In this document: one piece after another, positions 1-64,000 of the stretch
How the letters are laid out: every line of letters begins with the position of its first letter
Position numbering within the stretch: position 1 is the first letter of the stretch
Source of the DNA: Halorarum salinum
Lineage (GTDB): Archaea > Halobacteriota > Halobacteria > Halobacteriales > Haloferacaceae
Direction of reading: 5' to 3'
Length of the DNA stretch: 64,000 nt
Assembly: GCF_013402875.1 (NCBI RefSeq)
Contig: NZ_CP058579.1
Location: 1,798,001 to 1,862,000 of the forward strand
Translations under genes and position numbers: made by a program
The notes under the pieces: model-generated
Databases searched by the model: none
Seen by the model: the letters and a program-made list of their open reading frames with translations, nothing else
Told to the model about the DNA's origin: nothing

Positions 1-1
1 C

Positions 2-424
2 GGGGGCGACATGCACGGCCTCGCGCACATGCTCAACACCGTCGGCGACGAGTTGACCGTCCTGACCGCGCTCGACGACCTGCTCTTCCCGTCGTACGTC
101 CTCGGCGCGGAGGGGACCATCGGTGGCGTCACGTCCGTCTACCCCCGCGTGAGCGTCGACCTCTGGGAGGCCGTCCGGAACGGCGAAATCGACCGGGCGC
201 GCGCCATCCACGAGGCCACGCTCCCGCTCGCGCGGGCGGCGGTGTGGGACCGCGACGGCAACTACCCCGGCGGCGTCAAGGCGGCCATCGAACTGCTCGG
301 CCGGAACCCGGGCCACCCGCGGAACCCCATCGTCGACTCGTCGGGGGCGGACCGCGAGCGCATCGCCGACGCCGTCGCGGCCATGCGCGACCGCGGCGTC
401 TACGAGAACCCGGCGAACGGATAG
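2..424 (+). CDS. Dihydrodipicolinate synthase / KDG-aldolase family protein, C-terminal part
   Basis: The gene enters from the left edge, so only the last 140 residues are visible. They match the C-terminal half of the DapA/N-acetylneuraminate lyase TIM-barrel family, with the typical segment GAEGTIGGVTSVYPRV near residues 34-49. The Schiff-base lysine should lie just before the first visible residues (GDMHG) and is outside the window. Members cleave or form bonds with pyruvate: dihydrodipicolinate synthase, 2-keto-3-deoxygluconate aldolase or ketodeoxy-sugar-acid dehydratase. The neighbours (SDR, IclR, FAH-type dehydratase) favour sugar-acid catabolism over lysine synthesis. That choice is inference. 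Confidence 0.8.
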   Translation, partial: GGDMHGLAHMLNTVGDELTVLTALDDLLFPSYVLGAEGTIGGVTSVYPRVSVDLWEAVRNGEIDRARAIHEATLPLARAAVWDRDGNYPGGVKAAIELLGRNPGHPRNPIVDSSGADRERIADAVAAMRDRGVYENPANG

Positions 425-591
425 CCCACCGGTAGCGTCGTTCTCCCGTCCCGGGCGGGACCAGCATCGAGATCGCCGAGATGGAGGTGCTCCGGTCGCC
501 CGCCGGGAACCGCCGCTCCGGAATTCGTGGGGCGTCCACCACCGCACCCGACGACCTAACAGCTATCATCCCCGCCGCTGCACCGGGGGCC

Positions 592-1374
592 ATGGGACGT
601 GCAAGCTACGACTACGAGGACGAGACGGTGCTCGTCACTGGCGGGAGTTCGGGCATCGGCCGCGAGATAGCCACCAGGTTCGCCGATTCCGGAGCGGCGG
701 TCGTCGTCGCCGACGTCCGCGAGGAGCCGCGGGACCGGGGGGAGACGACGCCGACCCGCGAGGTCGTCCGGGAACGGGGCGGCGACGCGGCGTTCGTCGC
801 GACGGACGTCAGCGACCCCGAGCAGGTCGAGGCGGCCGTCGAAGCCGCCCGCGAGTTCGGCGGCGTCGACGTGATGGTCAACAACGCGGGCGTCCACGTC
901 GAGGAGTCGATCCGGTCGGTCGACCCCGAGACGTTCGATCGCGTCCACGCCGTCAACGTCAGGGGGACGTTCTTCGGCTGTCAGGCAGCCGCGAACGACA
1001 TGATAGACCGCGGCGCGGGCGGGGTCGTCCTCAACATGGCCTCCATCAGTTCGACGGGGGCCAAGCCCCGGCAGGTCGCCTACGAATCGACGAAGGGCGC
1101 AGTGCGGATGATCACGCTGAGCGCCGCCGTCGAACTCGCCGAACACGACGTCCGGGTCAACGCGATCGCTCCGGGGCGGATCGCCACGGAGTTCGGCCTC
1201 CTCGACGCCGAGGAGACCGAAAGGAGCGGGGGGGAGGGTATCAAGCCGATCCCGGCCGGCCGGGCGGGCCGCCCCGAGGACGTCGCGGGGGCGGCGCTCT
1301 ATCTGGCGTGTGAGGACGCCGACTACGTCACCGGCGAACTGCTGTACGTCGACGGCGGCTACAGCGCCATCTAG
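592..1374 (+). CDS. Short-chain dehydrogenase/reductase (SDR)
   Basis: This is a 260-residue classical SDR, a cytosolic NAD(P)-dependent oxidoreductase. The cofactor motif TGGSSGIG is at residues 16-23, NNAG follows mid-protein, a catalytic serine lies in MASISS, and the YESTK motif gives Tyr164 and Lys168. The C-terminal YVTGELLYVDGGYS is typical of the family. The ATG at 592 places the Rossmann fold at the normal distance from the N terminus; an upstream in-frame ATG at 481 would add 37 unlike residues. It sits between an aldolase/dehydratase-family gene and sugar-acid genes, so it probably oxidises a sugar or sugar acid. Substrate is unknown. Confidence 0.9.
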   Translation: MGRASYDYEDETVLVTGGSSGIGREIATRFADSGAAVVVADVREEPRDRGETTPTREVVRERGGDAAFVATDVSDPEQVEAAVEAAREFGGVDVMVNNAGVHVEESIRSVDPETFDRVHAVNVRGTFFGCQAAANDMIDRGAGGVVLNMASISSTGAKPRQVAYESTKGAVRMITLSAAVELAEHDVRVNAIAPGRIATEFGLLDAEETERSGGEGIKPIPAGRAGRPEDVAGAALYLACEDADYVTGELLYVDGGYSAI

Positions 1375-1440
1375 CGGGGACGACGTCGCTGGTGCGACCG
1401 ACCCCTCTGACGCCCCCAGGGGCCACCCGTCCGACCACCC

Positions 1441-2290
1441 TCATGCGAAACCGCTCCGAAACGGGCCCGCGGAGTGACCGCGCCATAGTCGCGCCACCGT
1501 TCCGCCCATCGCCTCGGCGATACGGGACCGAACAGTCGACCCGTCGAGGCCGTGACGCCGTCCTGCCTCGAAGGCTCGCGTCGGCGTGTCGTCGTCCGGC
1601 GCCGAGACGAGCGCGGCGACGCCCCGGTCTTTGATGCGCCCGGAGCAAGCCGTCACAGCCCCCGGGTCGTCGATCGCCGAGCTGAGGTCAAGCGGACCAC
1701 CCACTCCGAGGGGAGCGCGCCGACCTGCTCGAGCGTGACCGGGTTCGTGCTCTCGACGACGCAGAGGACGCTCCGCCTCCAGGTCGGGACGGAGGGGGGA
1801 ACCGCCCGGGGCGGGTGACGGCGCCTCCACGTACCGTGCGAGTCCGGCGCCTCCGACGTGGAGGACCAACCCGTCCGAACGCGCCGCCCCCGTCGCCAGC
1901 GCGTCGAGGTACCGCTCGTGTGAGGCGTCGGCGACCACGATCGTACGGCCTGCGCGCTGCCGCTCGAAGGTCGGAGGTGACGGCGTCCGCCCCGACCGCG
2001 TCGAGCGCAGCGTCAACCTCCGCGACGAGGTCTCACCCGAGCGTCGAGTCCGTCTTCTTGTAGACGAACGGGTGGTCGCGCCCGTCGATCACACGAGCGA
2101 CCGCGGTCGTGGCCTCCTCCGGGTCGACGTACCGGGAGTCAGCGTCGACGACGTGGACGTCCACGGGTCCCGGGGCCTCGCCCGTCGCGGTGCCGGACGC
2201 GGAGGCGAGGGTCCGGAGGCCGCGTGCGGCTAACTCGTGGCCCGTATCGGTCGCCCCGGTCGGGTCGTCGGCGACGACGCCAGCGATCAC
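1441..2290 (-). pseudogene. Decayed four-carbon acid sugar kinase (OtnK/DUF1537 family)
   Basis: The reading starts at a GTG at 2290 that overlaps the IclR stop (GTGA). It gives the family N terminus (VADDPTGATDTG, then VYKKTDSTL) before a stop at 2033-2035. Family-like pieces continue in other minus-strand frames: VAEVDAALDAVGADAV just after the stop; TIVVADASHERYLDAL and a GxxGLARYV segment; VVESTNPVTLEQVGALPSEW; then AGRRHGLDG. The central segment is shortened. The C-terminal nucleotide-binding part, normally ending in a TKAGGFG-like motif, is missing. Several frameshifts plus deletions make this a clear pseudogene. Intact members phosphorylate four-carbon sugar acids such as threonate or erythronate. 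Confidence 0.8.
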
Positions 2291-3051
2291 GAGTACGTCA
2301 GGTTGAGTTCGATGACGTTCGCGGCGCTCCGGAGGCGTTCGGCGATCTCCGATTCGAACGCCTCCCCCTTCATACGACTGGTCGGACCGGCGACGCTCAC
2401 GGCGCCGATGGCGCGGTCGTCGGCGTCGGTGATGGGCGCCCCGACGCAGCGGAGGCCGGCGAGCCGTTCGCCGTTGTCCTTCGCGTACCCGCGCTCATGG
2501 ATCGTGGCTAGCTCGGCTTCGAGTTCATCGCGCGTGGTGATCGTGTTTGCCGTCCGCGCAGGGAGACCCCACCGGTCGAGTATCTCGTCGACGCGTTCGT
2601 CGGGGAGGTACGCGAGGATCGCCTTCCCGAGCGACGTGCAGTGAAGGTTCACGCGCATCCCCGCGTGGGTGTCGAGGTTGACCGCCCGATCGCCCTTCGC
2701 GCGGAAGAGGTAGACGCCCTCGCCGTGTTCCTCGACGAGCAGGTTCGCCAGCTCCCCCGTCTCCTCGGCCAACGCTTGCACCTCGGGCTTGGCTACCTCG
2801 TAGATGTCCATCCGGTCGCGAGTGTGCTCGCCGAAGTCGAGGAACTTCAACCCGATACAGTACGTCTCGTCGTGGTTGATGACGTACTCGTGCTCGCGTA
2901 GCGTTCGGAGGTGGCTGTAGACGGTGCTCTTCGGGAGGCCGAGTTCGCCCGCCAGCTCGGTCACTCCGGCGCCACCTATCTCCTTCAGCGCCTCGAGGAT
3001 TCGAAGCGACGTTCCGAGCGCCCCGATCGTGTTCGCGGTGTTCGGTTCCAT
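2287..3051 (-). CDS. IclR-family transcriptional regulator
   Basis: This is a 254-residue regulator. Residues about 7-70 form the winged helix-turn-helix (LRILEALKEIGGAGVTELA, then LPKSTVYSHLRTL), and about 80-250 form the IclR ligand-binding domain (LGKAILAYLPDE, GERLAGLRCVGAPI). The ATG at 3051 starts at the normal N terminus (MEPNTANTIGAL); the open frame continues upstream to 3201 but those 50 residues do not resemble the family. Haloarchaeal IclR proteins such as XacR control pentose and sugar-acid genes. Here it is divergent from a KDA/KDX-dehydratase-type gene, which is its likely target. Its stop overlaps the start of the decayed kinase. Confidence 0.9.
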   Translation of the reverse strand: MEPNTANTIGALGTSLRILEALKEIGGAGVTELAGELGLPKSTVYSHLRTLREHEYVINHDETYCIGLKFLDFGEHTRDRMDIYEVAKPEVQALAEETGELANLLVEEHGEGVYLFRAKGDRAVNLDTHAGMRVNLHCTSLGKAILAYLPDERVDEILDRWGLPARTANTITTRDELEAELATIHERGYAKDNGERLAGLRCVGAPITDADDRAIGAVSVAGPTSRMKGEAFESEIAERLRSAANVIELNLTYS

Positions 3052-3074
3052 GTCGTGAGCGTGACCATACCCAC

Positions 3075-3107
3075 GATAATAAACGTTCGTTCGTGTAGGA
3101 TGAACGA
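3075..3107 (-). promoter_or_regulatory. IclR promoter with possible operator
   Basis: Read on the minus strand, TTTATTATC (3075-3083) is a TATA-like box about 25-30 bases upstream of the ATG at 3051, as expected for a leaderless haloarchaeal transcript. Immediately upstream lies an inverted repeat, TCGTTC (3087-3092) and GAACGA (3102-3107), separated by nine bases. An IclR dimer could bind there and control itself and the divergent gene. The binding role is inferred. Confidence 0.5.
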
Positions 3108-3342
3108 TCTCCCCGTCATCGGGGTCGATACATCGACACCGCCGCACGGATTCGCCCCGAACGTGGTCAGGACGCTCACGATCGTCGTCCGCCGACTGCA
3201 CGTATCGGCGTGACTCCGGGCTGATCGGACTGGGTCGCCGTCATGGGGGCCAACGATCGCGTACGGAGTCACACCGCGGCCGAGAACGCAACTCCTTCGA
3301 CGGTCGGACTCGCTGAAAGACGCCGCCGGGTTCCGGGGCAAC

Positions 3343-3351
3343 AATTATGTA
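3343..3351 (+). promoter_or_regulatory. TATA-like box of the FAH-family gene
   Basis: The AT-rich stretch AATTATGTA lies 22-30 bases before the ATG at 3373, inside otherwise GC-rich DNA. This fits a leaderless promoter facing away from the IclR gene. The divergent spacer of about 320 bases holds no other recognisable gene. Confidence 0.5.
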
Positions 3352-3372
3352 GATTTGTTCGGTATCCGGAGC

Positions 3373-4242
3373 ATGCGCTATTACGCCCTCGCGCGCCCCG
3401 AGCGGCGGGTTCTGGTCGCACGCGACGGTGACGATATCTTCGATCTGCCGAGCGCCAACCCCGACGTCGAGGGGTACTTCGACCTCGTCCGGGCCGCGAG
3501 GATAACGAATCAGTCCGTGGAGCGCGTCGCGCGCGGACTGCTCGACGAAGCGGAAGAAGTCGCACCCGAGGAACTGACGGGGCGACTCGGCCGGCCTGCG
3601 GTGCCCGAGGAGGTGTGGGCCGCCGGCGTAACCTACCGGATTAGCGAGAAAGCGAGGGAAGCCGAGAGCGGGATGCCCGACGTCTACGTCGACGTGTACG
3701 AGCGGGAGCGTCCCGAGTTGTTCTTCAAGGCCACCGGGAGCCGGACCGTCGGCCCAGGCGACGCCGTCGGCGTCCGCGAGGACTCCGCCTGGAACGTGCC
3801 CGAACCCGAACTCGGGATCGTCCTCCATCGGGGCGACATCGTCGGGTACACCATCGGGAACGACGTCAGCAGCCGCTCCATCGAAGGTACCAATCCCCTG
3901 TACCTCCCGCAGGCGAAGGTGTACGAGCGCTGTTGCTCCATCGGTCCCTGTATAACGCCTCCCGGCACCGTCGGCGATCCGCACGACCTCGGGATGGCGA
4001 TGACGATCGAACGCGACGGCGAGGTCGTGTACGACGAGGCCACGTCAACGTCCGAGATGGTCGTAACGTGCGAGGAACTCGTCTCGTACTACACGCGTCA
4101 CAACGTCGTCCCCGAAACGGCGGTTCTGCTGACCGGAACAGCCCTCGTTCCAGACGAGGATTTCACGCTTCGGAGGGGTGACGAGGTCCGCATCGAGATC
4201 GAGGGCATCGGCGTCCTGGAGAACTCTGTCACCGTCGTTTAG
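3373..4242 (+). CDS. Fumarylacetoacetate hydrolase-family protein, probable 2-keto-3-deoxy sugar-acid dehydratase
   Basis: This 289-residue protein belongs to the FAH family. Visible signatures are VWAAGVTYRISEKAREAE, PELFFKATGSRTVGPGDAV, the acidic metal-binding segment WNVPEPELGIVL, and GNDVSSRSIEGTNPLYLPQAK. The VWAxGVTY and PLYLPQAKVY segments resemble archaeal 2-keto-3-deoxy-arabinonate/xylonate dehydratases (KdaD/XacD type) more than true fumarylacetoacetases. The ATG at 3373 is preferred because a TATA-like box lies about 25 bases upstream. Divergence from an IclR regulator and proximity to an SDR and a DapA-family gene support a role in oxidative sugar-acid breakdown. The exact substrate is inferred. 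Confidence 0.85.
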   Translation: MRYYALARPERRVLVARDGDDIFDLPSANPDVEGYFDLVRAARITNQSVERVARGLLDEAEEVAPEELTGRLGRPAVPEEVWAAGVTYRISEKAREAESGMPDVYVDVYERERPELFFKATGSRTVGPGDAVGVREDSAWNVPEPELGIVLHRGDIVGYTIGNDVSSRSIEGTNPLYLPQAKVYERCCSIGPCITPPGTVGDPHDLGMAMTIERDGEVVYDEATSTSEMVVTCEELVSYYTRHNVVPETAVLLTGTALVPDEDFTLRRGDEVRIEIEGIGVLENSVTVV

Positions 4243-5446
4243 TACGGGTCTACTCGCCCGAAGGACCGATCGTCTCCTCGACTGTTACCGCCCGGAATCG
4301 CCGCGTATCGTTACCCCGAACGATCGCCGGTCGGTTGGCCCCTCCAAAGAGGCGGACTACTGTGTTCATCGTCGCCGCACGACGTTTCGACGGACGCGCG
4401 TCGGGTCGGGGCCGATGGAACCTAGAATTTTGCCGCCCTGCCGGGGTGCATCTCCGGCGACGGCGGAATGCGGGCGGCGCTATCCCGTTCGCTCCGTTCG
4501 GCTATACCGAATACAATCCGTTTCGGTCCGATTTTCATGACGCTTTTAGCGATGTAATCGCGACCCGGGCGGTCGCGTCAGTTCGGGACCGACCGGTCGT
4601 CGACCCGTCTGTTTGAACAGCGATCGGTTTCGAGCGGTGCCGGAGGGGTGTTCCCGGTCACGGATCGGATCTCCGGGGCGAACGGTGCCGGCGTCACTGG
4701 CGAAGGCTCGACGCCGCCTGCGTGCCCCGGAACAACCAGTTCAGGACACAGTAATTTCTTATTATGCTTCGACGCCGATCGACCGTGGCCTTGCGTCACG
4801 TTCGGATCGTGAACCGTGGTCGACGGCTCATCGGAAGACCACGGATCCGAACTGGTCAGTGAGCCGTGATCCGCAGCCGCGATCGGGGACGGTCCGGACA
4901 CCCTCCTCCGACGAACCACGGAATACGGCCTCGACCGCCTGTCGCCGCCGAGTACGTTCGTGGGTCTCGCACGGTCCAACGAGGCGCCTCGGGAGCGCGG
5001 GGTCGGTGATCCGCAGCCGCGATCGGGGACGGTCCGGACACCCTCCTCCGACGAACCACGGAATACGGCCTCGACCGCCTGTCGCCGCCGAGTACGTTCG
5101 TGGGTCTCGCACGGTCCAACGAGGCGCCTCGGGAGCGCGGGGTCGGTGACCCGCCGATCCGCGTCGGTGAAGTACGGTCGTTACGTGGAGGAACGAACCG
5201 ACGTGCCACCGACTCGGCGCCGGACACGACGAGTGAAACGGCGCTACGAAACATATTCGATCTTACACGAACTGGAACTATACAAGTGAATGCTATTTCG
5301 GTCGTCGATCGTGGCGCCGTCGAGTCGGGACCGAACGACGACTTCCGCCACTCCCTGCCGATCTGCCGTGACCGAATTCGTGGCATGCATCAGTCGCACC
5401 GTCCCCCTTCCCACAGGATTTTTGCCCCCGCCGTCGACCCACGCGC
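4243..5446. other. Gene-poor interval of about 1.2 kb
   Basis: No coding region here looks like a real haloarchaeal protein; the short open frames lack the acidic composition of neighbours. Base composition is uneven, with AT-richer patches near 4745-4775 and 5245-5300 unlike the flanking genes. A perfect tandem duplication occupies 4866-5145. A TATA-like GGATTTTTG near 5416 serves the MaoC gene. The stretch may be a scar of lost mobile DNA, but no transposase remnant or terminal repeat was recognised. Confidence 0.6.
4866..5145. repeat. Perfect 140-base tandem direct repeat, two copies
   Basis: Positions 4866-5005 and 5006-5145 appear identical base for base, with a unit of 140. The unit begins GTGATCCGCAGCCGCGATCG and ends just before GTGA again; only four to five bases of a third copy follow. 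140 is not a multiple of three, so the repeat does not preserve a reading frame. The lack of divergence implies a recent duplication or ongoing homogenisation. Confidence 0.95.
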
Positions 5447-5911
5447 ATGGCCGGGAAGTACTACGAGGAGTTCGAGGTGGGCGTGACCATCGACCACGAA
5501 AAGCGCCGGACGGTGAGCGAGCGGGACAACCAGGCGTTCTGCGACGTGACGATGAACCAGCAGCCGCTCCACCTCGACGCCGACTTCGCGGCGGACACGG
5601 AGTTCGGCGAGCGACTCGTCAACGGCATCTACACGATGGCGCTCGCGACCGGGCTGTCCATCCCGGACACCACCGACGGCACCATCGTCGCCAACCTCTC
5701 GTACGACGGGGTCCAGCACCCGAATCCGGTGTTCCACGGGGACACGATATACGCTCGCTCGACGGTGCTCGACAAGCGGGAGACCAGCGACGGGGAACGT
5801 GGGGTCGTCACGATGCGCGTCGAGGCGTTCAAGGTGGGCGACGGGGAGGACCCGCTCGTCTGCGAGTTCGAGCGAACCGTCCTGAGCCTGAAGCGCGAGC
5901 ACGCGGCGTGA
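5447..5911 (+). CDS. MaoC-family (hot-dog fold) dehydratase
   Basis: This 154-residue protein has a single hot-dog domain of the MaoC/R-specific enoyl-CoA hydratase family. The signature is the active-site segment NQQPLHLDADFA near residues 38-49, with catalytic Asp and His candidates, followed by FGERLVNGIYTMAL. Such proteins hydrate or dehydrate enoyl/hydroxyacyl-CoA thioesters in the cytosol; haloarchaeal members include mesaconyl-CoA hydratase-like enzymes. Substrate cannot be told from sequence. It appears monocistronic, and the next gene has its own TATA box. Confidence 0.85.
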   Translation: MAGKYYEEFEVGVTIDHEKRRTVSERDNQAFCDVTMNQQPLHLDADFAADTEFGERLVNGIYTMALATGLSIPDTTDGTIVANLSYDGVQHPNPVFHGDTIYARSTVLDKRETSDGERGVVTMRVEAFKVGDGEDPLVCEFERTVLSLKREHAA

Positions 5912-5923
5912 TCGACGCGGGGG

Positions 5924-5930
5924 TTTTATA
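5924..5930 (+). promoter_or_regulatory. TATA-like box of the PH-domain gene pair
   Basis: TTTTATA lies about 25-30 bases upstream of the ATG at 5954, in the short gap after the MaoC gene. The spacing is that of a near-leaderless haloarchaeal transcript. Confidence 0.5.
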
Positions 5931-5953
5931 GTCGCCGTCGAAACACGCCGGGT

Positions 5954-6550
5954 ATGTCGCCACCCTCCACCGCCGACCCGCGCTCGGACGAGTTCGACTG
6001 GCTCACGCTCGACCCCGACGAGGAGGTCGTCTGGAGCGGCATCCCGCACGTGCTCAGCATCGTCCCCGCGCTCGTCGTCGGCGTCCCGCTCTCGCTGATA
6101 CTGGTCGGCATCCCCATCGTCGTCTCGGCGTACCTCGGCCGGAAGAACACGGAGTACGTGCTCACCACCGACGCGCTGTACAAGAAACGGGGGATCCTCT
6201 CGCGGGACGTGAAGCGCATCGGCTTCGAGAAGGTGCAGGACACCTCCTACACGCAGGACTTCCTCGGCACCCGGTTCGGCTACGGCACGGTCGAGATCTC
6301 GACGGCCGGCGGCGCGGGCGTCGAACTCAGCTTCGACGACGTCCCCGACCCGAAACGGGTGCAGGAACTCGTGAACGAGCGCATCCGTGCCCGCGGCCGC
6401 GGCGACGGCGAGACGAAGTCGGACGTGCTCTCGGACGTCCTCGCGGAACTCCGGGCGATCCGCGCCGCCGTCGAGGCCGACGACGGTGCGACCGACACGG
6501 CGGTCGCGGAGGCAGCGGACACGTTCGACTACCCCGATTCCGAGGAATGA
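5954..6550 (+). CDS. PH-domain (bPH2/DUF304) membrane protein
   Basis: This 198-residue protein begins with a short cytosolic segment containing EEVVWSGIPH. A hydrophobic hairpin follows at about residues 30-62 (VPALVVGVPLSLILVGIPIV), then a bacterial pleckstrin-homology-like domain with the signature YVLTTDALYKKRGILSRDV and FGYGTVEIST. The C-terminal ~50 residues are acidic, with a helical segment SDVLSDVLAELRAIRAAVE. The family is membrane-bound and of unknown biochemical role. Its stop overlaps the start of a paralogous gene (ATGA), so the two are probably co-translated and may form a heteromer. Confidence 0.85.
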   Translation: MSPPSTADPRSDEFDWLTLDPDEEVVWSGIPHVLSIVPALVVGVPLSLILVGIPIVVSAYLGRKNTEYVLTTDALYKKRGILSRDVKRIGFEKVQDTSYTQDFLGTRFGYGTVEISTAGGAGVELSFDDVPDPKRVQELVNERIRARGRGDGETKSDVLSDVLAELRAIRAAVEADDGATDTAVAEAADTFDYPDSEE

Positions 6551-7119
6551 CCGACGCCGACGTTCCCCGGTCGCTGCCGCTCGCCGACGACGAACCGGTC
6601 GTCTGGAGCGGTCGGCCGCGGCTCTCCGCGGCCGGTCCTGCCGTGCTCGTCGGCCTCCTCGTCGCGACCGTGGGGGTGGCCTGGTGGGTCGTCCCCGCGG
6701 ACGGGATGGCGCTGCCGCTCCCGGTGGCGGTCGCGGCGATCCTGCTCGGCGTCGCCATCCCGGCGGTCGCGCTGGTTTCGCTCGTGAACGTCCGCTACGC
6801 GGTGACCGACCGCGCCGCGTACGTCAAGCGCGGCGTACTCGGTCGGCGCGTCTCCCGGGCCAGGCTGGCGATGGTGGAGAACACCGCGTACAGGCAGTCC
6901 GTGACCGGGTCGCTGTTCGGCTACGGGGTTGTCGAACTGGAGACGGCGGGGACCTCGTTCGCCTTCCGGCGGGTCGACGACCCGGGGGCGGTTCGCGCCG
7001 TGGTGGACGAACGGACCGGCGGAACGGGCGACGAGGAGGGGGGGATTCCGGGTAGCCTCGCGGAGTGGCGGGCGGTTCGCGAGGAGGTCCGGGCGCTCAG
7101 GAGTGCGTTCGAGGGGTGA
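6547..7119 (+). CDS. Second PH-domain (bPH2/DUF304) membrane protein
   Basis: This is a 190-residue paralogue of the preceding protein with the same layout: EPVVWSGRPR, a hydrophobic hairpin at about residues 30-75, then a PH-like domain (YAVTDRAAYVKRGVLGRRV, FGYGVVELETAG). It ends with an acidic segment and the helix AEWRAVREEVRALRSAF, mirroring the tail of its neighbour. The ATG overlaps the upstream stop by four bases. Tandem paralogues of this sort suggest a paired membrane complex. The function is unknown. Confidence 0.85.
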   Translation: MTDADVPRSLPLADDEPVVWSGRPRLSAAGPAVLVGLLVATVGVAWWVVPADGMALPLPVAVAAILLGVAIPAVALVSLVNVRYAVTDRAAYVKRGVLGRRVSRARLAMVENTAYRQSVTGSLFGYGVVELETAGTSFAFRRVDDPGAVRAVVDERTGGTGDEEGGIPGSLAEWRAVREEVRALRSAFEG

Positions 7120-7264
7120 GTCCGGCGCCGCCGACCGGGTGCCGGGGCTAACGGTGCGAATTCTGGGGCGAACAGGCGGCAGCGGCGGCTACGCGCGGGA
7201 CGGACTGCCGCACGACCGCTCGTCGTCCCGCGGTGACTGGTCAGCGCATGGGTGGGCTGGTCCC

Positions 7265-7290
7265 GGCCCCGTATTTGAACCTACGGGGCC
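7265..7290. terminator. 9-bp perfect hairpin between convergent genes
   Basis: GGCCCCGTA (7265-7273) and TACGGGGCC (7282-7290) are exact reverse complements around the loop TTTGAACC. The hairpin lies between the convergent PH-domain gene (ends 7119) and the carboxyltransferase gene (ends 7297, seven bases away). It could act as an RNA 3' end or processing structure. Archaeal termination usually relies on T-tracts, which are absent, so a terminator function is inferred. Confidence 0.5.
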
Positions 7291-7296
7291 AGGATC

Positions 7297-9096
7297 CTAC
7301 AGCACCGTGCCGTGCTTCTTGTCGGGCACCGACTTCTCGACGTCCGCGTAGAAGTCGAACCGCTGGACCAGTTCCTCGCGGAGGTCGGAGGGCGGGACGA
7401 TCTCGTCGATGACGACCTCGCTGGCCATCCGGTGGACGTCGATGTCGCGGCGGTACTCCTCGCGGAGTTCCGCCTCCCGCCGCTCCCGTTCCTCCTCGTC
7501 CTCGATGTCGTCCAGTTTGTTCGCGTAGACGGCGTTGATTGCGGCCTCGGGGCCCATGATGCCGATCTCGCCCGAGGGGAGGCCGATGACCGACTCCGGT
7601 TCGTAGGCGGGACCGCCCATCGCGTAGATGCCGGCGCCGTACGCCTTCCGCACGACGACGGTCTGTTTGGGGACCGTCGCCGAGGAGGTCGCGTAGATGA
7701 ACTTCTTCCCCTTCTCGAGGATGGCGTCCTTCTCGACCCCCGATCCGGCCATGAACCCCGGCGTGTCACAGAGGTACAGCAGCGGAATCTCGTAGGCGTC
7801 GCACGTCCAGATGAACTCGGCGGCCTTCTCGGCGGCGTCGGGGAAGATGGCGCCCGAGCGCTGGGTCGGCTGGTTGGCGACGACGCCGACGGGCCGGCCG
7901 TCGATCCGGACGAACGCGGTGACGATCTCGGTCCCGTACTCGGGTTTGAGTTCGAAGGTGGACTCGGCGTCCGCGACGCGCTCGATCAGGTCGTGGACGT
8001 CGTAGGGGCGGTTCGGCGCCTCGGGGATGAGTTCGTCGATGCCGGCGGGCGAGCGCTTCGGCGGCTTCGACTCGCTCCGGGGCGGTTTCTCGCCGGCCTT
8101 GTCCGGGAGGTAGCTCATCAACCGGGCGACCAGTTCGCGGGCGTGCGCCTCGTCGCGGGCGACGAGGTCGGCGCTGCCCGAGTGCTTCGCGTGGACCTCG
8201 GGGCCGCCGAGCTCCTGCATGTCGATCTCCTCGCCGGTGACCATCTTCACCATCCGGGGGGAGGCGATCGCCATCGCGGACATCCCCTCGACCATGACCG
8301 TGAAGTCCGCGAAGACGGGGGTGTAGGCCGCGCCCGCGATGCACGGCCCGTACAGCACGCAGATCTGTGGGACGCGCCCGGAGAGCATCGAGTGGTTGTA
8401 GTAGTACTTGCCGATGCCCTCGCGGTTGGCGAAAAAGCCCGTCTGCTGGTCGATGCGGCCCCCCGAGGAGTCCATCAGGTAGAGCACCGGCTTCCCGTTC
8501 TTCAGCGCGCGCTGTTGCATCCGGAGGAACTTCTCGACGCCGCGGCTCGCCATCGACCCGGCCTTCACGGTGAAGTCGTTCGCCATGAAGTGGAGGTCGC
8601 GCCCCTCGAACTCGGCCGCGCCGGTGATGAGTCCGTCGGCGGGGACGCGGTCGGACTCGTCGTACTCCTCCACGTCGGGCGAGTCGGGGTGCCACGCGTC
8701 GAAGTGCGCGAACTTCCCGTCCTCGAACTTCAGCCCGCTCGAGCCGTCCTCGCGGTCGGCGTCGCCGGTGCCACCGGCCCCGCCGTCGCCGAACCAGAGG
8801 TCGAGTCGGTCGCGGACGAACAGCTTCCCCTGCTCGGGGAGCCGTTGCCTGTACTTCTCGGGGCCGCCCTGGAGGATGTCCGCGATCTCCTCGCGGAGCG
8901 CGACCTCGCGGTCGGTCATCCCCAGGTCGTCGGCCAGCGGGTACTCGGGTTCCGGCGCCGCCGCGGTGGCGGCGGGCTCCCCGTCCTCGCGCTCGCCCGC
9001 GATCACCTCGATGTCGACGCCGAGATGCTCCGCGAGCGCGGACGCGATCGCGCCCGCCTCCTCCTCGGTCGCCCCGGCGCCCACGTGGACCTTCAT
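7297..9096 (-). CDS. Biotin-dependent acyl-CoA carboxylase, carboxyltransferase subunit with N-terminal extension
   Basis: This is a 599-residue protein. Residues about 100-310 and 330-590 form the two carboxyltransferase (crotonase-fold) halves, with GGRIDQQTGFFANREGIGKY, PCIAGAAYTPVFADFTVMVEG, LCDTPGFMAGSGVE and MGPEAAINAVYANKL. This matches propionyl/acetyl-CoA carboxylase beta chains, which transfer carboxyl from carboxybiotin to an acyl-CoA. The first ~35 residues (MKVHVGAGATEEEAGAIASA) resemble the small epsilon subunit of acyl-CoA carboxylases, joined by an acidic Ala/Pro/Glu-rich linker. The ATG at 9096 is chosen because upstream in-frame residues are unlike the family. No biotin carboxylase or biotin carrier gene is nearby, so partners must be encoded elsewhere. 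Confidence 0.85.
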   Translation of the reverse strand: MKVHVGAGATEEEAGAIASALAEHLGVDIEVIAGEREDGEPAATAAAPEPEYPLADDLGMTDREVALREEIADILQGGPEKYRQRLPEQGKLFVRDRLDLWFGDGGAGGTGDADREDGSSGLKFEDGKFAHFDAWHPDSPDVEEYDESDRVPADGLITGAAEFEGRDLHFMANDFTVKAGSMASRGVEKFLRMQQRALKNGKPVLYLMDSSGGRIDQQTGFFANREGIGKYYYNHSMLSGRVPQICVLYGPCIAGAAYTPVFADFTVMVEGMSAMAIASPRMVKMVTGEEIDMQELGGPEVHAKHSGSADLVARDEAHARELVARLMSYLPDKAGEKPPRSESKPPKRSPAGIDELIPEAPNRPYDVHDLIERVADAESTFELKPEYGTEIVTAFVRIDGRPVGVVANQPTQRSGAIFPDAAEKAAEFIWTCDAYEIPLLYLCDTPGFMAGSGVEKDAILEKGKKFIYATSSATVPKQTVVVRKAYGAGIYAMGGPAYEPESVIGLPSGEIGIMGPEAAINAVYANKLDDIEDEEERERREAELREEYRRDIDVHRMASEVVIDEIVPPSDLREELVQRFDFYADVEKSVPDKKHGTVL

Positions 9097-9203
9097 ACGG
9101 AACCGTTGCGCAAGAATTGCCCTAAGGAGTTTCCATGCGAGCGCGCACGGGTCGACGGCGGGGGTACCCGAATCTTCTTGATACACCAGGTTGACGTAAC
9201 CCT

Positions 9204-9428
9204 ATGACGTTACGTGAGTCGGTCGGCTCGCGCCTCCCGCCACTGAGCCGTCGCCGGTCGCTGGTGAAGACCGCCGGCTACCGCGTGCTGATGGTGGTCG
9301 TGACGGTGGCCGTAGCGCTGCTGGTCACGGGGAACTTCGTCGACGCGCTGAACATCGGCGTCGCCGCCAACGTCGTGAAGACCGGAACCTACTACGGATA
9401 CGAACGGTTCTGGGCGGGAATCGGGTGA
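9204..9428 (+). CDS. DUF2061 small membrane protein
   Basis: This 74-residue protein has the layout of DUF2061. After a basic N-terminal stretch and SLVKTAGYRVLMVVVT comes a hydrophobic helix at about residues 28-48, a second weaker one around 50-62, and the ending KTGTYYGYERFWAGIG. Family members are small inner-membrane proteins of unknown function, occasionally fused to sulfate-assimilation enzymes. It diverges from the carboxyltransferase gene, with about 107 bases between the two starts. Confidence 0.75.
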   Translation: MTLRESVGSRLPPLSRRRSLVKTAGYRVLMVVVTVAVALLVTGNFVDALNIGVAANVVKTGTYYGYERFWAGIG

Positions 9429-9534
9429 GCCCGGGTCGGGGCGCCGGCGGCGCCGGCGCTCGACGTGTAACCGAGATTTCAGTACCACGCTCCGGCGAGG
9501 ACTGAAGTCCCCCCGGTCGAACGGTTCGATCGAA

Positions 9535-11469
9535 ATGTCGGACACCCTCCAGGAACTGGCGGAACTCCCGACGATGGCCCACCCGACGGTCGCGCCGGAC
9601 GGGGACGAGATCGCGCTCTACTACGACGTGGACGGGCGGAACGAACTGTACCGGCTGGATCCGGAGACGGGCGAGCTAGTCCGGTGGAGCGACGGCGAGG
9701 TCCCCCGGAACGTGATCCACGGGATCGAGTGGAGCGCCGACGGCGAGCGGGTGTTCTTCCACCTCGACGATGACGGCGACGAGCAGAACGACGTGTTCGT
9801 CATCGACCGCGACGGCGCGGTGGAGCCGGTGATCCGGCAGGACGGGCAGGTCTCGCTCCACTCGGTCGGCGAGGACGGCGAGACGCTCCTGTTCGGCTCG
9901 AACCGCGACGGCCAGATGAACGTCTATCGGCACGACCTGCCGACCGACGAGACGACGAAGCTGACCGACTACGACCGCGCCGTCTGGACGGCCACACTCT
10001 CGCCGGACTGCGAGCAGGTCGCCTACGCCACGAACGAGTCTGACGACTACGACAACGTGGACGTGTACGTCGCGAACGTGGGCCGAAGCGCCACGGAGAG
10101 CCGGCCGGCGGCCGGCGGAGACGCCGACGGCTCGGACCCCCGGAACCTCGGGATCGGCGAGACCGGGGCCGAAGCGATCCCGGCCGACTGGCGCCCGGAC
10201 GGCGACGCGCTGCTGGTGTCCGACAACACGCCCGGCCGCACCCGCGCCGGCGTCTACGACCTCGAGGCGGACGAGGTGACGTGGCTCGGCGACGGGGCCT
10301 ACGAGGAGGAGCCGGGCTTCTTCATGCCCGACGGCGAGCGCGTCGTCGTCACGCGGACCCGCGGCGCTTCCGTCGTCCCCGTCGTCTACGACGTCGCGAC
10401 CGGCGAGGGCGACGAGTTCGACGTCCCCGACGGCGTCGCGACGTTCGGCCGCGGCTTCGCGGGCGGCGAGTGGATCCTCGACGACGACCGGGTCCTCCTG
10501 ATGCACACGACGCCGACCCGCCGGCCCGAACTCCTGGCGTACGACCCCGGGACCGACGAGTACACGACGGTGATCGAGGCGGAGTACGGTCCGTTCTCCC
10601 CCGACGACTTCGTCGACGCCGAGTACCTCACGTTCCGGTCTGACGGCGTCCCGGAGACCTCCCAGCGTGCGGTCGAGCACGACCCGTACGACGAACTGGA
10701 GATCGGCGCGATACTGTACGACTCGGGCGAGCGGCCGTCGCCGCTGGTCGTCAACCCGCACGGGGGACCACGCGGCCGTGACACCCTGTCGTTCGGCTAC
10801 CGGACGCAGTTCCTCCTCTCTCGGGGCTTCTCCGTGCTGCAGGTGAACTACCGCGGCTCCACGGGCCGCGGGCGCGAGTTCGTCGAGGAGCTGTACGACG
10901 ACTGGGGCGGGGCCGAACAGGGCGACGTCGCCGCCGCCGCCGAGCACGTGCTCGACGAACACGACTGGCTCGACGAGGACCGCGTGGTCGTGTACGGCGG
11001 CTCCTACGGCGGCTACTCGGCCTACTGGCAGCTGGTCCAGTTCCCGGACCTGTACGCCGCCGGGGTCGCCTGGGTCGGCGTCAGCGACCTGGAGGACATG
11101 TACGAGAACACGATGCCGCACTTCCGGTCGGAGCTGATGGTGAAGTACCTCGGCCACCCCGACGAGAACCCCGGCCTGTACGAGGACCGGTCGCCGTCGA
11201 CCCACGCGGCGAACGTGGACGCGCCGCTGCTGCTCGTCCACGGCGTGAACGACCCGCGGGTGCCGGTGTCCCAGGCGCGCATCTTCCGGGACGCGATGGA
11301 CCGAGCCGGGTTCGAGGCGGGCGAGGACTACGAGTACGAGGAACTCGGCGAGGAGGGGCACGGCTCGACGGACATCGACAACAAGGCCCGCAGCCTTCGG
11401 CTGCTCGACGACTTCCTCGACCGCCGCGTCGGGACCGCGTCGGCCGAGTCGGCGGCGGCCGACGACTGA
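9535..11469 (+). CDS. S9-family prolyl oligopeptidase / acylaminoacyl peptidase
   Basis: This 644-residue serine peptidase has an N-terminal seven-bladed propeller (about residues 10-390, with WD/TolB-like repeats such as YDVDGRNELYRLD and SADGERVFFHLDDDGDE). An alpha/beta-hydrolase domain follows. The nucleophile elbow GGSYGGY gives Ser490, GVNDPRVP gives Asp573 and EEGHGSTD gives His609, a complete triad. There is no signal peptide, so it is cytosolic. It should hydrolyse short peptides or acylated N-terminal residues. Strongly acidic surface loops fit a halophilic enzyme. It stands alone. Confidence 0.92.
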   Translation: MSDTLQELAELPTMAHPTVAPDGDEIALYYDVDGRNELYRLDPETGELVRWSDGEVPRNVIHGIEWSADGERVFFHLDDDGDEQNDVFVIDRDGAVEPVIRQDGQVSLHSVGEDGETLLFGSNRDGQMNVYRHDLPTDETTKLTDYDRAVWTATLSPDCEQVAYATNESDDYDNVDVYVANVGRSATESRPAAGGDADGSDPRNLGIGETGAEAIPADWRPDGDALLVSDNTPGRTRAGVYDLEADEVTWLGDGAYEEEPGFFMPDGERVVVTRTRGASVVPVVYDVATGEGDEFDVPDGVATFGRGFAGGEWILDDDRVLLMHTTPTRRPELLAYDPGTDEYTTVIEAEYGPFSPDDFVDAEYLTFRSDGVPETSQRAVEHDPYDELEIGAILYDSGERPSPLVVNPHGGPRGRDTLSFGYRTQFLLSRGFSVLQVNYRGSTGRGREFVEELYDDWGGAEQGDVAAAAEHVLDEHDWLDEDRVVVYGGSYGGYSAYWQLVQFPDLYAAGVAWVGVSDLEDMYENTMPHFRSELMVKYLGHPDENPGLYEDRSPSTHAANVDAPLLLVHGVNDPRVPVSQARIFRDAMDRAGFEAGEDYEYEELGEEGHGSTDIDNKARSLRLLDDFLDRRVGTASAESAAADD

Positions 11470-11526
11470 GCGTCGGCCGGTCGTCGGGCCGGGTCACGTG
11501 CGCCGTCCCGGGCGTTCCCGCCCGCG

Positions 11527-11754
11527 CTAGTCGAACATCCGGTCGTCGAACTCCGGGATGTCGAACCCGCCGTCGCCGCCCCAGCCGTCCATCACCCGGC
11601 TCTGGTACAGCGCCATCGCGACCTGCGGGACCGCCTGGGGCGGGACGGGCGAGGGCTGGTCGAACGCCTCCTCGGTCCACTCGTTGTAGGCGTCGACCAC
11701 GTCCATCGAGTCCTTGAACGAGCGGAGCATGAGTTCCTTGTACCGATCTCTCAT
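11527..11754 (-). CDS. Small conserved-looking protein of unknown function
   Basis: This 75-residue protein has an amphipathic N-terminal helix (MRDRYKELMLRSFKDSMDVV), the segment NEWTEEAFDQPSPVPPQAVP and an acidic C terminus ending in FDDRMFD. Composition is typical of soluble haloarchaeal proteins and the frame is free of rare codons, so I consider it real. I do not recognise the family. It lies 49 bases upstream of the fructose-bisphosphatase end but on the same strand downstream of it, so it could be read through from the aldolase/FBPase transcript. Confidence 0.6.
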   Translation of the reverse strand: MRDRYKELMLRSFKDSMDVVDAYNEWTEEAFDQPSPVPPQAVPQVAMALYQSRVMDGWGGDGGFDIPEFDDRMFD

Positions 11755-11802
11755 CGCCCCGACCTTGGGGTGACCACGGGAATCGCTTTCGGGACGCGGC
11801 GA

Positions 11803-12651
11803 CTACGCGAGCGCCGCCTCGAGCCGGTCGACGAACTCCCGGTTCCCGACGTACACGGGCGTCCGCTGGTGCAGTTCCGTCGGCTCCACGTCCAGCAGCG
11901 ACCGCTCGCCGTCGGAGGAGGCGCCGCCCGCGGCCTCGACGATGTAGCCGATGGGCGTGCCCTCGAACTGCAGGCGGAGCTTCCCGTTCGGATTCGACTC
12001 CAGCGCGGGGTAGGCGAACACGCCGCCGTACGTGAGCACCTGGTTCACGTCGCCGATCATCGCACCGCCGTACCGGAGTTTCAGCTCCGACTCCACCTCG
12101 CGGGCGTACGACTCGAAGTCGGCGGGCCAGTCGGGGACGCGCCCGCCGAAGCCGTACACGACCGGGTCGTCGGGCAGTTCGACGTCGCGGAGTTCCTCGC
12201 GCGTCCCGTCGCCGGTCACGAGGTACTCGGTCGGGGTTCCGTCCCGCGCGACCGCCATCGTCGTGATGGGGCCGTAGAGGACGAAGGCGGCGGCGACGAG
12301 ATCGCGCCCGGCCGCTGGGAGCGGCGCGTCGTAGACGCCGACGATGGTCCCCATCGTGTTGTTCGGCTTCAGGTTCGAGGAGCCGTCGAGCGGGTCGCAG
12401 GTCACCGAGAGCCCCTCGCCGACCTCGACGACGTCCTCTCGCTCCTCGCTGGCGTAGGCGCCGACCCCGTCGACGGCGGTCAGTCGCTCCTCCAGCAGGT
12501 CGTCGGCGTACACGTCGGCGTCGAGCACCGACTCGCCGGAGGGGTTCTCCGCGTCGAGGTACGAGCGCCTGCCGGCGAGGTTCCCGCGGACCTCCGGCGC
12601 GGTCGCGGCGACGGCGTCGAAGACGCGGGTGACGGCGTCGTCGCTCCCCAT
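11803..12651 (-). CDS. fbp: Fructose-1,6-bisphosphatase, class I
   Basis: This 282-residue enzyme hydrolyses fructose 1,6-bisphosphate to fructose 6-phosphate, the committed step of gluconeogenesis. The metal and substrate motif CDPLDGSSN is present, preceded by the acidic pair in ASEEREDV and followed by [14 protein letters not shown]. Later [15 protein letters not shown] and [20 protein letters not shown] match class I FBPases. The ATG overlaps the stop of the upstream aldolase gene (TGATG), so the two are translationally coupled. Length is slightly short of bacterial FBPases (about 330), as is usual for haloarchaea. Confidence 0.95.
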
Positions 12652-13466
12652 CAATCGTCCGCGACGGCGGCGCTGCCGGTCAGTTCCAGCGCCTCGTCGG
12701 CGCTCGCCTCCTCGTAGATGACGGCCTCGAGGGCGTCCAGTATCTCGACGGGGTTCTCCCGCTGGAAGACGTTCCGACCGACCGCGAGCCCCGCGGCGCC
12801 GTTCGCGATCGCGCTCTCGACGGTCTCCAGGAACGCCCGGTCGTCGGTCTTCGACCCGCCGGACATGACGACCTTCGCCGGGCCGGCCATCTCGCAGGCG
12901 TGGGCCATCGCCTCGCCCGACCCGGGGTACTTCACCTTCGCGATGTCCGCGCCGAGTTCGAGCCCCAGCCTGGCCGCGTACGCGATGGTGTCCGGGCTCG
13001 TGTCGTTCTTCAGCCCCTGGCCGCGAGGGTACGACCACATCACGACGCCCATGTCGTGTTCTCGGGCGGTCTCCTGGGCGTCGCGGAACTCCTCGGCCAT
13101 CTCGACCTCGCCGTTCGAGCCGCCGTACAGGGTGAACCCGACCGCGTCCGCGCCGAGTTCGGCGGCGTAGTCGGCCGACCAGTTCACCGCGGAGTCGGGT
13201 TCGCCCATCCACAGGTTGGAGGTGCCGTTGAGCTTCGCGAGCAGGGACACGTCGTCCTCGTAGGAGGGGTAGTACGCCTCCGCGATCCCCTTCTGGACCG
13301 CGAACGCCGACACGGCGTCGTGGGTCGCGAGTTCCCAGACCGCCTCGGGGTCGGCGGTGTCCGGGTTCGGCTCGAAGTCCACCGGTCCGTGCTCGAGGCC
13401 GTGGTCGTACGCGAGGACGAGGGCCTTGCCGTCACGGGTTATGGCGTCGTCGGCGTGGGGAAGCAT
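12651..13466 (-). CDS. Class I fructose-bisphosphate aldolase, archaeal (DhnA) type
   Basis: This 271-residue TIM-barrel aldolase has the family N-terminal segment [14 protein letters not shown]. The Schiff-base lysine is in [10 protein letters not shown] (Lys177 or Lys179), and the phosphate-binding segment MSGGSKTDD and [14 protein letters not shown] follow. It condenses dihydroxyacetone phosphate with glyceraldehyde 3-phosphate. A homologous family makes 2-amino-3,7-dideoxy-hept-6-ulosonate for aromatic synthesis, but the overlapping fbp gene argues for the gluconeogenic role. The operon is fba-fbp, with a TATA-like box about 30 bases upstream of the start. Confidence 0.9.
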
Positions 13467-13490
13467 CTCGTTGAAACGTGGCCCGTCACG

Positions 13491-13500
13491 TCACATAAAG
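13491..13500 (-). promoter_or_regulatory. TATA-like box of the aldolase/FBPase operon
   Basis: On the minus strand CTTTATGTGA lies about 25-34 bases upstream of the aldolase ATG. The bases between form an imperfect inverted motif (ACGTGACGGGCCACGT) that could bind a gluconeogenic regulator; this last point is speculation. Confidence 0.5.
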
Positions 13501-13562
13501 CGACCGGTGGAATCGGGGATGAAATTAACTCGAAACCGAATAGCGTCTTCGTCCCGTCCGAC

Positions 13563-14189
13563 TCAGCCGAGGTACTCGTTGGCGGCGTCCCGGAGGTCGG
13601 CGACCCGGTCCACGTCGCGGTCCAGCGCGTCCGCGACCTCCGAGGGGTCGGCAGTCGAGAGCGAGCGGACCGAGGTGATGCCCGCCTCCGCGAGGTCGCC
13701 GACCGTCCCCTCGTCGACGCCGTCGAGCGCCGTCAGCGGGGTCGGCCGCGAGCGGTCGCGCCAGGCGGACTCGGCCGCGACGGGATCGCCGGAGCCGTCG
13801 GCCTCCGCCGCCTCCGCGGTGGTCCGCGACGAGGCCGCGACCCAGGCCTCCTCCCCGTCGTCGGCCTCCTCGGCCGGCGTGAGCTCCCGCTCGCTCCAAT
13901 CGTCGGAGGCGGCGGCGACCCACGCACGTTCGGCGTCCCCCAGTCCACGGACCTGACTCGACCGGCGCCGGAGGTCGTCGGCGTCCTCCGACTCGAACGA
14001 CCACGACAGCGAGTGCTCGCGGCGGATGCGCGCGGCGACGCCCGGGTTCACGTCCGCGTCCAGCAGCATCCGGAACGACACTGTCTTCTCTCGGATGCCG
14101 GCGGCGTCGAACGTCGCGTCGGCCAGCACCGCCGCCGTCGCCGGCCCGACGTACTTGATGTCGGTTGGGTCAGGGGCCTCCTCGGTCAC
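13563..14189 (-). CDS. Helix-hairpin-helix domain protein
   Basis: This 208-residue protein has two helix-hairpin-helix-like segments. One is at the N terminus (IKYVGPATAAVLADA, about residues 10-25), and one or two lie in the last 60 residues (LTALDGVDEGTVGDLAEAGI; SEVADALDRDVDRVADLRDA). A long acidic, Ala/Glu-rich linker with repeated AWVAA motifs (around residues 89 and 115) joins them. HhH motifs bind DNA nonspecifically, so a nucleic-acid role is likely, but there is no catalytic domain. Such proteins are common in haloarchaea and uncharacterised. It diverges from the hydroxyacyl-CoA dehydrogenase gene. Confidence 0.75.
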   Translation of the reverse strand: MTEEAPDPTDIKYVGPATAAVLADATFDAAGIREKTVSFRMLLDADVNPGVAARIRREHSLSWSFESEDADDLRRRSSQVRGLGDAERAWVAAASDDWSERELTPAEEADDGEEAWVAASSRTTAEAAEADGSGDPVAAESAWRDRSRPTPLTALDGVDEGTVGDLAEAGITSVRSLSTADPSEVADALDRDVDRVADLRDAANEYLG

Positions 14190-14417
14190 GAACTGTCACC
14201 AGTTGCCAGTGCCTTGGAGCCCTGGTTCTTAACCTTTCTGTGCCGAGTATCAGAACCGAATAATTTGTCAGACGGATCGACGCGCCGTCGCCGGGTTTGC
14301 CGACGAGAGGTTGATTTTCCGTGCTCGAACGGGCGTACCGCGAATCGAGCCGCGACGCGCCCGCGGCCGGCGCGGCCCTTCGCTACGCTTACGGCCCACC
14401 CCGTGACACGTTCCGGT

Positions 14418-15275
14418 ATGCGTGGACTCTCCGAGGTCGAGACGGTCGCGGTCATCGGGGCGGGGACGATGGGCAACGGCATCGCACAGGTCGCCGCGAC
14501 CGCCGGCTACGACGTGATCGTGCGCGACGTCGAGCAGGAGTTCCTCGACGACGGCTTCGAGGCGGTCGACTCGTCGCTCTCCCGACTCGACGCGAAGGAC
14601 CAACTCGACGAGGACCCCGGGACGATCCGGGACCGCATCACTGGGACGACGGACCTCGCGGACGTCGCGGCGGCGGACCTCGTCGTCGAGGCGGCGGTCG
14701 AGAACATGGGCGTGAAGCGGGACATCTTCTCGGACCTGGACGACGTGACCGACGGGGACGTGGTGCTCGCGACGAACACCTCGACGCTGTCGATCACGAC
14801 CATCGCCGCGGCGACCGACCGACCCGAACTGGTCGTCGGCCTCCACTTCATGAACCCGGTGCCCGTGATGACGGGCGTCGAGGTGGTCGTGGGCGAGAAG
14901 ACCGACGCCGCGGTGACCGATCTCGCGCACGCCTTCGCAGAGGACCTCGGCAAGGAGACGTGGGAGAGCGACGACAAGCCCGGCTTCGTGACCAACCGCG
15001 TGTTGATGCCGTGGATCAACGAGGGCATCCGCGCGTACGACGAGGGCGTCGCCACCAAGGAGGACATGGACCGGGGGATGAAGCTCGGCACCAACGTCCC
15101 GATGGGGCCGCTCGAACTCGCGGACCACATCGGGCTGGACATCTGCCTCGACGCGAGCCGGACGCTCCACGAGGAACTCGGCGACCGCTACAAGCCGGCG
15201 TACCTCCTCAAGCGAAAGGTCGACGCGGGCGACCTCGGGAAGAAGACCGGGAAGGGGTTCTACGAGTACGAGTAG
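14418..15275 (+). CDS. 3-hydroxyacyl-CoA dehydrogenase
   Basis: This 285-residue NAD-dependent dehydrogenase of the HbdA/FadB-N family oxidises (S)-3-hydroxyacyl-CoA to 3-ketoacyl-CoA in beta-oxidation or the reverse. The N-terminal Rossmann motif GAGTMGNGIAQVAA is near residues 14-27. The catalytic His lies in GLHFMNPVPVMTGVEVV, and DKPGFVTNRVLMPWINE with PMGPLELADHIGLD marks the C-terminal dimerisation domain. The frame is open for a long way upstream, but the ATG at 14418 puts the Rossmann fold at the expected position. Length is normal for the single-function enzyme. Confidence 0.95.
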   Translation: MRGLSEVETVAVIGAGTMGNGIAQVAATAGYDVIVRDVEQEFLDDGFEAVDSSLSRLDAKDQLDEDPGTIRDRITGTTDLADVAAADLVVEAAVENMGVKRDIFSDLDDVTDGDVVLATNTSTLSITTIAAATDRPELVVGLHFMNPVPVMTGVEVVVGEKTDAAVTDLAHAFAEDLGKETWESDDKPGFVTNRVLMPWINEGIRAYDEGVATKEDMDRGMKLGTNVPMGPLELADHIGLDICLDASRTLHEELGDRYKPAYLLKRKVDAGDLGKKTGKGFYEYE

Positions 15276-15355
15276 GACACAGCACTCGTGATCGTCCGGA
15301 CGGTCCCTCGCGGCCATCCGGAACGACTAACCCCGGCCCGGCCGCTCGGGCGGAC

Positions 15356-16348
15356 ATGAAGGCGACCGCGACGGCCCACCCCATCCAGGGCCTCGTCAAG
15401 TACCACGGGATGCGCGACGCGGAGCTGCGGCTCCCGTACCACGACTCCATCAGCCTCTGTACCGCCCCCTCACGGACGACCACCACCGTCGAGTGGGAAC
15501 CGGACGGGAACGAGGACGGCTACCGGATCGACGGCGAGGCGGTCGACGGGCGCGGCGCCGAGCGGATCGACCACGTCGTCGAACACGTCCGCGGGCTGGC
15601 CGGCTTCGACCACGCGGTCCGCGTCGAGTCGGAGAACTCCTTCCCGTCGAACGTCGGGTTCGGCTCCTCCTCGTCGGGCTTCGCGGCGCTGGCGACGGCG
15701 CTGGTCGAGGCGGCTGGGCTCGAGATGACGCTCCCCGAGATCTCGACGGTCGCGCGCCGCGGTTCCTCGTCGGCCGCCCGGGCCGTCACGGGCGCCTACT
15801 CGCACCTCTACGCGGGGCTGAACGACCACGACTGCCGCTCCGAGCGGATCGAGACGGGGGCGAGCGACGCGTTCGACCCGGAGGAGGACCTCCGCGTCGT
15901 CACCGCGCTCGTCCCGGCCTACAAGGAGACCGAGGAGGCCCACCGCGAGGCCGAGGCGAGCCACATGTTCGACGCGCGACTGGCGCACGTCCACGAGCAG
16001 ATCCAGCGGATGCGCGACGCGCTCCGCCGCGGCTCGTTCGACGACGTGTTCGAACTCGCGGAGCACGACTCCCTGTCGCTCACGGCGACGACGATGACCG
16101 GCCCGGCGGGCTGGGTGTACTGGCAGCCCGAGACGATCGCCACCTTCAACGCGGTCCGAGCGCTACGGGAGGAGGAGGACGTGCCCGTCTACTTCTCGAC
16201 GGACACCGGCGCGAGCGTGTACGTGAACACGACCGTCGAGCACGCCGACCGCGTGGAGGAGCGGGTGAGCGAGGTCGGCGTCGAGACGGACGTCTGGGAG
16301 CTCGGCGGCCCGGCCCGGGTGCTGCCGAACTCGAAGGCGCTGTTCTGA
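15356..16348 (+). CDS. Phosphomevalonate decarboxylase (archaeal mevalonate pathway)
   Basis: This 330-residue GHMP-kinase-fold protein is homologous to mevalonate diphosphate decarboxylase. The ATP-binding loop region reads NVGFGSSSSGFAAL, preceded by HPIQGLVKYHGM and followed by RRGSSSAARAVTGAY. STDTGASVYV near the C terminus carries the catalytic aspartate region. Haloarchaea use phosphomevalonate decarboxylase followed by isopentenyl phosphate kinase to make isopentenyl diphosphate for archaeol lipids, so this is the likely activity rather than the diphosphate version. It lies 80 bases after the hydroxyacyl-CoA dehydrogenase. Confidence 0.88.
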   Translation: MKATATAHPIQGLVKYHGMRDAELRLPYHDSISLCTAPSRTTTTVEWEPDGNEDGYRIDGEAVDGRGAERIDHVVEHVRGLAGFDHAVRVESENSFPSNVGFGSSSSGFAALATALVEAAGLEMTLPEISTVARRGSSSAARAVTGAYSHLYAGLNDHDCRSERIETGASDAFDPEEDLRVVTALVPAYKETEEAHREAEASHMFDARLAHVHEQIQRMRDALRRGSFDDVFELAEHDSLSLTATTMTGPAGWVYWQPETIATFNAVRALREEEDVPVYFSTDTGASVYVNTTVEHADRVEERVSEVGVETDVWELGGPARVLPNSKALF

Positions 16349-16543
16349 GGAGCGCCGTTTCACCGCAACGGCTCCCGTCGGCGGGAATGGCGAACAGGCG
16401 GGACGGACGTCCCCGCGGCGGCGTCCCGCGCAACCGCGTCACGCCACGGGGTCTTGCTCACGTCACGGGAGGTGTGGCCCCGTTCTCGCACTTGAACCCT
16501 CGCCGCCACGCTCTTTCCGGCGGGCCTCGAACGGCCCGTATCC

Positions 16544-17686
16544 ATGCACGTCGTCGTTCTCGGAGCGGGCTACGCCGGGCTCACGCTGACCCGCCGCCTC
16601 GAATCCCGGCTCCCCGCCGGGGCGGAGCTCACGCTCGTGAACGACGGTCCGAACCACGTCCTCGTCCACGAGATCCACCGCGCGATCCGCCGACCCGCGG
16701 TCGCCGCGGTGATCTCGATCCCAATCCGGGGGCTGCTGGACCGCGCCGAACTCGTCGACGCCCGGGTCGACGACGTGGACGCCGACGCCCGTACGGCCAG
16801 CCTGGAGGCCGGGAACTCCGTCTCGTGGGACTACGGCGCGGTCTGTCTCGGTTCGGAGACGGCCTACTACGGCATCGAGGGGCTTCGCGAGCACGCGACG
16901 CCGATGAAGTCGCTGGCCGACGCGACGACCGTCCGGGAGGGGTTCCTGCGGCTGTGTGAGGACGGCGGCCGGGCGGTCGTCGGCGGCGCGGGGCTCTCGG
17001 GCGTCCAGGTCGCGGGGGAGCTCGCGGCGCTGGCGGCCGAGGAGGGAGTCGCCGTCCCCGACGGCGTCGAACTCGTCCTCCTCGAGCAGTTCGCGGAGGT
17101 GGCGCCGGGGTTCCCCGACAACTTCCGACGCGCGGTCCGGGAGGAACTGGAGGCGCGGGACGTGGACGTGCGGACGGGGACGACCGTCGAGCGCGTGACC
17201 CGGGACGCCGTCGGCACCGACGAGGGGGAACTCGGCTACGACGAGTTCGTCTGGACGGGCGGAATCGCCGGGACCGCCGCGGTCGGCGGCGACCGTCCGT
17301 CCGTGCGCGCGGACCTCGGGCTGACCGATCGGACGTTCGCGCTCGGCGACGCCGCGCGCGTCGTCGACGCCGACGGCGACCCCGTCCCGGCGAGCGCGTC
17401 GGCGGCGGTCCGCGAGGCGGAGACCGCGGCGGTGAACGTCGCTCGGCTGGTCGAACACGAGATGGACGGCTCGGCGGCCGACTTCCGCCCGCGGCTCTCC
17501 CGGTACCGCTTCGACGTGCCCGGCTGGCTCGTCTCGGTCGGCGACGGCGCCGTCGCACAGCTCGGCCCGACGGTCCTCCGCGGGTCGGCCGCGAGGGCGA
17601 CGAAGGCCTCGGTCGGCGCCGGCTACCTCACGTCCATCGGGGCCGTCCGGCGGGCGGCCGCGCTCGCCGAGGCGGAGCTACGGTGA
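16544..17686 (+). CDS. NAD(P)/FAD-dependent oxidoreductase, type II NADH dehydrogenase-like
   Basis: This 380-residue flavoprotein starts with the FAD-binding motif VVLGAGYAGLTLTRRLE. A second dinucleotide site follows (AVVGGAGLSGVQVAGELA, about residues 145-162), and the FAD-contact segment FALGDAARV is near residue 266. The pattern is that of NDH-2/sulfide-quinone-reductase-like enzymes, which pass electrons from NADH to quinone at the inner face of the membrane. The cysteines of sulfide:quinone reductases are absent, so NADH dehydrogenase-like is favoured. The donor is unproven. Confidence 0.85.
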   Translation: MHVVVLGAGYAGLTLTRRLESRLPAGAELTLVNDGPNHVLVHEIHRAIRRPAVAAVISIPIRGLLDRAELVDARVDDVDADARTASLEAGNSVSWDYGAVCLGSETAYYGIEGLREHATPMKSLADATTVREGFLRLCEDGGRAVVGGAGLSGVQVAGELAALAAEEGVAVPDGVELVLLEQFAEVAPGFPDNFRRAVREELEARDVDVRTGTTVERVTRDAVGTDEGELGYDEFVWTGGIAGTAAVGGDRPSVRADLGLTDRTFALGDAARVVDADGDPVPASASAAVREAETAAVNVARLVEHEMDGSAADFRPRLSRYRFDVPGWLVSVGDGAVAQLGPTVLRGSAARATKASVGAGYLTSIGAVRRAAALAEAELR

Positions 17687-17743
17687 CGGCTCCGATCCGC
17701 CGGAGGCGGGGTGCTTAACCGCCTCGCACCGCTACAACCGGCG

Positions 17744-20656
17744 ATGAGTGACGCGGCGCAGGTAGGGGGGATGGACGCCTTCGCCGCGCTCGGCGAGTCG
17801 GTGCGCGCGGCGCTCTCCGAGCGCGGGTTCTCGACGCCCACGGAGCCGCAGCGCCGCGCCATCCCGCCGATCGCGGCCGGGGAGAACGCGCTGGTCATCG
17901 CGCCCACCGGCACCGGGAAGACCGAGACGGCGATGCTCCCGGTGTTCGACGCGCTGGTCACGGGGAGGAGTCCACGCGGGGACCCGGCCGACGCCGACGC
18001 CGGCCCGCCCGAGGGCATCGGCGCGCTGTACGTCACGCCCCTGCGCGCGCTGAACCGCGACATGCGGGGGCGGCTGGAGTGGTGGGGCGAGTACCTCGAC
18101 CTCGACGTGCAGGTGCGCCACGGCGACACGACCGACTACCAGCGGACCAAGCAGGCGAACGACCCGCCGGACGTGCTCGTCACGACCCCCGAGACCGTCC
18201 AGGCGATGCTCACCGGCGAGAAGCTCCGGGAGGGGCTCTCGGACCTCCGGCACGTCGTCGTCGACGAGGTTCACGAACTCGCCGCCTCGAAGCGGGGCGC
18301 CCAGTTCACCGTCGCGATGGAGCGCCTGCGCGCGCTGGCGGGCGACTTCCAGCGCATCGGCCTCTCGGCGACCGTGGGAGACCCCGACGAGGTCGGGCGG
18401 TTCCTCACCGGCCACCGCGGCGACGTGGAGGGGTCGCCGCAGGCGTCCGACCGCGGCTGTGAGATCCTCGAGATCGACGCCGGCGCGGACGTCGAGTTCG
18501 ACGTCGTCTCGCCGGAGGTGACCGACGAGGACGAGCGGCTGGCGGGCGAACTCGCCACCAGTGCGGACGTCGCGAGCCACGTGCGGTTCATCCGCGACCA
18601 GGTCGCGGACCACGAGTCGACGCTCGTGTTCGTCAACACCAGACAGACCGCCGAGGCGCTCGGCGCCCGCTTCACGGCGCTGGACGCCCCCATCGGCGTC
18701 CACCACGGCTCGCTCTCGAAGGACGCCCGAATCGAGGTGGAGGACGCGTTCAAGTCCGGCGAACTCGACGGGCTGGTCTGCACCTCATCGATGGAACTCG
18801 GCATCGACGTAGGCCGGGTCGACCACGTCGTCCAGTACAACTCCCCCCGCGAGGTCGCGCGCCTGCTCCAGCGCGTCGGGCGTGCGGGCCACCGCCGGGG
18901 GGAGACGTCCCACGGCACGATCGTCACCGACAACCCGGACGACACGCTGGAGGCGCTGGCGATCGCCCGTCGGGCGGCCGCCGGCGAGGTCGAGGACGCC
19001 GGCATCCACCACGGCAGTTTGGACGTGGTCGCGAACCAGATCGTCGGCCTGCTCATGGACGTCGGCGAGATCGACGCGCGGGAGGCGTACGAACTGGTGA
19101 CCGGGGCCTACCCGTTCCGCGATCTCGCGGAGGGGACGTTCCGCGACGTGGTCCGGCAGCTGTCGAACAACCGGCTCGTCTGGGTGGACGAGGAGCGGGA
19201 CGTCCTGGAGAAGTCCGGCGGCACCTGGCAGTACTTCTACCGGAACCTCTCGATGATCCCCGACGAGGAGACGTACGACGTGACCGACATCTCCTCGCGC
19301 CACCAGATCGGAACGCTCGACGAGCGCTTCGTCGTCAACTTCGCCGCGCCGGGCGAGACGTTCATCCAGCGCGGGGAGATGTGGCGCATCAACGACATCG
19401 ACGACGAGGAGGGGACGGTGAACGTCTCGCCGATCGAGGACCCCGCCGGCGAGGTGCCCTCGTGGACGGGCCAGGAGATCCCCGTCCCGAGCGCGGTCGC
19501 CGCCGAGGTCGGGGAGATGCGCGGCGTCGCGGAGCCGCAGTTCGCCGGCGGGGCCGACGTCGAATCCGTCGCCCGGGAGTTCGCCGCCCGCTACCCGGCC
19601 GAGCCCCGGACCCTCGAGGTCGGCCTCTCGCAGGTCGAGCGTCAGGTCGAGGCCGACGCGCCGATGCCGACCGACGACCGCGTCGTCCTCGAGGGCCAGG
19701 GGCGCTCGATCACGCTGAACGTCGCCCGCGGCCACGAGGTGAACCGGACGCTCGGGCGCCTGCTCTCGGCGCTCGTCGGACAGCGCACCGGGTCGTCGGT
19801 CGGCATGGACGCCGACCCCTACCGGGTGGAACTGGAGGTGCCGACGTCGGTCGACCCCGGCACCGTCATCGAGGTGCTGGAGGAGACCGACCCCGAGCAC
19901 GTCGAGGCGCTGCTCGAACTCGCGCTCAAGCGGTCGGACACGCTGAAGTTTACGCTCACCCACGTCGCAGCGAAGTTCGGCGCGTTGAAGCCGTACCAGG
20001 CGGACAAGCGGTTCGGCGCCGACCGCCTCATGGCCGCCCTGGAGGACACGCCCGTCTTCGACGAGGCGGTCCGGGAGGTGTTCCACACCGAACTCGCCGT
20101 CGAGGAGACGGCGGATCTGCTCCAGTCCATCCAGTCGGGCGACCTGGAGGTCGTCACGGCGCGGGAGCCGACCCCCGTCGGAACCGGCGGGCGCTCCTCG
20201 GGCAGGGAGTTCCTCGTGCCCGAGAACGCCGACGCGTCGGTGATCCAGACGATAAAGGAGCGCATCATGGACGACCGCGTCATCCTGCTGTGTCTCCACT
20301 GTCACGAGTGGAACCACACGACGAAGGTGCGGCGCGTTCGCGAGACGCCGCGGTGTCCGAACTGCGAGTCGACGCGCGTCGCCGCGCTCAACCCCTGGGC
20401 CGAGGAGACGGTGGCCGCGGTCCGGGCCGACGAGAAGGACGAGGAACAGGAACGCCTGACGAAGCGGGCGTTCCGCGCCGGGAGCCTCGTGCAGGCTCAC
20501 GGGAAGCAGGCCGTCATCGCGCTGGCGGCCCGCGGCGTCGGGCCACACAACGCCGCGCGCATCATCGCGAAGCTCCGCGAGGACGAGGACGACTTCTATC
20601 GGGACATCCTGGCCCAGGAGCGCCAGTACGCCCGGACGCAGAGCTTCTGGGACTAG
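17744..20656 (+). CDS. Lhr-family ATP-dependent DNA/RNA helicase
   Basis: This is a 970-residue superfamily 2 helicase. Motif Q/I is TEPQRRAIPPI...APTGTGKTE, motif II is VVVDEVHELA (a DEVH box, typical of Lhr), motif III LSATVGD, and motif VI LLQRVGRAGHRRGE. The C-terminal Lhr domain ends in a zinc-binding knuckle with CLHCHEWNH and RCPNCES. Lhr proteins act in DNA repair and RNA processing. The ATG at 17744 is taken because an upstream in-frame start adds only 11 non-family residues. It starts 57 bases after the oxidoreductase gene. Confidence 0.92.
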   Translation: MSDAAQVGGMDAFAALGESVRAALSERGFSTPTEPQRRAIPPIAAGENALVIAPTGTGKTETAMLPVFDALVTGRSPRGDPADADAGPPEGIGALYVTPLRALNRDMRGRLEWWGEYLDLDVQVRHGDTTDYQRTKQANDPPDVLVTTPETVQAMLTGEKLREGLSDLRHVVVDEVHELAASKRGAQFTVAMERLRALAGDFQRIGLSATVGDPDEVGRFLTGHRGDVEGSPQASDRGCEILEIDAGADVEFDVVSPEVTDEDERLAGELATSADVASHVRFIRDQVADHESTLVFVNTRQTAEALGARFTALDAPIGVHHGSLSKDARIEVEDAFKSGELDGLVCTSSMELGIDVGRVDHVVQYNSPREVARLLQRVGRAGHRRGETSHGTIVTDNPDDTLEALAIARRAAAGEVEDAGIHHGSLDVVANQIVGLLMDVGEIDAREAYELVTGAYPFRDLAEGTFRDVVRQLSNNRLVWVDEERDVLEKSGGTWQYFYRNLSMIPDEETYDVTDISSRHQIGTLDERFVVNFAAPGETFIQRGEMWRINDIDDEEGTVNVSPIEDPAGEVPSWTGQEIPVPSAVAAEVGEMRGVAEPQFAGGADVESVAREFAARYPAEPRTLEVGLSQVERQVEADAPMPTDDRVVLEGQGRSITLNVARGHEVNRTLGRLLSALVGQRTGSSVGMDADPYRVELEVPTSVDPGTVIEVLEETDPEHVEALLELALKRSDTLKFTLTHVAAKFGALKPYQADKRFGADRLMAALEDTPVFDEAVREVFHTELAVEETADLLQSIQSGDLEVVTAREPTPVGTGGRSSGREFLVPENADASVIQTIKERIMDDRVILLCLHCHEWNHTTKVRRVRETPRCPNCESTRVAALNPWAEETVAAVRADEKDEEQERLTKRAFRAGSLVQAHGKQAVIALAARGVGPHNAARIIAKLREDEDDFYRDILAQERQYARTQSFWD

Positions 20657-20777
20657 ATACGGGGCGGCTTCGTCGGAACGTGTTCCCCGAGTACAGTAGC
20701 GTGAAACGGCCGACCGAGGACCTGGCGAGCTCGAACCGCGTCCGCACGTTCGAAAGTAACCCGGTTCCAGTTTGGAA

Positions 20778-20791
20778 TAAAAAATCTTAAA
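20778..20791 (+). promoter_or_regulatory. TATA-like box of the Tat-exported protein gene
   Basis: The AT-only stretch TAAAAAATCTTAAA stands out in GC-rich DNA, with its centre about 30 bases before the GTG at 20815. This supports a leaderless transcript and the choice of GTG as start. Confidence 0.6.
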
Positions 20792-20814
20792 TGGGATGGT
20801 AGTGGGCACCGAGT

Positions 20815-22137
20815 GTGTCGAAAGCGGTACAGAACGGGAAACCAACACGTGCGAACCGGCGGACCGTCCTCAGGGGCGTGGCCGCGACCGCGGGCCTCGG
20901 AGCAGTACTGGGTTCGGCATCGACGCTGGCCAGCGAGGAGTCCTCGGGGGAGGGCGACGAGGGAGCGACTGCCGGGACCTACGGGGCGACCGCCGAGGCC
21001 GAGGAGGCGGCCTCCCCCGCGACGGACCGGCCGGGGACGCCGAAACTCGGCGCGAACCTCAACGGACGGCCGCGTCGCCTCGGGAACGACCTCGCCCGCC
21101 TCGACGCGAGCGACACGACCTGGGTTCGCGCGTTCCTCGATATCAGGGACAAACTGAACGACGGGCGGGACCCGAGCGGGGACCCCGACGTCCTCGCGCT
21201 CCGGCGCGCCGCCCGCGAGAAGGGCTGCAGGCTCGTCGTGAGCCTGAAGTGGGGGTTCGAGGTGAACTGGCGGTGGGACCGCAAGGAATCGAGGAGCGTC
21301 CCGGAGCCGGACTCCGAGGACGAGCGGAGCCTGCTGTCGTGTGCCACGCAGTATCTCGGGGCGATCGGCACGCCGGTCGACGTCGTCGTGCTCGGGAACG
21401 AGCCGATGTGGGAGACGAAACGCGAGGACATCACGGGGGAGGACCCGCCGATCCTCCGGTTCACGCTGAACCTCAAGGAGCACCTCCTCCGGCACGGCGA
21501 CCACGGCGACCCCGCGTACCTCCTCGGGGCGATCACCCGGCTCTACGACGACCCCGTCCGAGAGGAGCGGTTCCCGACGTTCTGTCGGGAGACGTTTCGG
21601 ATCGCGAGGGAGGACGACGACGTCGACGGCGTCGACCTGCACGTCCACTACGACGGGCGGGAGGAGGCCCGGAAGGCACTCGAAATCGCGCGCGATCGGC
21701 TCCCCGACGGGACCATCACCGTCACGGAGTTCTCCCCCGTCTTCCGGTACGACAGGCACGTTCGGACGCCGATCGGCGAGTGGGGGGCCGGACGACGGTT
21801 CGCCGGCGAGTACGGCTACTCGCCGGACGTGACGGCCGTCGACTACTTCGAACGGGCGAAGGCCGATCCGCGTCCGCCCCGCGAACTGGCGGACTTCTAC
21901 GACGCGATGCCCTGGTACCGGGCGGATCAGCTCAGACGGGACTACCGGCTGTTCGAACGGTTCGACGTCGACGTCGGCACGTTCGGGTTCCTCCAGGACG
22001 TCGGGATGCGCGACGTCGACTGGCGGCGACCCGACTGGACGCCGTTCCACATCAACTTCCTCCACCAGGACGCCCTGATGGAGGGCCGGGGCGCCCACCC
22101 GCTGTACATCGACGACTACCGGGAACTGGCCGGATGA
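20815..22137 (+). CDS. Tat-exported glycoside-hydrolase-like (TIM-barrel) protein
   Basis: This 440-residue protein has a twin-arginine signal (NRRTVLRGVAATAGLGAV, Arg15-Arg16) and an acidic Ser/Glu/Ala-rich spacer to about residue 72. A domain from about residue 75 resembles clan GH-A glycosidases. VVLGNEPMWE (Glu196) fits the acid/base at the end of strand 4 and TVTEFSPVF (Glu305) the nucleophile at the end of strand 7, spaced as in that clan. No family can be assigned from memory, so substrate is unknown. GTG is the start because it gives the full Tat signal and sits behind a strong TATA box. It is probably a monocistronic secreted enzyme. Confidence 0.7.
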   Translation: MSKAVQNGKPTRANRRTVLRGVAATAGLGAVLGSASTLASEESSGEGDEGATAGTYGATAEAEEAASPATDRPGTPKLGANLNGRPRRLGNDLARLDASDTTWVRAFLDIRDKLNDGRDPSGDPDVLALRRAAREKGCRLVVSLKWGFEVNWRWDRKESRSVPEPDSEDERSLLSCATQYLGAIGTPVDVVVLGNEPMWETKREDITGEDPPILRFTLNLKEHLLRHGDHGDPAYLLGAITRLYDDPVREERFPTFCRETFRIAREDDDVDGVDLHVHYDGREEARKALEIARDRLPDGTITVTEFSPVFRYDRHVRTPIGEWGAGRRFAGEYGYSPDVTAVDYFERAKADPRPPRELADFYDAMPWYRADQLRRDYRLFERFDVDVGTFGFLQDVGMRDVDWRRPDWTPFHINFLHQDALMEGRGAHPLYIDDYRELAG

Positions 22138-22196
22138 CTCCGCGTCGGGGCCCGCGTCCGCCCTCGGCTCCGTTCGGTCGGCGATCCCGACCGTAG

Positions 22197-22205
22197 CTAT
22201 TTACC
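22197..22205 (+). promoter_or_regulatory. TATA-like box of the beta-hydroxyacid dehydrogenase gene
   Basis: CTATTTACC lies about 26-34 bases upstream of the ATG at 22231, the usual haloarchaeal spacing. Confidence 0.45.
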
Positions 22206-22230
22206 CCACAACGCCGCAGTGTGAGGCGAC

Positions 22231-23142
22231 ATGACGGACGAGACGATCGGTTTCGTCGGACTCGGTATCATGGGCCTCCCGATGGCGAAGAACCTCGTCG
22301 ACGCGGGCTACCGCGTCGTGGGACACAACCGCTCCGACGAGCCAGTCGAGGAACTCGTGGAGCACGGCGGCGAGGCCGGCGGGTCGCCCGCCGGCGTCGC
22401 CGAGGAGAGCGACGTCGTCCTGCTGTGTCTCCCCGACTCGCCGGACGTGGAGAACGTCGTCCTCGGCGAGGGCGAGGAGCCCGACCCCGTGATCGACGGC
22501 CTGCGCGAGGGGACGACGCTCGTCGATCACTCGACCATCTCGCCGACGGTGGCCGAGCGGGTCGCGGAGCGGCTCGCGGACGAGGGCGTGACGGCGCTCG
22601 ACGCGCCCATCTCCGGCGGCGAGGAGGGTGCCATCGAGGGGACGCTGTCGATCATGGTCGGCGGCGACGAGGAAGCACTGGAGGAAGTGAGGGACGTCCT
22701 CGACGTGATGGGCGAGACGGTCACGCACTGCGGTCCAAGCGGCGCGGGACAGACGACGAAGGCGTGTAACCAGATCGTCGTCGCCGCCCAGATGGTGGGC
22801 GTGAGCGAGGCACTGGTGTTCGCGGACAACGCCGGCGCCGACCTCGAGGCCGTGGTGGACGCGATCAGCGGCGGGGCGGCGGGGTGCTGGACGCTGGACA
22901 ACCGCGCGCCGGACATGATCCACGGCGACTTCGACCCGGGCTTCTTCGCGGAGTACCAGTACAAGGACCTCCGCATCGCCACCGACGCGGGCGAGGCGTT
23001 CGGCTCGCCGATGCCCCAGACTGCCCTCGCACACGAACTCTACAAGACGATGGTCCAGAACGGGATGGGGAGGGACGACAACTCCGGCGTGATGCAGGTG
23101 CTGGAAATGATGGCGGGCGGCGAGGCGCGGGTCGACGGGTAG
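22231..23142 (+). CDS. Beta-hydroxyacid dehydrogenase (3-hydroxyisobutyrate dehydrogenase / tartronate semialdehyde reductase family)
   Basis: This 303-residue NAD(P)-dependent enzyme has the N-terminal motif FVGLGIMGLPMAKNLVDAGY and the substrate-loop segment DAPISGGEEGAIEGTLSIMV. The catalytic lysine is in GQTTKACNQIVV (Lys177). These are the defining motifs of the family, which includes 3-hydroxyisobutyrate dehydrogenase, 2-hydroxy-3-oxopropionate reductase and 6-phosphogluconate-dehydrogenase-like enzymes. Length matches the family. The exact substrate cannot be read from the sequence, and neighbours give no hint. Confidence 0.9.
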   Translation: MTDETIGFVGLGIMGLPMAKNLVDAGYRVVGHNRSDEPVEELVEHGGEAGGSPAGVAEESDVVLLCLPDSPDVENVVLGEGEEPDPVIDGLREGTTLVDHSTISPTVAERVAERLADEGVTALDAPISGGEEGAIEGTLSIMVGGDEEALEEVRDVLDVMGETVTHCGPSGAGQTTKACNQIVVAAQMVGVSEALVFADNAGADLEAVVDAISGGAAGCWTLDNRAPDMIHGDFDPGFFAEYQYKDLRIATDAGEAFGSPMPQTALAHELYKTMVQNGMGRDDNSGVMQVLEMMAGGEARVDG

Positions 23143-23187
23143 TCGGTCCCCGCGTCGTGGCCCCGGGCGGCCCGATCCGGCCGTCCG

Positions 23188-23571
23188 TCAGGACTCCCAC
23201 TCCTCCAGGGTCGTGCTCACCGCGCGGGCGAGCGCGTCGAAGTCGCGCAGTTCCACGCCGTCGGTGGTCACGAACACGGCGGCGTTCTCCCCGCCGACGC
23301 GGACGAGGTAGCCGTTCTCGAACACCCGGAGCGTGTACCGGTAGTCGCCGAGCTCCGAACCGCCGTACGCGTCGGCCGTCGTGTTGAAGTCCTGGCGCTC
23401 GATGCCGATGAAGTCCATCAGGTCGGCGTCCCGCTCCAGGTCGTCCCGGAGGTACACCTGCTGGAAGTCGGTTCGTGTGAAGTACGTCACGGACCGGAGG
23501 TTGTCGCCGACGGTCGTCCGGCACGTCGCGACGAGCCGCTCGGTCGCCTCGGCCGGCAGCAGTCCGTCCAT
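23188..23571 (-). CDS. Haloarchaeal protein of unknown function
   Basis: This acidic 127-residue protein starts MDGLLPAEATERLVATCRTT. It contains SVTYFTRTDFQQVYLRDDLE and a C-terminal alpha/beta segment YTLRVFENGYLVRVGGENAAVFVTTDG. It has no membrane segments or recognisable catalytic motifs. The layout of a short helix then several strands resembles other uncharacterised haloarchaeal DUF proteins that may be sensor or adaptor domains. It is convergent with the upstream dehydrogenase and divergent from the methyltransferase. Confidence 0.75.
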   Translation of the reverse strand: MDGLLPAEATERLVATCRTTVGDNLRSVTYFTRTDFQQVYLRDDLERDADLMDFIGIERQDFNTTADAYGGSELGDYRYTLRVFENGYLVRVGGENAAVFVTTDGVELRDFDALARAVSTTLEEWES

Positions 23572-23690
23572 GGCCCGCCCTCTCGCTCCAGGTGGTTGAC
23601 CGCACCGGTTCGCGACGGGGTCGCCGAGGGTGTGCCATTCAATACCACGTATCGCTCGGATTTACGATCCGACTCCGGCCAGTCGAAGAC

Positions 23691-24410
23691 ATGTCCGACC
23701 CCTTCGGGCGCGCGATCCGCGACTTCCACCGCGGCGAACAGGACGAGCCGTTGCGGCAGTTCGACGGCGACGAGTCCCTCGACCACCCGATCGAGGACTT
23801 CTACTTCGGCGAGGTCGACCCGGAGGACGAGCGGACGAGGTGGCTCGAATCGCGCCTCTCCGGGCGGTTCCTCGACCTGGGCGCCGGCGCGGGCCGCGAC
23901 TCGCTGTACTTCCAGGATCGCCTCGAGACGGTCTCCCTGGAGGTCTCCGAGCACCTCGTGGGGACCATGCGCGAGCGCGGCGTGGACGACGCGCGGCTGG
24001 GGGACATGTTCGCGCTCCCGGAGCAGTTCGAGCGAGGTCGGTTCGGGTCCGTGCTCGCCTACGGGACCCAGCTCGCGCTGGTGCGGTCGATGCGGGGGCT
24101 CCGCGAGTTCCTCGGGGACCTCGCGCGGGTCACGACCGACGACGCGACGGCGATCCTCGACAACTACGACCCCGAGTACGAGGGGGCTCGGGAACTCCTC
24201 GGCTACCGGCACGACCCGACGCCGGGGCTCGGCTTCCGGGTCATGCACTTCGAGTACGAGGGGGACGTCGGCGACACCCTGCTGTTCCGACTGTTCTCCT
24301 CCGACAGGCTCCGCGACGCGTGCGTCGGAACCGGGTGGACGCTCGACGGGGTGAGCCGTGGGGCGGTCGGAAACGAGTGTCACTACATGGCGGTGCTGGA
24401 GAAGGAGTGA
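23691..24410 (+). CDS. Class I SAM-dependent methyltransferase
   Basis: This 239-residue protein has the SAM-binding motif I as FLDLGAGAGRDSLYFQ. An acidic residue at the end of strand 2 (LEVSE) and the motif SVLAYGTQLALVRS follow. The N-terminal ~50 residues (FHRGEQDEPLRQFDGDE) are family-specific. The substrate is unknown. The ATG at 23691 is favoured because the longer upstream reading is non-family sequence. Confidence 0.8.
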   Translation: MSDPFGRAIRDFHRGEQDEPLRQFDGDESLDHPIEDFYFGEVDPEDERTRWLESRLSGRFLDLGAGAGRDSLYFQDRLETVSLEVSEHLVGTMRERGVDDARLGDMFALPEQFERGRFGSVLAYGTQLALVRSMRGLREFLGDLARVTTDDATAILDNYDPEYEGARELLGYRHDPTPGLGFRVMHFEYEGDVGDTLLFRLFSSDRLRDACVGTGWTLDGVSRGAVGNECHYMAVLEKE

Positions 24411-24419
24411 CCGGCCCGG

Positions 24420-26666
24420 CTACGACGACAGCGTCGGCGACACCGACTCCAGGGCCGATTCGAAGTCCGCCATCGTCACCGACAGCTCGTCGGCGTGCTC
24501 GTTCGCATCGTCGCCGTGCTCGTCGGCGACGCGCTCGACCGCCCGCATCGTCGCCTCCCTGGCCACCGCCGTGAGGTCCGCGCCCGAGTAGCCGGCCGTC
24601 CGCGAGGCGAGGTCCTCGATGTCGACGTCGCCGGCCAGCGGCTTCCGCTCGGTGTGCACCCGGAGGATCTCCAGTCTCGCCTCCTCCTCCGGGGCCGGCA
24701 CCTCGACGTGGCTCTCCAGCCGACCCGGGCGGAGGAGCGCGTCGTCGAGCCGTTCCTTCCGGTTCGTGGCGGCCAGCACGGCGAGGTTCGGGTTGCCGGA
24801 CGCGCGATCGAACTCGGTGAGCAGCTGCGAGACGACGCGCTCGCCGACGCCGGAGTCGCCGCCGGCGAGGTCCCGATCGCCCGCCAGCGCGTCGATCTCG
24901 TCGAAGAAGACGATCGCCGGGGCGGCCTGCCGCGCGCGCTCGAACAGCTCACGGACGGCCTTCTCGGACTCGCCGACGTAGCGGTCGAGCAGCTCCGGCC
25001 CGGCGACCTGGATGAAGTTCACCTCCGACTCGCCCGCGATGGCGCGCGCGAGCAGCGTCTTCCCGGTCCCGGGCGGCCCCCACAGCAGCACCCCGGTCGG
25101 CGGGTCGGCGTCGGCCGCCTCGAACAGCGGGCCGTACGTCAGCGGCCAGGTGACGGTCCGCTCGAGCGCCTCCTTCGCCTCCGTCAGTCCGCCGACGTCG
25201 TCGAACGTGGTCGAGGGCTTCTCGGCGACGTACTCGCGCATCGCCGACGGCTCGACGCTCGCCATCGCCGCCTCGAAGTCCGCGCGGGTCACCTCCACCC
25301 CGGCGAGGTCCGCGTCGGCGTCGTCGTGGCGGACGCGCCGGAGCGCCGTCAGCGCGGCCTCGGTGGTGAGCGAGTCCACGTCCGCGCCGACGAAGCCGTA
25401 CGTCCGGGCCGCGAGCCGGTCGAGGTCGACGTCGTCGGAGAGCGGCATCCGGCGGGTGTGCACCTCCAGGATCTCCCGGCGGCCGGCCTCGCCGGGCACG
25501 CCGATCTCGATCTCTCGGTCGAAGCGGCCGCCGCGTCGCAGCGCGGGGTCGAGCGAGTCGACCCGGTTGGTCGCGCCGATGACGATCACGTCCTCGCGGG
25601 CGTCGAGCCCGTCCATCAGCGAGAGCAGCTGGCCGACGACGCGGTTCTCCATGTCGCCGCCCTCCTCGCGCTCGCCCGCGATGGAGTCGATCTCGTCGAA
25701 GAAGATTATGGCGGGGGCGTTCTCGTCGGCCTCGCGGAAGATGTCCCGCAGGCGCTCCTCGCTCTCGCCCTTGTACTTCGAGGTGATCTCGGGGCCCGAG
25801 ATCGAGAGGAACGTCGCGTCGACCTCGTGGGCGACGGCCTTCGCGATCAGCGTCTTCCCGGTCCCGGGCGGGCCGTGGAGCAGGACGCCCTTCGGCGGGT
25901 CGATGCCGAGCCTGGTGAACACCTCGGGCTCGGAGAGCGGGAGTTCGATGGTCTCGCGCACCAGGTCGAGCTCCTCGTCCAGCCCGCCGATGTCCTCGTA
26001 GCTGACCCCGCCCGCGGCGGGCGCCCCCGGCGCGGGGGTTCCACCCGCTCCGCCGGTCTCGCCCGCGCCGCCGGTCCCCGCCGACGCGCCGCCCGACTCG
26101 CCGCCGACCCCGGTCCGCGTCGCCCCGGACGTCGAGCGTGTTCGTTCCCCGTCCGCCCCCTCGCGTCGCCGCACGGTGACACGCGTCCCGTCGTTTATCC
26201 GCACCGGCCCAGCCGGGTCGGTGTCGCCCACGACGAACACGTTGCCGCCGAGGTGGGCGAGTCGGACCTGCTCGCCCGCAGTGACCGGGCGGCCGTCGAG
26301 GTCGCGCTTCGCCGCGCGGGCGAGCGTCGCGTCGTCGATGTCGACGTCGTCGAGCGCGGCCGGGGCGGTGAGCGTGACCGCGTCGGCTGCGTCGACGCTC
26401 TCGGCGGTCACCCGCACCGACTCGCCGATCCTCGCGCCGGCGTTCGTCCGCGTCTCCGCGTCGATCAGCAGTTCGCCGTCGTCGGCCTCCGCGCCCGCGG
26501 GCCACACCTTCGCCACCGTCTCGCGGTCGCCGGCGATGCGGACCGTCTCCCCGGAGAGCACGCCGAGCGCGCTCATGGCGGAGGCGGGGAGGCGGGCGAT
26601 GCCGCGGCCGGCGTCCCGCTTCGCGGCGCCGCGGACCTGGAGGGCGATCCCGTCGTCGTCGCTCAT
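24420..26666 (-). CDS. CDC48/VCP-type AAA ATPase
   Basis: This 748-residue protein has an N-terminal CDC48 double-psi barrel domain (about residues 5-90: VRGAAKRDAGRGIARLPASA) and a second N subdomain to about 170. A Gly/Ala/Thr-rich linker of about 45 residues precedes two AAA modules. Each has a Walker A GPPGTGKT and a Walker B (IIFFDEID; IVFFDEID), and the arginine-finger regions are intact. Archaeal Cdc48 hexamers unfold proteins and feed the proteasome. Haloarchaea carry several paralogues. The ATG at 26666 begins directly with the barrel. It is convergent with the methyltransferase, with only nine bases between them. Confidence 0.92.
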   Translation of the reverse strand: MSDDDGIALQVRGAAKRDAGRGIARLPASAMSALGVLSGETVRIAGDRETVAKVWPAGAEADDGELLIDAETRTNAGARIGESVRVTAESVDAADAVTLTAPAALDDVDIDDATLARAAKRDLDGRPVTAGEQVRLAHLGGNVFVVGDTDPAGPVRINDGTRVTVRRREGADGERTRSTSGATRTGVGGESGGASAGTGGAGETGGAGGTPAPGAPAAGGVSYEDIGGLDEELDLVRETIELPLSEPEVFTRLGIDPPKGVLLHGPPGTGKTLIAKAVAHEVDATFLSISGPEITSKYKGESEERLRDIFREADENAPAIIFFDEIDSIAGEREEGGDMENRVVGQLLSLMDGLDAREDVIVIGATNRVDSLDPALRRGGRFDREIEIGVPGEAGRREILEVHTRRMPLSDDVDLDRLAARTYGFVGADVDSLTTEAALTALRRVRHDDADADLAGVEVTRADFEAAMASVEPSAMREYVAEKPSTTFDDVGGLTEAKEALERTVTWPLTYGPLFEAADADPPTGVLLWGPPGTGKTLLARAIAGESEVNFIQVAGPELLDRYVGESEKAVRELFERARQAAPAIVFFDEIDALAGDRDLAGGDSGVGERVVSQLLTEFDRASGNPNLAVLAATNRKERLDDALLRPGRLESHVEVPAPEEEARLEILRVHTERKPLAGDVDIEDLASRTAGYSGADLTAVAREATMRAVERVADEHGDDANEHADELSVTMADFESALESVSPTLSS

Positions 26667-27010
26667 GTCGGCTCGTTGGGGAGGTGGGGGTTTACCGGTT
26701 TCCACTGGCGGGACGGCGGGTGTCCCCTCGAACCGGCGTGCGGCGGCCGCGCCTCGGTCACGCGAGCGAAGTCGTTCGAAAGACGCTTCGTGTCTTTCGT
26801 GACGACGAGACGGCGGAGCCGTCTCGAACCACGAGGGTGAGTTCCGAGGAGCGTGCTCCGAGGTACGGGAGGGCGAGGTGCGGGTGGACGGGACTTTCGG
26901 GGACTGTTCCACGACGATCGAACTGACTCCGAAGCCGACGGCCGCGGGACCGTTCGACGCCTCGTCCGAGCCCCACCAACCTCGCCACGCGTCCCGACGC
27001 CACGAACTCC
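26667..27010. other. Intergenic region with three adjacent hairpins
   Basis: No gene was recognised here. Three inverted repeats stand close together: CGAAAGAC (26777-26784) with GTCTTTCG (26792-26799); GAGACGGC (26807-26814) with GCCGTCTC (26818-26825); and GGAGCGTGCTCC near 26847. The string of palindromes resembles the short dispersed palindromic elements found between haloarchaeal genes. Downstream of 26865 the DNA is unremarkable until the end of the next gene at 27011. Confidence 0.55.
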
Positions 27011-27469
27011 CTACTCGCCGTCGAAGTCCAGCCCCGCGTCCTCGAGCAACTCCATCACGGTCGCGTCCACGTCTCCCTCCGAACCCACCTGCCCGGCGTA
27101 CCACCGGACTGCCGCCCCCAGCACGTCAGCCGGGTCGGTGCCGGCGAACTGGATGTTCGCGGTCCCGTCCTCGGACTTTCCGGCCAGCGCCAGCCCGTAC
27201 GGCGCACCCGAAGCGTCGAGTTCAGCGGCGAGCGCGTCGAGGGGAGGTTCGGCGTCGGGTTCGCCCGCCGACTCGGCCACCGTCGGGCCCACCTCGTCCG
27301 CCGGAGACCGACCGTCGACGCCCGCCCCTCCCCCCTCGGTGGAAATGACGTACCGACCGTCGTCGCGCTCTTCGACCTCCCGTCGTTCGCGGATGTCCAG
27401 GTCGTCCGGGTCGAGGACGCCCTCGTCCTCCGGACGGTCGTCGTCCGTTCGGTCGCTCCCGTCGGTCAC
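27011..27469 (-). CDS. Acidic haloarchaeal protein of unknown function
   Basis: This 152-residue protein begins with an Asp/Glu/Arg-rich region (MTDGSDRTDDDRPEDEGVLD) and RRE-VEERDDGRYVIS. It ends with a folded-looking domain of about 75 residues (LDALAAELDASGAPYGLALA, then IQFAGTDPADVLGAAVRWYA). There is no membrane segment or catalytic motif. The two-part layout is that of several uncharacterised haloarchaeal families. It is divergent from the isoleucyl-tRNA synthetase, separated by 200 bases. Confidence 0.75.
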   Translation of the reverse strand: MTDGSDRTDDDRPEDEGVLDPDDLDIRERREVEERDDGRYVISTEGGGAGVDGRSPADEVGPTVAESAGEPDAEPPLDALAAELDASGAPYGLALAGKSEDGTANIQFAGTDPADVLGAAVRWYAGQVGSEGDVDATVMELLEDAGLDFDGE

Positions 27470-27637
27470 GGCGGGTCCTCTGTCGGCATCCGGTTTAGGT
27501 TCTCGTCCCTGCGTATCAGCCGTGAAAGCGGGAGGCGGGAACGGAGGGGTTCGGTCCGCTGCCCGTTCGTGTCCGGCGGCCTCGCCGCCTCGTCCCGTGG
27601 GCGGCCGCGCCCGACTACGCGGACTGCAACACCACGG

Positions 27638-27647
27638 TTTTGATAAG
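27638..27647 (+). promoter_or_regulatory. TATA-like box of ileS
   Basis: TTTTGATAAG lies about 23-32 bases upstream of the ATG at 27670 and supports that start over the in-frame candidate at 27640, which falls inside the box. Confidence 0.5.
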
Positions 27648-27669
27648 CACCGGGCGGGTTCGTTCGCGT

Positions 27670-30600
27670 ATGGACGACAGCGACGTCTCGGACCAGTACG
27701 CCCCGGAGGCGGTCGAATCCGCCGTCGCGGCGCGCTGGGACGAGGAGGGCGCCTACGAGGCGGCGAAGGAGGCGCACGCCGGCGACCCCGAGTTCTTCTT
27801 CGTCGACGGGCCGCCGTACACGACCGGACAGATGCACCTCGGAACGGCCTGGAACAAGACGCTGAAGGACACGGTCATCCGCCACAAGCGGATGACCGGC
27901 CACGACGTCACCGACCGGCCGGGCTACGACATGCACGGGCTCCCCATCGAGACGAAGGTGGAACAGGAGCTCGGCTTCGACACCAAGCGGGACATCGAGG
28001 AGTTCGGCATGGAGAACTTCATCGAGGAGTGCCGCGAGTTCGCCGAGCGCAACCGGGAGAAGATGGACGAGGACTTCCAGTCCATCGGCGCCTGGATGGA
28101 CTGGGACGACCCGTACCGGACCATCTCGCCCGAGTACATGGAGGCCGCGTGGTGGGCGCTCTCGCGGGTCCACGACCGCGGGCTGGTCGAGCGGGGCAAA
28201 CGCGCGATCTCGCAGTGTCCCCGCTGTGAGACGGCCATCGCCAACAACGAGGTCGAGTACGAGGAGATCGAGTCGCCCTCCATCTACGTGACGTTCCCCC
28301 TGCGTGACCGCGAGGGGAGCCTGGTCATCTGGACGACGACGCCGTGGACCATCCCCGCCAACGAGTTCGTCGCGGTCGGACCGGACCTCACGTACCAGGA
28401 GGTCAGGGCGAGCAGGGACGGCGAGGAGGAGACCCTCTTCCTCGCCGAGTCGACCGTCGAGGACGTCCTGAAGCGCGGACGCTACGACGACTACGAGGTC
28501 GTCGCCGAGTACGCCGGTGAGGACCTGGTCGGCTGGGCGTACGAGCACCCGCTCGCGGAGGAGGTCCCCGACCACGCGACCGGCGAGGGCGTCGGACGGG
28601 TGTACACCGCCGACTACGTCGAGGCGGATCGGACCGGCCTCGTCCACTCCTCGCCCGGGCACGGCCAGGAGGACTTCGAGCGCGGGCAGGAACTCGGGCT
28701 CCCGACGTTCACCCCCGTCGCGGGCGACGGCACCTTCACCGAGGCCGGCGGCGCGTACGCGGGCCAGTTCGTCCGCGACGCCAACGACGACATCATCGAG
28801 GACCTGGACGCGAAGGGCCTGCTCCTCGCCGCGGAGACCCACTCCCACAGTTACGGCCACTGCTGGCGGTGTGACACGCCCATCGTCTTCCTCGCGACCG
28901 ACCAGTGGTTCATCCGCATCACCGAGATCAAGGACGAACTGCTGGCGAACATCGACGAGAGCGAGTGGCACCCCCACGAGGCCCGCGAGGGCCGCTTCCG
29001 GAACTTCGTCGAGGAGGCGCCCGACTGGAACGTCTCCCGCCAGCGCTACTGGGGCATCCCGCTGCCCATCTGGGTGCCCGAGGGCGAGGGGAACCCCGAC
29101 GCGGACGACCTCCTCGTCGTCGCCACGCGCGAGGAACTCGCCGAACGGGCCGACCAGGACGTCGACCCCGAGACGGTGGACCTCCACCGCCCGACCGTCG
29201 ACGAACTCACGATCACCGAGGACGGCGTCACCCACGAGCGCGTGCCGGACGTGTTCGACGTGTGGTTCGACTCGTCGGTCGCCACGCTCGGCACCATCGG
29301 CTACCCGTCGGACGAGGAGACGTTCGAGCGCCTGTGGCCCGCCGACCTCATCATCGAGGCGCACGACCAGACCCGCGGCTGGTTCTGGTCGCAGCTCGGC
29401 ATGGGGACGGCCGCGCTCGGCGAGTCGCCCTACGACGAGGTGCTGATGCACGGGTTCACCACCCTCGGCGACGGGACGAAGATGAGCAAGTCCCGCGGCA
29501 ACATCGTCACCCCCGAGGAGGCCATCGAGGAGGTCGGCCGGGACCCGCTCCGGTGTTACCTCCTCAGCCACGAGCAGCAGGGCCAGGACCTCGCGTTCGA
29601 GTGGGACGGCCTGCACGCCATGCAGTCGACGCTCAACATCCTCTGGAACGTGTTCCGCTTCCCGCTGCCGTACATGCGCCTCGACGGCTACGACCCGGCC
29701 GAGGCCGACCTCGACGACGGCGACCTGACGGTCGTCGACGAGTGGGTACTCTCCAGACTCCAGACCACGAAGGCCGAGATGGCCGACGCCTGGGCGGACT
29801 ACGAGGTCGACGACGCGCTGAACGCGCTCCTCTCGTTCGTCACCGAGGACGTCTCCCGCTTCTACGTGAAGGCCATCCGCGAGCGCATGTGGGAGGAGGA
29901 GGACTCCGGGAGCAAGCGCGCCGCCTACGCCACGATGTCGACGCTGCTCGACGAGGCCACGCGCCTGCTCGCCCCCTTCGCCCCGTACCTCACCGAGCGG
30001 ATGTACCAGCACCTCGACGGTGGGAAGACGACGGTCCACCAGCTCCCGTACCCCGAGGCCGACGAAACGCTCCGGAACCCCGACCTCGAACGCGACATGG
30101 CCGTCCTCCGGGACGTCGAGGAGGCCGCGGCGAACGCCCGCCAGCGCGCCGAGCGCAAGCTTCGCTGGCCGGTCACCCGCGTCGTGGTCGAGAGCGACGA
30201 CGCCGACGTCCGCGGGTCGGTCGGGAACCTGCGGGACCTGCTGGCAGAGCGCGTGAACGCCCGAACGGTCGAGGTGACCGACTCCTACGGCGAACTCGTC
30301 GAGGTGGCCGAGCCCGAGATGTCGACGCTCGGTCCGGCGTTCGGCGGCGACGCCCAGCGCGTCATGGAGGCCGTCCGCGGCGCGGCGCGTGCGGACCTCG
30401 ACGCGGGCGACGGGCTCTCCGTCGAGGTCGACGGCGAGGAGTACGACCTCGACGGGGAGATGGTGAACTTCCGATCGCAGGCCCCCGAGGGCGTCGTGGG
30501 CGTCGGGTTCGACGGCGGCACCGTCTACGTCGACACGGAGCTGACCGAGGGGATCGAGTCGGAGGGGTACGCCCGGGACGTGGTCCGCCGAATCCAGGAG

Positions 30601-30834
30601 ATGCGCAAGGAGCTCGACCTCGACGTAGACGAGCCGATCCGGGTCTCGCTCGAGGTGGCGGACGACCGCGTCGCCGGCTTCGTCGACGAGCACCGCGAGT
30701 ACGTCGCGGAGGAGACGCGGACGGCGGAGTTCACGGACGAGGCGGAGTTCGACCTGGTCGAGGAGTGGACCGTCGAGGGGGTCGAGGTCACCATCGGCGT
30801 GGCCCGCGTCCCCGCGGGGACGCGGGCCGAGTGA
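27670..30834 (+). CDS. ileS: Isoleucyl-tRNA synthetase
   Basis: This 1054-residue class I aminoacyl-tRNA synthetase charges tRNA-Ile. The HIGH-equivalent is in DGPPYTTGQMHLGTAWNK, the isoleucine-type segment is RPGYDMHGLPIETKVE, and the KMSKS loop is KMSKSRGNIV. The editing domain lies between the first two landmarks (VIWTTTPWTIPANEFVAVG). Paired cysteines CPRC and CWRC suggest zinc sites. The length and C-terminal domain match archaeal/eukaryotic-type IleRS. Highly acidic throughout, as expected in a salt-in organism. Confidence 0.97.
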   Translation: MDDSDVSDQYAPEAVESAVAARWDEEGAYEAAKEAHAGDPEFFFVDGPPYTTGQMHLGTAWNKTLKDTVIRHKRMTGHDVTDRPGYDMHGLPIETKVEQELGFDTKRDIEEFGMENFIEECREFAERNREKMDEDFQSIGAWMDWDDPYRTISPEYMEAAWWALSRVHDRGLVERGKRAISQCPRCETAIANNEVEYEEIESPSIYVTFPLRDREGSLVIWTTTPWTIPANEFVAVGPDLTYQEVRASRDGEEETLFLAESTVEDVLKRGRYDDYEVVAEYAGEDLVGWAYEHPLAEEVPDHATGEGVGRVYTADYVEADRTGLVHSSPGHGQEDFERGQELGLPTFTPVAGDGTFTEAGGAYAGQFVRDANDDIIEDLDAKGLLLAAETHSHSYGHCWRCDTPIVFLATDQWFIRITEIKDELLANIDESEWHPHEAREGRFRNFVEEAPDWNVSRQRYWGIPLPIWVPEGEGNPDADDLLVVATREELAERADQDVDPETVDLHRPTVDELTITEDGVTHERVPDVFDVWFDSSVATLGTIGYPSDEETFERLWPADLIIEAHDQTRGWFWSQLGMGTAALGESPYDEVLMHGFTTLGDGTKMSKSRGNIVTPEEAIEEVGRDPLRCYLLSHEQQGQDLAFEWDGLHAMQSTLNILWNVFRFPLPYMRLDGYDPAEADLDDGDLTVVDEWVLSRLQTTKAEMADAWADYEVDDALNALLSFVTEDVSRFYVKAIRERMWEEEDSGSKRAAYATMSTLLDEATRLLAPFAPYLTERMYQHLDGGKTTVHQLPYPEADETLRNPDLERDMAVLRDVEEAAANARQRAERKLRWPVTRVVVESDDADVRGSVGNLRDLLAERVNARTVEVTDSYGELVEVAEPEMSTLGPAFGGDAQRVMEAVRGAARADLDAGDGLSVEVDGEEYDLDGEMVNFRSQAPEGVVGVGFDGGTVYVDTELTEGIESEGYARDVVRRIQEMRKELDLDVDEPIRVSLEVADDRVAGFVDEHREYVAEETRTAEFTDEAEFDLVEEWTVEGVEVTIGVARVPAGTRAE

Positions 30835-30888
30835 GGCGGTCGAGCGGCACCTCCTCGCCGCGGGGCGGGCGCGGGTGACCCGTCCGGG

Positions 30889-31704
30889 TCAGTTCGCGGG
30901 CCCGGACGGGGTCCCGACGAGATAACAGTACCACGAGTCCCCGCGAGACACCTCGCCGCTCACCTCGACGTCGAACCCCCCGTCGGCCAGCATCGCCTCC
31001 CAGTACGCCACCGCCTCCTCGGTCTCCTCGTGGGTCGTCCGGAGTTCCAGCACGCCGAACCGCCCGCCCTCCCGCAGCGCCCGCCGCGCCTCCGCGACCG
31101 CCGCCTCGGCGTCCGCCCGCGGGAGGTCGTGCAGCACGCGGCAGGCGGTCACGACGTCCTGTGACCCGCCGGCGACCGGCAACCGGGCGGCGTCGCCCCG
31201 AACCGCCTCGGCGTCCAGCCCCGCCGCCGCGGCGTTTCGCTCGGCCAGTCGCGCGCCGTTGCCGAGGATCACACGGGCGTCGAAGGCATCGAGCGCGGTC
31301 ACGCGGGTCCCCCTCGGCGCGCCCCGCCCGTCAGCGGTAGTCGCGTGCCCCACGCCGTCGCCGTTCGGACTCGCGGCGCGAGACGCCCCGCTCAGTCCGA
31401 CGAGCGACCGCCCGGTGCCACAGCCGACGTCGAGCCAGCGGTCGGCGTCCCCCAGGTCGAGCGCGTGCCCGAGCGGGGCGTACTGCCACCGATCGGGTTC
31501 CCACGGTGCGGGGACGAGCAGCCGCTTCAGCGCGGGCTGGCCGTACCGGAGGCCGGCGAAGACGAGGACCAGTCCGGCGACGTATGCCGCCCCGGTGGCG
31601 ACGACCGTTCCGAGCGCGACCCCGCCCAGCGCGACCGCCAGGCCGACCCCGATGCGCCGGAGGCGGCGACGCCAGTGGTACACCCCGAACCAGTAGCGGA
31701 ACAC
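30889..31704 (-). CDS. Membrane-anchored class I SAM-dependent methyltransferase
   Basis: Starting from GTG at 31704 the product is 271 residues. A basic N-terminal segment (FRYWFGVYHWRRRLRRIG) is followed by one long or two short membrane helices at about residues 20-55 (VGLAVALGGVALGTVVATGA). Motif I then reads RWLDVGCGTGRSLVGL, and the later methyltransferase segments are VVTACRVLHDLPRAD and LREGGRFGVLELR. The open frame runs further upstream without family sequence, so GTG is the best start. Substrate is unknown; membrane anchoring suggests a lipid, quinone or membrane-protein target. Confidence 0.75.
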   Translation of the reverse strand: MFRYWFGVYHWRRRLRRIGVGLAVALGGVALGTVVATGAAYVAGLVLVFAGLRYGQPALKRLLVPAPWEPDRWQYAPLGHALDLGDADRWLDVGCGTGRSLVGLSGASRAASPNGDGVGHATTADGRGAPRGTRVTALDAFDARVILGNGARLAERNAAAAGLDAEAVRGDAARLPVAGGSQDVVTACRVLHDLPRADAEAAVAEARRALREGGRFGVLELRTTHEETEEAVAYWEAMLADGGFDVEVSGEVSRGDSWYCYLVGTPSGPAN

Positions 31705-32020
31705 GGCTTCCCCTCCATCGGGTCGCCCTTGCCTCTGTCGGAGATCGCTCGATCGACGCGGGACCGACGACGCCGCCCCCCGACCGGGTGTTTCGACGGA
31801 CCGACGTCCCACCGCCCGTCCGTCAGGAGCGGCGACGGGCCGACACCCTGCCGCCGTCCGAGCGGACGTCGCCGACGGCGCGCGACAGCCTGCTCGCCGG
31901 GGTGGATTTCCCGAGCGGCGTCCGTCGGCCCGTCGAGCGCTGCCGGTCGGGCGAGAGCCGAACCGGTCGGGTCCCCACCGACGACGCTTTCCGGCGGGCA
32001 CCCACACGACCCACCAGCGA
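31705..32020. other. Divergent intergenic region
   Basis: This 316-base gap separates the starts of the membrane methyltransferase (minus) and the phosphatase (plus). Open frames cross it on both strands, but none has haloarchaeal acidic composition. No clear TATA box or repeat was seen; it presumably carries both promoters. Confidence 0.4.
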
Positions 32021-32797
32021 ATGCCCCCGTCAGAGACCCCGGACGACCCCGACACGCCCGACGCGTCCGTCGTCGCCGCCGACGCCGCCAACGCCGCCGA
32101 CGCCGCCGACACGGGCGGGACCGACGTCCCTCCGCTCGCGCTCGACGTCGACGGCACGCTCACCACGCCGGCCCACACCGTCGACCCGCGGATCTTCGAG
32201 GTGCTCCCCCGGTGGCCCGCGCCGGTCGTCATCGCGACGGGGAAGGCGTTCCCGTACCCGGTCGCGCTCTGTCACTTCGTGGGAATCCCCGAGCGCGTCG
32301 TCGCCGAGAACGGCGGCGTCGTCTGCGTGGACGGGACGGTCCGCTTCGAGGGCGATCCCGAGCGAGTGCGCGAGGCCGTGGCCGCCTTCGAGGAGCGCGG
32401 CGGGGACCTCGGCTGGGACGGGGCGAACACGGCGAACCGCTGGCGGGAGACCGAGGCGGCGGCGCGGCAGACGGCGGACGAGACGCTGCTCCGCGAGATC
32501 GCCGAGAAGTTCGACCTCGACTTCCTCGACACGCAGTACGCCTACCACCTCAAGTCCCGCGGCGTGAGCAAGGGCCGGGCGCTGCTGACCGTCGCGGACG
32601 TCCTCGACGTGGACGCCGGCTCGTTCGTCGCAGTCGGCGACAGCGAGAACGACGCGGAGCTGTTCCAGGTCGTGGGGGAGGCGTACGCGCTCTCGAACGC
32701 GGACGAGGTCGCCAAGGGCGCGGCCGACCACGTCCTCGAGGAGGGGTTCGCGGACGGGACGATGGCGGTGCTCTCCGACCTGTTGAACCGCGCCTGA
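32021..32797 (+). CDS. HAD-superfamily phosphatase, phosphoglycolate phosphatase type
   Basis: This 258-residue protein has the HAD motif I LALDVDGTLTT (catalytic aspartates near residues 43-45), motif II in VIATGKAF, the lysine region KSRGVSKGRAL and motif IV VAVGDSENDAELF. The cap domain type and FVGIPERVVAENGGVV match archaeal phosphoglycolate phosphatase (type IIB cap). It would salvage 2-phosphoglycolate formed during DNA repair or photorespiration-like reactions. The first ~38 residues are a low-complexity Asp/Ala/Pro extension (AADAANAADAADT), so translation could start later, though no better ATG is visible. Confidence 0.85.
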   Translation: MPPSETPDDPDTPDASVVAADAANAADAADTGGTDVPPLALDVDGTLTTPAHTVDPRIFEVLPRWPAPVVIATGKAFPYPVALCHFVGIPERVVAENGGVVCVDGTVRFEGDPERVREAVAAFEERGGDLGWDGANTANRWRETEAAARQTADETLLREIAEKFDLDFLDTQYAYHLKSRGVSKGRALLTVADVLDVDAGSFVAVGDSENDAELFQVVGEAYALSNADEVAKGAADHVLEEGFADGTMAVLSDLLNRA

Positions 32798-32809
32798 TGG
32801 GCGACCCCG

Positions 32810-33121
32810 TCAGTCGGGACGCGTGGAATCCTCGATCCAGGCGGCGAACGGCTCGGCGACGGCCTCCGGTTCGAACCGCTCGATGCACGGCGTGTCGTAC
32901 GGGTGGAGTTCGGCGACCCGCTCCTCGGCCGCGGCGACGCGCGCGTCGCTCGTCTTCACGAACAGCACCTCCTCGGACTCGTCGGCGTGGACCTCGCCGT
33001 CCCAGCGGTAGGTCGACCGGCAGGGTACCCGGTTGACGCAGGCCGCCAGCCGTTCGTCGACGAGCGCTCGCGCGAGGTCGGGAGCCGCATCCGGCGGCGC
33101 GGTGACGTACAGCGTCGGCAT
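32810..33121 (-). CDS. cutA: CutA-like divalent cation tolerance protein
   Basis: This 103-residue protein has the CutA1 pattern: MPTLYVTAPPDAAPDLARAL, ERLAACVNRV, STYRWDGEV, then FVKTSDARVAAAEERVAELH and YDTPCI. CutA forms very stable trimers with a ferredoxin-like fold. It was linked to copper tolerance in bacteria, but its general role is unsettled. Length is exactly that of the family. It is convergent with the phosphatase gene and ten bases upstream of a HEWD gene's stop on the same strand, so these two may share a transcript. Confidence 0.9.
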   Translation of the reverse strand: MPTLYVTAPPDAAPDLARALVDERLAACVNRVPCRSTYRWDGEVHADESEEVLFVKTSDARVAAAEERVAELHPYDTPCIERFEPEAVAEPFAAWIEDSTRPD

Positions 33122-33131
33122 CCGGCCGGCC

Positions 33132-33308
33132 TCAGTCCTCGGTCCCCTCGAACGGGAGGAACGCGCCGTTGATGTCCCACTCGTGGATGCAGAAGACGTC
33201 GCCCCCGCCGCCGTCGACGCGCCAGGCGTCCGCCGCCTCGTTCCACCGCTCCACCCGACCGCACCGCTCGCACTCGCGGCGGTCCGGTCGGCGAATCTGG
33301 ACGGGCAT
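33132..33308 (-). CDS. HEWD-family small zinc-finger-like protein
   Basis: This 58-residue protein starts MPVQIRRPDRRECERCGRVE and contains FCIHEWDINGAFLPFEG, the HEWD signature that names the haloarchaeal family. The pair CERC near residues 13-16 with the later Cys-His suggests a small metal-binding fold. Function is unknown. The ATG at 33308 is favoured, although an in-frame start at about 33335 would add nine residues. It lies immediately upstream of cutA. Confidence 0.8.
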   Translation of the reverse strand: MPVQIRRPDRRECERCGRVERWNEAADAWRVDGGGGDVFCIHEWDINGAFLPFEGTED

Positions 33309-33412
33309 ATCCGGGAGAGGGGCGTCCCGAACCATAAGCCCACCGTCGGTGGCAGGCGGTCGCACCGGCGCCGGGCGGTAGAGCAAAGTGCCTCTCGCGT
33401 GAGTCGACTGGC

Positions 33413-33733
33413 GTGATCAAGGTGGTCGAGTTCGTCGTCCGCGACGGGGAGTACAGCCACGAGGAGTTCGCCGAGTACTGGCTCGAGGAACACGGCCCCG
33501 TCGCGTCCGAGCTCCCGGGGCTGAAACGCTACGTCACCTCGCTGCCGACCGACCCCGAGCGCGCCGACTACGACGGCGTCCTGGAGCTGTACTTCGAGGA
33601 CGTGGACGCGTACGGCGCCGCGTTCGACTCCGACGCCGGCGAGCGGACGCTGGCCGACGCCGAGGAGTTCCTCGAGGTCGGCGCCGGCCCCCGGATGATC
33701 GTCGAGGAGACGGTCCAAGTCGACGAGCGCTGA
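33413..33733 (+). CDS. EthD-domain protein
   Basis: This 106-residue dimeric alpha/beta-barrel protein has the EthD signature FAEYWLEEHGPVASELPGLKRYV. EthD proteins form ferredoxin-like dimers; some assist cytochrome P450 systems or act in polyketide cyclisation, but most are uncharacterised. Translation starts at GTG (33413); there is no suitable ATG. No oxygenase gene is nearby, so the role is open. Confidence 0.8.
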   Translation: MIKVVEFVVRDGEYSHEEFAEYWLEEHGPVASELPGLKRYVTSLPTDPERADYDGVLELYFEDVDAYGAAFDSDAGERTLADAEEFLEVGAGPRMIVEETVQVDER

Positions 33734-33843
33734 AGCGACGCCACGGGCCGGGCCCGCTCCGCCGTTCACGCGCTCTGGTGCCCCGTCCGGGGGACGGGTC
33801 GCACCGTCCGAGGGCTTATCGCCCGACGGGCCGAGCCACGTGC

Positions 33844-34398
33844 ATGGGCTTTCACACGTACGACGTCGAGCGGGCGGACGAACTGGAGGACCCGGACCGG
33901 TTCCGCCACTGCTCGGCGGAGGAACTGCTCGCCGCGCTCGCGGCGTCGGCGGACGCGACGGTCGCGGACCTCGGGAGCGGCACCGGCTTCTACACCGACG
34001 TCGTCGCGCCCCGGGTCGACCGCTGCTACGCGGTGGACGTCCAGGAGGAGATGCACGACCTGTACCGCGAGAAGGGCGTCCCGGAGTCGGTCGAGTTCGT
34101 GGCCGCCGAGGTGGCGGACCTCCCGTTCGAGGACGACGCGCTCGACGCCGCGTTCTCGACGATGACCTACCACGAGTACGCGGGGGACGGGTCGCTGGCG
34201 GAGCTCGCGCGGGTCGTTCGCCCCGGCGGGCGCGTCGTCACCGTCGACTGGACCGCGGAGGGGTCGGGCGCGGACGGGCCCCCGACCGACGAGCGCTTCG
34301 CGCTGGGCGAGGCGGTCACGGCGTTCGAGGACGCCGGCTTCACGGTCAAGCGCGCGGAGACGCGGGTCGAGACGTTCCTCCTCGTCGCGCGGCGCTGA
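33844..34398 (+). CDS. Class I SAM-dependent methyltransferase, small
   Basis: This 184-residue protein has motif I ATVADLGSGTGFYTDVVA, motif II YAVDVQEEMHD, then DLPFEDDALDAAFSTMTYHE and VVRPGGRVVTVDW, which is the UbiE/Methyltransf_11 pattern. The N-terminal segment MGFHTYDVERADELEDPDRF is shared by a set of small haloarchaeal methyltransferases. The ATG at 33844 is preferred to an upstream ATG at 33778 because the preceding 22 residues are Pro/Arg-rich and non-family. Substrate is unknown. Confidence 0.85.
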   Translation: MGFHTYDVERADELEDPDRFRHCSAEELLAALAASADATVADLGSGTGFYTDVVAPRVDRCYAVDVQEEMHDLYREKGVPESVEFVAAEVADLPFEDDALDAAFSTMTYHEYAGDGSLAELARVVRPGGRVVTVDWTAEGSGADGPPTDERFALGEAVTAFEDAGFTVKRAETRVETFLLVARR

Positions 34399-34479
34399 TC
34401 CGTCGACGACCCCGATCGAACCCCCTTTCAGGATCCCTCTCCCACCCTCGTTTCAGGATCTCTCCTCCACATCGCCTCC

Positions 34480-35649
34480 TTACTCGTCCTCCTCGATGGA
34501 GATGATCGGACAGTTGACCGCAGCGACCGCCGCGTGGATGTTCCCGAGGAGCGTATTGACTGGACCGTCGGCGGCGCTCGCGAGATCCCCCGACAGGACC
34601 AGATCGATAATCTCCTCGTGGTCGGTCAGCCGACGACGGCGCCCGTCGTCGATCGCCTCCTCGGTCCACACGACCGGGTGGACGTCCCACAGCGGACTGT
34701 AGAATACGGAACACTCGGTGGGGTCTCCTGGCCGCTGGCACACCTGCTCGGACCGGGTGACGTTGAGGGGGCCGCCTTCGCCGGCCACCGCCGACCGGAG
34801 CCCCTGCCGCTCAGGGTTGTCCTGGCCCATCGGCCCGTTCACGATCGGGATGATCGCCTCCCGGGCCGAGCTTTCGAGGTCGCGGTTTCCGGCGACGGGT
34901 GCCGCCTCGAGGGTCGGCGCGTGCGTCGTGCCCTCGAGGGCTGCCACGTCGACCGGATACGCGTCGGTGCTGATGTACAGCTCCTCGCGTCCCTCGTAGA
35001 ACCCGTCTACGAGCCCCAGGGTCACGGTCATCCCGTCCGTGTCGATGTCCGAGACGGCGTCGTGGACGCCCGTTCGGTTCTGGACGTGGGGAGCGTTGAA
35101 CACGACGCCGTCCCCTCCCGTCGGCGTCACGAACGGACTGTACGACCCGTCGCCGACCGACCCGGGTCGGGTGTTCTCGCTGTCGAGCGGGAACCCGTCC
35201 GGTCCCGGCGCGACGTTCCGCTCCGGCGCGAAGTCGACCGTCCCGGCGAAGCGAACCTGGGCGTTTCGTGGGTTGAATCTCCCCTGCCCGGCCGTCGTTA
35301 CCTCCTGGACGGCCGGCGTTCCAAGCGCGTTCTCGAGTTTCGGCGACCAGTTGAGCCCCATACGGATCGCGGGCTGGAGACGGGACGACTCCGTGAGCAC
35401 GTAGTAGACGTCCTCGTCGTCGGGGCCACGACCGCGAAACAGCGGGAGGGTCACGGTGCCTCCCTCGGCGTCGATCTCGATGGCGCTCGCGAGTTCAGCC
35501 GGGATTCCGGTCGTTTGTCGGGTGCCCGCATCGGCCGACGACCCGCGGACGCTCGTCGACGTCCCGAGGACCGCGGCCCCGGCGCCCAGCGCCCCGAGGA
35601 AGGTTCGGCGGTTCGAACGAGCCGGACGACGCGACGGTTCCAGTGTCAT
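34480..35649 (-). CDS. Tat-exported protein of unknown function
   Basis: This 389-residue protein carries a twin-arginine signal (SNRRTFLGALGAGAAVLGTS, Arg14-Arg15) followed by a Thr/Gln-rich spacer. The mature part is predicted to be mainly beta (EGGTVTLPLFRGRGPDDEDV, GDGVVFNAPHV, MTVTLGLVDGFYEGREEL) and has no recognisable catalytic motif. The C-terminal segment contains two cysteines in QVCQRPGDPTECSVFY, possibly a disulfide outside the cell. I do not recognise the family. Confidence 0.75.
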   Translation of the reverse strand: MTLEPSRRPARSNRRTFLGALGAGAAVLGTSTSVRGSSADAGTRQTTGIPAELASAIEIDAEGGTVTLPLFRGRGPDDEDVYYVLTESSRLQPAIRMGLNWSPKLENALGTPAVQEVTTAGQGRFNPRNAQVRFAGTVDFAPERNVAPGPDGFPLDSENTRPGSVGDGSYSPFVTPTGGDGVVFNAPHVQNRTGVHDAVSDIDTDGMTVTLGLVDGFYEGREELYISTDAYPVDVAALEGTTHAPTLEAAPVAGNRDLESSAREAIIPIVNGPMGQDNPERQGLRSAVAGEGGPLNVTRSEQVCQRPGDPTECSVFYSPLWDVHPVVWTEEAIDDGRRRRLTDHEEIIDLVLSGDLASAADGPVNTLLGNIHAAVAAVNCPIISIEEDE

Positions 35650-36050
35650 GAACGCAGAAGTACGGTCCGTCGACGGTTAGTAACGAACGTGCTATTCCGC
35701 GGAAATGCTCGTGGAATCCACGTAATAGTCCGTTGTTCGACTGGAAGGGAGTTCGATCGGGGACGTCGACCCGAGGGCGAACGAGAAGGTTCACTCCTGG
35801 CCGCGGCCGGGAGGGACACGTCCCGGGTTCCGTCCGCGGTACGGTCGGCGTACGTGTGCCGCGCTCGTCGACCGGCCGGCCCGCTGCTCCGGTCACCGTC
35901 GCCGGCAGTCGGACGGGATCCCGACAAAACACGGGAGCTTTCCGAGGATGTAGCCGCCATCACGTACAGACGGCTCTAGCCTGGAACGAACGGTAGTGTT
36001 CCGTCGACGAACGGTTCCGCGGCGAAACGGGCAGTGAACCGTCGGGGCGT
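35650..36050. other. Intergenic region, about 400 bases
   Basis: No gene was recognised between the starts/ends of two minus-strand genes. Read on the minus strand, TTACTAACC about 30-40 bases before 35649 may be the TATA element of the Tat-exported protein gene. The remainder is GC-rich and featureless to my reading. Confidence 0.4.
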
Positions 36051-36308
36051 TCACCCCGCGGGTTCGTCCCGCTGCTGCTCGCCGTGCGTCTCGCAGAGTA
36101 TCTCGCCCGTGTCCGTGTCGAAGTAGAACGGCTCGCCCGGCCGGATCATCTCCCCGTCCACGCCACAGCCGTCCTCGTGGTTCAGGAAGTACCTGCCACC
36201 CTCCTTTCCGGTTTCCAATCGGCTGGTCCGGACGGCGAACCGAACCAGCCCCTCGCCGATCTGGGTGCGCTCGGTCGAGTCGGCCATCTCGAACCTGATG
36301 ACTGGCAT
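36051..36308 (-). CDS. Small haloarchaeal protein of unknown function
   Basis: This 85-residue acidic protein begins MPVIRFEMADSTERTQIGEG and continues ETGKEGGRYFLNHEDGCGVD, then FYFDTDTGEILCETHGEQQ. The two Cys with nearby His residues (NHEDGC and CETH) could form a small metal site, though the usual CxxC pairs are lacking. Function is unknown; codon usage and start context are normal. Confidence 0.65.
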   Translation of the reverse strand: MPVIRFEMADSTERTQIGEGLVRFAVRTSRLETGKEGGRYFLNHEDGCGVDGEMIRPGEPFYFDTDTGEILCETHGEQQRDEPAG

Positions 36309-36474
36309 CGTACCGTTCTAGGTGCGTCGCCATTGCCCTAAGCGTACGTGCCCCGGGACGCAACCGGCAACCGACCGGTCGATAGCTATCGATCGACAGC
36401 AGACGTATACTCACTACCGGGCTGACTTCCGGCACGTAGCACTAACCGGCCGCCTCCCCTAGTTCTCCCCCACG

Positions 36475-37065
36475 ATGAAGGACGTCACGGACGTTCACGA
36501 GGAGTTCGGCGGGGAACGGCTCCCGCCCGGCCAGCGCGAGACCGAGCGGTTCCCAGTGCTCTCGAAGAGCGGAACCCCCGACTGGAGCCCGGAGACGTGG
36601 GAGTTCTCGGTGACGGGCGCGGTCGAGAACGACCTCTCGTTCACGTGGTCGGAGTTCACCGACCTACCGGCCGAGACCCAGGTGCAGGACTTCCACTGCG
36701 TCACCGGGTGGAGCCGATTCGACAACGAGTTCGCCGGGGTCACGTTTCCCGAGATCGCAGAGCGCGCCGGCGTCGACGACGACGCCCGCCACGTCATGTT
36801 CCGCTCGCTCGATGGCTACTCGACGAACCTCCCGCTCGACGACTGCATGCGTGAGGAGGTACTGTTCGTCCACGAGTTCGACGGCGATCCGCTTCCGACC
36901 GACCACGGCGGTCCCCTCCGCGTCGTCACCCCCCACAGGTACGCGTACAAGGGCGCCAAGTGGGTGACCGGGGTCGAGTTCCTCACCGAGCCTGAGCGCG
37001 GCTACTGGGAGATGCGCGGCTACTCGAACACGGCGAACCCGTGGAACGAGGAGCGGTACAACTGA
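36475..37065 (+). CDS. Molybdopterin-dependent oxidoreductase, sulfite oxidase/YedY-like
   Basis: This 196-residue protein has the single-domain fold of the YedY (MsrP)/sulfite-oxidase family. The Mo-ligand cysteine is in DFHCVTGWS (Cys75), with YSTNLPLDDCM, HGGPLRVVTPHRYAYKGAKW and WEMRGYSNTANPW downstream. No Tat or Sec signal is visible, so unlike bacterial MsrP it appears cytosolic, and the C-terminal dimerisation domain of sulfite oxidase is absent. The substrate is unknown. A molybdenum cofactor gene (moaC) lies about 6.5 kb downstream. Confidence 0.88.
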   Translation: MKDVTDVHEEFGGERLPPGQRETERFPVLSKSGTPDWSPETWEFSVTGAVENDLSFTWSEFTDLPAETQVQDFHCVTGWSRFDNEFAGVTFPEIAERAGVDDDARHVMFRSLDGYSTNLPLDDCMREEVLFVHEFDGDPLPTDHGGPLRVVTPHRYAYKGAKWVTGVEFLTEPERGYWEMRGYSNTANPWNEERYN

Positions 37066-37113
37066 CGGTCGGTCCGGCTTCTCCCGACGAGCGGGACACC
37101 GCCACGCCCAACC

Positions 37114-39495
37114 TCACTCCTGCCCGTCCCAGAACCGTTCCAGACCGAAGCGGAGCATGTCCGGGCTCACGGGCTGGAACTCCTCGCGGGCGGGTTCCGG
37201 GAAGTGTTCGCGGACCGAGTTCCACGAGTCGCGGGCGTAGCGGGCGTCCACGAGCGCGCGGACCCCGACCTCCTCCGGGCCGCGGATGACCCGGCCGACG
37301 GCCTGGCGCGCCTTCCGGACCGCCGGCACCGTCAGCGCCGTCTCGAACCCGTTTCCGAACTCGCGGTCGTACGCCGTCTTCACCGCCTTCGTCCGCGGCG
37401 ACGCGGTGTTGATGATCGGCACCCCGCAGACGACCGCCGCCGAGAGCCGGTCCCCGCGGTAGTCGACGCCCTCCGTGAGCGTCCCGCGGATGCTCGTCAC
37501 CAGCGTCTTCGCCCCGCCGCCGAAGAACTCGGCTTTCAGGTCCTCGGTCGCCGCGTCCGCGCTCGACTCGTCGCGTAGGACCGGCGCGTCCGTCCGCTCC
37601 TCCAGCACGCCCGCCATCCACTCGGCCTCGCCGTAACTGGGCATCCCGACGAGCACGTTGCCGGGCGTCGTCCCGACCACCTCCACGACGGCGTCGGCGT
37701 GGGCCTCGCGCGTCTCGTTCCCCTCGCCCGGCGGCCCGCGGTTGCCGTACGTGAACTTGGGCGCGTCCACGGCGAGCGATTCGCGGTTTCCGTCGGGGAA
37801 CGCGAGCCCGTAGGTCCGCTCCTCGACCGGCCGCCCCTCGGATTCGAGGTAGTTCAGCCCCGTCACCTCGCGGAACACGTCGAGCGGGGCGAGCGTCGCG
37901 GACATCAACACGCCGCCGCCGAACTCCGCGAGGCGGTCGCCGATGGCGTCCGCGGGCACGCAGTTGTGGAGCGACAGCCGCGCGTTGTACGCCCGCCGCC
38001 AGGAGTCGACGGGCTCCGTCTCGTCCCACGTCCGGTCCAGTTCCAGCTCCCTGAAGTACGACTCGTGGTCGAGCCGGTACCAGGCGTTCAACAGCCGGCC
38101 GACCGCCGGCGTCGCGCGCTTGGTCTCCTCCTCCTCGGCCTCGTTCAGGACCCGCTCGACGACCGCGCCGACGTGCTCGGCGCGGGCCCACACCTTCCCG
38201 CCGTAGCCCGCCTCGCGCGCCCACTCGGAGAGCTCGTCCTCGGCGGGCTCCTCGGGGTCGCGGAGCGGGAGTTCCGCGTCCGTGAGATCCGTGAGGTCCG
38301 CGCGCCATCCCGGGTGTTCCCGTTCGAGGTGGGCGGTCACCCGTCGGTCGACCTCCTCGCGGAGGTCGCGCACGAAGTCGCGCACGAGTTCGAGTTCGCC
38401 CAGGCTCACCTCCGAGTCCGAGAGCTCCCCCCGAACGAGTTCCGCGTCGGTCGTCCCCCGCGCCCGCTTCCCCTCGTCCTCGAACGCGACGGGCTGGATG
38501 ACCCGCGTGAGCTCGTTCTCGGCGTCCCGGAGCGTCGCGTCGCCGACGCCGTCCGAGACGAGGTCCCGCACCCGCGGCTCCAGCATGTGCGCCTCGTCAC
38601 AGACCACGAACGTCGAGTCGTCGAGCAGCGCGCCGGTGAACGTCGCCGCCGTCACGGGGTCGAACGCGTGGTAGTAGTTGCCCACGACGACCTCCACCTC
38701 GGGGACGAGCGCGCCCATGATCGAGTGCGGGCAGGAGCCGTGGCCCGCCGACAGCCGCACGAGTTCCTCGGCGTCGATCAGCCCCGCGTCGGCGAAGTCG
38801 AACGGCACCGCCTCGGCCGGGTCGCCCTCCTCGGGCAGGTCGTCGAGGAACTGCGCGTAGAAGGGACAGAACTCGGTCCCCTCGGCGGTCGCCCCCCCGC
38901 CGTGTTCGGGCATCGAGGGGAGGTACGGCGTCGGCTCCCCCGCGGTCTCGAGATAGGAGACGCCCGACTCGCCCGAGTCCGCGATGCCGGTCTGGGCGCG
39001 CCTGGCTTGCTGGACGAGCGCGCCCGCCGTCGCGTCGCCCCCCTCGCCCGTCAGGGCGCGCGTCCGTTCGCGCAGGCCCTCACAGCGGTCGTACACGTTC
39101 GAGTCGTCGATTCCGGCCCGGTTCTCGCGGGCGTACGGGCAGACGTCCGCCTTCCCGACGAGCGTCATCGCGGAGACGGACCGCCAGTCGTCGGGCAGGC
39201 CGGCGTTGATCGTCTCCAGGTCCTGTTCGAACTGGCGGAGCTGCTGCTTGACGCTGGTGAGCACGAACACGCGCTCGAAGTCGGAGTCCGGGTCACGGAC
39301 GAGGTGGATCCCGGCGGCGAGCGCGAGCATCGTCTTCCCGGTGCCGCAAGCGCCCTCCAGCGCGAGATACCCTCCGTCGCGCGCCGTCTCGACGGCGGCC
39401 TCGATCCCGTCCTCCTGTTCGGGGTACGGCTCGTCGTGCCCGAACACTGCTCGCCAGCCCTCGGCCTCGGTCACGGTTACGCTCGCGTTCGACAC
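37114..39495 (-). CDS. XPD/Rad3-like superfamily 2 DNA helicase
   Basis: This 793-residue helicase has Walker A GACGTGKT (Gly-Lys-Thr at residues 53-55), DEAH box VCDEAHMLEP, and motif VI AVGRVIRGPEE. A cluster of cysteines between motifs Ia and II (DVCPYAREN, YDRCEGL, EFCPFYAQF, HGSCPHSIMG) fits the 4Fe-4S site of XPD/DinG-type helicases. It unwinds DNA 5'-3' in repair. A GTG at 39495 is taken as start (SNASVTVTEAEGWRAVFGHD); upstream frame sequence is unlike the family. It is convergent with the molybdoenzyme gene. Confidence 0.9.
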   Translation of the reverse strand: MSNASVTVTEAEGWRAVFGHDEPYPEQEDGIEAAVETARDGGYLALEGACGTGKTMLALAAGIHLVRDPDSDFERVFVLTSVKQQLRQFEQDLETINAGLPDDWRSVSAMTLVGKADVCPYARENRAGIDDSNVYDRCEGLRERTRALTGEGGDATAGALVQQARRAQTGIADSGESGVSYLETAGEPTPYLPSMPEHGGGATAEGTEFCPFYAQFLDDLPEEGDPAEAVPFDFADAGLIDAEELVRLSAGHGSCPHSIMGALVPEVEVVVGNYYHAFDPVTAATFTGALLDDSTFVVCDEAHMLEPRVRDLVSDGVGDATLRDAENELTRVIQPVAFEDEGKRARGTTDAELVRGELSDSEVSLGELELVRDFVRDLREEVDRRVTAHLEREHPGWRADLTDLTDAELPLRDPEEPAEDELSEWAREAGYGGKVWARAEHVGAVVERVLNEAEEEETKRATPAVGRLLNAWYRLDHESYFRELELDRTWDETEPVDSWRRAYNARLSLHNCVPADAIGDRLAEFGGGVLMSATLAPLDVFREVTGLNYLESEGRPVEERTYGLAFPDGNRESLAVDAPKFTYGNRGPPGEGNETREAHADAVVEVVGTTPGNVLVGMPSYGEAEWMAGVLEERTDAPVLRDESSADAATEDLKAEFFGGGAKTLVTSIRGTLTEGVDYRGDRLSAAVVCGVPIINTASPRTKAVKTAYDREFGNGFETALTVPAVRKARQAVGRVIRGPEEVGVRALVDARYARDSWNSVREHFPEPAREEFQPVSPDMLRFGLERFWDGQE

Positions 39496-39765
39496 GGCTT
39501 CAGTGCGTCGATGGCCTCGCCTTCGGTGATAAACCTCCGCCGGCGGAACGGCCGCCTGCGCGGACACGAACGTCCGTCGCCGCCGGGCGACTCACCCCGG
39601 GAGCGGACTCCGGCCGAGCACGACGACCGCGAGGTCGTTGGCGAAGACGGCGTGCGCCGCGGCGTCGGTCATCCGCTCTCCGCCCTCGTCGGTTCGGACC
39701 CGTCTCCGGTCGCGCGGGTCCGCTTTCGGTTCCCGCCGGTACAGCCCCGCCCGGGACGATGTGGG
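39496..39765. other. Intergenic gap before the helicase
   Basis: About 270 bases between the end of the subtilase-like gene and the start of the helicase on the same strand. No gene or repeat was recognised. Confidence 0.4.
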
Positions 39766-41082
39766 TCACTCACACTCCCTCCCGGTCGCGTTCCCCGTCC
39801 GCGGGTCGGCGACGTCGCCGGCGGCGACTGCGATCGCCCGGTCGGGATCGAGCTCCCGCGCGTCGCCGTCGGCGGCACACACGAGGATCGCCTCCACCTC
39901 GGCCGGCGAGTACGACCCCCGTTCCCGTATCGACACGACCGTGCCGGCGACGAGCGGCGCGGCGGCGGAGGTCCCGTCGAACCGACCGGCGGCGCTCGTG
40001 TCGGCGTCGTCGTGGACGCTCACGTCCGCCCCGGCGGAACTGTACGGCCGGACCGACCCGGCGCCGTCGACGGCGCCCACGGAGACGACCCCGTCGGCGT
40101 CGGCGGGCGCGACCGCGCTCCCGTCGGCCGCGGTGTGGGCGAGTCGCCGGTCGGCGGCGAAGAGGTCGACGGGTTCGGACCCCGCCTCGCGGGCGTACAC
40201 CGAGACGTAGTAGTGGCCCCGCGGGAGCGTCGCGTCGATCGCCTCCGCGTTCCCGCGTTCGCGGATGGACTTGGCCACGACCGGGTCGTCGCGTCCGGGG
40301 AGGTCCCGGTAGAGGTAGAGGTCGTAGTCGGCCTCGTCGTCCCAGTAGAGCCGGAGCGTCACCTCGCCCGCGACGGCGCCGTCGCCGAGCCTGTTCCCCT
40401 GCGTCCCGTCGTCGAACTCGAGCCACCCACCGGAGTCGGGCGTCCCCCGCCAGTGGCGCCGCGCGTAGTTCCCGGAGGACGTGACGAAGACGGCGTCCTC
40501 GCTCGTCGCTCGCTCCGCGGCCTCGGAGATGCGATCCATCCCCTCGGCCGTCGCCGGGAAGTAGCTCCCCGAGTCGACGACGACGTCGACCCCGTTCTCC
40601 AGCAGCCAGTCCACGGCCCGCTCGTACTCCTCGGCCGAGGGACCGGTGCCGACGCCGACGAGGTACAGCTCCGCGCCGTCGGTCCGGTCAGCGACGATCT
40701 CGGCGACCGCGGTGTCGTGGGCGCCGGCGGCCGGGGAGGCGGGCGCGACGCCCGGCGGGGTCACCCGACTGTACGCGGCGACGCGCCCCGCGAGTTCCGG
40801 GTGGTCGCCGTCGAACCGGCTTCCGATGACGCCGACCCGGACGGCGTCGTCCCCGACGCCCGCCCCGCCGACGTCCGCCGTGCCGGCCGCCGCCGAACCG
40901 TCGACCGAGCCTCCGACCGGGCCGCGGGCGTCGCCGCCGGCGGCGACGCCCTGCGGCGGGGTGACGTCCCCCACGACGCCGCCGATGGGCCCGACGTCCG
41001 GGACGCCGGCCGCGCCGACCATCCCGGTGGTGAGGCCGGCGAGGGTGAGGAGGACGGCGAGCGCGGGCGCGAGTCGGGTCAC
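39766..41082 (-). CDS. Subtilisin-like (S8) secreted protein lacking the catalytic aspartate
   Basis: This 438-residue protein starts with a Sec-type signal (LAPALAVLLTLAGLTTGMVG). The S8 landmarks are a histidine motif AHDTAVAEIVA (His122), an oxyanion asparagine SSGNYA (Asn205) and the serine motif FDGTSAAAPLVAG (Ser372). The aspartate motif, normally VAVIDTG, reads VGVIGSRFDGDHPEL, with Gly87 at the catalytic position. A beta-rich insert at about residues 213-310 (VTLRLYWDDEADYDLYLYRD) resembles a pre-peptidase-like domain. It may be an inactive protease used for binding, unless a nearby Asp compensates. It follows a membrane HTH gene by 54 bases. Confidence 0.8.
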   Translation of the reverse strand: MTRLAPALAVLLTLAGLTTGMVGAAGVPDVGPIGGVVGDVTPPQGVAAGGDARGPVGGSVDGSAAAGTADVGGAGVGDDAVRVGVIGSRFDGDHPELAGRVAAYSRVTPPGVAPASPAAGAHDTAVAEIVADRTDGAELYLVGVGTGPSAEEYERAVDWLLENGVDVVVDSGSYFPATAEGMDRISEAAERATSEDAVFVTSSGNYARRHWRGTPDSGGWLEFDDGTQGNRLGDGAVAGEVTLRLYWDDEADYDLYLYRDLPGRDDPVVAKSIRERGNAEAIDATLPRGHYYVSVYAREAGSEPVDLFAADRRLAHTAADGSAVAPADADGVVSVGAVDGAGSVRPYSSAGADVSVHDDADTSAAGRFDGTSAAAPLVAGTVVSIRERGSYSPAEVEAILVCAADGDARELDPDRAIAVAAGDVADPRTGNATGRECE

Positions 41083-41136
41083 GGCGTCACCGCCCGCCGG
41101 GTCGCGCCCGGCCGCGGGGTCGGGCGGAGGGCGCCA

Positions 41137-41850
41137 TCAGGGACCCCGCAGTCGGTCGGCCGCGAGGACGGTCGCGAGGACGAGCAGGCCGCCACAGAGG
41201 AACCCGAGCCCCGGGGGGAGCACCCCGAGCGCCGCCCCGGCGGACCCGGCCATCGAGTCGCCGACGCGCGGGGCGGTCGCCGGGCCGCCGAGGTCGACGA
41301 CGCCGGCGCCGAACGCCCACTGGACCAGCAGGCTCGCGCCCCCAAGCAGCGCCGCGACGCCGAGGAGCCCCCGGAGCGAGTCGAGCAGGGAGGTCCGGTC
41401 CCCGTCGCCGCCGACGGCGACGACGAGTCGCTCGTCCGCCGGGGCGTAGACGGTCATCTCCCGCCCCTTCACGGAGTAGCGGGTCCCCGCCACCGCCACC
41501 AGGCCGGCCTCCTGCAGGTTCGAGAGGTGGTGGCGGACGTTCTGGACGGACGTGTCCACGACGGTCGCGAGTTCGGAGGCGGTCCGGCGTTCCTCGTGGA
41601 GGGCCGTGAGCACGGACCGGGCCGTCTCCGAGGAGAGCGACCCGATGAGTTCGTCCGCGTCCTCGTCGTCGAGCCAGCAGACGCGGACGTCGTCGCCGGC
41701 CGTCCCGTCCGGCGCGTCGGACGGGGCCGCGCCGCGGTCGGCCGCGCCGTCCGCGACCGACGACCGGTCGCCGTCGCTCCCCTCCACGGGTCCCGAACCG
41801 GCGTCGTTGCCGGCCGTCGAGTCGGTGTCGGACGGGAGCAGTCCTGACAT
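41137..41850 (-). CDS. ArsR-type HTH regulator with C-terminal membrane helices
   Basis: This 237-residue protein has an acidic disordered N terminus (about 1-55). A winged helix follows at about residues 60-125 (SLSSETARSVLTALHEERRT, VQNVRHHLSNLQEAGLVAV). Two hydrophobic helices lie near 145-170 and 205-230. Membrane-tethered DNA-binding proteins of this kind are frequent in haloarchaea and often sit next to secreted proteases. Its position just upstream of the subtilase-like gene suggests a signalling pair across the membrane. An in-frame GTG at 41865 is a possible alternative start. Confidence 0.8.
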   Translation of the reverse strand: MSGLLPSDTDSTAGNDAGSGPVEGSDGDRSSVADGAADRGAAPSDAPDGTAGDDVRVCWLDDEDADELIGSLSSETARSVLTALHEERRTASELATVVDTSVQNVRHHLSNLQEAGLVAVAGTRYSVKGREMTVYAPADERLVVAVGGDGDRTSLLDSLRGLLGVAALLGGASLLVQWAFGAGVVDLGGPATAPRVGDSMAGSAGAALGVLPPGLGFLCGGLLVLATVLAADRLRGP

Positions 41851-42095
41851 GCGGTCACTTTCCACACAGGATGGCTAAATATTTCCGGGTAGTTTCCCGA
41901 CGATTTCGTTGAACAAAATCGCTCCGGTCGAGGGTCCGTCGGTTCGTCAGTCCCGGCCGTCGCCACGGGACGGGCCGCGGTCGACCCCGGCAGCGGTCGG
42001 AGTTCGCCACGGGTTTCGGCGACGCCCACGACGGTACGGAACCGGCCGCCCTACCCGCCCGATTTACGGCGTCCCCCGACGAACAACCGGCACCG

Positions 42096-43595
42096 ATGAT
42101 CACCGGCGAGCGGATGGCGATGGTCGACCGCAACGCCGCCGCGCTCGGCGTGGCCCGCAAGCAGTTGATGGAGTCGAGCGGGGGCGCCGTCGCGGGCGCC
42201 GTGCGCGAACGGGCCGAACCCGGCGCGGGCGTCACTCTCGTCTGCGGCCGCGGCAACAACGGCGGCGACGCGTTCGTCGCCGCGCGCTTCCTCGAGGCGT
42301 ACGGCCTCCGCGTCGTCCTGCTCGGCCGGCCCGAAACGATCACGACCCGCATCGCCCGCGAGAACTGGGAGGCGCTCCGGGCGGCCGAAGTCCCGACCGA
42401 GACCTGCACGGACTCGGCCGACTTCGACCTCGGCGACCCGGACGTCGTCGTCGACGCGATGCTCGGTACGGGGGTCTCGGGCGCGCTCCGGGAGCCGGAG
42501 GCGACCGCCGCGGCGGCCATCGACGACGCCGACGCGACGGTCGTCTCCGTGGACGTGCCCTCGGGGTTCGACGCCGACGCGGACGGGGCGGCCGACGACG
42601 CGCACGAGTCGCCCGGTGACGCGGCGGACGACACGGGAGACGACGCGGCCGCCGCACCGGTCGACGCGGACGTCGTCGTCACCTTCCACGACGAGAAGCC
42701 CGGACTCGCGGACCTGGACGCGGAGGTGACCGTCGCCGACATCGGCATCCCCGACGGGGCCGAACTGTTCGTCGGCCCGGGCGACCTCCGGCCGCTGGCA
42801 CGCGACCCGGAGAGCCACAAGGGCGACCACGGCGAGGTGCTCGTGGTCGGCGGCGGCCCCTACACCGGCGCCCCGACGCTCGCCGCGCGGGCGGCGCTCC
42901 GCGCCGGCGCGGACCTCGTCCGGGTCGCCTGCCCCGAGTCCATCGCGCGCGAGGTGCAGGGGTTCGACGAGGGCCTCATCGTCCGGCCGCTCCCCGGCGA
43001 TCGTCTCGACGCGGCCCACCTCGACAGGCTCCGGTCGCTGGCCGCCGAGCACGACGCGGTCGTCCTCGGGCCGGGGCTCGGCGACGCGGACGAGACGCTC
43101 GAGGCCGTCGGGGAGTTCCTCGGCGGGTACGACGGCACGGCCGTCGTCGACGCGGACGCCCTGCAGGTCGTGCCCAGGGTCGACACGGCGGCGACGCTGA
43201 TCTGCACCCCCCACCAGGGCGAACTCCGGGGCATGGGCGGGGAGACCGCCGCCGACTGGCGCGAGCGCGCCGACCTCGTGGCCGAGTTCGCCGCGGATCT
43301 GGGGCAGGTCCTGCTCGTGAAGGGCGCCTACGACGTCGTCTCGGACGGCGAGACGACCAGGGTCGGCCGGACCGGCAACCCGGGGATGACCGTCGGCGGG
43401 ACCGGCGACGTGCTCGCGGGCGTGACGGGCGCGCTCGCGAGCACGCAGGAACCGGTTCACGCCGCCGCCGTCGCGGCCTACGCGAACGGCCGCGCCGGCG
43501 ACATGGCCGTCGAGGAGAACGGCTACGGCCTCGTGGCGACGGACCTGCTCGACCGAATCCCTCATGCGCTGCGGGACGAAGGGGGGGACGAGTGA
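42096..43595 (+). CDS. nnr: Bifunctional NAD(P)H-hydrate repair enzyme (epimerase/dehydratase)
   Basis: This 499-residue fusion repairs hydrated NAD(P)H. Residues about 1-220 are the YjeF-N epimerase (VCGRGNNGGDAFVAARFLEA; VVVDAMLGTGVSG; SVDVPSGFDAD). Residues about 230-490 are the ADP/ATP-dependent dehydratase of the ribokinase fold (SHKGDHGEVLVVGGG; VLGPGLGD; CTPHQGEL; GNPGMTVGGTGDVLAG). The central stretch around residues 165-190 is an acidic Asp/Ala-rich insert typical of halophiles. Its stop is one base before the moaC start, so the genes are probably co-translated. Confidence 0.95.
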   Translation: MITGERMAMVDRNAAALGVARKQLMESSGGAVAGAVRERAEPGAGVTLVCGRGNNGGDAFVAARFLEAYGLRVVLLGRPETITTRIARENWEALRAAEVPTETCTDSADFDLGDPDVVVDAMLGTGVSGALREPEATAAAAIDDADATVVSVDVPSGFDADADGAADDAHESPGDAADDTGDDAAAAPVDADVVVTFHDEKPGLADLDAEVTVADIGIPDGAELFVGPGDLRPLARDPESHKGDHGEVLVVGGGPYTGAPTLAARAALRAGADLVRVACPESIAREVQGFDEGLIVRPLPGDRLDAAHLDRLRSLAAEHDAVVLGPGLGDADETLEAVGEFLGGYDGTAVVDADALQVVPRVDTAATLICTPHQGELRGMGGETAADWRERADLVAEFAADLGQVLLVKGAYDVVSDGETTRVGRTGNPGMTVGGTGDVLAGVTGALASTQEPVHAAAVAAYANGRAGDMAVEENGYGLVATDLLDRIPHALRDEGGDE

Positions 43596-43596
43596 G

Positions 43597-44112
43597 ATGA
43601 CGCGAAACGCCACGGGCGACGACGGCGACTCGGAGCTCACCCACACCGACGAGGAGGGGGACGTGCAGATGGTCGACGTGGGCGGAAAGCCCGACTCCGC
43701 GAGGCGGGCGGTCGCCCGCGGGGTCATCCACCTGCGGGAGTCCACGGTCGACGCCGTTCGCGGGGACGACGTGAAGAAGGGCGACGTGCTCGCGACCGCC
43801 CGCGTCGGCGCCGTCCAGGCGGTCAAGCACACGTGGGAGACGATCCCGATGTGCCACGGGATTCCGATCACGAACGTCGAGACCGAGTTCGACGTGGGCG
43901 GGGACCGCGTGACGCTCACCGTCGCCGTCGAGACGACCGGGAAGACGGGCTGTGAGATGGAGGCGCTGGAGGGCGTGACGACGGGGCTGAACGTCGTCTG
44001 GGACATGGTGAAGGCCGCCGAGAAGGACGCCGACGGTCAGTATCCGGGGACCCGGATCTCCGACGTCGAGGTCGTGACGAAGGAGAAGCGTGTGCTAGAT
44101 TCGGGAGCGTGA
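43597..44112 (+). CDS. moaC: Cyclic pyranopterin monophosphate synthase MoaC
   Basis: This 171-residue enzyme makes cyclic pyranopterin monophosphate, an early molybdenum-cofactor intermediate. It has the family motifs VQMVDVGGKPDSARRAVARG, TWETIPMCHGIPITNVETEF and KTGCEMEALEGVTTGLNVVWDM. The last is the active-site MEALTGV equivalent. A short acidic halophilic N-terminal extension precedes the domain. It follows nnr with a single intervening base. Confidence 0.96.
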   Translation: MTRNATGDDGDSELTHTDEEGDVQMVDVGGKPDSARRAVARGVIHLRESTVDAVRGDDVKKGDVLATARVGAVQAVKHTWETIPMCHGIPITNVETEFDVGGDRVTLTVAVETTGKTGCEMEALEGVTTGLNVVWDMVKAAEKDADGQYPGTRISDVEVVTKEKRVLDSGA

Positions 44113-44539
44113 CGGTTTCGTCGAACGTCCCCGGCAGATACGGTTCTCGTCCGTTCCCCATGTGACGGGGAACGTCTCGAACGCTCGGTCGCTCGTGAAG
44201 TACGGATCGCGACGTGCAGGAGGAGGCCGTATCTCGGGCAGGTGCCGCGTTGGCTCGACGCGCTCGCGGATCCGACCGCCGACCACAGTCGGTCCGTCCG
44301 GAAGAGGAGAAGGGGGAGGAGATCCCCGACGACGGGCTCGCCGAGGCCGCGAACGTCGCGGCCCACGTGCGCTGCTTCCCGACGATCCTGCACGGCGCGG
44401 AGTTCGACGTGGAGGCGTTCACGACCGAAACGGCCGGGATCGTCGAACACGCCGACGGTCGGGTGGAGGGGTCGGAACCGCCGTATCTCGTTGGGCCGTG
44501 ACGTACGCTTATCGATGAGTGCAACGTACGTCCCTTGCT
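44113..44539. other. Interval after moaC with no convincing gene
   Basis: A plus-strand open frame at 44214-44501 ends with a fairly haloarchaeal-looking stretch (GLAEAANVAAHVRCFPTILH) but begins with an Arg/Ala-rich part. Frames on either side are also open. It could be the remnant of a small gene. I could not match it to a family and do not call it coding. Confidence 0.4.
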
Positions 44540-45336
44540 ATGCCGTACGTCCAGTGTAACGGGGCGGACCTCTATTACGAAGACCGCGGCGAGGGAAGCT
44601 CGATCGTCCTTCTCCACGGCGTCACGTGTAGTCTCAGGCATTTCGAACCGCAGTTGGCCGATCTCCCGGACGGGTACCGCCCGGTCGCCGTCGATTTCAG
44701 GGGGCATGGTCGGTCTGAGAGGACGGAACTCGGGCACACCGTCGCGCAGTATGCCCGCGACGTCCGCTCCTTTCTAGAGAGCGGGACCTGGATGACGTCG
44801 TCATCGTCGGGTGGTCGATGGGTGCCTTCGTCCCGTGGGACTACGTGGACCAATTCGCCACGGAGCGAATCCGGGGACTGGTCGACGTGGACATCGAGAC
44901 GTCCCGGTTTCGATGGGACGACTACGACTACGGACTCACCGACATGGACGGCCTCGAGGAGAAGCTCGCATTGGCCCAGATGGACCGAACGAGCCTCATC
45001 GAGCGCTTCACCGAGCAGGTCTTCGAGGATCCCACCGACGAGGCGAGAGCGATACAGTTCGACGAAATGTCCCGCACGCCCGCCCCGATCAAAAGCGCCA
45101 TCCTGTTCGTTGCGCTCACGCGCGATTACCGAACCGTCTTCCCCGAGATAGACGTTCCCACGTTGGTGTGTGCCGGCGCGGGTGAGTCGCGGGGATCCGT
45201 CGCGGCGGTGAGACACGTCGCGGACCTCGTCCCGGACGCTACGTTCGAACTCTTCGAGGATAGCGGCCACTGTCCCCCTTTAGAGGAACCCGAGCGGTTC
45301 AATCAGATTCTCGGTGAATTCGTCGACTCCCTGTGA
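44540..45336 (+). pseudogene. Alpha/beta hydrolase split by a frameshift
   Basis: Reading from the ATG at 44540 gives the start of an alpha/beta hydrolase (MPYVQCNGADLYYEDRGEGS; VLLHGVTCS; VAVDFRGHGRSE). At 44777-44781, in a GAGAG run, the frame breaks. The continuation in another frame supplies RDLDDVVIVGWSMGAFVPWD with the nucleophile Ser (codon 44815-44817) and runs to 45336, including the catalytic His in EDSGHCPPLEEPE. Removing one AG (or adding one base) restores one protein of about 264 residues. The usual acid position reads AGAGES, with Glu rather than Asp. It may be a recent inactivation or a sequencing error. Confidence 0.8.
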
Positions 45337-45728
45337 TCGATGCGCGGACCCACTAAGCGGCCGTTCCGACTATCGCTCGAACGATCTGATCCGGCGGGGC
45401 CGGAGTAGCCGTTCCGCGGGGACGACGCTCGTCGAAGTACTCGCCCCTACGTCGATTGCTAACAAGCCCTGCGCGGACTTTTTGCGTCACCGGTCGACCG
45501 CCATCTCGAGGTGACGACGACGTGCCAACTCCCCTCCACATCCGCCGGCTTCTCGCCGGGTCCGTGACCGCCATCGCGGCGGGCACCGGGACCCGTACGG
45601 CCCGCGTCGTCGCCGCGCCGTGGCGAGGTCCGAGGCCGGACCGTCGCTGAACGGTTCGGCCGCCCCGGTCGTCGCGACCCCACCGGTCGAGGAGACCCCC
45701 CGCTGACGAACACCCCCCTTCCCCCCAG
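45337..45728. other. Gene-poor interval
   Basis: No convincing gene. A GTG-started 42-codon frame at 45522-45650 (MPTPLHIRRLLAGSVTAIAA) is basic and unlike local proteins; I do not call it. Confidence 0.35.
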
Positions 45729-45914
45729 ATGTACGCACACAGTCCCCCCGCGGACCACCGAACGTATCGACACGCATCCACCCTGGAGACGACCGTCGTG
45801 CTGGCGGCCGTCCCGCCCGTCGCCCTGCTCGCGGCGTCGTTCCCCGTCGCGGCCGGTGCGCTGGCCGTGGGCCTCGTCGCCGGCGGCGCCGTCGGCCGGG
45901 CGACCGGTCGGTGA
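45729..45914 (+). CDS. Small predicted membrane protein
   Basis: This 61-residue frame has a short polar N terminus (MYAHSPPADHRTYRHASTLE) followed by about 35 hydrophobic, Ala/Val/Gly-rich residues that could form one or two membrane helices, ending GGAVGRATGR. I do not recognise it. Such small membrane proteins are common in haloarchaea, but Ala/Val runs can arise by chance in GC-rich DNA, so the call is tentative. Confidence 0.4.
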   Translation: MYAHSPPADHRTYRHASTLETTVVLAAVPPVALLAASFPVAAGALAVGLVAGGAVGRATGR

Positions 45915-45975
45915 AGCCGGTCGCCGACGGCGGTCGACCGGCCGCCGACCGGACGCCGTTCTCGCATCCGGAAAC

Positions 45976-45985
45976 GCAATAAGCC
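45976..45985 (+). promoter_or_regulatory. TATA-like element of the acyl-CoA dehydrogenase gene
   Basis: GCAATAAGCC lies 20-29 bases before the ATG at 46005 and favours that start over the in-frame TTG two codons earlier. Confidence 0.4.
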
Positions 45986-46004
45986 CGGACTTGCAGGATT
46001 GACC

Positions 46005-47150
46005 ATGGACTTCGGCCTCACGACCGAACAGGCGCAGATTCGCGACGTGGTCGCGGAGTTCGTCGACGAGGAGGTCGCCCCCCGCGCGGCCGAGATCGAC
46101 GAGACCGACGAGTTCCCGGCCGATCTGGTGGCCGAGATGGGCGAACTCGGGCTCATGGGGATGCCGTTCCCGGAGGAGTACGGCGGTGCGGGGCTCGACT
46201 ACCACAGCTACGCCATCGGCCTCGCGGAGATCTCGCGGGGGTCGGGCGGGCTCGGCACCGTCGTCGCCGCCCACACCTCCCTCGCCGGCAACATGCTGTA
46301 CGAGTTCGGCGACGAGACGCAGAAGGAGGAGTTCCTCACGCCGCTGGCCGAGGGGACCGACGTCGGCGCGTTCGCGCTCTCGGAGGCGGAGGCCGGCTCG
46401 GACGTGCCCGCCATGACGACCGCCGCCGAGAAGGACGGTGACGAGTACGTCGTGAACGGCGGGAAGCTCTGGATCTCGAACGGCTCGGTCGCGGACACGA
46501 TCACCCTGTTCGCCAAGACCGACCCCGAGGCCGGGAACCGGGGGATCTCCTCGTTCGTCGTCAGGCCCGAGGAGGACGAGGGGTTCGTCGTCGAGGGGAC
46601 GGAGCACAAGCTCGGCGACAAGGGCTGTCCGACCGCCGAGCTCCGGTTCGACGACGTGCGACTCCCCGAGGACCGCCTGCTCGGTGCGGAGGGCGAGGGG
46701 TTCGTGCAGGCGCTGAAGACGCTCAACGGCGGCCGCATCACCATCGCGGCCCGCGGCGTCGGCATCGCCCGCGCCGCGCTCGACGACGCCCGGGAGTACA
46801 GCCAGCAGCGCGAGCAGTTCGGCGGCCCGATCTCCGACTTCCAGGCCATCCAGCACAAGCTGGCGGACATGGACACGAAGCTCCAGGCGGCGACGCTGCT
46901 GATGCACAGGGCCGCCGACCTGAAGATGCGCGGGGAGGACTACATCAAGGAGGCCGCGCAGGCGAAGCTGTACGCCAGCGAGATCAGCCGGGAGGTCGCC
47001 AACGAGGCGATCCAGATCCACGGCGGCTACGGCTACACGACGGACTTCGACGTGGAGCGCTACTACCGCGACGCGAAGCTGAACGAGATCTACGAGGGGA
47101 CCAGCGAGGTGCTGCGGAACACCATTGCGGGACAGCTGCTGGAGGAGTAG
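46005..47150 (+). CDS. Acyl-CoA dehydrogenase
   Basis: This 381-residue flavoenzyme catalyses alpha,beta-dehydrogenation of acyl-CoA esters. Recognisable elements are MGMPFPEEYGGAGLDYHSYA, the FAD-contact segments FALSEAEAGSD and LWISNGSVAD, RITIAARGVGIARAALDDA, and the C-terminal catalytic base in IYEGTSEVLRN (Glu364). The sequence is closest in pattern to short-chain/butyryl-CoA dehydrogenases. Length is standard. No electron-transfer flavoprotein genes are adjacent. Confidence 0.96.
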   Translation: MDFGLTTEQAQIRDVVAEFVDEEVAPRAAEIDETDEFPADLVAEMGELGLMGMPFPEEYGGAGLDYHSYAIGLAEISRGSGGLGTVVAAHTSLAGNMLYEFGDETQKEEFLTPLAEGTDVGAFALSEAEAGSDVPAMTTAAEKDGDEYVVNGGKLWISNGSVADTITLFAKTDPEAGNRGISSFVVRPEEDEGFVVEGTEHKLGDKGCPTAELRFDDVRLPEDRLLGAEGEGFVQALKTLNGGRITIAARGVGIARAALDDAREYSQQREQFGGPISDFQAIQHKLADMDTKLQAATLLMHRAADLKMRGEDYIKEAAQAKLYASEISREVANEAIQIHGGYGYTTDFDVERYYRDAKLNEIYEGTSEVLRNTIAGQLLEE

Positions 47151-47259
47151 CCGGGCTATCGGCTTCGGAATGGGAATCCGTCGGGAGCGGCCCCCGGACC
47201 GACGAACGACCCGAACCGCTCGATCGCCGTCGGGCCCGCGTCGGAACGCTCGGAGCTAC

Positions 47260-47268
47260 AACTATACC
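47260..47268 (+). promoter_or_regulatory. TATA-like box of the FilR1-type regulator gene
   Basis: AACTATACC lies about 22-30 bases upstream of the ATG at 47290. The palindrome GTTAG-N4-CTAAC found upstream of the two downstream transcription units is absent here, so the regulator does not share that element. Confidence 0.45.
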
Positions 47269-47289
47269 CCTACCGTGCGTACCCGTCCC

Positions 47290-48099
47290 ATGGAACTCGA
47301 TAGCACTGGATCGCCCGTCGACGACATCGCGTACCTCACCCGGTCCGAACACCGAGTTCCCGCGCTCGTCGCCCTGACCGCCCGTCCGCGGAGTCGGTCC
47401 GAGCTCTGGGAGATGACCGGAGTCTCCTCGTCCACGATCAGGCGGACGATCAGGGAGTTCGAGGACCGGCACTGGATCCGCAGGAACGAGTACCGCTACG
47501 AGGCGACACAGCTGGGCGCGTACGTCGCGTCCGCGATGATGGACCTGCTCGAACGGTTCGAGACCGAGCGACAGCTCCGCGACGTCTGGCAGTGGCTGCC
47601 GAGCGAGGAGAACGGGTTCACGGTCGGGATGTGCGCCGACGCCGTCGTGACCGTCGCCGAGGCCGACGACCCGTACCGCCCCGTGAACCGGTTCGTCTCC
47701 CTCCTCAGGGAGACGGACCGGTTCCGGTTCGCCGGGTTCGACGTGGCCCTGCTCGAGCCGTGCAAGGACGAGCTCTGCCAGCGGATCGTCGAGGGGACGC
47801 GAACGGAGATCATCAGCCGGTCGAGGGTCGTCACGTACATCCGGTCGACGTCCCCGGAGCTGTTCTCGGAGGCGCTCGAGAGCGGAAACCTGACGGTCCG
47901 GGTCCACGACGACCTGCCGTCCTTCGGGGTCAGCATCTTCGACCGCCGGGTCGCGATCAGCGGTTACGACCCCGACAGCGTGATGGTCCGCGCGCTGGTC
48001 GACACCGACGCCCCGGAGGCGCGCGAGTGGGCGGAATCGATGTACGAGTCGTACCGGCGCGAGACGCCGACCATCCCCCTCGAGACGGCGGCGGAGTGA
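47290..48099 (+). CDS. Winged-helix regulator with FilR1 (DUF1724)-type sensor domain
   Basis: This is a 269-residue regulator. An N-terminal MarR/ArsR-like winged helix (about 12-75: SELWEMTGVSSSTIRRTIRE, DRHWIRRNEYRYEATQLG) is followed by a C-terminal domain (about 115-255: DAVVTVAEADDPYRPVNRFV, IISRSRVVTYIRSTSPELFS, VSIFDRRVAISGYDPDSVMV) of the FilR1 type found in many archaeal regulators. The ligand is unknown. It is the first gene of a same-strand run that continues into DUF1059 and OsmC genes, and it is the obvious candidate to bind their shared upstream element. That link is inferred from position only. Confidence 0.85.
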   Translation: MELDSTGSPVDDIAYLTRSEHRVPALVALTARPRSRSELWEMTGVSSSTIRRTIREFEDRHWIRRNEYRYEATQLGAYVASAMMDLLERFETERQLRDVWQWLPSEENGFTVGMCADAVVTVAEADDPYRPVNRFVSLLRETDRFRFAGFDVALLEPCKDELCQRIVEGTRTEIISRSRVVTYIRSTSPELFSEALESGNLTVRVHDDLPSFGVSIFDRRVAISGYDPDSVMVRALVDTDAPEAREWAESMYESYRRETPTIPLETAAE

Positions 48100-48262
48100 C
48101 GGGTCCAGCGGACGCGGGGACGGCCCCGGTCGTCCGACGTCGACGTCCCCGACGGGCCCGCGCAATCAGTTCCGTCCCTGTGCAGACGGCCGTTCCCACA
48201 GGACGGGAGGGGAGACGGATTTCCGCCGCGGGCGGGGTCCCGTTCCAGCGACTGACGGGCCG

Positions 48263-48326
48263 TCACCTGCTGCACGGCTGGCACCGACCGGGCGACCGTC
48301 ACCAGTTAGCTACCTAACACTCGCGC
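48263..48326 (+). promoter_or_regulatory. Shared upstream element, copy 1 (before the DUF1059 gene)
   Basis: This block matches 48924-48987 at all but about five positions over 64 bases and is collinear with it. It contains CACCTGCTGCACGG (48264-48277) and the exact 26-base core 48301-48326, which holds the palindrome GTTAG-CTAC-CTAAC (48305-48318). An SD-like GGGAGGTG follows about 15-20 bases before the ATG at 48360. The spacing suits a promoter with operator plus a short leader. Confidence 0.85.
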
Positions 48327-48359
48327 GCGTTCCCCCGTCGGGAGGTGAAAAACGAATCC

Positions 48360-48533
48360 ATGGCGAAAGCACACAAGCTCGACTGCGAGAACGCGGCGGC
48401 CGACTGCCGCTTCATCGTCCAGTCCGAGAACGAGGAGGAGGCGATCGAACTGGCCGGGAACCACATGCGGGACGTCCACGGTCAGGACTACTCCGACGAG
48501 GAACTCCGAACGGACCACCTGCAGGTCGTCTGA
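48360..48533 (+). CDS. DUF1059 small protein
   Basis: This 57-residue protein has the DUF1059 pattern: KLDCENAAADCRFIVQSENE, then EEEAIELAGNHMRDVHGQDY, with two Cys and a His. Members are small soluble proteins of unknown function, often next to redox or stress genes. A Shine-Dalgarno GGGAGGTG precedes the ATG, so the transcript has a leader. It carries its own copy of the shared element and is followed by about 390 bases without genes before the second copy. Confidence 0.88.
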   Translation: MAKAHKLDCENAAADCRFIVQSENEEEAIELAGNHMRDVHGQDYSDEELRTDHLQVV

Positions 48534-48923
48534 GGTCCTCGCGGAAGGCCCCCACTCGGTCCGTTCTCCCCTCGCCGCTCGATACTTCGTTCGACCCACT
48601 CGCCACGCCCGTTCGTTCCACGGACCGTCCGGGCGTCGCCCGCTCCGTTCCCCTCCCGTCCTCGCTTCGTCCGCTCTACACCCGCCAGTCCACACCCTCC
48701 GGCCCGTATCCTCCAGTCCACATCCCCGGTCCGGCTCCGGCGATCCCTGTTCCGTCGTCGTTCCGCCCCGCGTCGACGCGGCGGGCGCGGCGACCGTCGG
48801 ACCGCGGTCGGCGGCTCGACGCCCATCGAGTCGTTCGGCCGCCACGGCCACGACGGCGCCGAACGCGTCCGACGAACCGAATACGGGATCGGATCGACCG
48901 CGCGTGCAGTCGGTGACGCTCGT
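48534..48923. other. Spacer between the DUF1059 gene and the OsmC promoter
   Basis: Nothing coding was recognised. Around 48685-48735 there is a short CACA-TCC-rich imperfect repeat (CCAGTCCACA occurs twice, near 48686 and 48715), but no hairpin or T-tract stands out. The spacer ends at the second copy of the shared promoter element. Confidence 0.4.
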
Positions 48924-48987
48924 TCACCTGCTGCACGGGTGCCACCGACTGGCCGGCCGTCACCAGTTAGCTACCTAACACTCGCGC
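48924..48987 (+). promoter_or_regulatory. Shared upstream element, copy 2 (before the OsmC operon)
   Basis: This is the second copy, exactly 661 bases after the first. It repeats CACCTGCTGCACGG (48925-48938) and the 26-base core 48962-48987 with GTTAG-CTAC-CTAAC (48966-48979). The distance from palindrome to start codon is 54 bases here and 55 in copy 1. A GGGAGG Shine-Dalgarno again precedes the gene. Conservation stops at the coding start, pointing to regulatory selection or a recent promoter duplication. Confidence 0.85.
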
Positions 48988-49018
48988 CCCTCTGCTTTCC
49001 CGCCGGGAGGCAGAAGAC

Positions 49019-49624
49019 ATGACCAACGAACAGCGAATCACGCACGGCGTGGACGTCGACGAACTGGAGGCGTTCGCGGAGTACGCGAGCGACCGGCCCG
49101 ACGCGGTGCGGCTCGGGCTCGGGGCCCGCGCCACCTACGAGGGGACCTGCGCCCACAGCCTGGCGAAGATCGACTCGTACGGGCTCGGCGACGAGACGAT
49201 CGCCCGCGACACGCGCGAGTACACGATCCCGTACGGGGGATGGAAGGAGGTGCTGGACGCGGGGGGCTGGGTCGGCGCGACCGACCGGCTGGAGCCGATC
49301 GAGGCGGCCCTGTCCGCGCTCGCCTCGTGCATCAACGTCGGCATCACCGTCAACGCCGTCGCGAACGGCGTCGAGATCGAGTCCCTCAGGACCGACGTCC
49401 GGGTCGACTTCGATCCGGGCGTCCTCTTCAGCGTCAGGGACCTCGAGGAGGTCGACGGCGTCTTCGACAACCTGATCGCCGAGATCGAGATCGAGTGCGA
49501 GGACCTCGACGAGGACCAGGTCGACGAGTGGGCGCGGCGGGCCCCGGTGTACACGCTCGTCTCGGGCGCCCAGGACGTCAACCTGACCGTCAACACGCCG
49601 GCCGAGGTGTCGGCCGACGACTGA
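49019..49624 (+). CDS. OsmC-family protein
   Basis: This 201-residue OsmC/Ohr-fold protein has the family centre PIEAALSALASCINVGITVN, with the conserved Cys, and the long strand ESLRTDVRVDFDPGVLF. The N-terminal part contains YEGTCAHSLAKIDSYG. Classical OsmC/Ohr peroxidases use two cysteines; at the usual second position this protein reads RRAPVYTL, with Ala in place of Cys. The peroxidase mechanism may therefore be altered. It is the first gene of a tight operon with a methyltransferase 13 bases downstream and is controlled by copy 2 of the shared element. Confidence 0.88.
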   Translation: MTNEQRITHGVDVDELEAFAEYASDRPDAVRLGLGARATYEGTCAHSLAKIDSYGLGDETIARDTREYTIPYGGWKEVLDAGGWVGATDRLEPIEAALSALASCINVGITVNAVANGVEIESLRTDVRVDFDPGVLFSVRDLEEVDGVFDNLIAEIEIECEDLDEDQVDEWARRAPVYTLVSGAQDVNLTVNTPAEVSADD

Positions 49625-49637
49625 GGGGGTGACGGGG

Positions 49638-50405
49638 ATGCCGAACACACTCGACGTCGACAAACTGGAACGGGAGGTGAAGACGGTCTACCGGAACGTC
49701 GCGGAGGCGCCGGCGGGCGAGTACCACTTCGAGATGGGCCGCGGGCTGGCCGAACGGCTCGGCTACCCGGCGGCCGACCTCGACCGGATCCCCGCGGAGG
49801 CCCTGGAGTCCTTCGCGGGCGTGGGCTACCACTTCGACCTCGCCGACCTGCGGGAGGGCGACGACGTGCTCGACCTGGGTAGCGGCTCGGGGACGGACGC
49901 GTTCGTCGCTGCGCTGCAGGTCGGCGAGACGGGGAGCGTGACCGGGGTGGACATGACCCACGAACAGCTCGAGAAGGCCCGGGAGCTGCGGGACGAGGCG
50001 GGACTGGCGAACGTCTCGTTCGAACGGGGGTACGTCGAGGACCTGCCGTTCGAGGACGGCACGTTCGACGTCGTGGTCTCCAACGGCGTCATCAACCTCT
50101 CGCCGGACAAGACGCGGGTGTTCGAGGAGACGAACCGCGTCCTCGTCCCCGGCGGGCGACTCGCCGTCTCGGACATCATCAGCGAGCGGCGGATGCCCGG
50201 GAGCATCAAGACCGACGCGGACCTCTGGGCGGCCTGCATCGGCGGGGCCGAACAGGTCGACAGGTACAGGAGCGTCATCGAGGACGCCGGCTTCGAGGCG
50301 CTCGACCTCCGGGAGAACCCGCAGTACGAGTTCGTCTCGGAGCAGGCGGAGAACGCGTGTCAGAAGTACGGCGTCAAGAGCGTCTCGCTCGGCGCCCACA
50401 GGTGA
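49638..50405 (+). CDS. ArsM-like SAM-dependent methyltransferase
   Basis: This 255-residue protein has the layout of arsenite methyltransferases: VKTVYRNVAE at the N terminus, motif I DVLDLGSGSGTDAFVAALQV, VTGVDMTHEQLEKARELRDE, DLPFEDGTFDVVVSNGVINL and LWAACIGGAEQVDRY. The family's first metal-binding Cys (SAGCG) is replaced by FAGVG. The Cys in AACIGGA is kept and another lies in ENACQKYG. Arsenic methylation is therefore doubtful, and another soft nucleophile could be the substrate. A GTG at 49629 is an alternative start, but the ATG has better spacing from GGGGGTG. Confidence 0.8.
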   Translation: MPNTLDVDKLEREVKTVYRNVAEAPAGEYHFEMGRGLAERLGYPAADLDRIPAEALESFAGVGYHFDLADLREGDDVLDLGSGSGTDAFVAALQVGETGSVTGVDMTHEQLEKARELRDEAGLANVSFERGYVEDLPFEDGTFDVVVSNGVINLSPDKTRVFEETNRVLVPGGRLAVSDIISERRMPGSIKTDADLWAACIGGAEQVDRYRSVIEDAGFEALDLRENPQYEFVSEQAENACQKYGVKSVSLGAHR

Positions 50406-50410
50406 TCACG

Positions 50411-50908
50411 ATGGCAACGGAACAACCAGTAGCGGGCGAACGGGAAGAACAGGTCGAGCTCGGCTCGAAACTACGGAACGGCTCCCTGCTGATGGCCTTG
50501 GCGGGCGTGGGGTTCATCGGGTACGGGATCGTGTTTCTGGTGATGAACTTCGTCGGGAGCGGGTTCGAGATCGGGGTGAGCACTCTTGGCGGGATGACGA
50601 GCGCGGAGTTGGACCCGACGGTGGCGTACTACATCAGCCACCTGCACGTGGCGACCGCGGCGTTCATCATCTCGACGGGGATCGCGGTGACGGCGCTCTC
50701 GTGGTACGGGGTGCGCCAGCGGCTCACCTGGGCGTGGGCGACCGCGATCGTCGCCGCGGTCGTGGGCCTGGCGCTCGCGCTCCCGATGCACTACACCGCG
50801 GACGCGTTCGCCCACGACTGGGTGACCCACCTCGGCCCCATCTACCTCGCGACCATCGTGTTCGTGGTGGGTGTGGTTCTGTCGTACCAGGGCATGCGAG
50901 CGTCGTAG
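50411..50908 (+). CDS. Four-helix membrane protein of unknown function
   Basis: This 165-residue protein has about four membrane helices: SLLMALAGVGFIGYGIVFLV, an amphipathic stretch ending in VATAAFIISTGIAVTALSWY, TWAWATAIVAAVVGLALALP and LGPIYLATIVFVVGVVLSYQ. Histidines lie near membrane edges (SHLHVATAAF, PMHYTADAFAHDW) and could bind metal or haem, but no known motif is present. It starts five bases after the methyltransferase stop, so it belongs to the same operon and may be a transporter or redox partner. Confidence 0.75.
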   Translation: MATEQPVAGEREEQVELGSKLRNGSLLMALAGVGFIGYGIVFLVMNFVGSGFEIGVSTLGGMTSAELDPTVAYYISHLHVATAAFIISTGIAVTALSWYGVRQRLTWAWATAIVAAVVGLALALPMHYTADAFAHDWVTHLGPIYLATIVFVVGVVLSYQGMRAS

Positions 50909-50913
50909 CGCCC

Positions 50914-51105
50914 GTGGGGCCCTTCCTCTCCGCTTCTCCCGTGGTCCCCTCGTCGTTCGCGGTCGCACACGTCGGCCCCGGTTCGGAACTGACCGCGCTA
51001 GGGTACGTCTTCCTGGTCCTGCTCCACCTGCTGGCCTTCGGAGGGGTCGCGCTTCTCCTCTCCTGGCTGCTGGGCGTACTCGGAGCGGGTCGTACGGGGA
51101 CGTGA
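50914..51105 (+). CDS. Possible small membrane protein at the end of the OsmC operon
   Basis: A GTG five bases after the previous stop opens a 63-residue frame ending in a hydrophobic helix (ALGYVFLVLLHLLAFGGVALLL). A later GTG at 50941 would give 54 residues. The very short intergenic distance matches the spacing of the genes upstream and argues for translation, but no family is recognised. Confidence 0.5.
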   Translation: MGPFLSASPVVPSSFAVAHVGPGSELTALGYVFLVLLHLLAFGGVALLLSWLLGVLGAGRTGT

Positions 51106-51158
51106 GCGCGGCGGCGAGGCACGAACGGGACCGGGCCGCGTCGCTCGACGCCGTTCGG

Positions 51159-52190
51159 TCACGGTTCGTCGCCCGCGAGGCGCGTCCTCGCGGTCGAAAT
51201 CGCGTCCCGGAGCCGAACGAACCCGTCGTCGTCCCGGCCCGCCAGGAGGGAGACGACCGGGAGGAGGTCCCGCGCCCCGTGGAGGAACCCCTCGACGAGG
51301 GCTTCGGACCGGACGAGGACGCCGTCCGGCGGGAACCGCGGCCTGTGGCCCCCGCCTCCCCCCGCCACGCGGACGCGGGCGACGCCGTCACCCCGGGGGC
51401 GCAACTCGAACCGGAGCGGGCCGTAGAGGCACGCGTACTCGACCGGTTCGCCGTCGAGTAGCCGCGTCACCGCGTCGAGCAATCCGGCGAGGTGCCACGG
51501 TGCGGTGTCCGTCCCGTACCGCGTCTCGTCGCCGAGGAACCAGCGGGGCCCCACTGTCATCCGCATCGAAAGTTCGACCGGGCCGCCTCCCGACCCGAGC
51601 GACTCGCGGAACCGCTCGTCGTCGAGGTCGAGTTCCACGGCCACCTCGTCGTAGACGACGCCGGCCCACGGGTCCGTGTCCGGGTCGTCGTCGACGGCGT
51701 GGACGACCAGTCGGGCGCCGTCGGCGGCGACGTGGCTGCAGTCGTCGATCCCCAGCCCCGCGAGTATCTCGTCGGTCGCGCCCGCCTCGCGGCGCGGACG
51801 AGTCGTCCCGCGAACCGGCACCGAGGCGACGTCGAAGCCGAGGTCGATCGGGACCGACACCGCCTCGCCGTCCCACGTGCACGCGGCGGTCCGGCGGCCG
51901 GCGAGCCGGGCGACCCCCTCCCCCAGCGGTTCGACGGTCGGCCCGTCGGCCGCGGGCCGAACCGCCGGAACGCCGTCGATGGCGACGGCGAGCGTCCGCG
52001 TCGCCCCGACGACCCCCTCGGCCACCCGACCGTCGGGATCGAGGAGCGAGAGCCGCGTTCCGTCCGGGCAGTCGACGACGACGACGTCGCAAGCCGTCCC
52101 GTCCCCGGGCGAGGAGCCGTTCCGATCGACGACGGTGCCGTGCAGGCGGAACGAGACGGCCGATTCGTCGATCGTGCGGTCGGAAACCAT
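51159..52190 (-). CDS. Haloarchaeal protein of unknown function
   Basis: This 343-residue acidic soluble protein begins MVSDRTIDESAVSFRLHGTV and contains DCPDGTRLSLLDPDGRVAEG, VYDEVAVELDLDDERFRESL and YACLYGPLRFELRPRGDG. It is predicted to be mainly beta sheet in its first two thirds. No catalytic motif, signal or membrane segment is visible and I do not recognise the family. It is convergent with the OsmC operon and lies 51 bases downstream of the MscS gene on the same strand. Confidence 0.75.
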   Translation of the reverse strand: MVSDRTIDESAVSFRLHGTVVDRNGSSPGDGTACDVVVVDCPDGTRLSLLDPDGRVAEGVVGATRTLAVAIDGVPAVRPAADGPTVEPLGEGVARLAGRRTAACTWDGEAVSVPIDLGFDVASVPVRGTTRPRREAGATDEILAGLGIDDCSHVAADGARLVVHAVDDDPDTDPWAGVVYDEVAVELDLDDERFRESLGSGGGPVELSMRMTVGPRWFLGDETRYGTDTAPWHLAGLLDAVTRLLDGEPVEYACLYGPLRFELRPRGDGVARVRVAGGGGGHRPRFPPDGVLVRSEALVEGFLHGARDLLPVVSLLAGRDDDGFVRLRDAISTARTRLAGDEP

Positions 52191-52241
52191 CGGTGGGTGA
52201 GGGGGGTGGGTTCGAGATCGTGTTCGCCGCTCCGGGACGGC

Positions 52242-53168
52242 TCAGTCGTCGCCGGTCGCCGTCTCGGCGGCCGCCAGCGTCCGGACGCCGCCCGAGAGTT
52301 CGCGCTGCGGGTACGGGATGGTGATGCCCGCCTCGTCGAACCGCTCCTTCACGCGCTGGACGTAGTCGGCGCGGGTCTTCACGAAGTCGGCGCGCGAGGG
52401 GTTCTCGATCCAGACCCTCGACTGGAGTCCCACGAAGGAGTCCGCCAGTTCGCTCAGGCGGACGGAAGGGGCCGGGTCCGCGAGGACGTCGGGGTGGCGG
52501 TCGGCCTCCTCGACGATGATCTCGGTCGCCTCGTCGATGTCGTCGTCGTAGCCGATGCCGAACTCCACCTTCAGCCGGAGCGTCTCCTTGGCGACCGGGT
52601 TCTTGATGACGTCGTCGGTGAGCACGGCGTTCGGCACCGTGAGCAGTTCGTTGTCGAACGTCCGAACCCGGGTGACCCGGAAGGAGATGTCCTCGACGAC
52701 GCCGGAGTTGTCCTCCCACTCGATCCAGTCGCCGATGCGGAACGGCCGGTCGGTGAAGATGAACACGCCGGCGACGAAGTTCCTGATGACGTCCTGGAGC
52801 GCCAGCCCGATGGCGAGCGTCGCCGCGGCGGCAACGGTCGCGAGCGACCGCAGGAAGTTGCCGTACCCCGCGAGCCCGAACGCGACGGAGATGCCCACGA
52901 AGACGAGGACGACGTTGGCCATCTTTCGCAGCGGCCGGCGGGCGTGTGGTTCCAGCCCGCGCCGGTCGAGCACGCGGTCGACGAGGGGGACGACGAACGT
53001 CCGGCCGAGGAGGTAGACGCCGAACAGGACGACGAGGAACGTCGCCGCGGCCGCCAGCGGGCCGGCGACGTTCGCGGGGAGGTACTGGGAGAGGAACTCC
53101 GCGACCGGGGCCGAGGGGTTCACCGTCCCGCCGGGTTCCGGAGTCGCCTGGAGGAGCAGCCCGCTCAT
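52242..53168 (-). CDS. Small-conductance mechanosensitive channel (MscS family)
   Basis: This 308-residue channel has two N-terminal membrane helices (LAAAATFLVVLFGVYLLGRT; MANVVLVFVGISVAFGLAGY). The pore-lining helix TM3 follows (ATVAAAATLAIGLALQDVIR), then the MscS beta domain (FTDRPFRIGDWIEWEDNSGV, VEDISFRVTRVRTFDNELLTV) and an alpha/beta C-terminal domain. It opens under membrane tension to release solutes upon hypo-osmotic shock, a clear need for a halophile. Its ATG overlaps the yhbY-like stop by four bases, linking it to an RNA-binding gene. Confidence 0.94.
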   Translation of the reverse strand: MSGLLLQATPEPGGTVNPSAPVAEFLSQYLPANVAGPLAAAATFLVVLFGVYLLGRTFVVPLVDRVLDRRGLEPHARRPLRKMANVVLVFVGISVAFGLAGYGNFLRSLATVAAAATLAIGLALQDVIRNFVAGVFIFTDRPFRIGDWIEWEDNSGVVEDISFRVTRVRTFDNELLTVPNAVLTDDVIKNPVAKETLRLKVEFGIGYDDDIDEATEIIVEEADRHPDVLADPAPSVRLSELADSFVGLQSRVWIENPSRADFVKTRADYVQRVKERFDEAGITIPYPQRELSGGVRTLAAAETATGDD

Positions 53169-53413
53169 CGCGCGAACACGGCCGTGTTCCCCCGCGTCTC
53201 GACGAGGTCGGCGTCGGCATGCTCGGAGAGGTCCACGGCGAGTTCCTCGGTGCTGGAGCCGCCGCGGGCGGCCCGGAGGAACTTCACCTTCACGAGGTCG
53301 CGGTCCTCGAGCTGGTCGGAGAGCTCCCCTGCCACGGATTCTACGCCCTTCTTGCCGACCCAGACGGTCACGTCGAGGTCGTGGGCTCGCTTCCGGAGGT
53401 CGTGGTCGGTCAT
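53165..53413 (-). CDS. YhbY/CRM-domain RNA-binding protein
   Basis: This 82-residue protein has the CRM/YhbY fold: LRKRAHDLDVTVWVGKKGVE with the conserved GKKG loop (usually GKxG), LEDRDLVKVKFLRAA and the closing GNTAVFAR. These proteins bind RNA and are tied to ribosome assembly. It lies 101 bases downstream of the RNase P subunit gene on the same strand, a pairing that makes sense functionally. Confidence 0.92.
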   Translation of the reverse strand: MTDHDLRKRAHDLDVTVWVGKKGVESVAGELSDQLEDRDLVKVKFLRAARGGSSTEELAVDLSEHADADLVETRGNTAVFAR

Positions 53414-53514
53414 GGTAGCTCCCTACCGGCGGCGCGGGTTTGAAGCTTTACGTTACGTGCTGACGGGCGGGAACGGGGCCGGGTGGCTTCCCCGGCGGCA
53501 ACGCGTTCCGCCGC

Positions 53515-53796
53515 TCAGCCGTAGGGGTAGCGCGCCGTCTCCCCGCAGTCACAGCGGATCACGACGTGGCTCCCCTCCTGCAGGCGGACGCGGGCGTTCA
53601 GCCCGGGGACGAGGTAGGCGTCACAGCGGTCGCAGGTGAACCGCTCGAAGGAGCGGGGCACGCCGCAGCGATGCCGCTCCGCGAGGCGACGCGCCAGCCG
53701 GACGTACTCCCGGGCGCGGTCGGGTTCGCCGGCTTTGACGGCGTCCTTGGCGAGGGCTTCGAGTCGCTCGATCCGCTCCTCCGCGATCTTCTGCAT
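53515..53796 (-). CDS. rnp4: Ribonuclease P protein component 4 (Rpp21/Rpr2)
   Basis: This 93-residue subunit of archaeal RNase P, which removes 5' leaders from pre-tRNA, begins with the helical segment MQKIAEERIERLEALAKDAV. Its zinc ribbon holds cysteines in FTCDRCDAY and RCDCGET. ATG at 53796 is selected because it matches the family N terminus; the frame remains open 66 bases upstream. It heads a minus-strand run rnp4 - yhbY-like - mscS. Confidence 0.92.
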   Translation of the reverse strand: MQKIAEERIERLEALAKDAVKAGEPDRAREYVRLARRLAERHRCGVPRSFERFTCDRCDAYLVPGLNARVRLQEGSHVVIRCDCGETARYPYG

Positions 53797-53901
53797 TGGA
53801 TCGGCTCCCGGATGGTAGTTGACGGTGGACGGCGGATAGCGGTTTCGGAGCGATTCGCGCATCCAGCATCACTATTGCCGTTACGGTCGAACCACGAACC
53901 G

Positions 53902-54915
53902 ATGCGTGCCGCAGCCTTCACCGAACTGACCGGTCCTGACGGGGTAACGATCGTCGAACGTCCGACCCCCGAACCGGGCCCCGGGGAAGCCGTCGTCGAC
54001 GTCGAAGCGTGTGCCATCAACCGGCACGACCTCTGGATCCTCGAAGGCGACTCCGCGATGGTCGAGGCCGACGACCTGCCGTTCGTCAGCGGTCTCGACG
54101 TCGCCGGCGAAGTCCGCACCGTCGGTGCGGGCGTGACTGGTGTCGAACCCGGGGACGGCGTCGTTCTCTGCCCGAACGAGACCTGTGGAACCTGTCGATT
54201 CTGCCGCGACGGCCCCGAGAACCTCTGTGAATCCTTCTCGCTCCATCACGGCGGCCTCGCGGAGGCCGCCTGCGTCGAGGCCGACCGTCTCGTCGCGCTT
54301 CCGGAGTCCGTCGACACGACGACCGCCGCCGCCCTCCCGACCGCGTACATGACGGCGTACCGTATGCTCAGGCTGGCGAACGTCGGCCCCACCGATCTCG
54401 TCTTCGTGCCGGGTGCGACCGGCGGTGTCGGCGTCGCCAGCGTCCAACTCGCCGACGTGTTCGGTGCGAGAACCATCGGGACGTCCTCGTCGGCGGCCAA
54501 ACTCGAACGGGTCGATTCGCTGGGCCTCGACCACGCCGTCCAGGGAACCGACCCCGATTCCCTCCGAACTGCGGTGGGGAACGTCGGGACGCCGGACGCG
54601 GTCCTGAATCACCTCGGCGGGCGCTACACCGAACTCGGGCTCGACGTCCTCCGGCGCGGCGGGCGGATGATCGTCTGCGGCCGGACCGCCGACAGCCGGT
54701 CCGAGATCGACGTCCCCGACCTGTTCCTGGGCCACAAACGGATCACCGGCAGTACGATGGGGACGCAGGGCGACCTCCGGACGCTGGTCGAACTCGTCGC
54801 TGCCGGGGATCTGACTCCCGAGATCGCCGGGACGTATCCGCTCGACGGGACCCGGAACGCGTTCGCGGCGATGCGAAACCGCGAGAGCGTCGGGAAGCTG
54901 GTCGTAACGAACTGA
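53902..54915 (+). CDS. Zinc-dependent alcohol dehydrogenase (MDR superfamily)
   Basis: This 337-residue protein has an N-terminal GroES-like domain with a catalytic-zinc Cys region (EACAINRHDLW) and the structural-zinc tetrad CPNETCGTCRFCRDGPENLC. A Rossmann domain follows with VPGATGGVGVASVQLADVFG. The usual GHE of alcohol dehydrogenases reads SGLDVAGEV, closer to quinone-reductase/crotonyl-CoA-reductase-like relatives. It oxidises or reduces an unknown alcohol or enone with NAD(P). The ATG at 53902 begins directly with the domain. It diverges from rnp4, with 105 bases between starts. Confidence 0.88.
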   Translation: MRAAAFTELTGPDGVTIVERPTPEPGPGEAVVDVEACAINRHDLWILEGDSAMVEADDLPFVSGLDVAGEVRTVGAGVTGVEPGDGVVLCPNETCGTCRFCRDGPENLCESFSLHHGGLAEAACVEADRLVALPESVDTTTAAALPTAYMTAYRMLRLANVGPTDLVFVPGATGGVGVASVQLADVFGARTIGTSSSAAKLERVDSLGLDHAVQGTDPDSLRTAVGNVGTPDAVLNHLGGRYTELGLDVLRRGGRMIVCGRTADSRSEIDVPDLFLGHKRITGSTMGTQGDLRTLVELVAAGDLTPEIAGTYPLDGTRNAFAAMRNRESVGKLVVTN

Positions 54916-55084
54916 GAGCGACCGCCCAGTTCCTGTACAGGCGTGCTCCCCGGTGCTGTGAAGCCGCTGGAACGCGTTGACGTGTAGTCGTCGACGATCA
55001 CGACGGGCAGCCCGAACGCGTCCCCGGAAATCGACTCCGACAGAGCAAAGGCCCGAAGCGGCGAACCGCCGGACCGTTCCGACG

Positions 55085-56149
55085 GTGAAGGTCCTCGACT
55101 ACCTCGAACTCGAATCGCGGCTCGCCCGCGCGGGCATCGGCACGGCCCACGACCAGCAGGTCGAGGCGCTCCGACGCGCCGCCGAGTCGGGCGCGGCCGT
55201 CGAGGTGGTCGAGACCCCCTGGGCCGGCGAGGACGCGCTCGACGGCCTCTACAGCGCCGCCCGCGGCCGGGGCCTGTTCCGCGAGTACGACCTCGCCCAC
55301 TGCAACCTCATCGGGCCGGGGAGCGTCGCCGTCGCCCGCCACGCGCGGCGCAACGGGGTCCCCCTCGTGCTCCACTGCCACGTCACGAGCGAGGACTTCC
55401 GCGAGAGCTTCCGCGGGTCGAACGCCGTCGCCCCGGCGCTCCGCCGCTACCTCCGGTGGTTCTACTCGCAGGCCGACCTCGTGCTCACGCCCTCGGAGTA
55501 CACGAAGCGTCAGCTCTCGGCGTACCCCGTCGGGGCGCCGATCCGGGCGCTGAGCAACGGCGTCGACCTCGACTCCGTCGCCGACCACGCGGACCACCGC
55601 GAGCAGTACCGCGAGCGGTACGACCTCGACGGCGTCGTCGCGTTCGCGGTGGGCAACGTGTTCGAGCGGAAGGGGCTCACCGACTTCTGCGAGGTGGCCG
55701 AGCGCGTCGACCTCGAGTTCGCCTGGTTCGGCACCTACGACACCGGCCCGCAGGCGTCGCCGACGGTCACGCGCCGGGTGGAGAACCCGCCCGAGAACGT
55801 CACCTTCACCGGCTGGGTCGAGGACAAGCCGGGGATGTTCGGCGCCGGCGACGTGTTCTTCTTCCCGACGAAGGAGGAGAACCAGGGCATCGTGGTGCTG
55901 GAGGCGATGGCCTGCGGCAAGGCGGTCGTGCTCCGGGACATCCCGGTGTTCCGCGAGTACTTCGAGGACGGTCACGACTGCCTGCTCTGCTCGGGGAGAG
56001 ACGAGTTCGTCGCGGCCCTCGAACGGCTCGCAGCCGACCCGGACCTCCGGGAGCGTCTCGGGGAGAACGCCCGCGAGACGGCCGGCCGGCACGGCCTCGA
56101 CCGGGTCGGCGAGGAACTCGTCGCCACCTACCGGGATCTCCTGGAGTGA
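55085..56149 (+). CDS. Glycosyltransferase family 4 (first of two)
   Basis: This 354-residue GT-B enzyme begins with a GTG. An N-terminal acceptor domain carries VLDYLELESRLARAGIGTAH and HCHVTSEDFRESF. The C-terminal donor domain has LSNGVDLDSV, AVGNVFERKGLTDF and the E-x7-E segment EENQGIVVLEAMACGKAVVL. It transfers a nucleotide-activated sugar, most likely to a membrane lipid or another glycan. The next gene is also GT4, 89 bases downstream, so they probably act in one glycolipid or surface-polysaccharide pathway. Confidence 0.88.
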   Translation: MKVLDYLELESRLARAGIGTAHDQQVEALRRAAESGAAVEVVETPWAGEDALDGLYSAARGRGLFREYDLAHCNLIGPGSVAVARHARRNGVPLVLHCHVTSEDFRESFRGSNAVAPALRRYLRWFYSQADLVLTPSEYTKRQLSAYPVGAPIRALSNGVDLDSVADHADHREQYRERYDLDGVVAFAVGNVFERKGLTDFCEVAERVDLEFAWFGTYDTGPQASPTVTRRVENPPENVTFTGWVEDKPGMFGAGDVFFFPTKEENQGIVVLEAMACGKAVVLRDIPVFREYFEDGHDCLLCSGRDEFVAALERLAADPDLRERLGENARETAGRHGLDRVGEELVATYRDLLE

Positions 56150-56238
56150 CGCCCGCCTCGTCGTCGACGCGACGTGCCGGCCCGCCGTCGTGACGAAGAC
56201 GCAAGGCATTACCCGCCACCCCCAGAACCGGGCGGACG

Positions 56239-57336
56239 ATGCAGACGGTCGCCGCCTTCACCGACACGTACCTTCCCACGGTGAACGGCGTCACCTACAC
56301 CGTGCGTGCCTGGCGCGACCGCTGGCACGACCGCGGCGGCCGCATGGACGTGGTGTTCCCCGGTGCGCCGGAGTACGACCCCGAGGACGGCGAGTACGCG
56401 ACCCGGAGCTTCGGCTTCCCGTTCTACGAGGGGTTCCGCTTCGGACTGCCGGGCGTCCCCGACGCGGTCCGGGACGTCGACGTCGTCCACGCCCACACGC
56501 CGTTCGCACTCGGGCTCTCGGGGCTGTACCTCGCGCGAAGGATCGACGCTCCGCTGGTCGCCTCCTATCACACCCCGACCTCCGAGTACGCGGACTACAT
56601 CGCCAACGGCCGGACGGCAGACGCGCTCGAGGCCGTCGCCCGACGGTACGAGCGGTTCTACCTCAACCGCGCGCGAGCGGTCGTCGTCCCGAGCGAACCA
56701 GCGCGCGAGCACCTCCGGGGCATCGGCATCGACGCGCCCGTCTCGGTCGTGCCGAACGGCGTCGACACCGGGTTCTTCCGTCGCGTCGACGACGGCGACT
56801 TCCGCGAGCGGTACGACCTTCCGGACGGCCCGCTCGTCGGCTACACCGGCCGACACGGCTTCGAAAAGGGGCTCACCGGGATCCCGCCTGCGGTCGCCGC
56901 GGCCGACACGGACGCGACGCTCGTCTTCGGCGGCGACGGCCCCGCCCGCGACGCGCTCGAACGGGCGGCCGCCGAGCACGGCCTCGACGCGCGCTTCCTC
57001 GGGTTCCTCCCGCGCGAGGACCTCCCGGCGTTCTACTCCGCGCTCGACGCCTTCCTCTTCCCCTCGCCGGTCGAGACGCAGGGGCTCGTCGCGCTGGAGG
57101 CGAACGCCTGCGGCACGCCCGTCGTCGGCGTGAACGACGGCGCGCTCGCGGACACGGTCAGGGACGGCGTCACCGGCCACCACTTCGTCCGCGGCGACGT
57201 CGACGGCTTCGCGGACGCCATCGAGCGCACGCTGGCCGAGCGGGAGTCGCTCTCGGCCAACTGTCTCGACTCCCGCGAGGAGTCGAGCGTCGAACACGCC
57301 GTGGACCGACTCGCCGAGGTGTACGACGAGTTGTGA
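56239..57336 (+). CDS. Glycosyltransferase family 4 (second of two)
   Basis: This 365-residue GT-B enzyme starts MQTVAAFTDTYLPTVNGVTY, where the glycine-rich acceptor-loop segment PTVNGV is typical of diacylglycerol-glucosyltransferase-like GT4s. VVHAHTPFALG, SYHTPTSEY, VVPNGVDTGFF, YTGRHGFEKGL and the E-x7-E stretch ETQGLVALEANACGTPVVGV complete the family pattern. It may glycosylate archaeal lipids. The donor sugar is unknown. Confidence 0.9.
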   Translation: MQTVAAFTDTYLPTVNGVTYTVRAWRDRWHDRGGRMDVVFPGAPEYDPEDGEYATRSFGFPFYEGFRFGLPGVPDAVRDVDVVHAHTPFALGLSGLYLARRIDAPLVASYHTPTSEYADYIANGRTADALEAVARRYERFYLNRARAVVVPSEPAREHLRGIGIDAPVSVVPNGVDTGFFRRVDDGDFRERYDLPDGPLVGYTGRHGFEKGLTGIPPAVAAADTDATLVFGGDGPARDALERAAAEHGLDARFLGFLPREDLPAFYSALDAFLFPSPVETQGLVALEANACGTPVVGVNDGALADTVRDGVTGHHFVRGDVDGFADAIERTLAERESLSANCLDSREESSVEHAVDRLAEVYDEL

Positions 57337-57539
57337 GTCGGCGGCGGACAGCGCTTCTCGTCGACCCACGAGCCGATGGTTCACGAAGATCGAGTGGAAA
57401 ACACAAACCAACATAGGGAAGCTTTCGACGGCGTACTCGAAACGACCGTTTGATGATTCGGGTAAACGATAGAAGCTTCTCCAGGGAGCGCGGGACGTCC
57501 CGTACCGTGTTCCCCGGCGTCGACGTCCCGTTTGAACAC
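57337..57539. other. Intergenic region with a 10-base palindrome
   Basis: No gene was recognised. AGAAGCTTCT (57471-57480) is a perfect palindrome, and the related GAAGCTTTC lies about 50 bases earlier, near 57419. The stretch is less GC-rich than its flanks. It may hold the former promoter of the decayed HTH gene that follows. Confidence 0.4.
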
Positions 57540-57850
57540 GGGGGACGTACGATGGATCTGATAAACCTACCGTACCCATCGAGGCAGCGCTAGAACTGCT
57601 TTCCGACCAGTGCAGACGACGGGTCCTACGGTACCTGATCGGGATCGACGGCGACGCCGCGGACCTCGACGAACTGGTCGACGCGATCGCGAGCGGCGAG
57701 CCACGGGTGGAGCGGGCCCGCGGAACGACTGCCGACCAGCTCAGAATCCGGTTGCACCACGTTCACCTCCCGAGGCTAGCCGAGGCGGGCGTCGTGGAGT
57801 ACGACGCGCGAACCGACACCGTTCGCCATCACCGGTCGCCATCACCGGTC
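57540..57850 (+). pseudogene. Remnant of a haloarchaeal DUF7344-like HTH gene
   Basis: One frame reads PIEAALELLSDQCRRRVLRY, then LDELVDAIASGEP, LRIRLHHVHLPRLAEAGVVE and YDARTDTVRH, the full pattern of the haloarchaeal DUF7344-type winged helix. That frame has an upstream stop near 57536 and no ATG or GTG before the domain. The only nearby ATG (57552) is in another frame and stops after 13 codons. After VRH the sequence continues into Arg/Pro-rich text through a duplicated GCCATCACCGGTC. Loss of the start and of the natural end marks it as a remnant. Confidence 0.6.
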
Positions 57851-57919
57851 GGACGGAATCGAGCGACCCCTCTCGGTCGCCGTCGACGAACGACCGGGAT
57901 GTGCGGTCCGACGTCGCCC

Positions 57920-58261
57920 TCACTCGCGTCCGTCCCGGCGGACGTAGACGTCCAGTCGGCCGTCCCGCCCGACGACGACCTCACAGCCGTCGTACGTGAA
58001 CCACGTGCGAACGGTTCGGCGGGACCCGTCCTCCGGGGACGCGAGGAGCGCATCCAGCGCGTCGGGGTCGACGTACTCGTTCAGGAGCGCGACGTCGAGC
58101 GGGTTGCGGTCGGTCGCCGCGGCGACGGCCTCGACGACGGCGACGCTCGGCCCGCCCGCCGCCTCCCAGTCGGCTCGGGCGACGCTCACGTCGGGGTCCG
58201 GGCCGATGGCGAGCCCGGCGTTCGGTGCGTCCTCGTCCGTCGCAGTTTCCTCGTCAAACAT
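57920..58261 (-). CDS. HalOD1 output-domain protein
   Basis: This 113-residue haloarchaeal protein has the HalOD1 pattern: an acidic N terminus, then PSVAVVEAVAAATDRNPLDV, LLNEYVDPDALDALLA and TWFTYDGCEVVVGRDGRLDV. HalOD1 is found alone or attached to haloarchaeal signalling proteins and is thought to be an output module. Its mechanism is unknown. ATG at 58261 is preferred. It lies on the same strand just downstream of a broken TrmB gene. Confidence 0.85.
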   Translation of the reverse strand: MFDEETATDEDAPNAGLAIGPDPDVSVARADWEAAGGPSVAVVEAVAAATDRNPLDVALLNEYVDPDALDALLASPEDGSRRTVRTWFTYDGCEVVVGRDGRLDVYVRRDGRE

Positions 58262-58393
58262 GGTCTCACTTCCGTCGGCCAGCCGCCGACCTGGGTCCCC
58301 GCGTTCGTGACCCGTCCTGTGCTGCCCATCGCGGGGGTATTCGTACCGGAGGGAACGGTGTATCCACACATAGCTCTGTTGTGAGCATTCGAG

Positions 58394-58839
58394 TTACTGT
58401 TCCCCGTCCCGGTCCCGGGCGCCGTCGAGTTGCACGTGAACATCGTCTTCAGCACGACCACCAGGCTGTTCGTCGCCCCAGTCCCCAAGATGGCGGCCCC
58501 CTCCAGTCGGCCCGCTGGACCGCCGCCCCCCTCCGACGCGATTACGCTCACGAGCGTCTTGTCCTCGTCCACCATGAGCAGCCGTCCGGCGGGCGTGTCC
58601 GACCAGATCCACAGCGAATCGAACGTTTCGACGCCCGACGCTTCCCCGCGAATCCGCTCCTCGACCGCGTCGTACACGCGCGTCCCGGGGACCTCGGCGA
58701 CGTCGCTCACGTCCTGTGCCGTTCCGTCCTCGAGGCCGGTGAGGGCGACGAACGTGCGGGCGGCGTAGAGACTCGGTCCAAACGCCTGGACCCGTTCGAT
58801 CGCCGCGAATTGGGGTCGGTCCGTGGAGTCGGGCGACAT
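58394..58839 (-). pseudogene. TrmB-family regulator with an internal deletion
   Basis: The frame opens with ATG at 58839 and gives the TrmB helix-turn-helix start (FGPSLYAARTFVALTGLEDG, TAQDVSDVAEVPGTRVYDAV). It then jumps directly to the distal end of the sensor domain (TFDSLWIWSDTPAGRLLMVD, KTLVSVIASEGGG, LGTGATNSLVVVLKTMFTCN). The wing of the HTH and most of the sugar-binding domain, roughly 100-130 residues, are missing without a frame change. The natural stop is also lost and the frame runs on past 58394 into the neighbouring gene. An intact paralogue begins at 59243. Confidence 0.75.
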
Positions 58840-59242
58840 TGGTAAAATCGGCGACGGTCGTTCGAACCCGTCCGGAGACAGGTTCGGCGCACGGCGGCAG
58901 AGAGGTTGGGACCCATTCTGTGCCGGGCGCCACCGTCAAGTCGTCGTCCTCCCCTATATTCTTATTGTGATTATCCGAGTGAACTGTGTCCATCGCTCGA
59001 AATCGGGGTGCCGACAGCCGTCCCGCCGGTCCGACCCGTCACTGGGACGGTGAGTTCGAATCCGGTCCCGCCTCCCCGGTGGCGGGATCGAACGGGGAGA
59101 CGCTCGGGAGAGCGGGGAGACGCCGGGGAGTCCGAACGCGATCGCGCTCCGCTTCGGAAAGTCAAGAGAGGAAACGCCTTTCCGCTGGAGCACAAACCGG
59201 CGGCAGAGTCGATCGGGAGACCGGTCGAACGGGTTGGGACCC
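58840..59242. other. Divergent region between broken and intact TrmB genes
   Basis: This interval of about 400 bases has an AT-rich island, CCTATATTCTTATTGTGATT (58955-58974), probably a promoter for one or both directions. The string GGTTGGGACCCAT occurs at about 58906 and again at about 59233, just before the intact gene, hinting that the two TrmB loci arose by local duplication. No gene was recognised. Confidence 0.5.
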
Positions 59243-60082
59243 ATGGACGGACTTACAGATCAACAACAGGCGGTCGAACTGCTCCAGCAACTCGGTCTCA
59301 AAGAGTACGAGGCCAAGTCGTTCGTGGCGCTCTCGCGGGTACCACGGGGGACGGCCAAGGAGGTGGGCGAACTCTCCGAGGTGCCACGCACCCGCGTCTA
59401 CGACGCGATCCGCGTGCTCGAGACGAAGGGGCTCGTCGAGATCCAGCACTCGAACCCCCAGCAGTTCCGGGCGGTCCCGATAGACGAGGCGATTCGGACG
59501 CTACGGGAGGAGTACCGGTCCCGGACCGAACTGCTTCAGGAGGCGCTCAGGGGCATCGAACCGGCAGCGACCGACGACGAGACGGAGGTCACACACGAGG
59601 TCTGGGCGCTCTCGGGGGAGACGGCGATCAAGAACCGGACCCGGCAGTTGATCGACGAGGCCGACCGGGAGCTCGTCCTCGTGATCGGACACGACGCCGT
59701 CATCACCGAGCAACTGATCGACAACCTCCGGACGGCCCGGGAACGGGGCGTCGACGTCGTCGTCGGAACCGAGTCCGGCGAGCTGCGCGAACTCGTCCGG
59801 GGGGAGCTTCCGGACGCGGAGGTGTTCGTCTCCGGGCTCGAGTGGCTGAGCGGACCCGGGATCGCCGCCGACGAGACGGAGATCAGCCGCCTCCTGCTGG
59901 TCGACGGGTCGACCATCCTCGTGAGTTCGTTCCACGAGGACCGGACGGGGGGCAGGTCACACGAACAGGCCGTGTTCGGTCGGGGGTTCGACAACGGACT
60001 CGTCGCCATCGTCCGCCGGCTGATGGCGACCGGGTTCCCCCCCGCAGACGACGGCGAGACCGAGGAACCGGAACGATCGTAG
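59243..60082 (+). CDS. TrmB-family transcriptional regulator
   Basis: This is a 279-residue regulator. The N-terminal winged helix (LLQQLGLKEYEAKSFVALSR, TAKEVGELSEVPRTRVYDAI, LETKGLVEIQHSNPQQFRAV) continues into a coiled helix (TLREEYRSRTELLQEALRGI) and a PLD-like/TrmB effector domain (VLVIGHDAVITEQLIDNLRT, SRLLLVDGSTILVSSFHEDR). TrmB proteins control sugar uptake and central carbon genes in archaea. The ATG at 59243 is chosen over a TTG three codons earlier. It is divergent from its broken paralogue. Confidence 0.9.
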   Translation: MDGLTDQQQAVELLQQLGLKEYEAKSFVALSRVPRGTAKEVGELSEVPRTRVYDAIRVLETKGLVEIQHSNPQQFRAVPIDEAIRTLREEYRSRTELLQEALRGIEPAATDDETEVTHEVWALSGETAIKNRTRQLIDEADRELVLVIGHDAVITEQLIDNLRTARERGVDVVVGTESGELRELVRGELPDAEVFVSGLEWLSGPGIAADETEISRLLLVDGSTILVSSFHEDRTGGRSHEQAVFGRGFDNGLVAIVRRLMATGFPPADDGETEEPERS

Positions 60083-60227
60083 GGGGGTTGGGTCGTCCGG
60101 ACCGGGATCGGACGCGACCGTACCGGGATACGACGGTCTATCGGGTTCGGATCGCCGCTTCCGCGCCGCCCGGACGCCGGCCAACCGACCGCTCGACCGT
60201 CCCAGTCGTGACTACGGCCCGCTAACC

Positions 60228-60268
60228 GACTACGGCATGCCAGCACGGGACTACGGCATGCCAGCACG
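60228..60268. repeat. Short tandem repeat, 20-mer with a 21-base period
   Basis: GACTACGGCATGCCAGCACG occurs at 60228-60247 and again at 60249-60268. A weaker partial copy (GTGACTACGGCCCGC) lies just upstream near 60208. It sits in the spacer between the convergent TrmB gene and the Gly/Met-rich protein gene; GGCATGCC within each unit is itself palindromic. Confidence 0.9.
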
Positions 60269-60320
60269 TCTCCGACACGCTACCCCGATACGGCACGCCG
60301 GTTCGAGCGCGTCCGGCGCG

Positions 60321-60737
60321 CTAGTCCTCGAGCGCCTGCGCGATGCGCTGGAGCTGCCGGGTCGCGTCGCGCACCTCGTCGCGGAGCTGGCGCACCTCGC
60401 GCACCAGTTCCTCGTTGCCGGCCGACTCCTCCTCGGCGCCGGGCCCGCCCATGCCGCCGGGGCCGCCGCCGCCCATCATGCCGCCCATCATCTGCGCGAA
60501 CGGGTTGCCGCCGCCGCCCATGCCGCCCGGACCGCCGCCGCCCATGCCGCCCGGACCGCCGCCGCCCATCATCTCCTCGGGCGAGGGCGCCTCGCCCTCC
60601 TCGCGCTCCTGTTCGCGTCGCTCGCGGATCTCCTCGACGCGCTCGCGGAACGACTTCTCCTCGCTCTCCTCGTCGGCCTCGTTCTCCGCCTGCGCTTCCC
60701 CGTCCGTCGCTGACTCCTCGGGTTCGTCTTCGGCCAT
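60321..60737 (-). CDS. Gly/Met-rich acidic protein with terminal helices
   Basis: This is a 138-residue low-complexity protein. It has an acidic N terminus, a charged helix FRERVEEIRERREQEREEGE (about 30-49) and a central Gly/Met tract built from GGGGPGGMG repeats (about 55-100). It ends in a C-terminal coiled-coil-like helix (NEELVREVRQLRDEVRDATR). The tract is repeated at DNA level. It may self-associate or scaffold a complex, but no function is known. Confidence 0.75.
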   Translation of the reverse strand: MAEDEPEESATDGEAQAENEADEESEEKSFRERVEEIRERREQEREEGEAPSPEEMMGGGGPGGMGGGGPGGMGGGGNPFAQMMGGMMGGGGPGGMGGPGAEEESAGNEELVREVRQLRDEVRDATRQLQRIAQALED

Positions 60738-60940
60738 GGGGAGGGCTTCGCTCCGGCGTCCGAAAAGGGTTGTCTCTCGGTGTCATCCCGCCGAGCGTTC
60801 GCCGGTCGCCGTTCGACCGGTTCGTTCGCCGCGGGGGAGTGGTCGTCCCCAACCTCTGCCGTCGCCGGAGCCTCCCCCGGCACACCGTCGGCGGCGTTCC
60901 CCCCGGATTCGCTCCCCTGGCGCGGCGAGCGACCGCGCGT

Positions 60941-61117
60941 TCAGAAGTACGCGCTGATCGCGGCGTGCCCGATGTACATGCCACAGAGGGTGAACGCCCC
61001 CGCGACGACCCCCAGCGACTCCTCTGGGGCTGGACTCGGGAGTTCTGCGGCGGAGAGGACTGCGCCGATGCAGGACCCGGCAGCGAGCGCGATGACGGCC
61101 GCTTTGAGCCATTCCAT
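60941..61117 (-). CDS. Small membrane protein with two predicted helices
   Basis: This 58-residue protein has two hydrophobic segments (WLKAAVIALAAGSCIGAVLS and VVAGAFTLCGMYIGHAAISA) separated by the turn AELPSPAPEES. It starts at ATG 61117; an in-frame ATG at 61138 would add seven residues. Size and topology are like small inner-membrane proteins of unknown role. It is convergent with nothing close and is followed downstream by a spacer of about 200 bases. Confidence 0.6.
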   Translation of the reverse strand: MEWLKAAVIALAAGSCIGAVLSAAELPSPAPEESLGVVAGAFTLCGMYIGHAAISAYF

Positions 61118-61264
61118 ACGTTGACTCCTTGGGGTCACGAGGTGAAATAAATGACGATGGGATTCGCGACCCGGGACGTTCGGGTTCAGCGGACGCGCGG
61201 GGTTCCGTCGGCGGCGATGCCACCAATCCGTGCGTTCTTATCCGACCGTCCCTGACGGGGGGCC

Positions 61265-62632
61265 GTGTTCACGGACCGGTCCGACGCCGTCGCGGACGAG
61301 CGTCCCCACCGGGGCTACGGGGTCACGGTGACCCCCGGCCAGAGGGGCCCCTGCGCGCTCGTCACGGGCTACGGACCGGGGAACCGCCTGCTCTCGTGGC
61401 GCGACGGGGCGCTCCGGGACGTCGCCTCCCCCGCCGTCGCGGACGAGGGGCGACACGCCATCGGCGTCGTCGCCGCCGACCTCGACGCCGACGGCCGCGA
61501 GGAACTGTACGTCCACAACACCGACGAGTTCGACGGCCGGACCCGCGACACCGACCTGCTGCTCGACCCCGTGGAGTGCTCGCCCGACCGGAAGGGGGCC
61601 CGCTGGCGGGACCTCTACGGGCTCGGCGTCAACGCGGACCGGGGGAACTTCCGGTCCGGCCGCTCGGTCGCCGCGCTCGACCGCTACGGCACCGGCCGCT
61701 ACGGCGTCTTCGTGGCCTCCTACGGCGCCCCCTCGCGCTTCTACGAACTCGGCGACGACGGGGAGCTGACGGACATGTCCGCCGCGGTCGGGCTGGAGGT
61801 GGACGCCTGTGCCCGATCGCTGTTCGCCGGCCCCGTCGTCTCCGAGCGCATGGATCTGTTCGTCGGCGTCGAGCGCGGGCCGAACCGGCTGTTCCGCAAC
61901 GGTTCGGGCCACTTCGAGGAGGTGGCAGGCGACGTCGGCCTCGACGACGCCGAGGCCGACGCCCGCGGGGTCGCGATGGCCGACGACGCGCTCGCCTGCG
62001 GGACCTGGGAGGGGCCGAACCGCATCTTCGAGCCGGTCGAGGACGGGACGTTCGTCGACGTCGCTCCGCCGGAGTTCACCGAGCCGACTCGGGTCCGGAC
62101 GCTCGTCTGTGCCGACTTCGACAACGACGGGCGCGAGGAGCTGTTCGTCCACGGCCTCGGCGCCGAGAATCGCCTGTTCCGGCTGACCCCCGAGGGCGAG
62201 TGGGACCCGCTGGATCCCGGGCCGGCGCGGGAGCCCCGCGGGCTCGGCACGGGCGCGTCGGTCGCCGACTTCGACGGCGACGGCACGCTCGAACTCCTGC
62301 TCGTCCACGGCGAACTCGCTGCACAGCCGCTGTCGCTGTACGCCGCCGAGAACGACGGCGACTGGCTGCGGATCCGCCCGACGACCCAGTACGGCGCCCC
62401 GGCCCGCGGCGCGGCGGTCACGCTGGAGACCGACGAGTGGACGCGCACGCGTGTCGTCTGTGCCGGCTCGGGCTACCTCTGCCAGATGGAGCCCGTCGCC
62501 CACTTCGGGCTGGGCGAGCTGACCCCCGAGCGCGTGACGGTCCGCTGGCCGGACGGCCGCGAGGCGACGATGGAGCGGCCGGCCGAGCGCGCCGAACACG
62601 AGGTTCCACATCCGATGGCGCCGCGCTTCTGA
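61265..62632 (+). CDS. FG-GAP/VCBS-like repeat protein with ASPIC/UnbV C-terminal domain
   Basis: This 455-residue protein starts at GTG. It contains repeated beta-propeller/calcium-site motifs DLDADGREELYVHN, DFDNDGREELFVHG and DFDGDGTLELLLVH, interspersed with GPNRLF-type segments. The C-terminal GAPARGAAVTLETDEWTRTR, GYLCQMEPVAHFGLGELTPE and VTVRWPDGRE match the ASPIC/UnbV domain. In bacteria such proteins are mostly exported. No signal peptide is visible here, so it is either cytosolic or its true start is upstream. Function is unknown; carbohydrate or protein binding is plausible. Confidence 0.82.
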   Translation: MFTDRSDAVADERPHRGYGVTVTPGQRGPCALVTGYGPGNRLLSWRDGALRDVASPAVADEGRHAIGVVAADLDADGREELYVHNTDEFDGRTRDTDLLLDPVECSPDRKGARWRDLYGLGVNADRGNFRSGRSVAALDRYGTGRYGVFVASYGAPSRFYELGDDGELTDMSAAVGLEVDACARSLFAGPVVSERMDLFVGVERGPNRLFRNGSGHFEEVAGDVGLDDAEADARGVAMADDALACGTWEGPNRIFEPVEDGTFVDVAPPEFTEPTRVRTLVCADFDNDGREELFVHGLGAENRLFRLTPEGEWDPLDPGPAREPRGLGTGASVADFDGDGTLELLLVHGELAAQPLSLYAAENDGDWLRIRPTTQYGAPARGAAVTLETDEWTRTRVVCAGSGYLCQMEPVAHFGLGELTPERVTVRWPDGREATMERPAERAEHEVPHPMAPRF

Positions 62633-62674
62633 GCCGCTCCGGCTCGTGACGGCCGTCCGCGGGACGCGGGCCCC

Positions 62675-63805
62675 TCAGGGCGCCGCGAGCGACCCGACGA
62701 GGTCCTCGAACCCGTCACCGTCCAGTAGCTGTGACGACCCCGCCCAGGCGGCGTAGCGGACGCCGTCCTCGGCCCAGAACGCCTCCCACGCGCCGCGTTC
62801 CTCGGTGAGCGCGGCGTAGTGGACGGTCGTCCCGCGACGGTCGAGCGCCCGGCGCGTCTCGGCGGACTGGTCGGCAGGCTCCGGCGGGAGGTCGGGCGCG
62901 AACGGGCTCCCCTCCGCCGCCGCCGCGAGCCAGAGGTGGTCGCTTCCGTTCCCGCGCCGTCGGAACACGCACTCGATCGCATCCGCGTCCGGGAACGCGA
63001 CGGCCGAGTCGAACACGTACCCGTCGTTTCGCGGCAGAAGCGGACGGACGGGCGGGTCGCGGGCCAGCGCGACCGGCGAGAGCGGACGGGCTCCGTCGTA
63101 CGGCCGAACGGGACTGAACTCCCACAGGCCGTGGGGGACCGCGACCGGCTCACACCGGTACCGCACCCAGTAGTTCAGCCGGTGGAACGGCGCGTCGCGG
63201 ACGGCCGCGGCGGCGTCGGGTGCGGCGGGGGCAACCCCCCGCAGTAGCTTCCGAAGCTCGCGGTCCCCGAACTCGCCGTCGAGCACGGAGAGTTCGACCT
63301 GCGTCCGGTCCCGCTGGACGCAGGCGCCGCGTCGATCCTCGTAGTCGCGCCCGAGCCAGCCGACCGCGTCGCCGCAGTCGAACGGCGTCGGGTCCGGCGT
63401 GCGCCACAGCGGCGCGACGCTCGCGGCCGGCGGCGCCCAGTCGTAGAGGAACTGCTTGAGCCGGAGCCGCCGGCCCTCGCCCTCGACGACGGTCCGGACG
63501 CTGCTCGGGTTGCCCTCGCTCCAGGGCGTCTGTCCGAGCTCCTCGGGGGTCACGTCGTCCGGTCGCCCCGGCGGCTGTTCGGGTCGGCACGTGACGCGAC
63601 CGATCGAACAGTCGCCGGGGAGCCACTCCGGTTCGAAGACGACGAAGTTCACGTCCGCCTGCGCGTCGGCGTGGGTCGTCTCGCGGGGCGGCCGGGCCTC
63701 GTCGGGGTCGTCGAGTCGGGCGGCGGGGTCGGCGGAGAGCCAGGCGGTCATCGGCTTCCCCTCGCTCGATCCACCGCTTCCATGCCGGGTCGTACGGCGG
63801 GCCAT
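62675..63805 (-). CDS. Large protein of unknown function
   Basis: This 376-residue acidic protein begins MARRTTRHGSGGSSEGKPMT; an in-frame ATG at 63751 (MTAWLSADPAARLDDPDEAR) may be the real start and would give 358 residues. Other segments are NFVVFEPEWLPGDCSIGRVT, LKQFLYDWAPPAASVAPLWR and PFHRLNYWVRYRCEPVAVPH. There is no signal peptide or obvious catalytic motif, and I do not recognise it. It is convergent with the ASPIC/UnbV protein gene, 42 bases away. Confidence 0.7.
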   Translation of the reverse strand: MARRTTRHGSGGSSEGKPMTAWLSADPAARLDDPDEARPPRETTHADAQADVNFVVFEPEWLPGDCSIGRVTCRPEQPPGRPDDVTPEELGQTPWSEGNPSSVRTVVEGEGRRLRLKQFLYDWAPPAASVAPLWRTPDPTPFDCGDAVGWLGRDYEDRRGACVQRDRTQVELSVLDGEFGDRELRKLLRGVAPAAPDAAAAVRDAPFHRLNYWVRYRCEPVAVPHGLWEFSPVRPYDGARPLSPVALARDPPVRPLLPRNDGYVFDSAVAFPDADAIECVFRRRGNGSDHLWLAAAAEGSPFAPDLPPEPADQSAETRRALDRRGTTVHYAALTEERGAWEAFWAEDGVRYAAWAGSSQLLDGDGFEDLVGSLAAP

Positions 63806-63971
63806 GGGGCCGAATCTCGGAGGACAGCGACGCGCTCGGTGGGCATGGGTCCCCGTTCGCCGACGGCGACAAAGCCTTTCCCTGAACCCGAGTTACGTTC
63901 GTCGGCTTACCGTTCGACCCGGCGACGCCCGTGACGGACCGTTTTTCACCCCTCCCGCCCACCTCCCGACG

Positions 63972-64000
63972 ATGACCGACCGGCTCGGGAAGGCGGACCG
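63972..64000 (+). CDS. Start of a gene cut by the right edge
   Basis: An ATG at 63972 opens MTDRLGKAD and runs off the window. Upstream there is a T-rich patch (GTTTTTCAC, 63941-63949) about 25-30 bases before the start, like a TATA-type promoter. The N terminus is reminiscent of haloarchaeal AIR-synthase-like proteins, but nine residues are not enough to assign it. Confidence 0.4.

Follow-up and report, generated by a model that had tools for sequence, protein, structure and literature searches.

Our results suggest that a membrane protein with a helix-turn-helix (HTH) domain and an adjacent subtilase lacking the catalytic aspartate (Asp32) form a conserved haloarchaeal two-gene unit, an uncharacterised device for signalling from the outside to the inside of the cell. 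The pair was detected in a 64,000-nucleotide stretch of Halorarum salinum DNA (the window). We tentatively favour a slow or conditional subtilase that engages the outside loop of its HTH partner and so changes DNA binding, with a pure pseudoprotease sensor as a close second.

Homologs were searched in the genus, family, order and phylum of the window, which gave 124 distinct haloarchaeal and related rows in the tree. In this tree, subtilases adjoining an HTH gene of the PF24267 type group in a single clade (106 of the 124 rows, SH-aLRT 96). The HTH gene is encoded immediately upstream in every case in branch A (67 rows), to which the window belongs, and 38 of the 39 rows of branch B have it directly downstream. 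No such gene adjoins the outgroup subtilases that share the insert. Carriers of the module include Halobaculum, Halegenticoccus, Halogranum, Haloplanus, Halolamina, Halomarina and Halocatena; when genome contigs were scanned for carriers, a single-protein query gave no match and an alignment query gave matches. Within a partial coverage of the literature, we found nothing on the HTH-subtilase gene pair or on HVO_1552.

The window subtilase (Table 1) matches Peptidase_S8 (PF00082) with 58.4 bits (Pfam cut-off 21.8). Its hydrophobic N-terminus is followed by about 50 disordered residues, without a propeptide. The predicted model (mean pLDDT 85, core above 95) has a subtilisin fold with a beta-rich insert and aligns with plain subtilisins with a Z of 28 and 2.1-2.2 Å over about 221 residues (VIA-align). 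The segment VRVGVIGSRFD shows an ungapped alignment with the stretch around Asp32 in subtilisin and places Gly87 at this residue, leaving the Asp-His-Ser triad incomplete, with His122 and Ser372 present. The PDB entries that align best with the protein are engineered subtilisins altered at residue 32. The sequence-only reading had already put Gly87 at the aspartate position and fitted His122, Asn205 and Ser372 to S8 motifs, and the alignment to the catalytic sites of subtilisin agrees in all four cases. It had also seen a beta-rich insert between Asn205 and Ser372, which the predicted model reproduces with strands at about residues 210-309. A Pfam search of the insert returned no family.

Table 1. 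Features of the HTH-subtilase gene pair, with positions counted in the window
Feature	Position	Strand	Basis or remark
Membrane winged-HTH protein (HTH_20 + HVO_1552_C), 237 aa	41850..41137	-	Pfam and predicted helices
Winged-HTH DNA-binding domain, residues 67-125	41476..41652	-	Pfam and model
Predicted membrane helix 1, about residues 158-180	41311..41379	-	Hydropathy and model
Predicted external loop, residues 180-211	41218..41313	-	
Loop motif P194-R-V-G-D198	41257..41271	-	Conserved in branch-A partners
Predicted membrane helix 2, residues 213-234	41149..41214	-	Hydropathy and model
S8 (subtilase) homolog, predicted exported, Asp32-less	41082..39766	-	438 aa, GTG start
Hydrophobic N-terminus, signal peptide or anchor (residues 1-25)	41008..41082	-	
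Gly87 codon (GGA), catalytic Asp32 position	40822..40824	-	
His122 (AHDTAVAE), catalytic His64 position	40717..40719	-	Alignment to subtilisin
Asp123, at the normally invariant Gly65	40714..40716	-	
D170-S-G-S-Y174, branch-A signature, subtilisin 124-128 (substrate strand)	40561..40575	-	
Asn205 (TSSGN), oxyanion position	40468..40470	-	Alignment to subtilisin
Beta-rich insert, about residues 210-320	40123..40455	-	Position and predicted structure, Csp jelly-roll-like
Ser372 (GTSAAAP), nucleophile position	39967..39969	-	Alignment to subtilisin

Asp32 is missing from 52 branch-A members, and all 52 have glycine at this position. The same members keep His and Asn in 52 of 52 and Ser in all 51 readable rows, a level of conservation reached by 50 of the 331 alignment columns. 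All four glycine codons are used (GGC in 19, GGG in 18, GGA in 10 and GGT in 5), and thus the glycine is kept by selection and not merely inherited. Because the glycine is fixed in all 52 and the gene pair is found in 67 of 67, the observation is not due to chance; conservation of these two features, which the sequence-only reading had named as a check, is borne out.

The remaining 16 branch-A members keep Asp32. Fifteen belong to a sister group from other families, and one (L038) is nested within the Asp32-less branch and combines Asp32 with Gly123; the basal members of branch A keep Asp32. The L157/L108/L158 group apparently lost Asp32 separately. Branch B mostly keeps Asp32, and the Asp32-to-Gly change seen there in L182 and L178/L184 is separate from that in branch A. 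The distribution of residues in the alignment implies several Asp32 changes across the clade, whose direction depends on a quick tree and its outgroup rooting. In two other branch-B members (L061/L063) the acid at the Asp32 position was lost separately, to Val or Ala and not to glycine, with His, Asn and Ser kept. In L118, from a distant archaeal family, Ser aligns with Asp32, Glu aligns with the catalytic His and residue 124 is Asp, a possible case of an independent rearranged or degenerate active site. About 15 Asp32-less members (Haloplanus-type, L032-L050) have Arg, Gln or Lys at residue 88, beside Gly87, and none of the Asp32-keeping branch-A members does. The L032-L050 subtilases also have long charged C-terminal tails that are probably disordered.

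A normal protease with a rearranged triad, in which Asp123 or Asp170 replaces Asp32, appears quite unlikely. Asp123 is present in 44 of the 52 Asp32-less branch-A members. It is found neither in the 16 that keep Asp32 nor in the 58 other sequences that have a residue at this position, and the residues of L038 follow the same rule. This restriction to Asp32-less members is suggestive of compensation, though not a universal one, and the eight Asp32-less members without Asp123 speak against a relocated acid. Asp170 was at first favoured as the relocated catalytic residue, being invariant and placed at the end of the neighbouring strand. It is found in 68 of 68 branch-A members, as is the whole substrate strand D-[AS]-G-S-Y, but these include all 16 that keep Asp32. 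In subtilisin, N of residue 31 contacts O of residue 123, and a water joins O of 31 and N of 125 (PMC11593635), which implies that residue 124 lies on the face of the sheet opposite Asp32. Equally invariant beside Asp32 and expected to face away from it, Asp170 was dropped and is probably not a stand-in. Asp91 and Asp93, which the sequence-only reading had considered as replacements, are conserved in just 19 and 21, respectively, of the 52 Asp32-less branch-A members and were rejected.

In the sister group that keeps Asp32 and in the L157/L108/L158 group, the core is preceded by an N-terminal domain of some 80-100 residues. With a profile of this domain, only those members gave strong matches, with E-values from 6e-35 (best) to 1e-11 (weakest). 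Outgroup matches were weak (L110, 1e-4), neither the window's branch nor branch B gave a convincing match, and a Pfam search did not recognise the domain. We infer that it is propeptide-like from its position, where the propeptide of subtilases sits. Judged by these profile matches, the window's branch has lost the putative propeptide. The loss is not tied to Asp32 alone, since branch B is without the domain and mostly has Asp32.

The protein could be a true pseudoprotease receptor, in which a non-cutting fold would bind a peptide or protein outside the cell and signal to the HTH protein by contact; this is in essence the sensor suggested by the sequence-only reading, and we regard it as a serious possibility. 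Its model is the role of CspC and CspA in clostridial spore germination. The best Foldseek matches of the window subtilase are the clostridial Csp proteases (CspB, CspA and CspC), the insert included, and these are the nearest architecture in PDB. VIA-align against CspB gave a Z of 27.9 over 328 residues across 79-425, with an rmsd of 4.0 Å, a likeness at the level of the fold only. Both have a subtilisin domain with a beta-barrel (jelly-roll) insert, and 328 residues are aligned compared with about 221 for plain subtilisins, at about 15-17% identity. CspB is a protease, and the catalytically degenerate CspA and CspC are pseudoproteases that serve sensing. The Csp proteins act in the spore lytic pathway, whereas the window subtilase has a membrane HTH partner, and CspC has an uncleaved propeptide, whereas the window subtilase has none. 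The repeated loss of Asp32, mostly to Gly and to Val/Ala in L061/L063, the loss of the propeptide in the main branch and the change from His-Gly to His-Asp in 44 of 52 members are all consistent with such a receptor. However, Asp32-less branch A has lost Asp alone and keeps Ser, His and the oxyanion Asn without exception, while CspA and CspC have lost two of the three triad residues. Branch B mostly has Asp32 with the same type of partner, and hence the module needs no dead enzyme. The sequence-only reading had called the protein a pseudo-protease; the losses of Asp32 and propeptide and the Csp architecture, with its pseudoproteases, agree with that description, but the three invariant residues, the double losses in CspA and CspC and the conditional activity of engineered Asp32-to-Gly subtilisins do not.

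Haloarchaea live in molar chloride, and a small anion (chloride at molar concentration, nitrite or formate) could fill the empty carboxylate pocket at Gly87 and give an ion-switched protease. The repeated origin of the change to Gly and its maintenance through all four codons would fit such a rescue, which we nevertheless consider very improbable. Engineered Asp32-to-Gly subtilisins are conditionally active: nitrite activates them, and formate and chloride do so weakly (PMC7935941). RASProtease(N) and Protease1(N) carry the same substitution as the window subtilase at the same position, but they are designed Bacillus enzymes triggered by nitrite, and the window subtilase, unlike them, has Asp after His and the beta-insert. 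Chloride is a weak activator of the engineered enzyme, Asp123 beside His could block or replace the anion site, and the Val/Ala of L061/L063 does not fit. A more specific version is a long shot, less probable still: a naturally ion-gated subtilisin, in which chloride or nitrite would complete the triad and proteolysis of the HTH loop would report ionic conditions to the genome. If true, this would be an archaeal analogue of the SREBP and site-1 protease system with salt as a cofactor. Because Asp32 has repeatedly become Gly in salt-loving organisms, the idea of an anion-triggered subtilisin, taken from engineering, can be tested directly in nature.

The HTH gene lies upstream of the subtilase gene on the same strand, with a gap of 54 bp. 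Its product matches HTH_20 (50.9 bits) and belongs to the HVO_1552_C family (PF24267, 37.3 bits, above the Pfam cut-off of 27). The HTH partners have a conserved N-terminus (MSGLLPS), then a winged-helix domain, then two hydrophobic helices. In the AlphaFold model, the helices at residues 151-186 and 213-234 fit two predicted membrane helices, and the predicted topology is a DNA-binding domain on two membrane helices with an outside loop. The sequence-only reading had described an upstream regulator at 54 bases with two C-terminal membrane helices; the gap was confirmed and the helices are predicted. The motif P-R-[VI]-[GAP]-D is present in the loop of most branch-A partners, and the wider form R-[VIMAS]-[GAPTS]-[DEQ] is found in all 67 partner loops of branch A compared with 3 of 38 in branch B. 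No loop motif was seen by eye in four stand-alone PF24267 proteins.

The HTH protein could also simply control the expression of an exported protease-like protein without physical contact, since neighbouring genes read in the same direction often make up no more than an operon and its regulator. The PF24267 family is indeed wider than the module: it is present in 118 of 146 genomes of the order (the window locus was also matched), stands alone in most haloarchaeal genomes, and has no subtilase alongside in the few stand-alone copies checked. Control searches in Haloferax volcanii gave a match to PF24267 and none to PF00082. Co-regulation alone is unlikely, however, as the conserved outside-loop motif specific to branch A would be needless for a mere repressor, and the two genes remain paired in branches A and B, whichever order they take.

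The slow or conditional subtilase that we tentatively favour would act outside the cell on the loop of its HTH partner. Loss of Asp32, together with loss of the propeptide in the window's branch, may have converted a general protease to a dedicated enzyme of slow or conditional action, in which proteolysis or acyl-enzyme formation would be limited to a prepositioned partner or a triggering condition. A cut or clamped loop would then alter the grip of the HTH domain on DNA. One route would be release of the HTH protein, as site-1 protease does to SREBP, with a site-2 protease possibly acting next; the other would be a changed conformation or dimerisation of the HTH protein. The genome encodes M50 (site-2-type) proteases, but such enzymes are near-universal and therefore weak evidence for release.

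We favour loop engagement because the gene pair is universal in branch A and nearly so in branch B (38 of 39) with no such pairing in the outgroup, because Ser, His and Asn are retained in Asp32-less branch A, because dN/dS between relatives is about 0.14-0.45, because the hairpin topology and N-terminal DNA-binding domain match the model helices, and because the engineered Asp32-to-Gly subtilisins are conditionally active (PMC7935941). The loop and the substrate strand, two potentially facing surfaces, appear from the alignments to be conserved together in branch A, and since the loop motif and the fixed strand are conserved in the same branch, contact is the simplest idea. The reading is weakened by the absence of the propeptide from the whole main branch, which fits a dead enzyme too, and by those branch-B members that lose Asp32 although their partner loops generally have no motif. 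A fused AlphaFold model, in which the HTH stop codon TGA was read as Gly in the same frame (a device only, with no biological claim), showed the loop at a pLDDT of about 47-56 and no strand docked in the cleft.

With the topology predicted for the HTH partner, the proposed unit would resemble site-1 protease and SREBP in having a subtilase beyond the cytosol and a DNA-binding protein on two membrane helices, with an Arg motif in the exposed loop of SREBP as in the predicted outside loop of the HTH partner. This is a likeness of layout, and homology of the HTH partner with SREBP is not claimed. The site at which site-1 protease cleaves SREBP is an Arg motif (RxxL/RxxK), with Arg required at P4 (PMC11231238). 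Set against this motif, the HTH loop has the Arg in 67 of 67, but the P1-equivalent residue is mostly Asp (R-V-G-D), which departs from RxxL/RxxK. Site-1 protease also has an intact triad and prodomains, unlike the window subtilase. If loop engagement is true, archaea would have a module whose subtilase fold signals through a DNA-binding protein tethered to the membrane; eukaryotic SREBP is the best-known case of this layout. The relatives, some with Asp32 and propeptide and some with neither, would form a natural series from protease to slow enzyme or sensor.

Further observations were made on the arrangement of the two genes. The HTH and subtilase genes are in the same reading frame in 37 of the 67 branch-A pairs, where about a third would be expected, and the in-frame pairs are often split by a stop codon and 6-9 bases alone; shared ancestry and uncertain start codons may explain this excess. 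A palindrome matching at 9 of 10 positions (CGATTTTGTTCAACGAAATCG) was detected at 41901..41921 of the window, about 60 bases 5' of the HTH start. It was dropped as a conserved operator of the HTH gene, being absent from the relatives. Many of the relatives do have in common a promoter-like stretch (CGAA-n-TTTA) nearer the HTH gene.

Follow-up and report, generated by a model that had tools for sequence, protein, structure and literature searches.

A conserved array of 18-bp dyads upstream of haloarchaeal DUF1059 and OsmC promoters, a predicted target of the neighbouring FilR1-type regulator

TrmBL1 of the Thermococcales recognizes the TGM dyad (TATCAC-N5-GTGATA), activating from sites upstream of the BRE and repressing from sites downstream of it (PMC4706686). 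At the gas-vesicle promoters of haloarchaea, GvpE, an endogenous regulator that resembles a leucine-zipper protein and is encoded in the same cluster, activates from a UAS adjoining the BRE, a single 20-nt element (8+4+8) whose short distance to the BRE matters (PMC4390858). A further group, DUF1724 (PF08350), comprises FilR1 of Methanosaeta and the Msr regulators of Methanosarcina, which combine an HTH with a FilR1_middle domain (PMC5847659, PMC11784639, PMC11218639). FilR1 of Methanosaeta also has a C-terminal REC domain, while Msr regulators lie near their own targets and some have been shown to activate (PMC11784639, PMC11218639); MsrA and MsrB are reported activators (PMC11218639), and MsrC and MsrX carry DUF1724 (PMC11784639). 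No operator sequence for Methanosaeta FilR1 or the Msr regulators was found in the open PMC literature, and the locus described here predicts the DNA target of this wHTH family, which has many haloarchaeal paralogs.

The locus lies in a window of 64,000 nucleotides from the genome of Halorarum salinum, where a FilR1/HVO_A0261-type gene is followed by two promoters, each preceded by a tandem array of 18-bp dyads. As in TrmBL1, the regulator combines a wHTH with a PLD-like fold and its candidate sites lie upstream of the putative BRE, from which activation would follow by analogy. The TCAC/GTGA halves of the TGM dyad find their closest counterpart in the TTTCAC-N3-GTGAAA sites of FilR1 paralogs. 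Unlike the N5 of TGM, the spacer is N3 both in the window units (CAS-N3-STG) and in the paralog sites (TTKCAS-N3-STGMAA), and the sites form a tandem 18-bp array in contrast to single TGM sites. The regulator matches FilR1_middle and HVO_A0261_N in place of the TrmB Pfam models, and its candidate targets are not a sugar regulon. The arrangement at GvpE-dependent promoters is similar in that a putative haloarchaeal activator site adjoins the BRE at a short distance and the regulator is encoded in the same cluster, but the regulator here is a wHTH protein and the site a phased array. Relative to FilR1 of Methanosaeta, the protein shares the HTH and FilR1_middle domains and is without REC.

These comparisons and the data presented below have led us to propose, with a probability of roughly 0.7, that the neighbouring FilR1 binds the 18-bp arrays upstream of BRE/TATA and probably activates DUF1059, the OsmC unit and genes in trans. 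The protein would bind CAS-N3-STG dyads side by side, on three tandem units that lead into a CACNAR-N-TAGCTAC core, most likely a BRE and TATA box, and from this position would probably recruit TFB/TBP. It would thereby co-control DUF1059 and the unit of OsmC, methyltransferase and membrane protein, together with at least two genes elsewhere in the genome, one for a FAD/BBE oxidase and one for a Tat-type secreted cupin, probably in response to oxidative or thiol/electrophile stress. The targets (OsmC, oxidase, methyltransferase) hint at a thiol or electrophile signal, as does Cys158 of the regulator, which is present in 19/19 regulators of the two nearer groups and replaced by Asn in 3/3 of the far group. 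FilR1, array and DUF1059/OsmC/methyltransferase genes would form a self-contained regulator-operator-target cassette with a small trans regulon, and would provide naturally occurring regulator and site variants with which to study specificity and activation distance in archaea.

The regulator gene (47290..48099, 269 aa, on the + strand like the features below) had been named as the neighbouring candidate in a preliminary description of this DNA, and the linkage described here makes it a strong one. Its product matches PF25213 (HVO_A0261_N wHTH) at 94.2 bits against a cut-off of 35, forming the N-terminal winged HTH, and PF08350 (FilR1_middle) at 109.1 bits against a cut-off of 27, a C-terminal PLD-like domain ending at residue 257. 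Pfam gave no REC match in the 269 residues, and TrmB models were not among the matches at E up to 0.001. The AlphaFold2 model (pLDDT 89) likewise has a wHTH followed by a PLD-like domain, and its best fold matches are TrmBL2 (Z 14.1-14.8, rmsd 15-19, with a different domain orientation) and TrmB, whose sugar-binding domain aligns with Z 13.2 and rmsd 2.7 over 131 residues; a sequence search of solved structures returned just weak HTH matches. Among the named loci, all 42 whose contig reaches far enough have a FilR1 ortholog upstream in the same orientation; these include L211, where the gene is just 42% identical and about 1.9 kb off, and a few others with 1-1.6 kb between. The same holds for each of the family's OsmC element loci that were inspected, with the gene aligning partly in one genome (G011). 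Among the 148 genomes of the family, 19/23 with a FilR1 relative above 240 bits and 0/125 without have an element at E<1e-5 (Fisher 2e-20), a co-occurrence that is partly expected because element and FilR1 are linked; strong trans sites, too, are found only in such genomes. Two Halegenticoccus genomes (L121, L122) have two or three FilR1 paralogs in tandem ahead of the array. Elsewhere (L164, G000:C1:3411565), a FilR1 N-terminus 66% identical to that of the window ends after about 95 codons, fused to the C-terminal portion of a gene for an arsenite-methyltransferase-like protein, which looks like a scar left when a second copy of the cluster was deleted.

The two promoters had been noticed as paired blocks, and sequence comparison confirms that 48263-48326 and 48924-48987 are alike at 59/64 bases and offset by exactly 661. 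They share an identical core, which on counting by eye extends over 31 bases (CCGTCACCAGTTAGCTACCTAACACTCGCGC) and not the 26 originally given. The palindrome within them starts 55 and 53 bases 5' of the two ATGs. A GGGAGG Shine-Dalgarno precedes both genes, and the genes are indeed unrelated, Pfam assigning DUF1059 to one and OsmC to the other. The 64-base extent proved too short: the repeat array begins at 48246 and 48907, and its first unit, which differs between the two copies, falls outside these bases. Before DUF1059, three units (CAGCGACTGACGGGCCGT, CACCTGCTGCACGGCTGG and CACCGACCGGGCGACCGT; 48246..48299, starting at 48246, 48264 and 48282) score 6, 6 and 5 of 6 at the 18/36/54 positions where relatives peak. 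They lead into the core CACCAGTTAGCTAC (48300..48313), in which the last half-unit runs into a BRE/TATA-like TAGCTAC, and are followed by the Shine-Dalgarno (48340..48345) and the 57-aa gene (48360..48533, PF06348). The OsmC promoter repeats this arrangement, with units CAGTCGGTGACGCTCGTT, CACCTGCTGCACGGGTGC and CACCGACTGGCCGGCCGT (48907..48960, starting at 48907, 48925 and 48943; array model R1 E 8.5e-16), a core CACCAGTTAGCTAC at 48961..48974 that is conserved in relatives, a Shine-Dalgarno at 49005..49010 and the 201-aa OsmC-like gene (49019..49624, PF02566). Downstream in the OsmC unit, in a conserved gene order, is an arsenite-methyltransferase-like SAM methyltransferase (49641..50405, PF13847; PRK11873 at 233 bits, under the cut-off of 263). 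It is followed by a small membrane-type protein (50411..50908) without a Pfam match, a homolog of which has the array before it alone in another genome.

Upstream of the core, the array consists of direct repeats at 18-bp pitch, the unit being an imperfect dyad CAS-N3-STG, often GCAGNNNCTGC; each window promoter comprises three units and the core. This array, which the preliminary description had not seen, is conserved across haloarchaea as 18-bp phased sites before an unusual promoter. In 27 promoters, dyad scores at 18, 36 and 54 bp 5' of the core were 5.04, 5.00 and 4.56 of 6, against a maximum of 3.07 at any offset in 500 shuffles. In 43 named loci they were 4.86, 3.91 and 3.67 against a background of 2.12 (sd 0.38); the two sets share some members and related genomes are not independent of each other, neither of which affects the comparison between offsets. 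The named OsmC loci come from Halegenticoccus, Halomarina, Haladaptatus, Haloarcula, Halorussus, Halorubrum, Natrialba, Natronolimnohabitans, Halobacterium bonnevillei, Haloferax profundi and others. They were reached by a scan with the OsmC alignment, since the FilR1 alignment was too diverse for this use; DNA similarity search reached just two close relatives reliably. An anchor-free count in these loci gave 88 dyad pairs at 18 bp; shuffles gave 3.0 (maximum 9), and windows drawn at random from these loci gave 3.7 (maximum 13). No such spacing is seen in the DNA preceding the FilR1 genes. The last unit is in most cases placed 18 bp 5' of the core's CAC. Enrichment is likewise seen at spacings of 27 and 45 bp in the 43 loci, indicating that some arrays shift by half a pitch and that the register is not absolute. 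At 18 bp, about 1.7 turns, adjacent dimers would not lie on one DNA face.

The core CACNARNTAGCTAC was found in 43/43 named OsmC or DUF1059-OsmC promoters; in nine of these it deviates once or twice from the search pattern and was placed by eye. Among DUF1059/OsmC homologs of the same family it usually starts 56-65 nt 5' of the start codon and in some cases up to 110 nt. It is composed of a BRE-like CRAR followed by TAGCTAC, of which TA..TA is near invariant in 63 distinct promoters. Compared with the published haloarchaeal BRE consensus CGAAA (PMC4983044), the core probably represents a BRE and TATA box; TAGCTAC fits the haloarchaeal TATA motif TTWT poorly, however, and its near invariance could mean that the sequence is read by a regulator. 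A conserved TCGTA about 20 nt 3' of the core, followed by the Shine-Dalgarno, would fit a short leadered transcript. A short-pattern scan with CANNANNTAGCTAC matched only the two window sites in the genome itself; in 148 genomes it gave many chance-like matches outside these loci, and a backwards control matched more often.

Sites in trans were sought with an array model built from the sequence of 39 promoters. In the genome itself, one site (2559695, E 2.2e-11) lies 52 nt before the gene for a FAD_binding_4/BBE oxidase (Pfam) and another (274489, E 9.4e-8) lies 68 nt before a gene for a Tat-type secreted cupin, whose Cupin_2 match is slightly under the Pfam cut-off. The targets in relatives, which were recognized by sequence (the oxidase of the genome itself being the only one scanned with Pfam), include FAD/BBE oxidases in four genomes, a distant DUF1059, the membrane protein alone and methyltransferases; the model also matches sites in other families of the order. 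At one locus (L129, about 3400-3470, G079) the array is kept, but about 16 codons are left of the DUF1059 frame that lies between it and the methyltransferase. Another (L277, 2807-3034, G015) has a weak match to the array ahead of a 76-aa peptide; this peptide ends in a Cys-rich tail, GNYCVVSGCYVVCNSCEKK, and resembles a RiPP precursor. DUF1059 paralogs of three genera (L073, L076, L080) have in common another promoter element, TTATAGAA...CCTATAGAA-TGTTGTTCTAATTATA; they lack the array, and no FilR1 gene was seen in their vicinity.

Related dyads are found beside more distant FilR1 paralogs (35-46% identity), where TTKCAS-N3-STGMAA occurs 13 times in 18 kb of flank compared to 3 times in 126 kb elsewhere, a 30-fold enrichment whose p of 7e-10 is optimistic, as the pattern was chosen after several of these loci had been seen. 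Several of these sites have a CAC 17-18 bp downstream and then a core of CTACA/TTTACAT type, and in the genome itself a TTTCACGCGGTGAAACGTTTCACCAGACATCTACA promoter precedes a methyltransferase. The recognition helices of the groups (STIRRTL, STIGRTL and PTVGRIL), compared by eye, vary in step with the site variants. It is possible, if rather less than probable, that haloarchaeal FilR1/HVO_A0261 regulators share one operator code, in which TTKCAS-N3-STGMAA stands 17-18 bp ahead of a CAC-BRE/TATA core and the recognition helix (STIRRT, STIGRT or PTVGRI-type) sets the half-site and core variant. The OsmC/DUF1059 clade would then be distinguished by arrays of 3-5 units, an oligomer at 18-bp pitch, a regulon-specific TATA and thiol stress sensed via Cys158. 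An exact TTTCAC-N3-GTGAAA at 967801, before what by eye looks like an IclR-type regulator, is probably unrelated; another such site, the third, is at 3318680. At L163 (G000:C1:2296206-2297163), a FilR1 paralog with a disrupted C-terminus lies by an intact TTTCACGCGGTGAAA-type promoter before a methyltransferase.

The preliminary description had placed the control site in the GTTAG-CTAC-CTAAC palindrome (GTTAGCTACCTAAC, 48305..48318 at DUF1059). This 14-mer occurs at only two places in the 4.26-Mb genome, the dyad GTTAGN4CTAAC being expected 0.27 times by chance in the window at up to one mismatch, and a genome-wide search for near-matches (up to two mismatches) gave nothing useful for further sites, while the array model did find them. 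Perfect in both window copies, the 5-4-5 dyad is perfect in just 10/63 distinct promoters; its arms vary nearly independently (2.41 of 5 pairs agree against 2.08 expected when dealt at random) and it overlaps the TATA-like core. Alignment of upstream regions of DUF1059/OsmC homologs retains core and array while the palindrome arms vary. On conservation the palindrome is thus rejected as the operator, with a very small residual probability, and is incidental to core and array. The claim of a control element common to both units is nonetheless borne out by conservation in relatives. Lack of the palindrome at orthologous loci had been named as a sign that the intergenic segment was a recent neutral duplication; the palindrome is not conserved there and the element is. 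The 59/64 identity of the window pair exceeds that of within-genome pairs in three relatives (47 and 49 for DUF1059/OsmC, 40 of 64 for DUF1059/DUF1059), so that recent copying or conversion is likely and the near identity probably reflects local homogenization of an older, conserved element. As the sole explanation, neutral duplication is ruled out by the same conservation, the architecture being kept with divergent spacers in 43/43 named loci and in trans; it is the least probable reading and is retained only as the reason for the 59/64.

The same operator and regulator could also serve repression, with FilR1 occupying the DNA to the BRE edge and blocking TFB/TBP until an inducer releases it. 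This would suit the CAC of the last unit, which abuts or overlaps the BRE-like CRAR, and has a precedent in TrmB, which represses by overlapping BRE/TATA (PMC4706686). All full dyads, however, lie directly upstream of the putative BRE/TATA, as do archaeal upstream activator sites, including those from which TrmBL1 and GvpE activate; the TATA-like box is weak, as would be expected of an activator-dependent promoter, and the Msr group includes the activators MsrA and MsrB. Given FilR1 as the binder, the position of the full units leads us to prefer activation, with repression keeping appreciable weight; as a reading of the whole locus, repression is the most serious competitor and still rather unlikely. 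That another protein binds the array, the FilR1 gene being linked for some other reason, is improbable. In its favour, haloarchaeal genomes encode many wHTH proteins (25 HVO_A0261_N matches at E up to 1e-5 in this one, 13 over cut-off), and FilR1 itself is a predicted binder. Many genomes have several FilR1 paralogs, so that a different paralog could be the binder. Against a different protein are the linkage of FilR1 in all testable loci, the restriction of strong trans elements to genomes with a strong FilR1 relative and the related dyads adjoining other FilR1 paralogs. Only a slim chance is given to an array that nucleates a chromatin-like silencing filament in the style of TrmBL2; the best fold match is this archaeal chromatin protein and the units are several and tandem, but they are sequence-specific, fixed in phase to the promoter and present at few promoters.

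A leader-RNA explanation was also considered and rejected, as a small hairpin over the Shine-Dalgarno can form in several leaders but not consistently. The OsmC leaders in which it can fold are those of the window (48985-49018; TCTGCTTTCC-CGCC-GGGAGGCAGA) and of L083, L084, L087, L088 and L090 (TGCC-GNAA-GGCA), where it suggests possible translational control.
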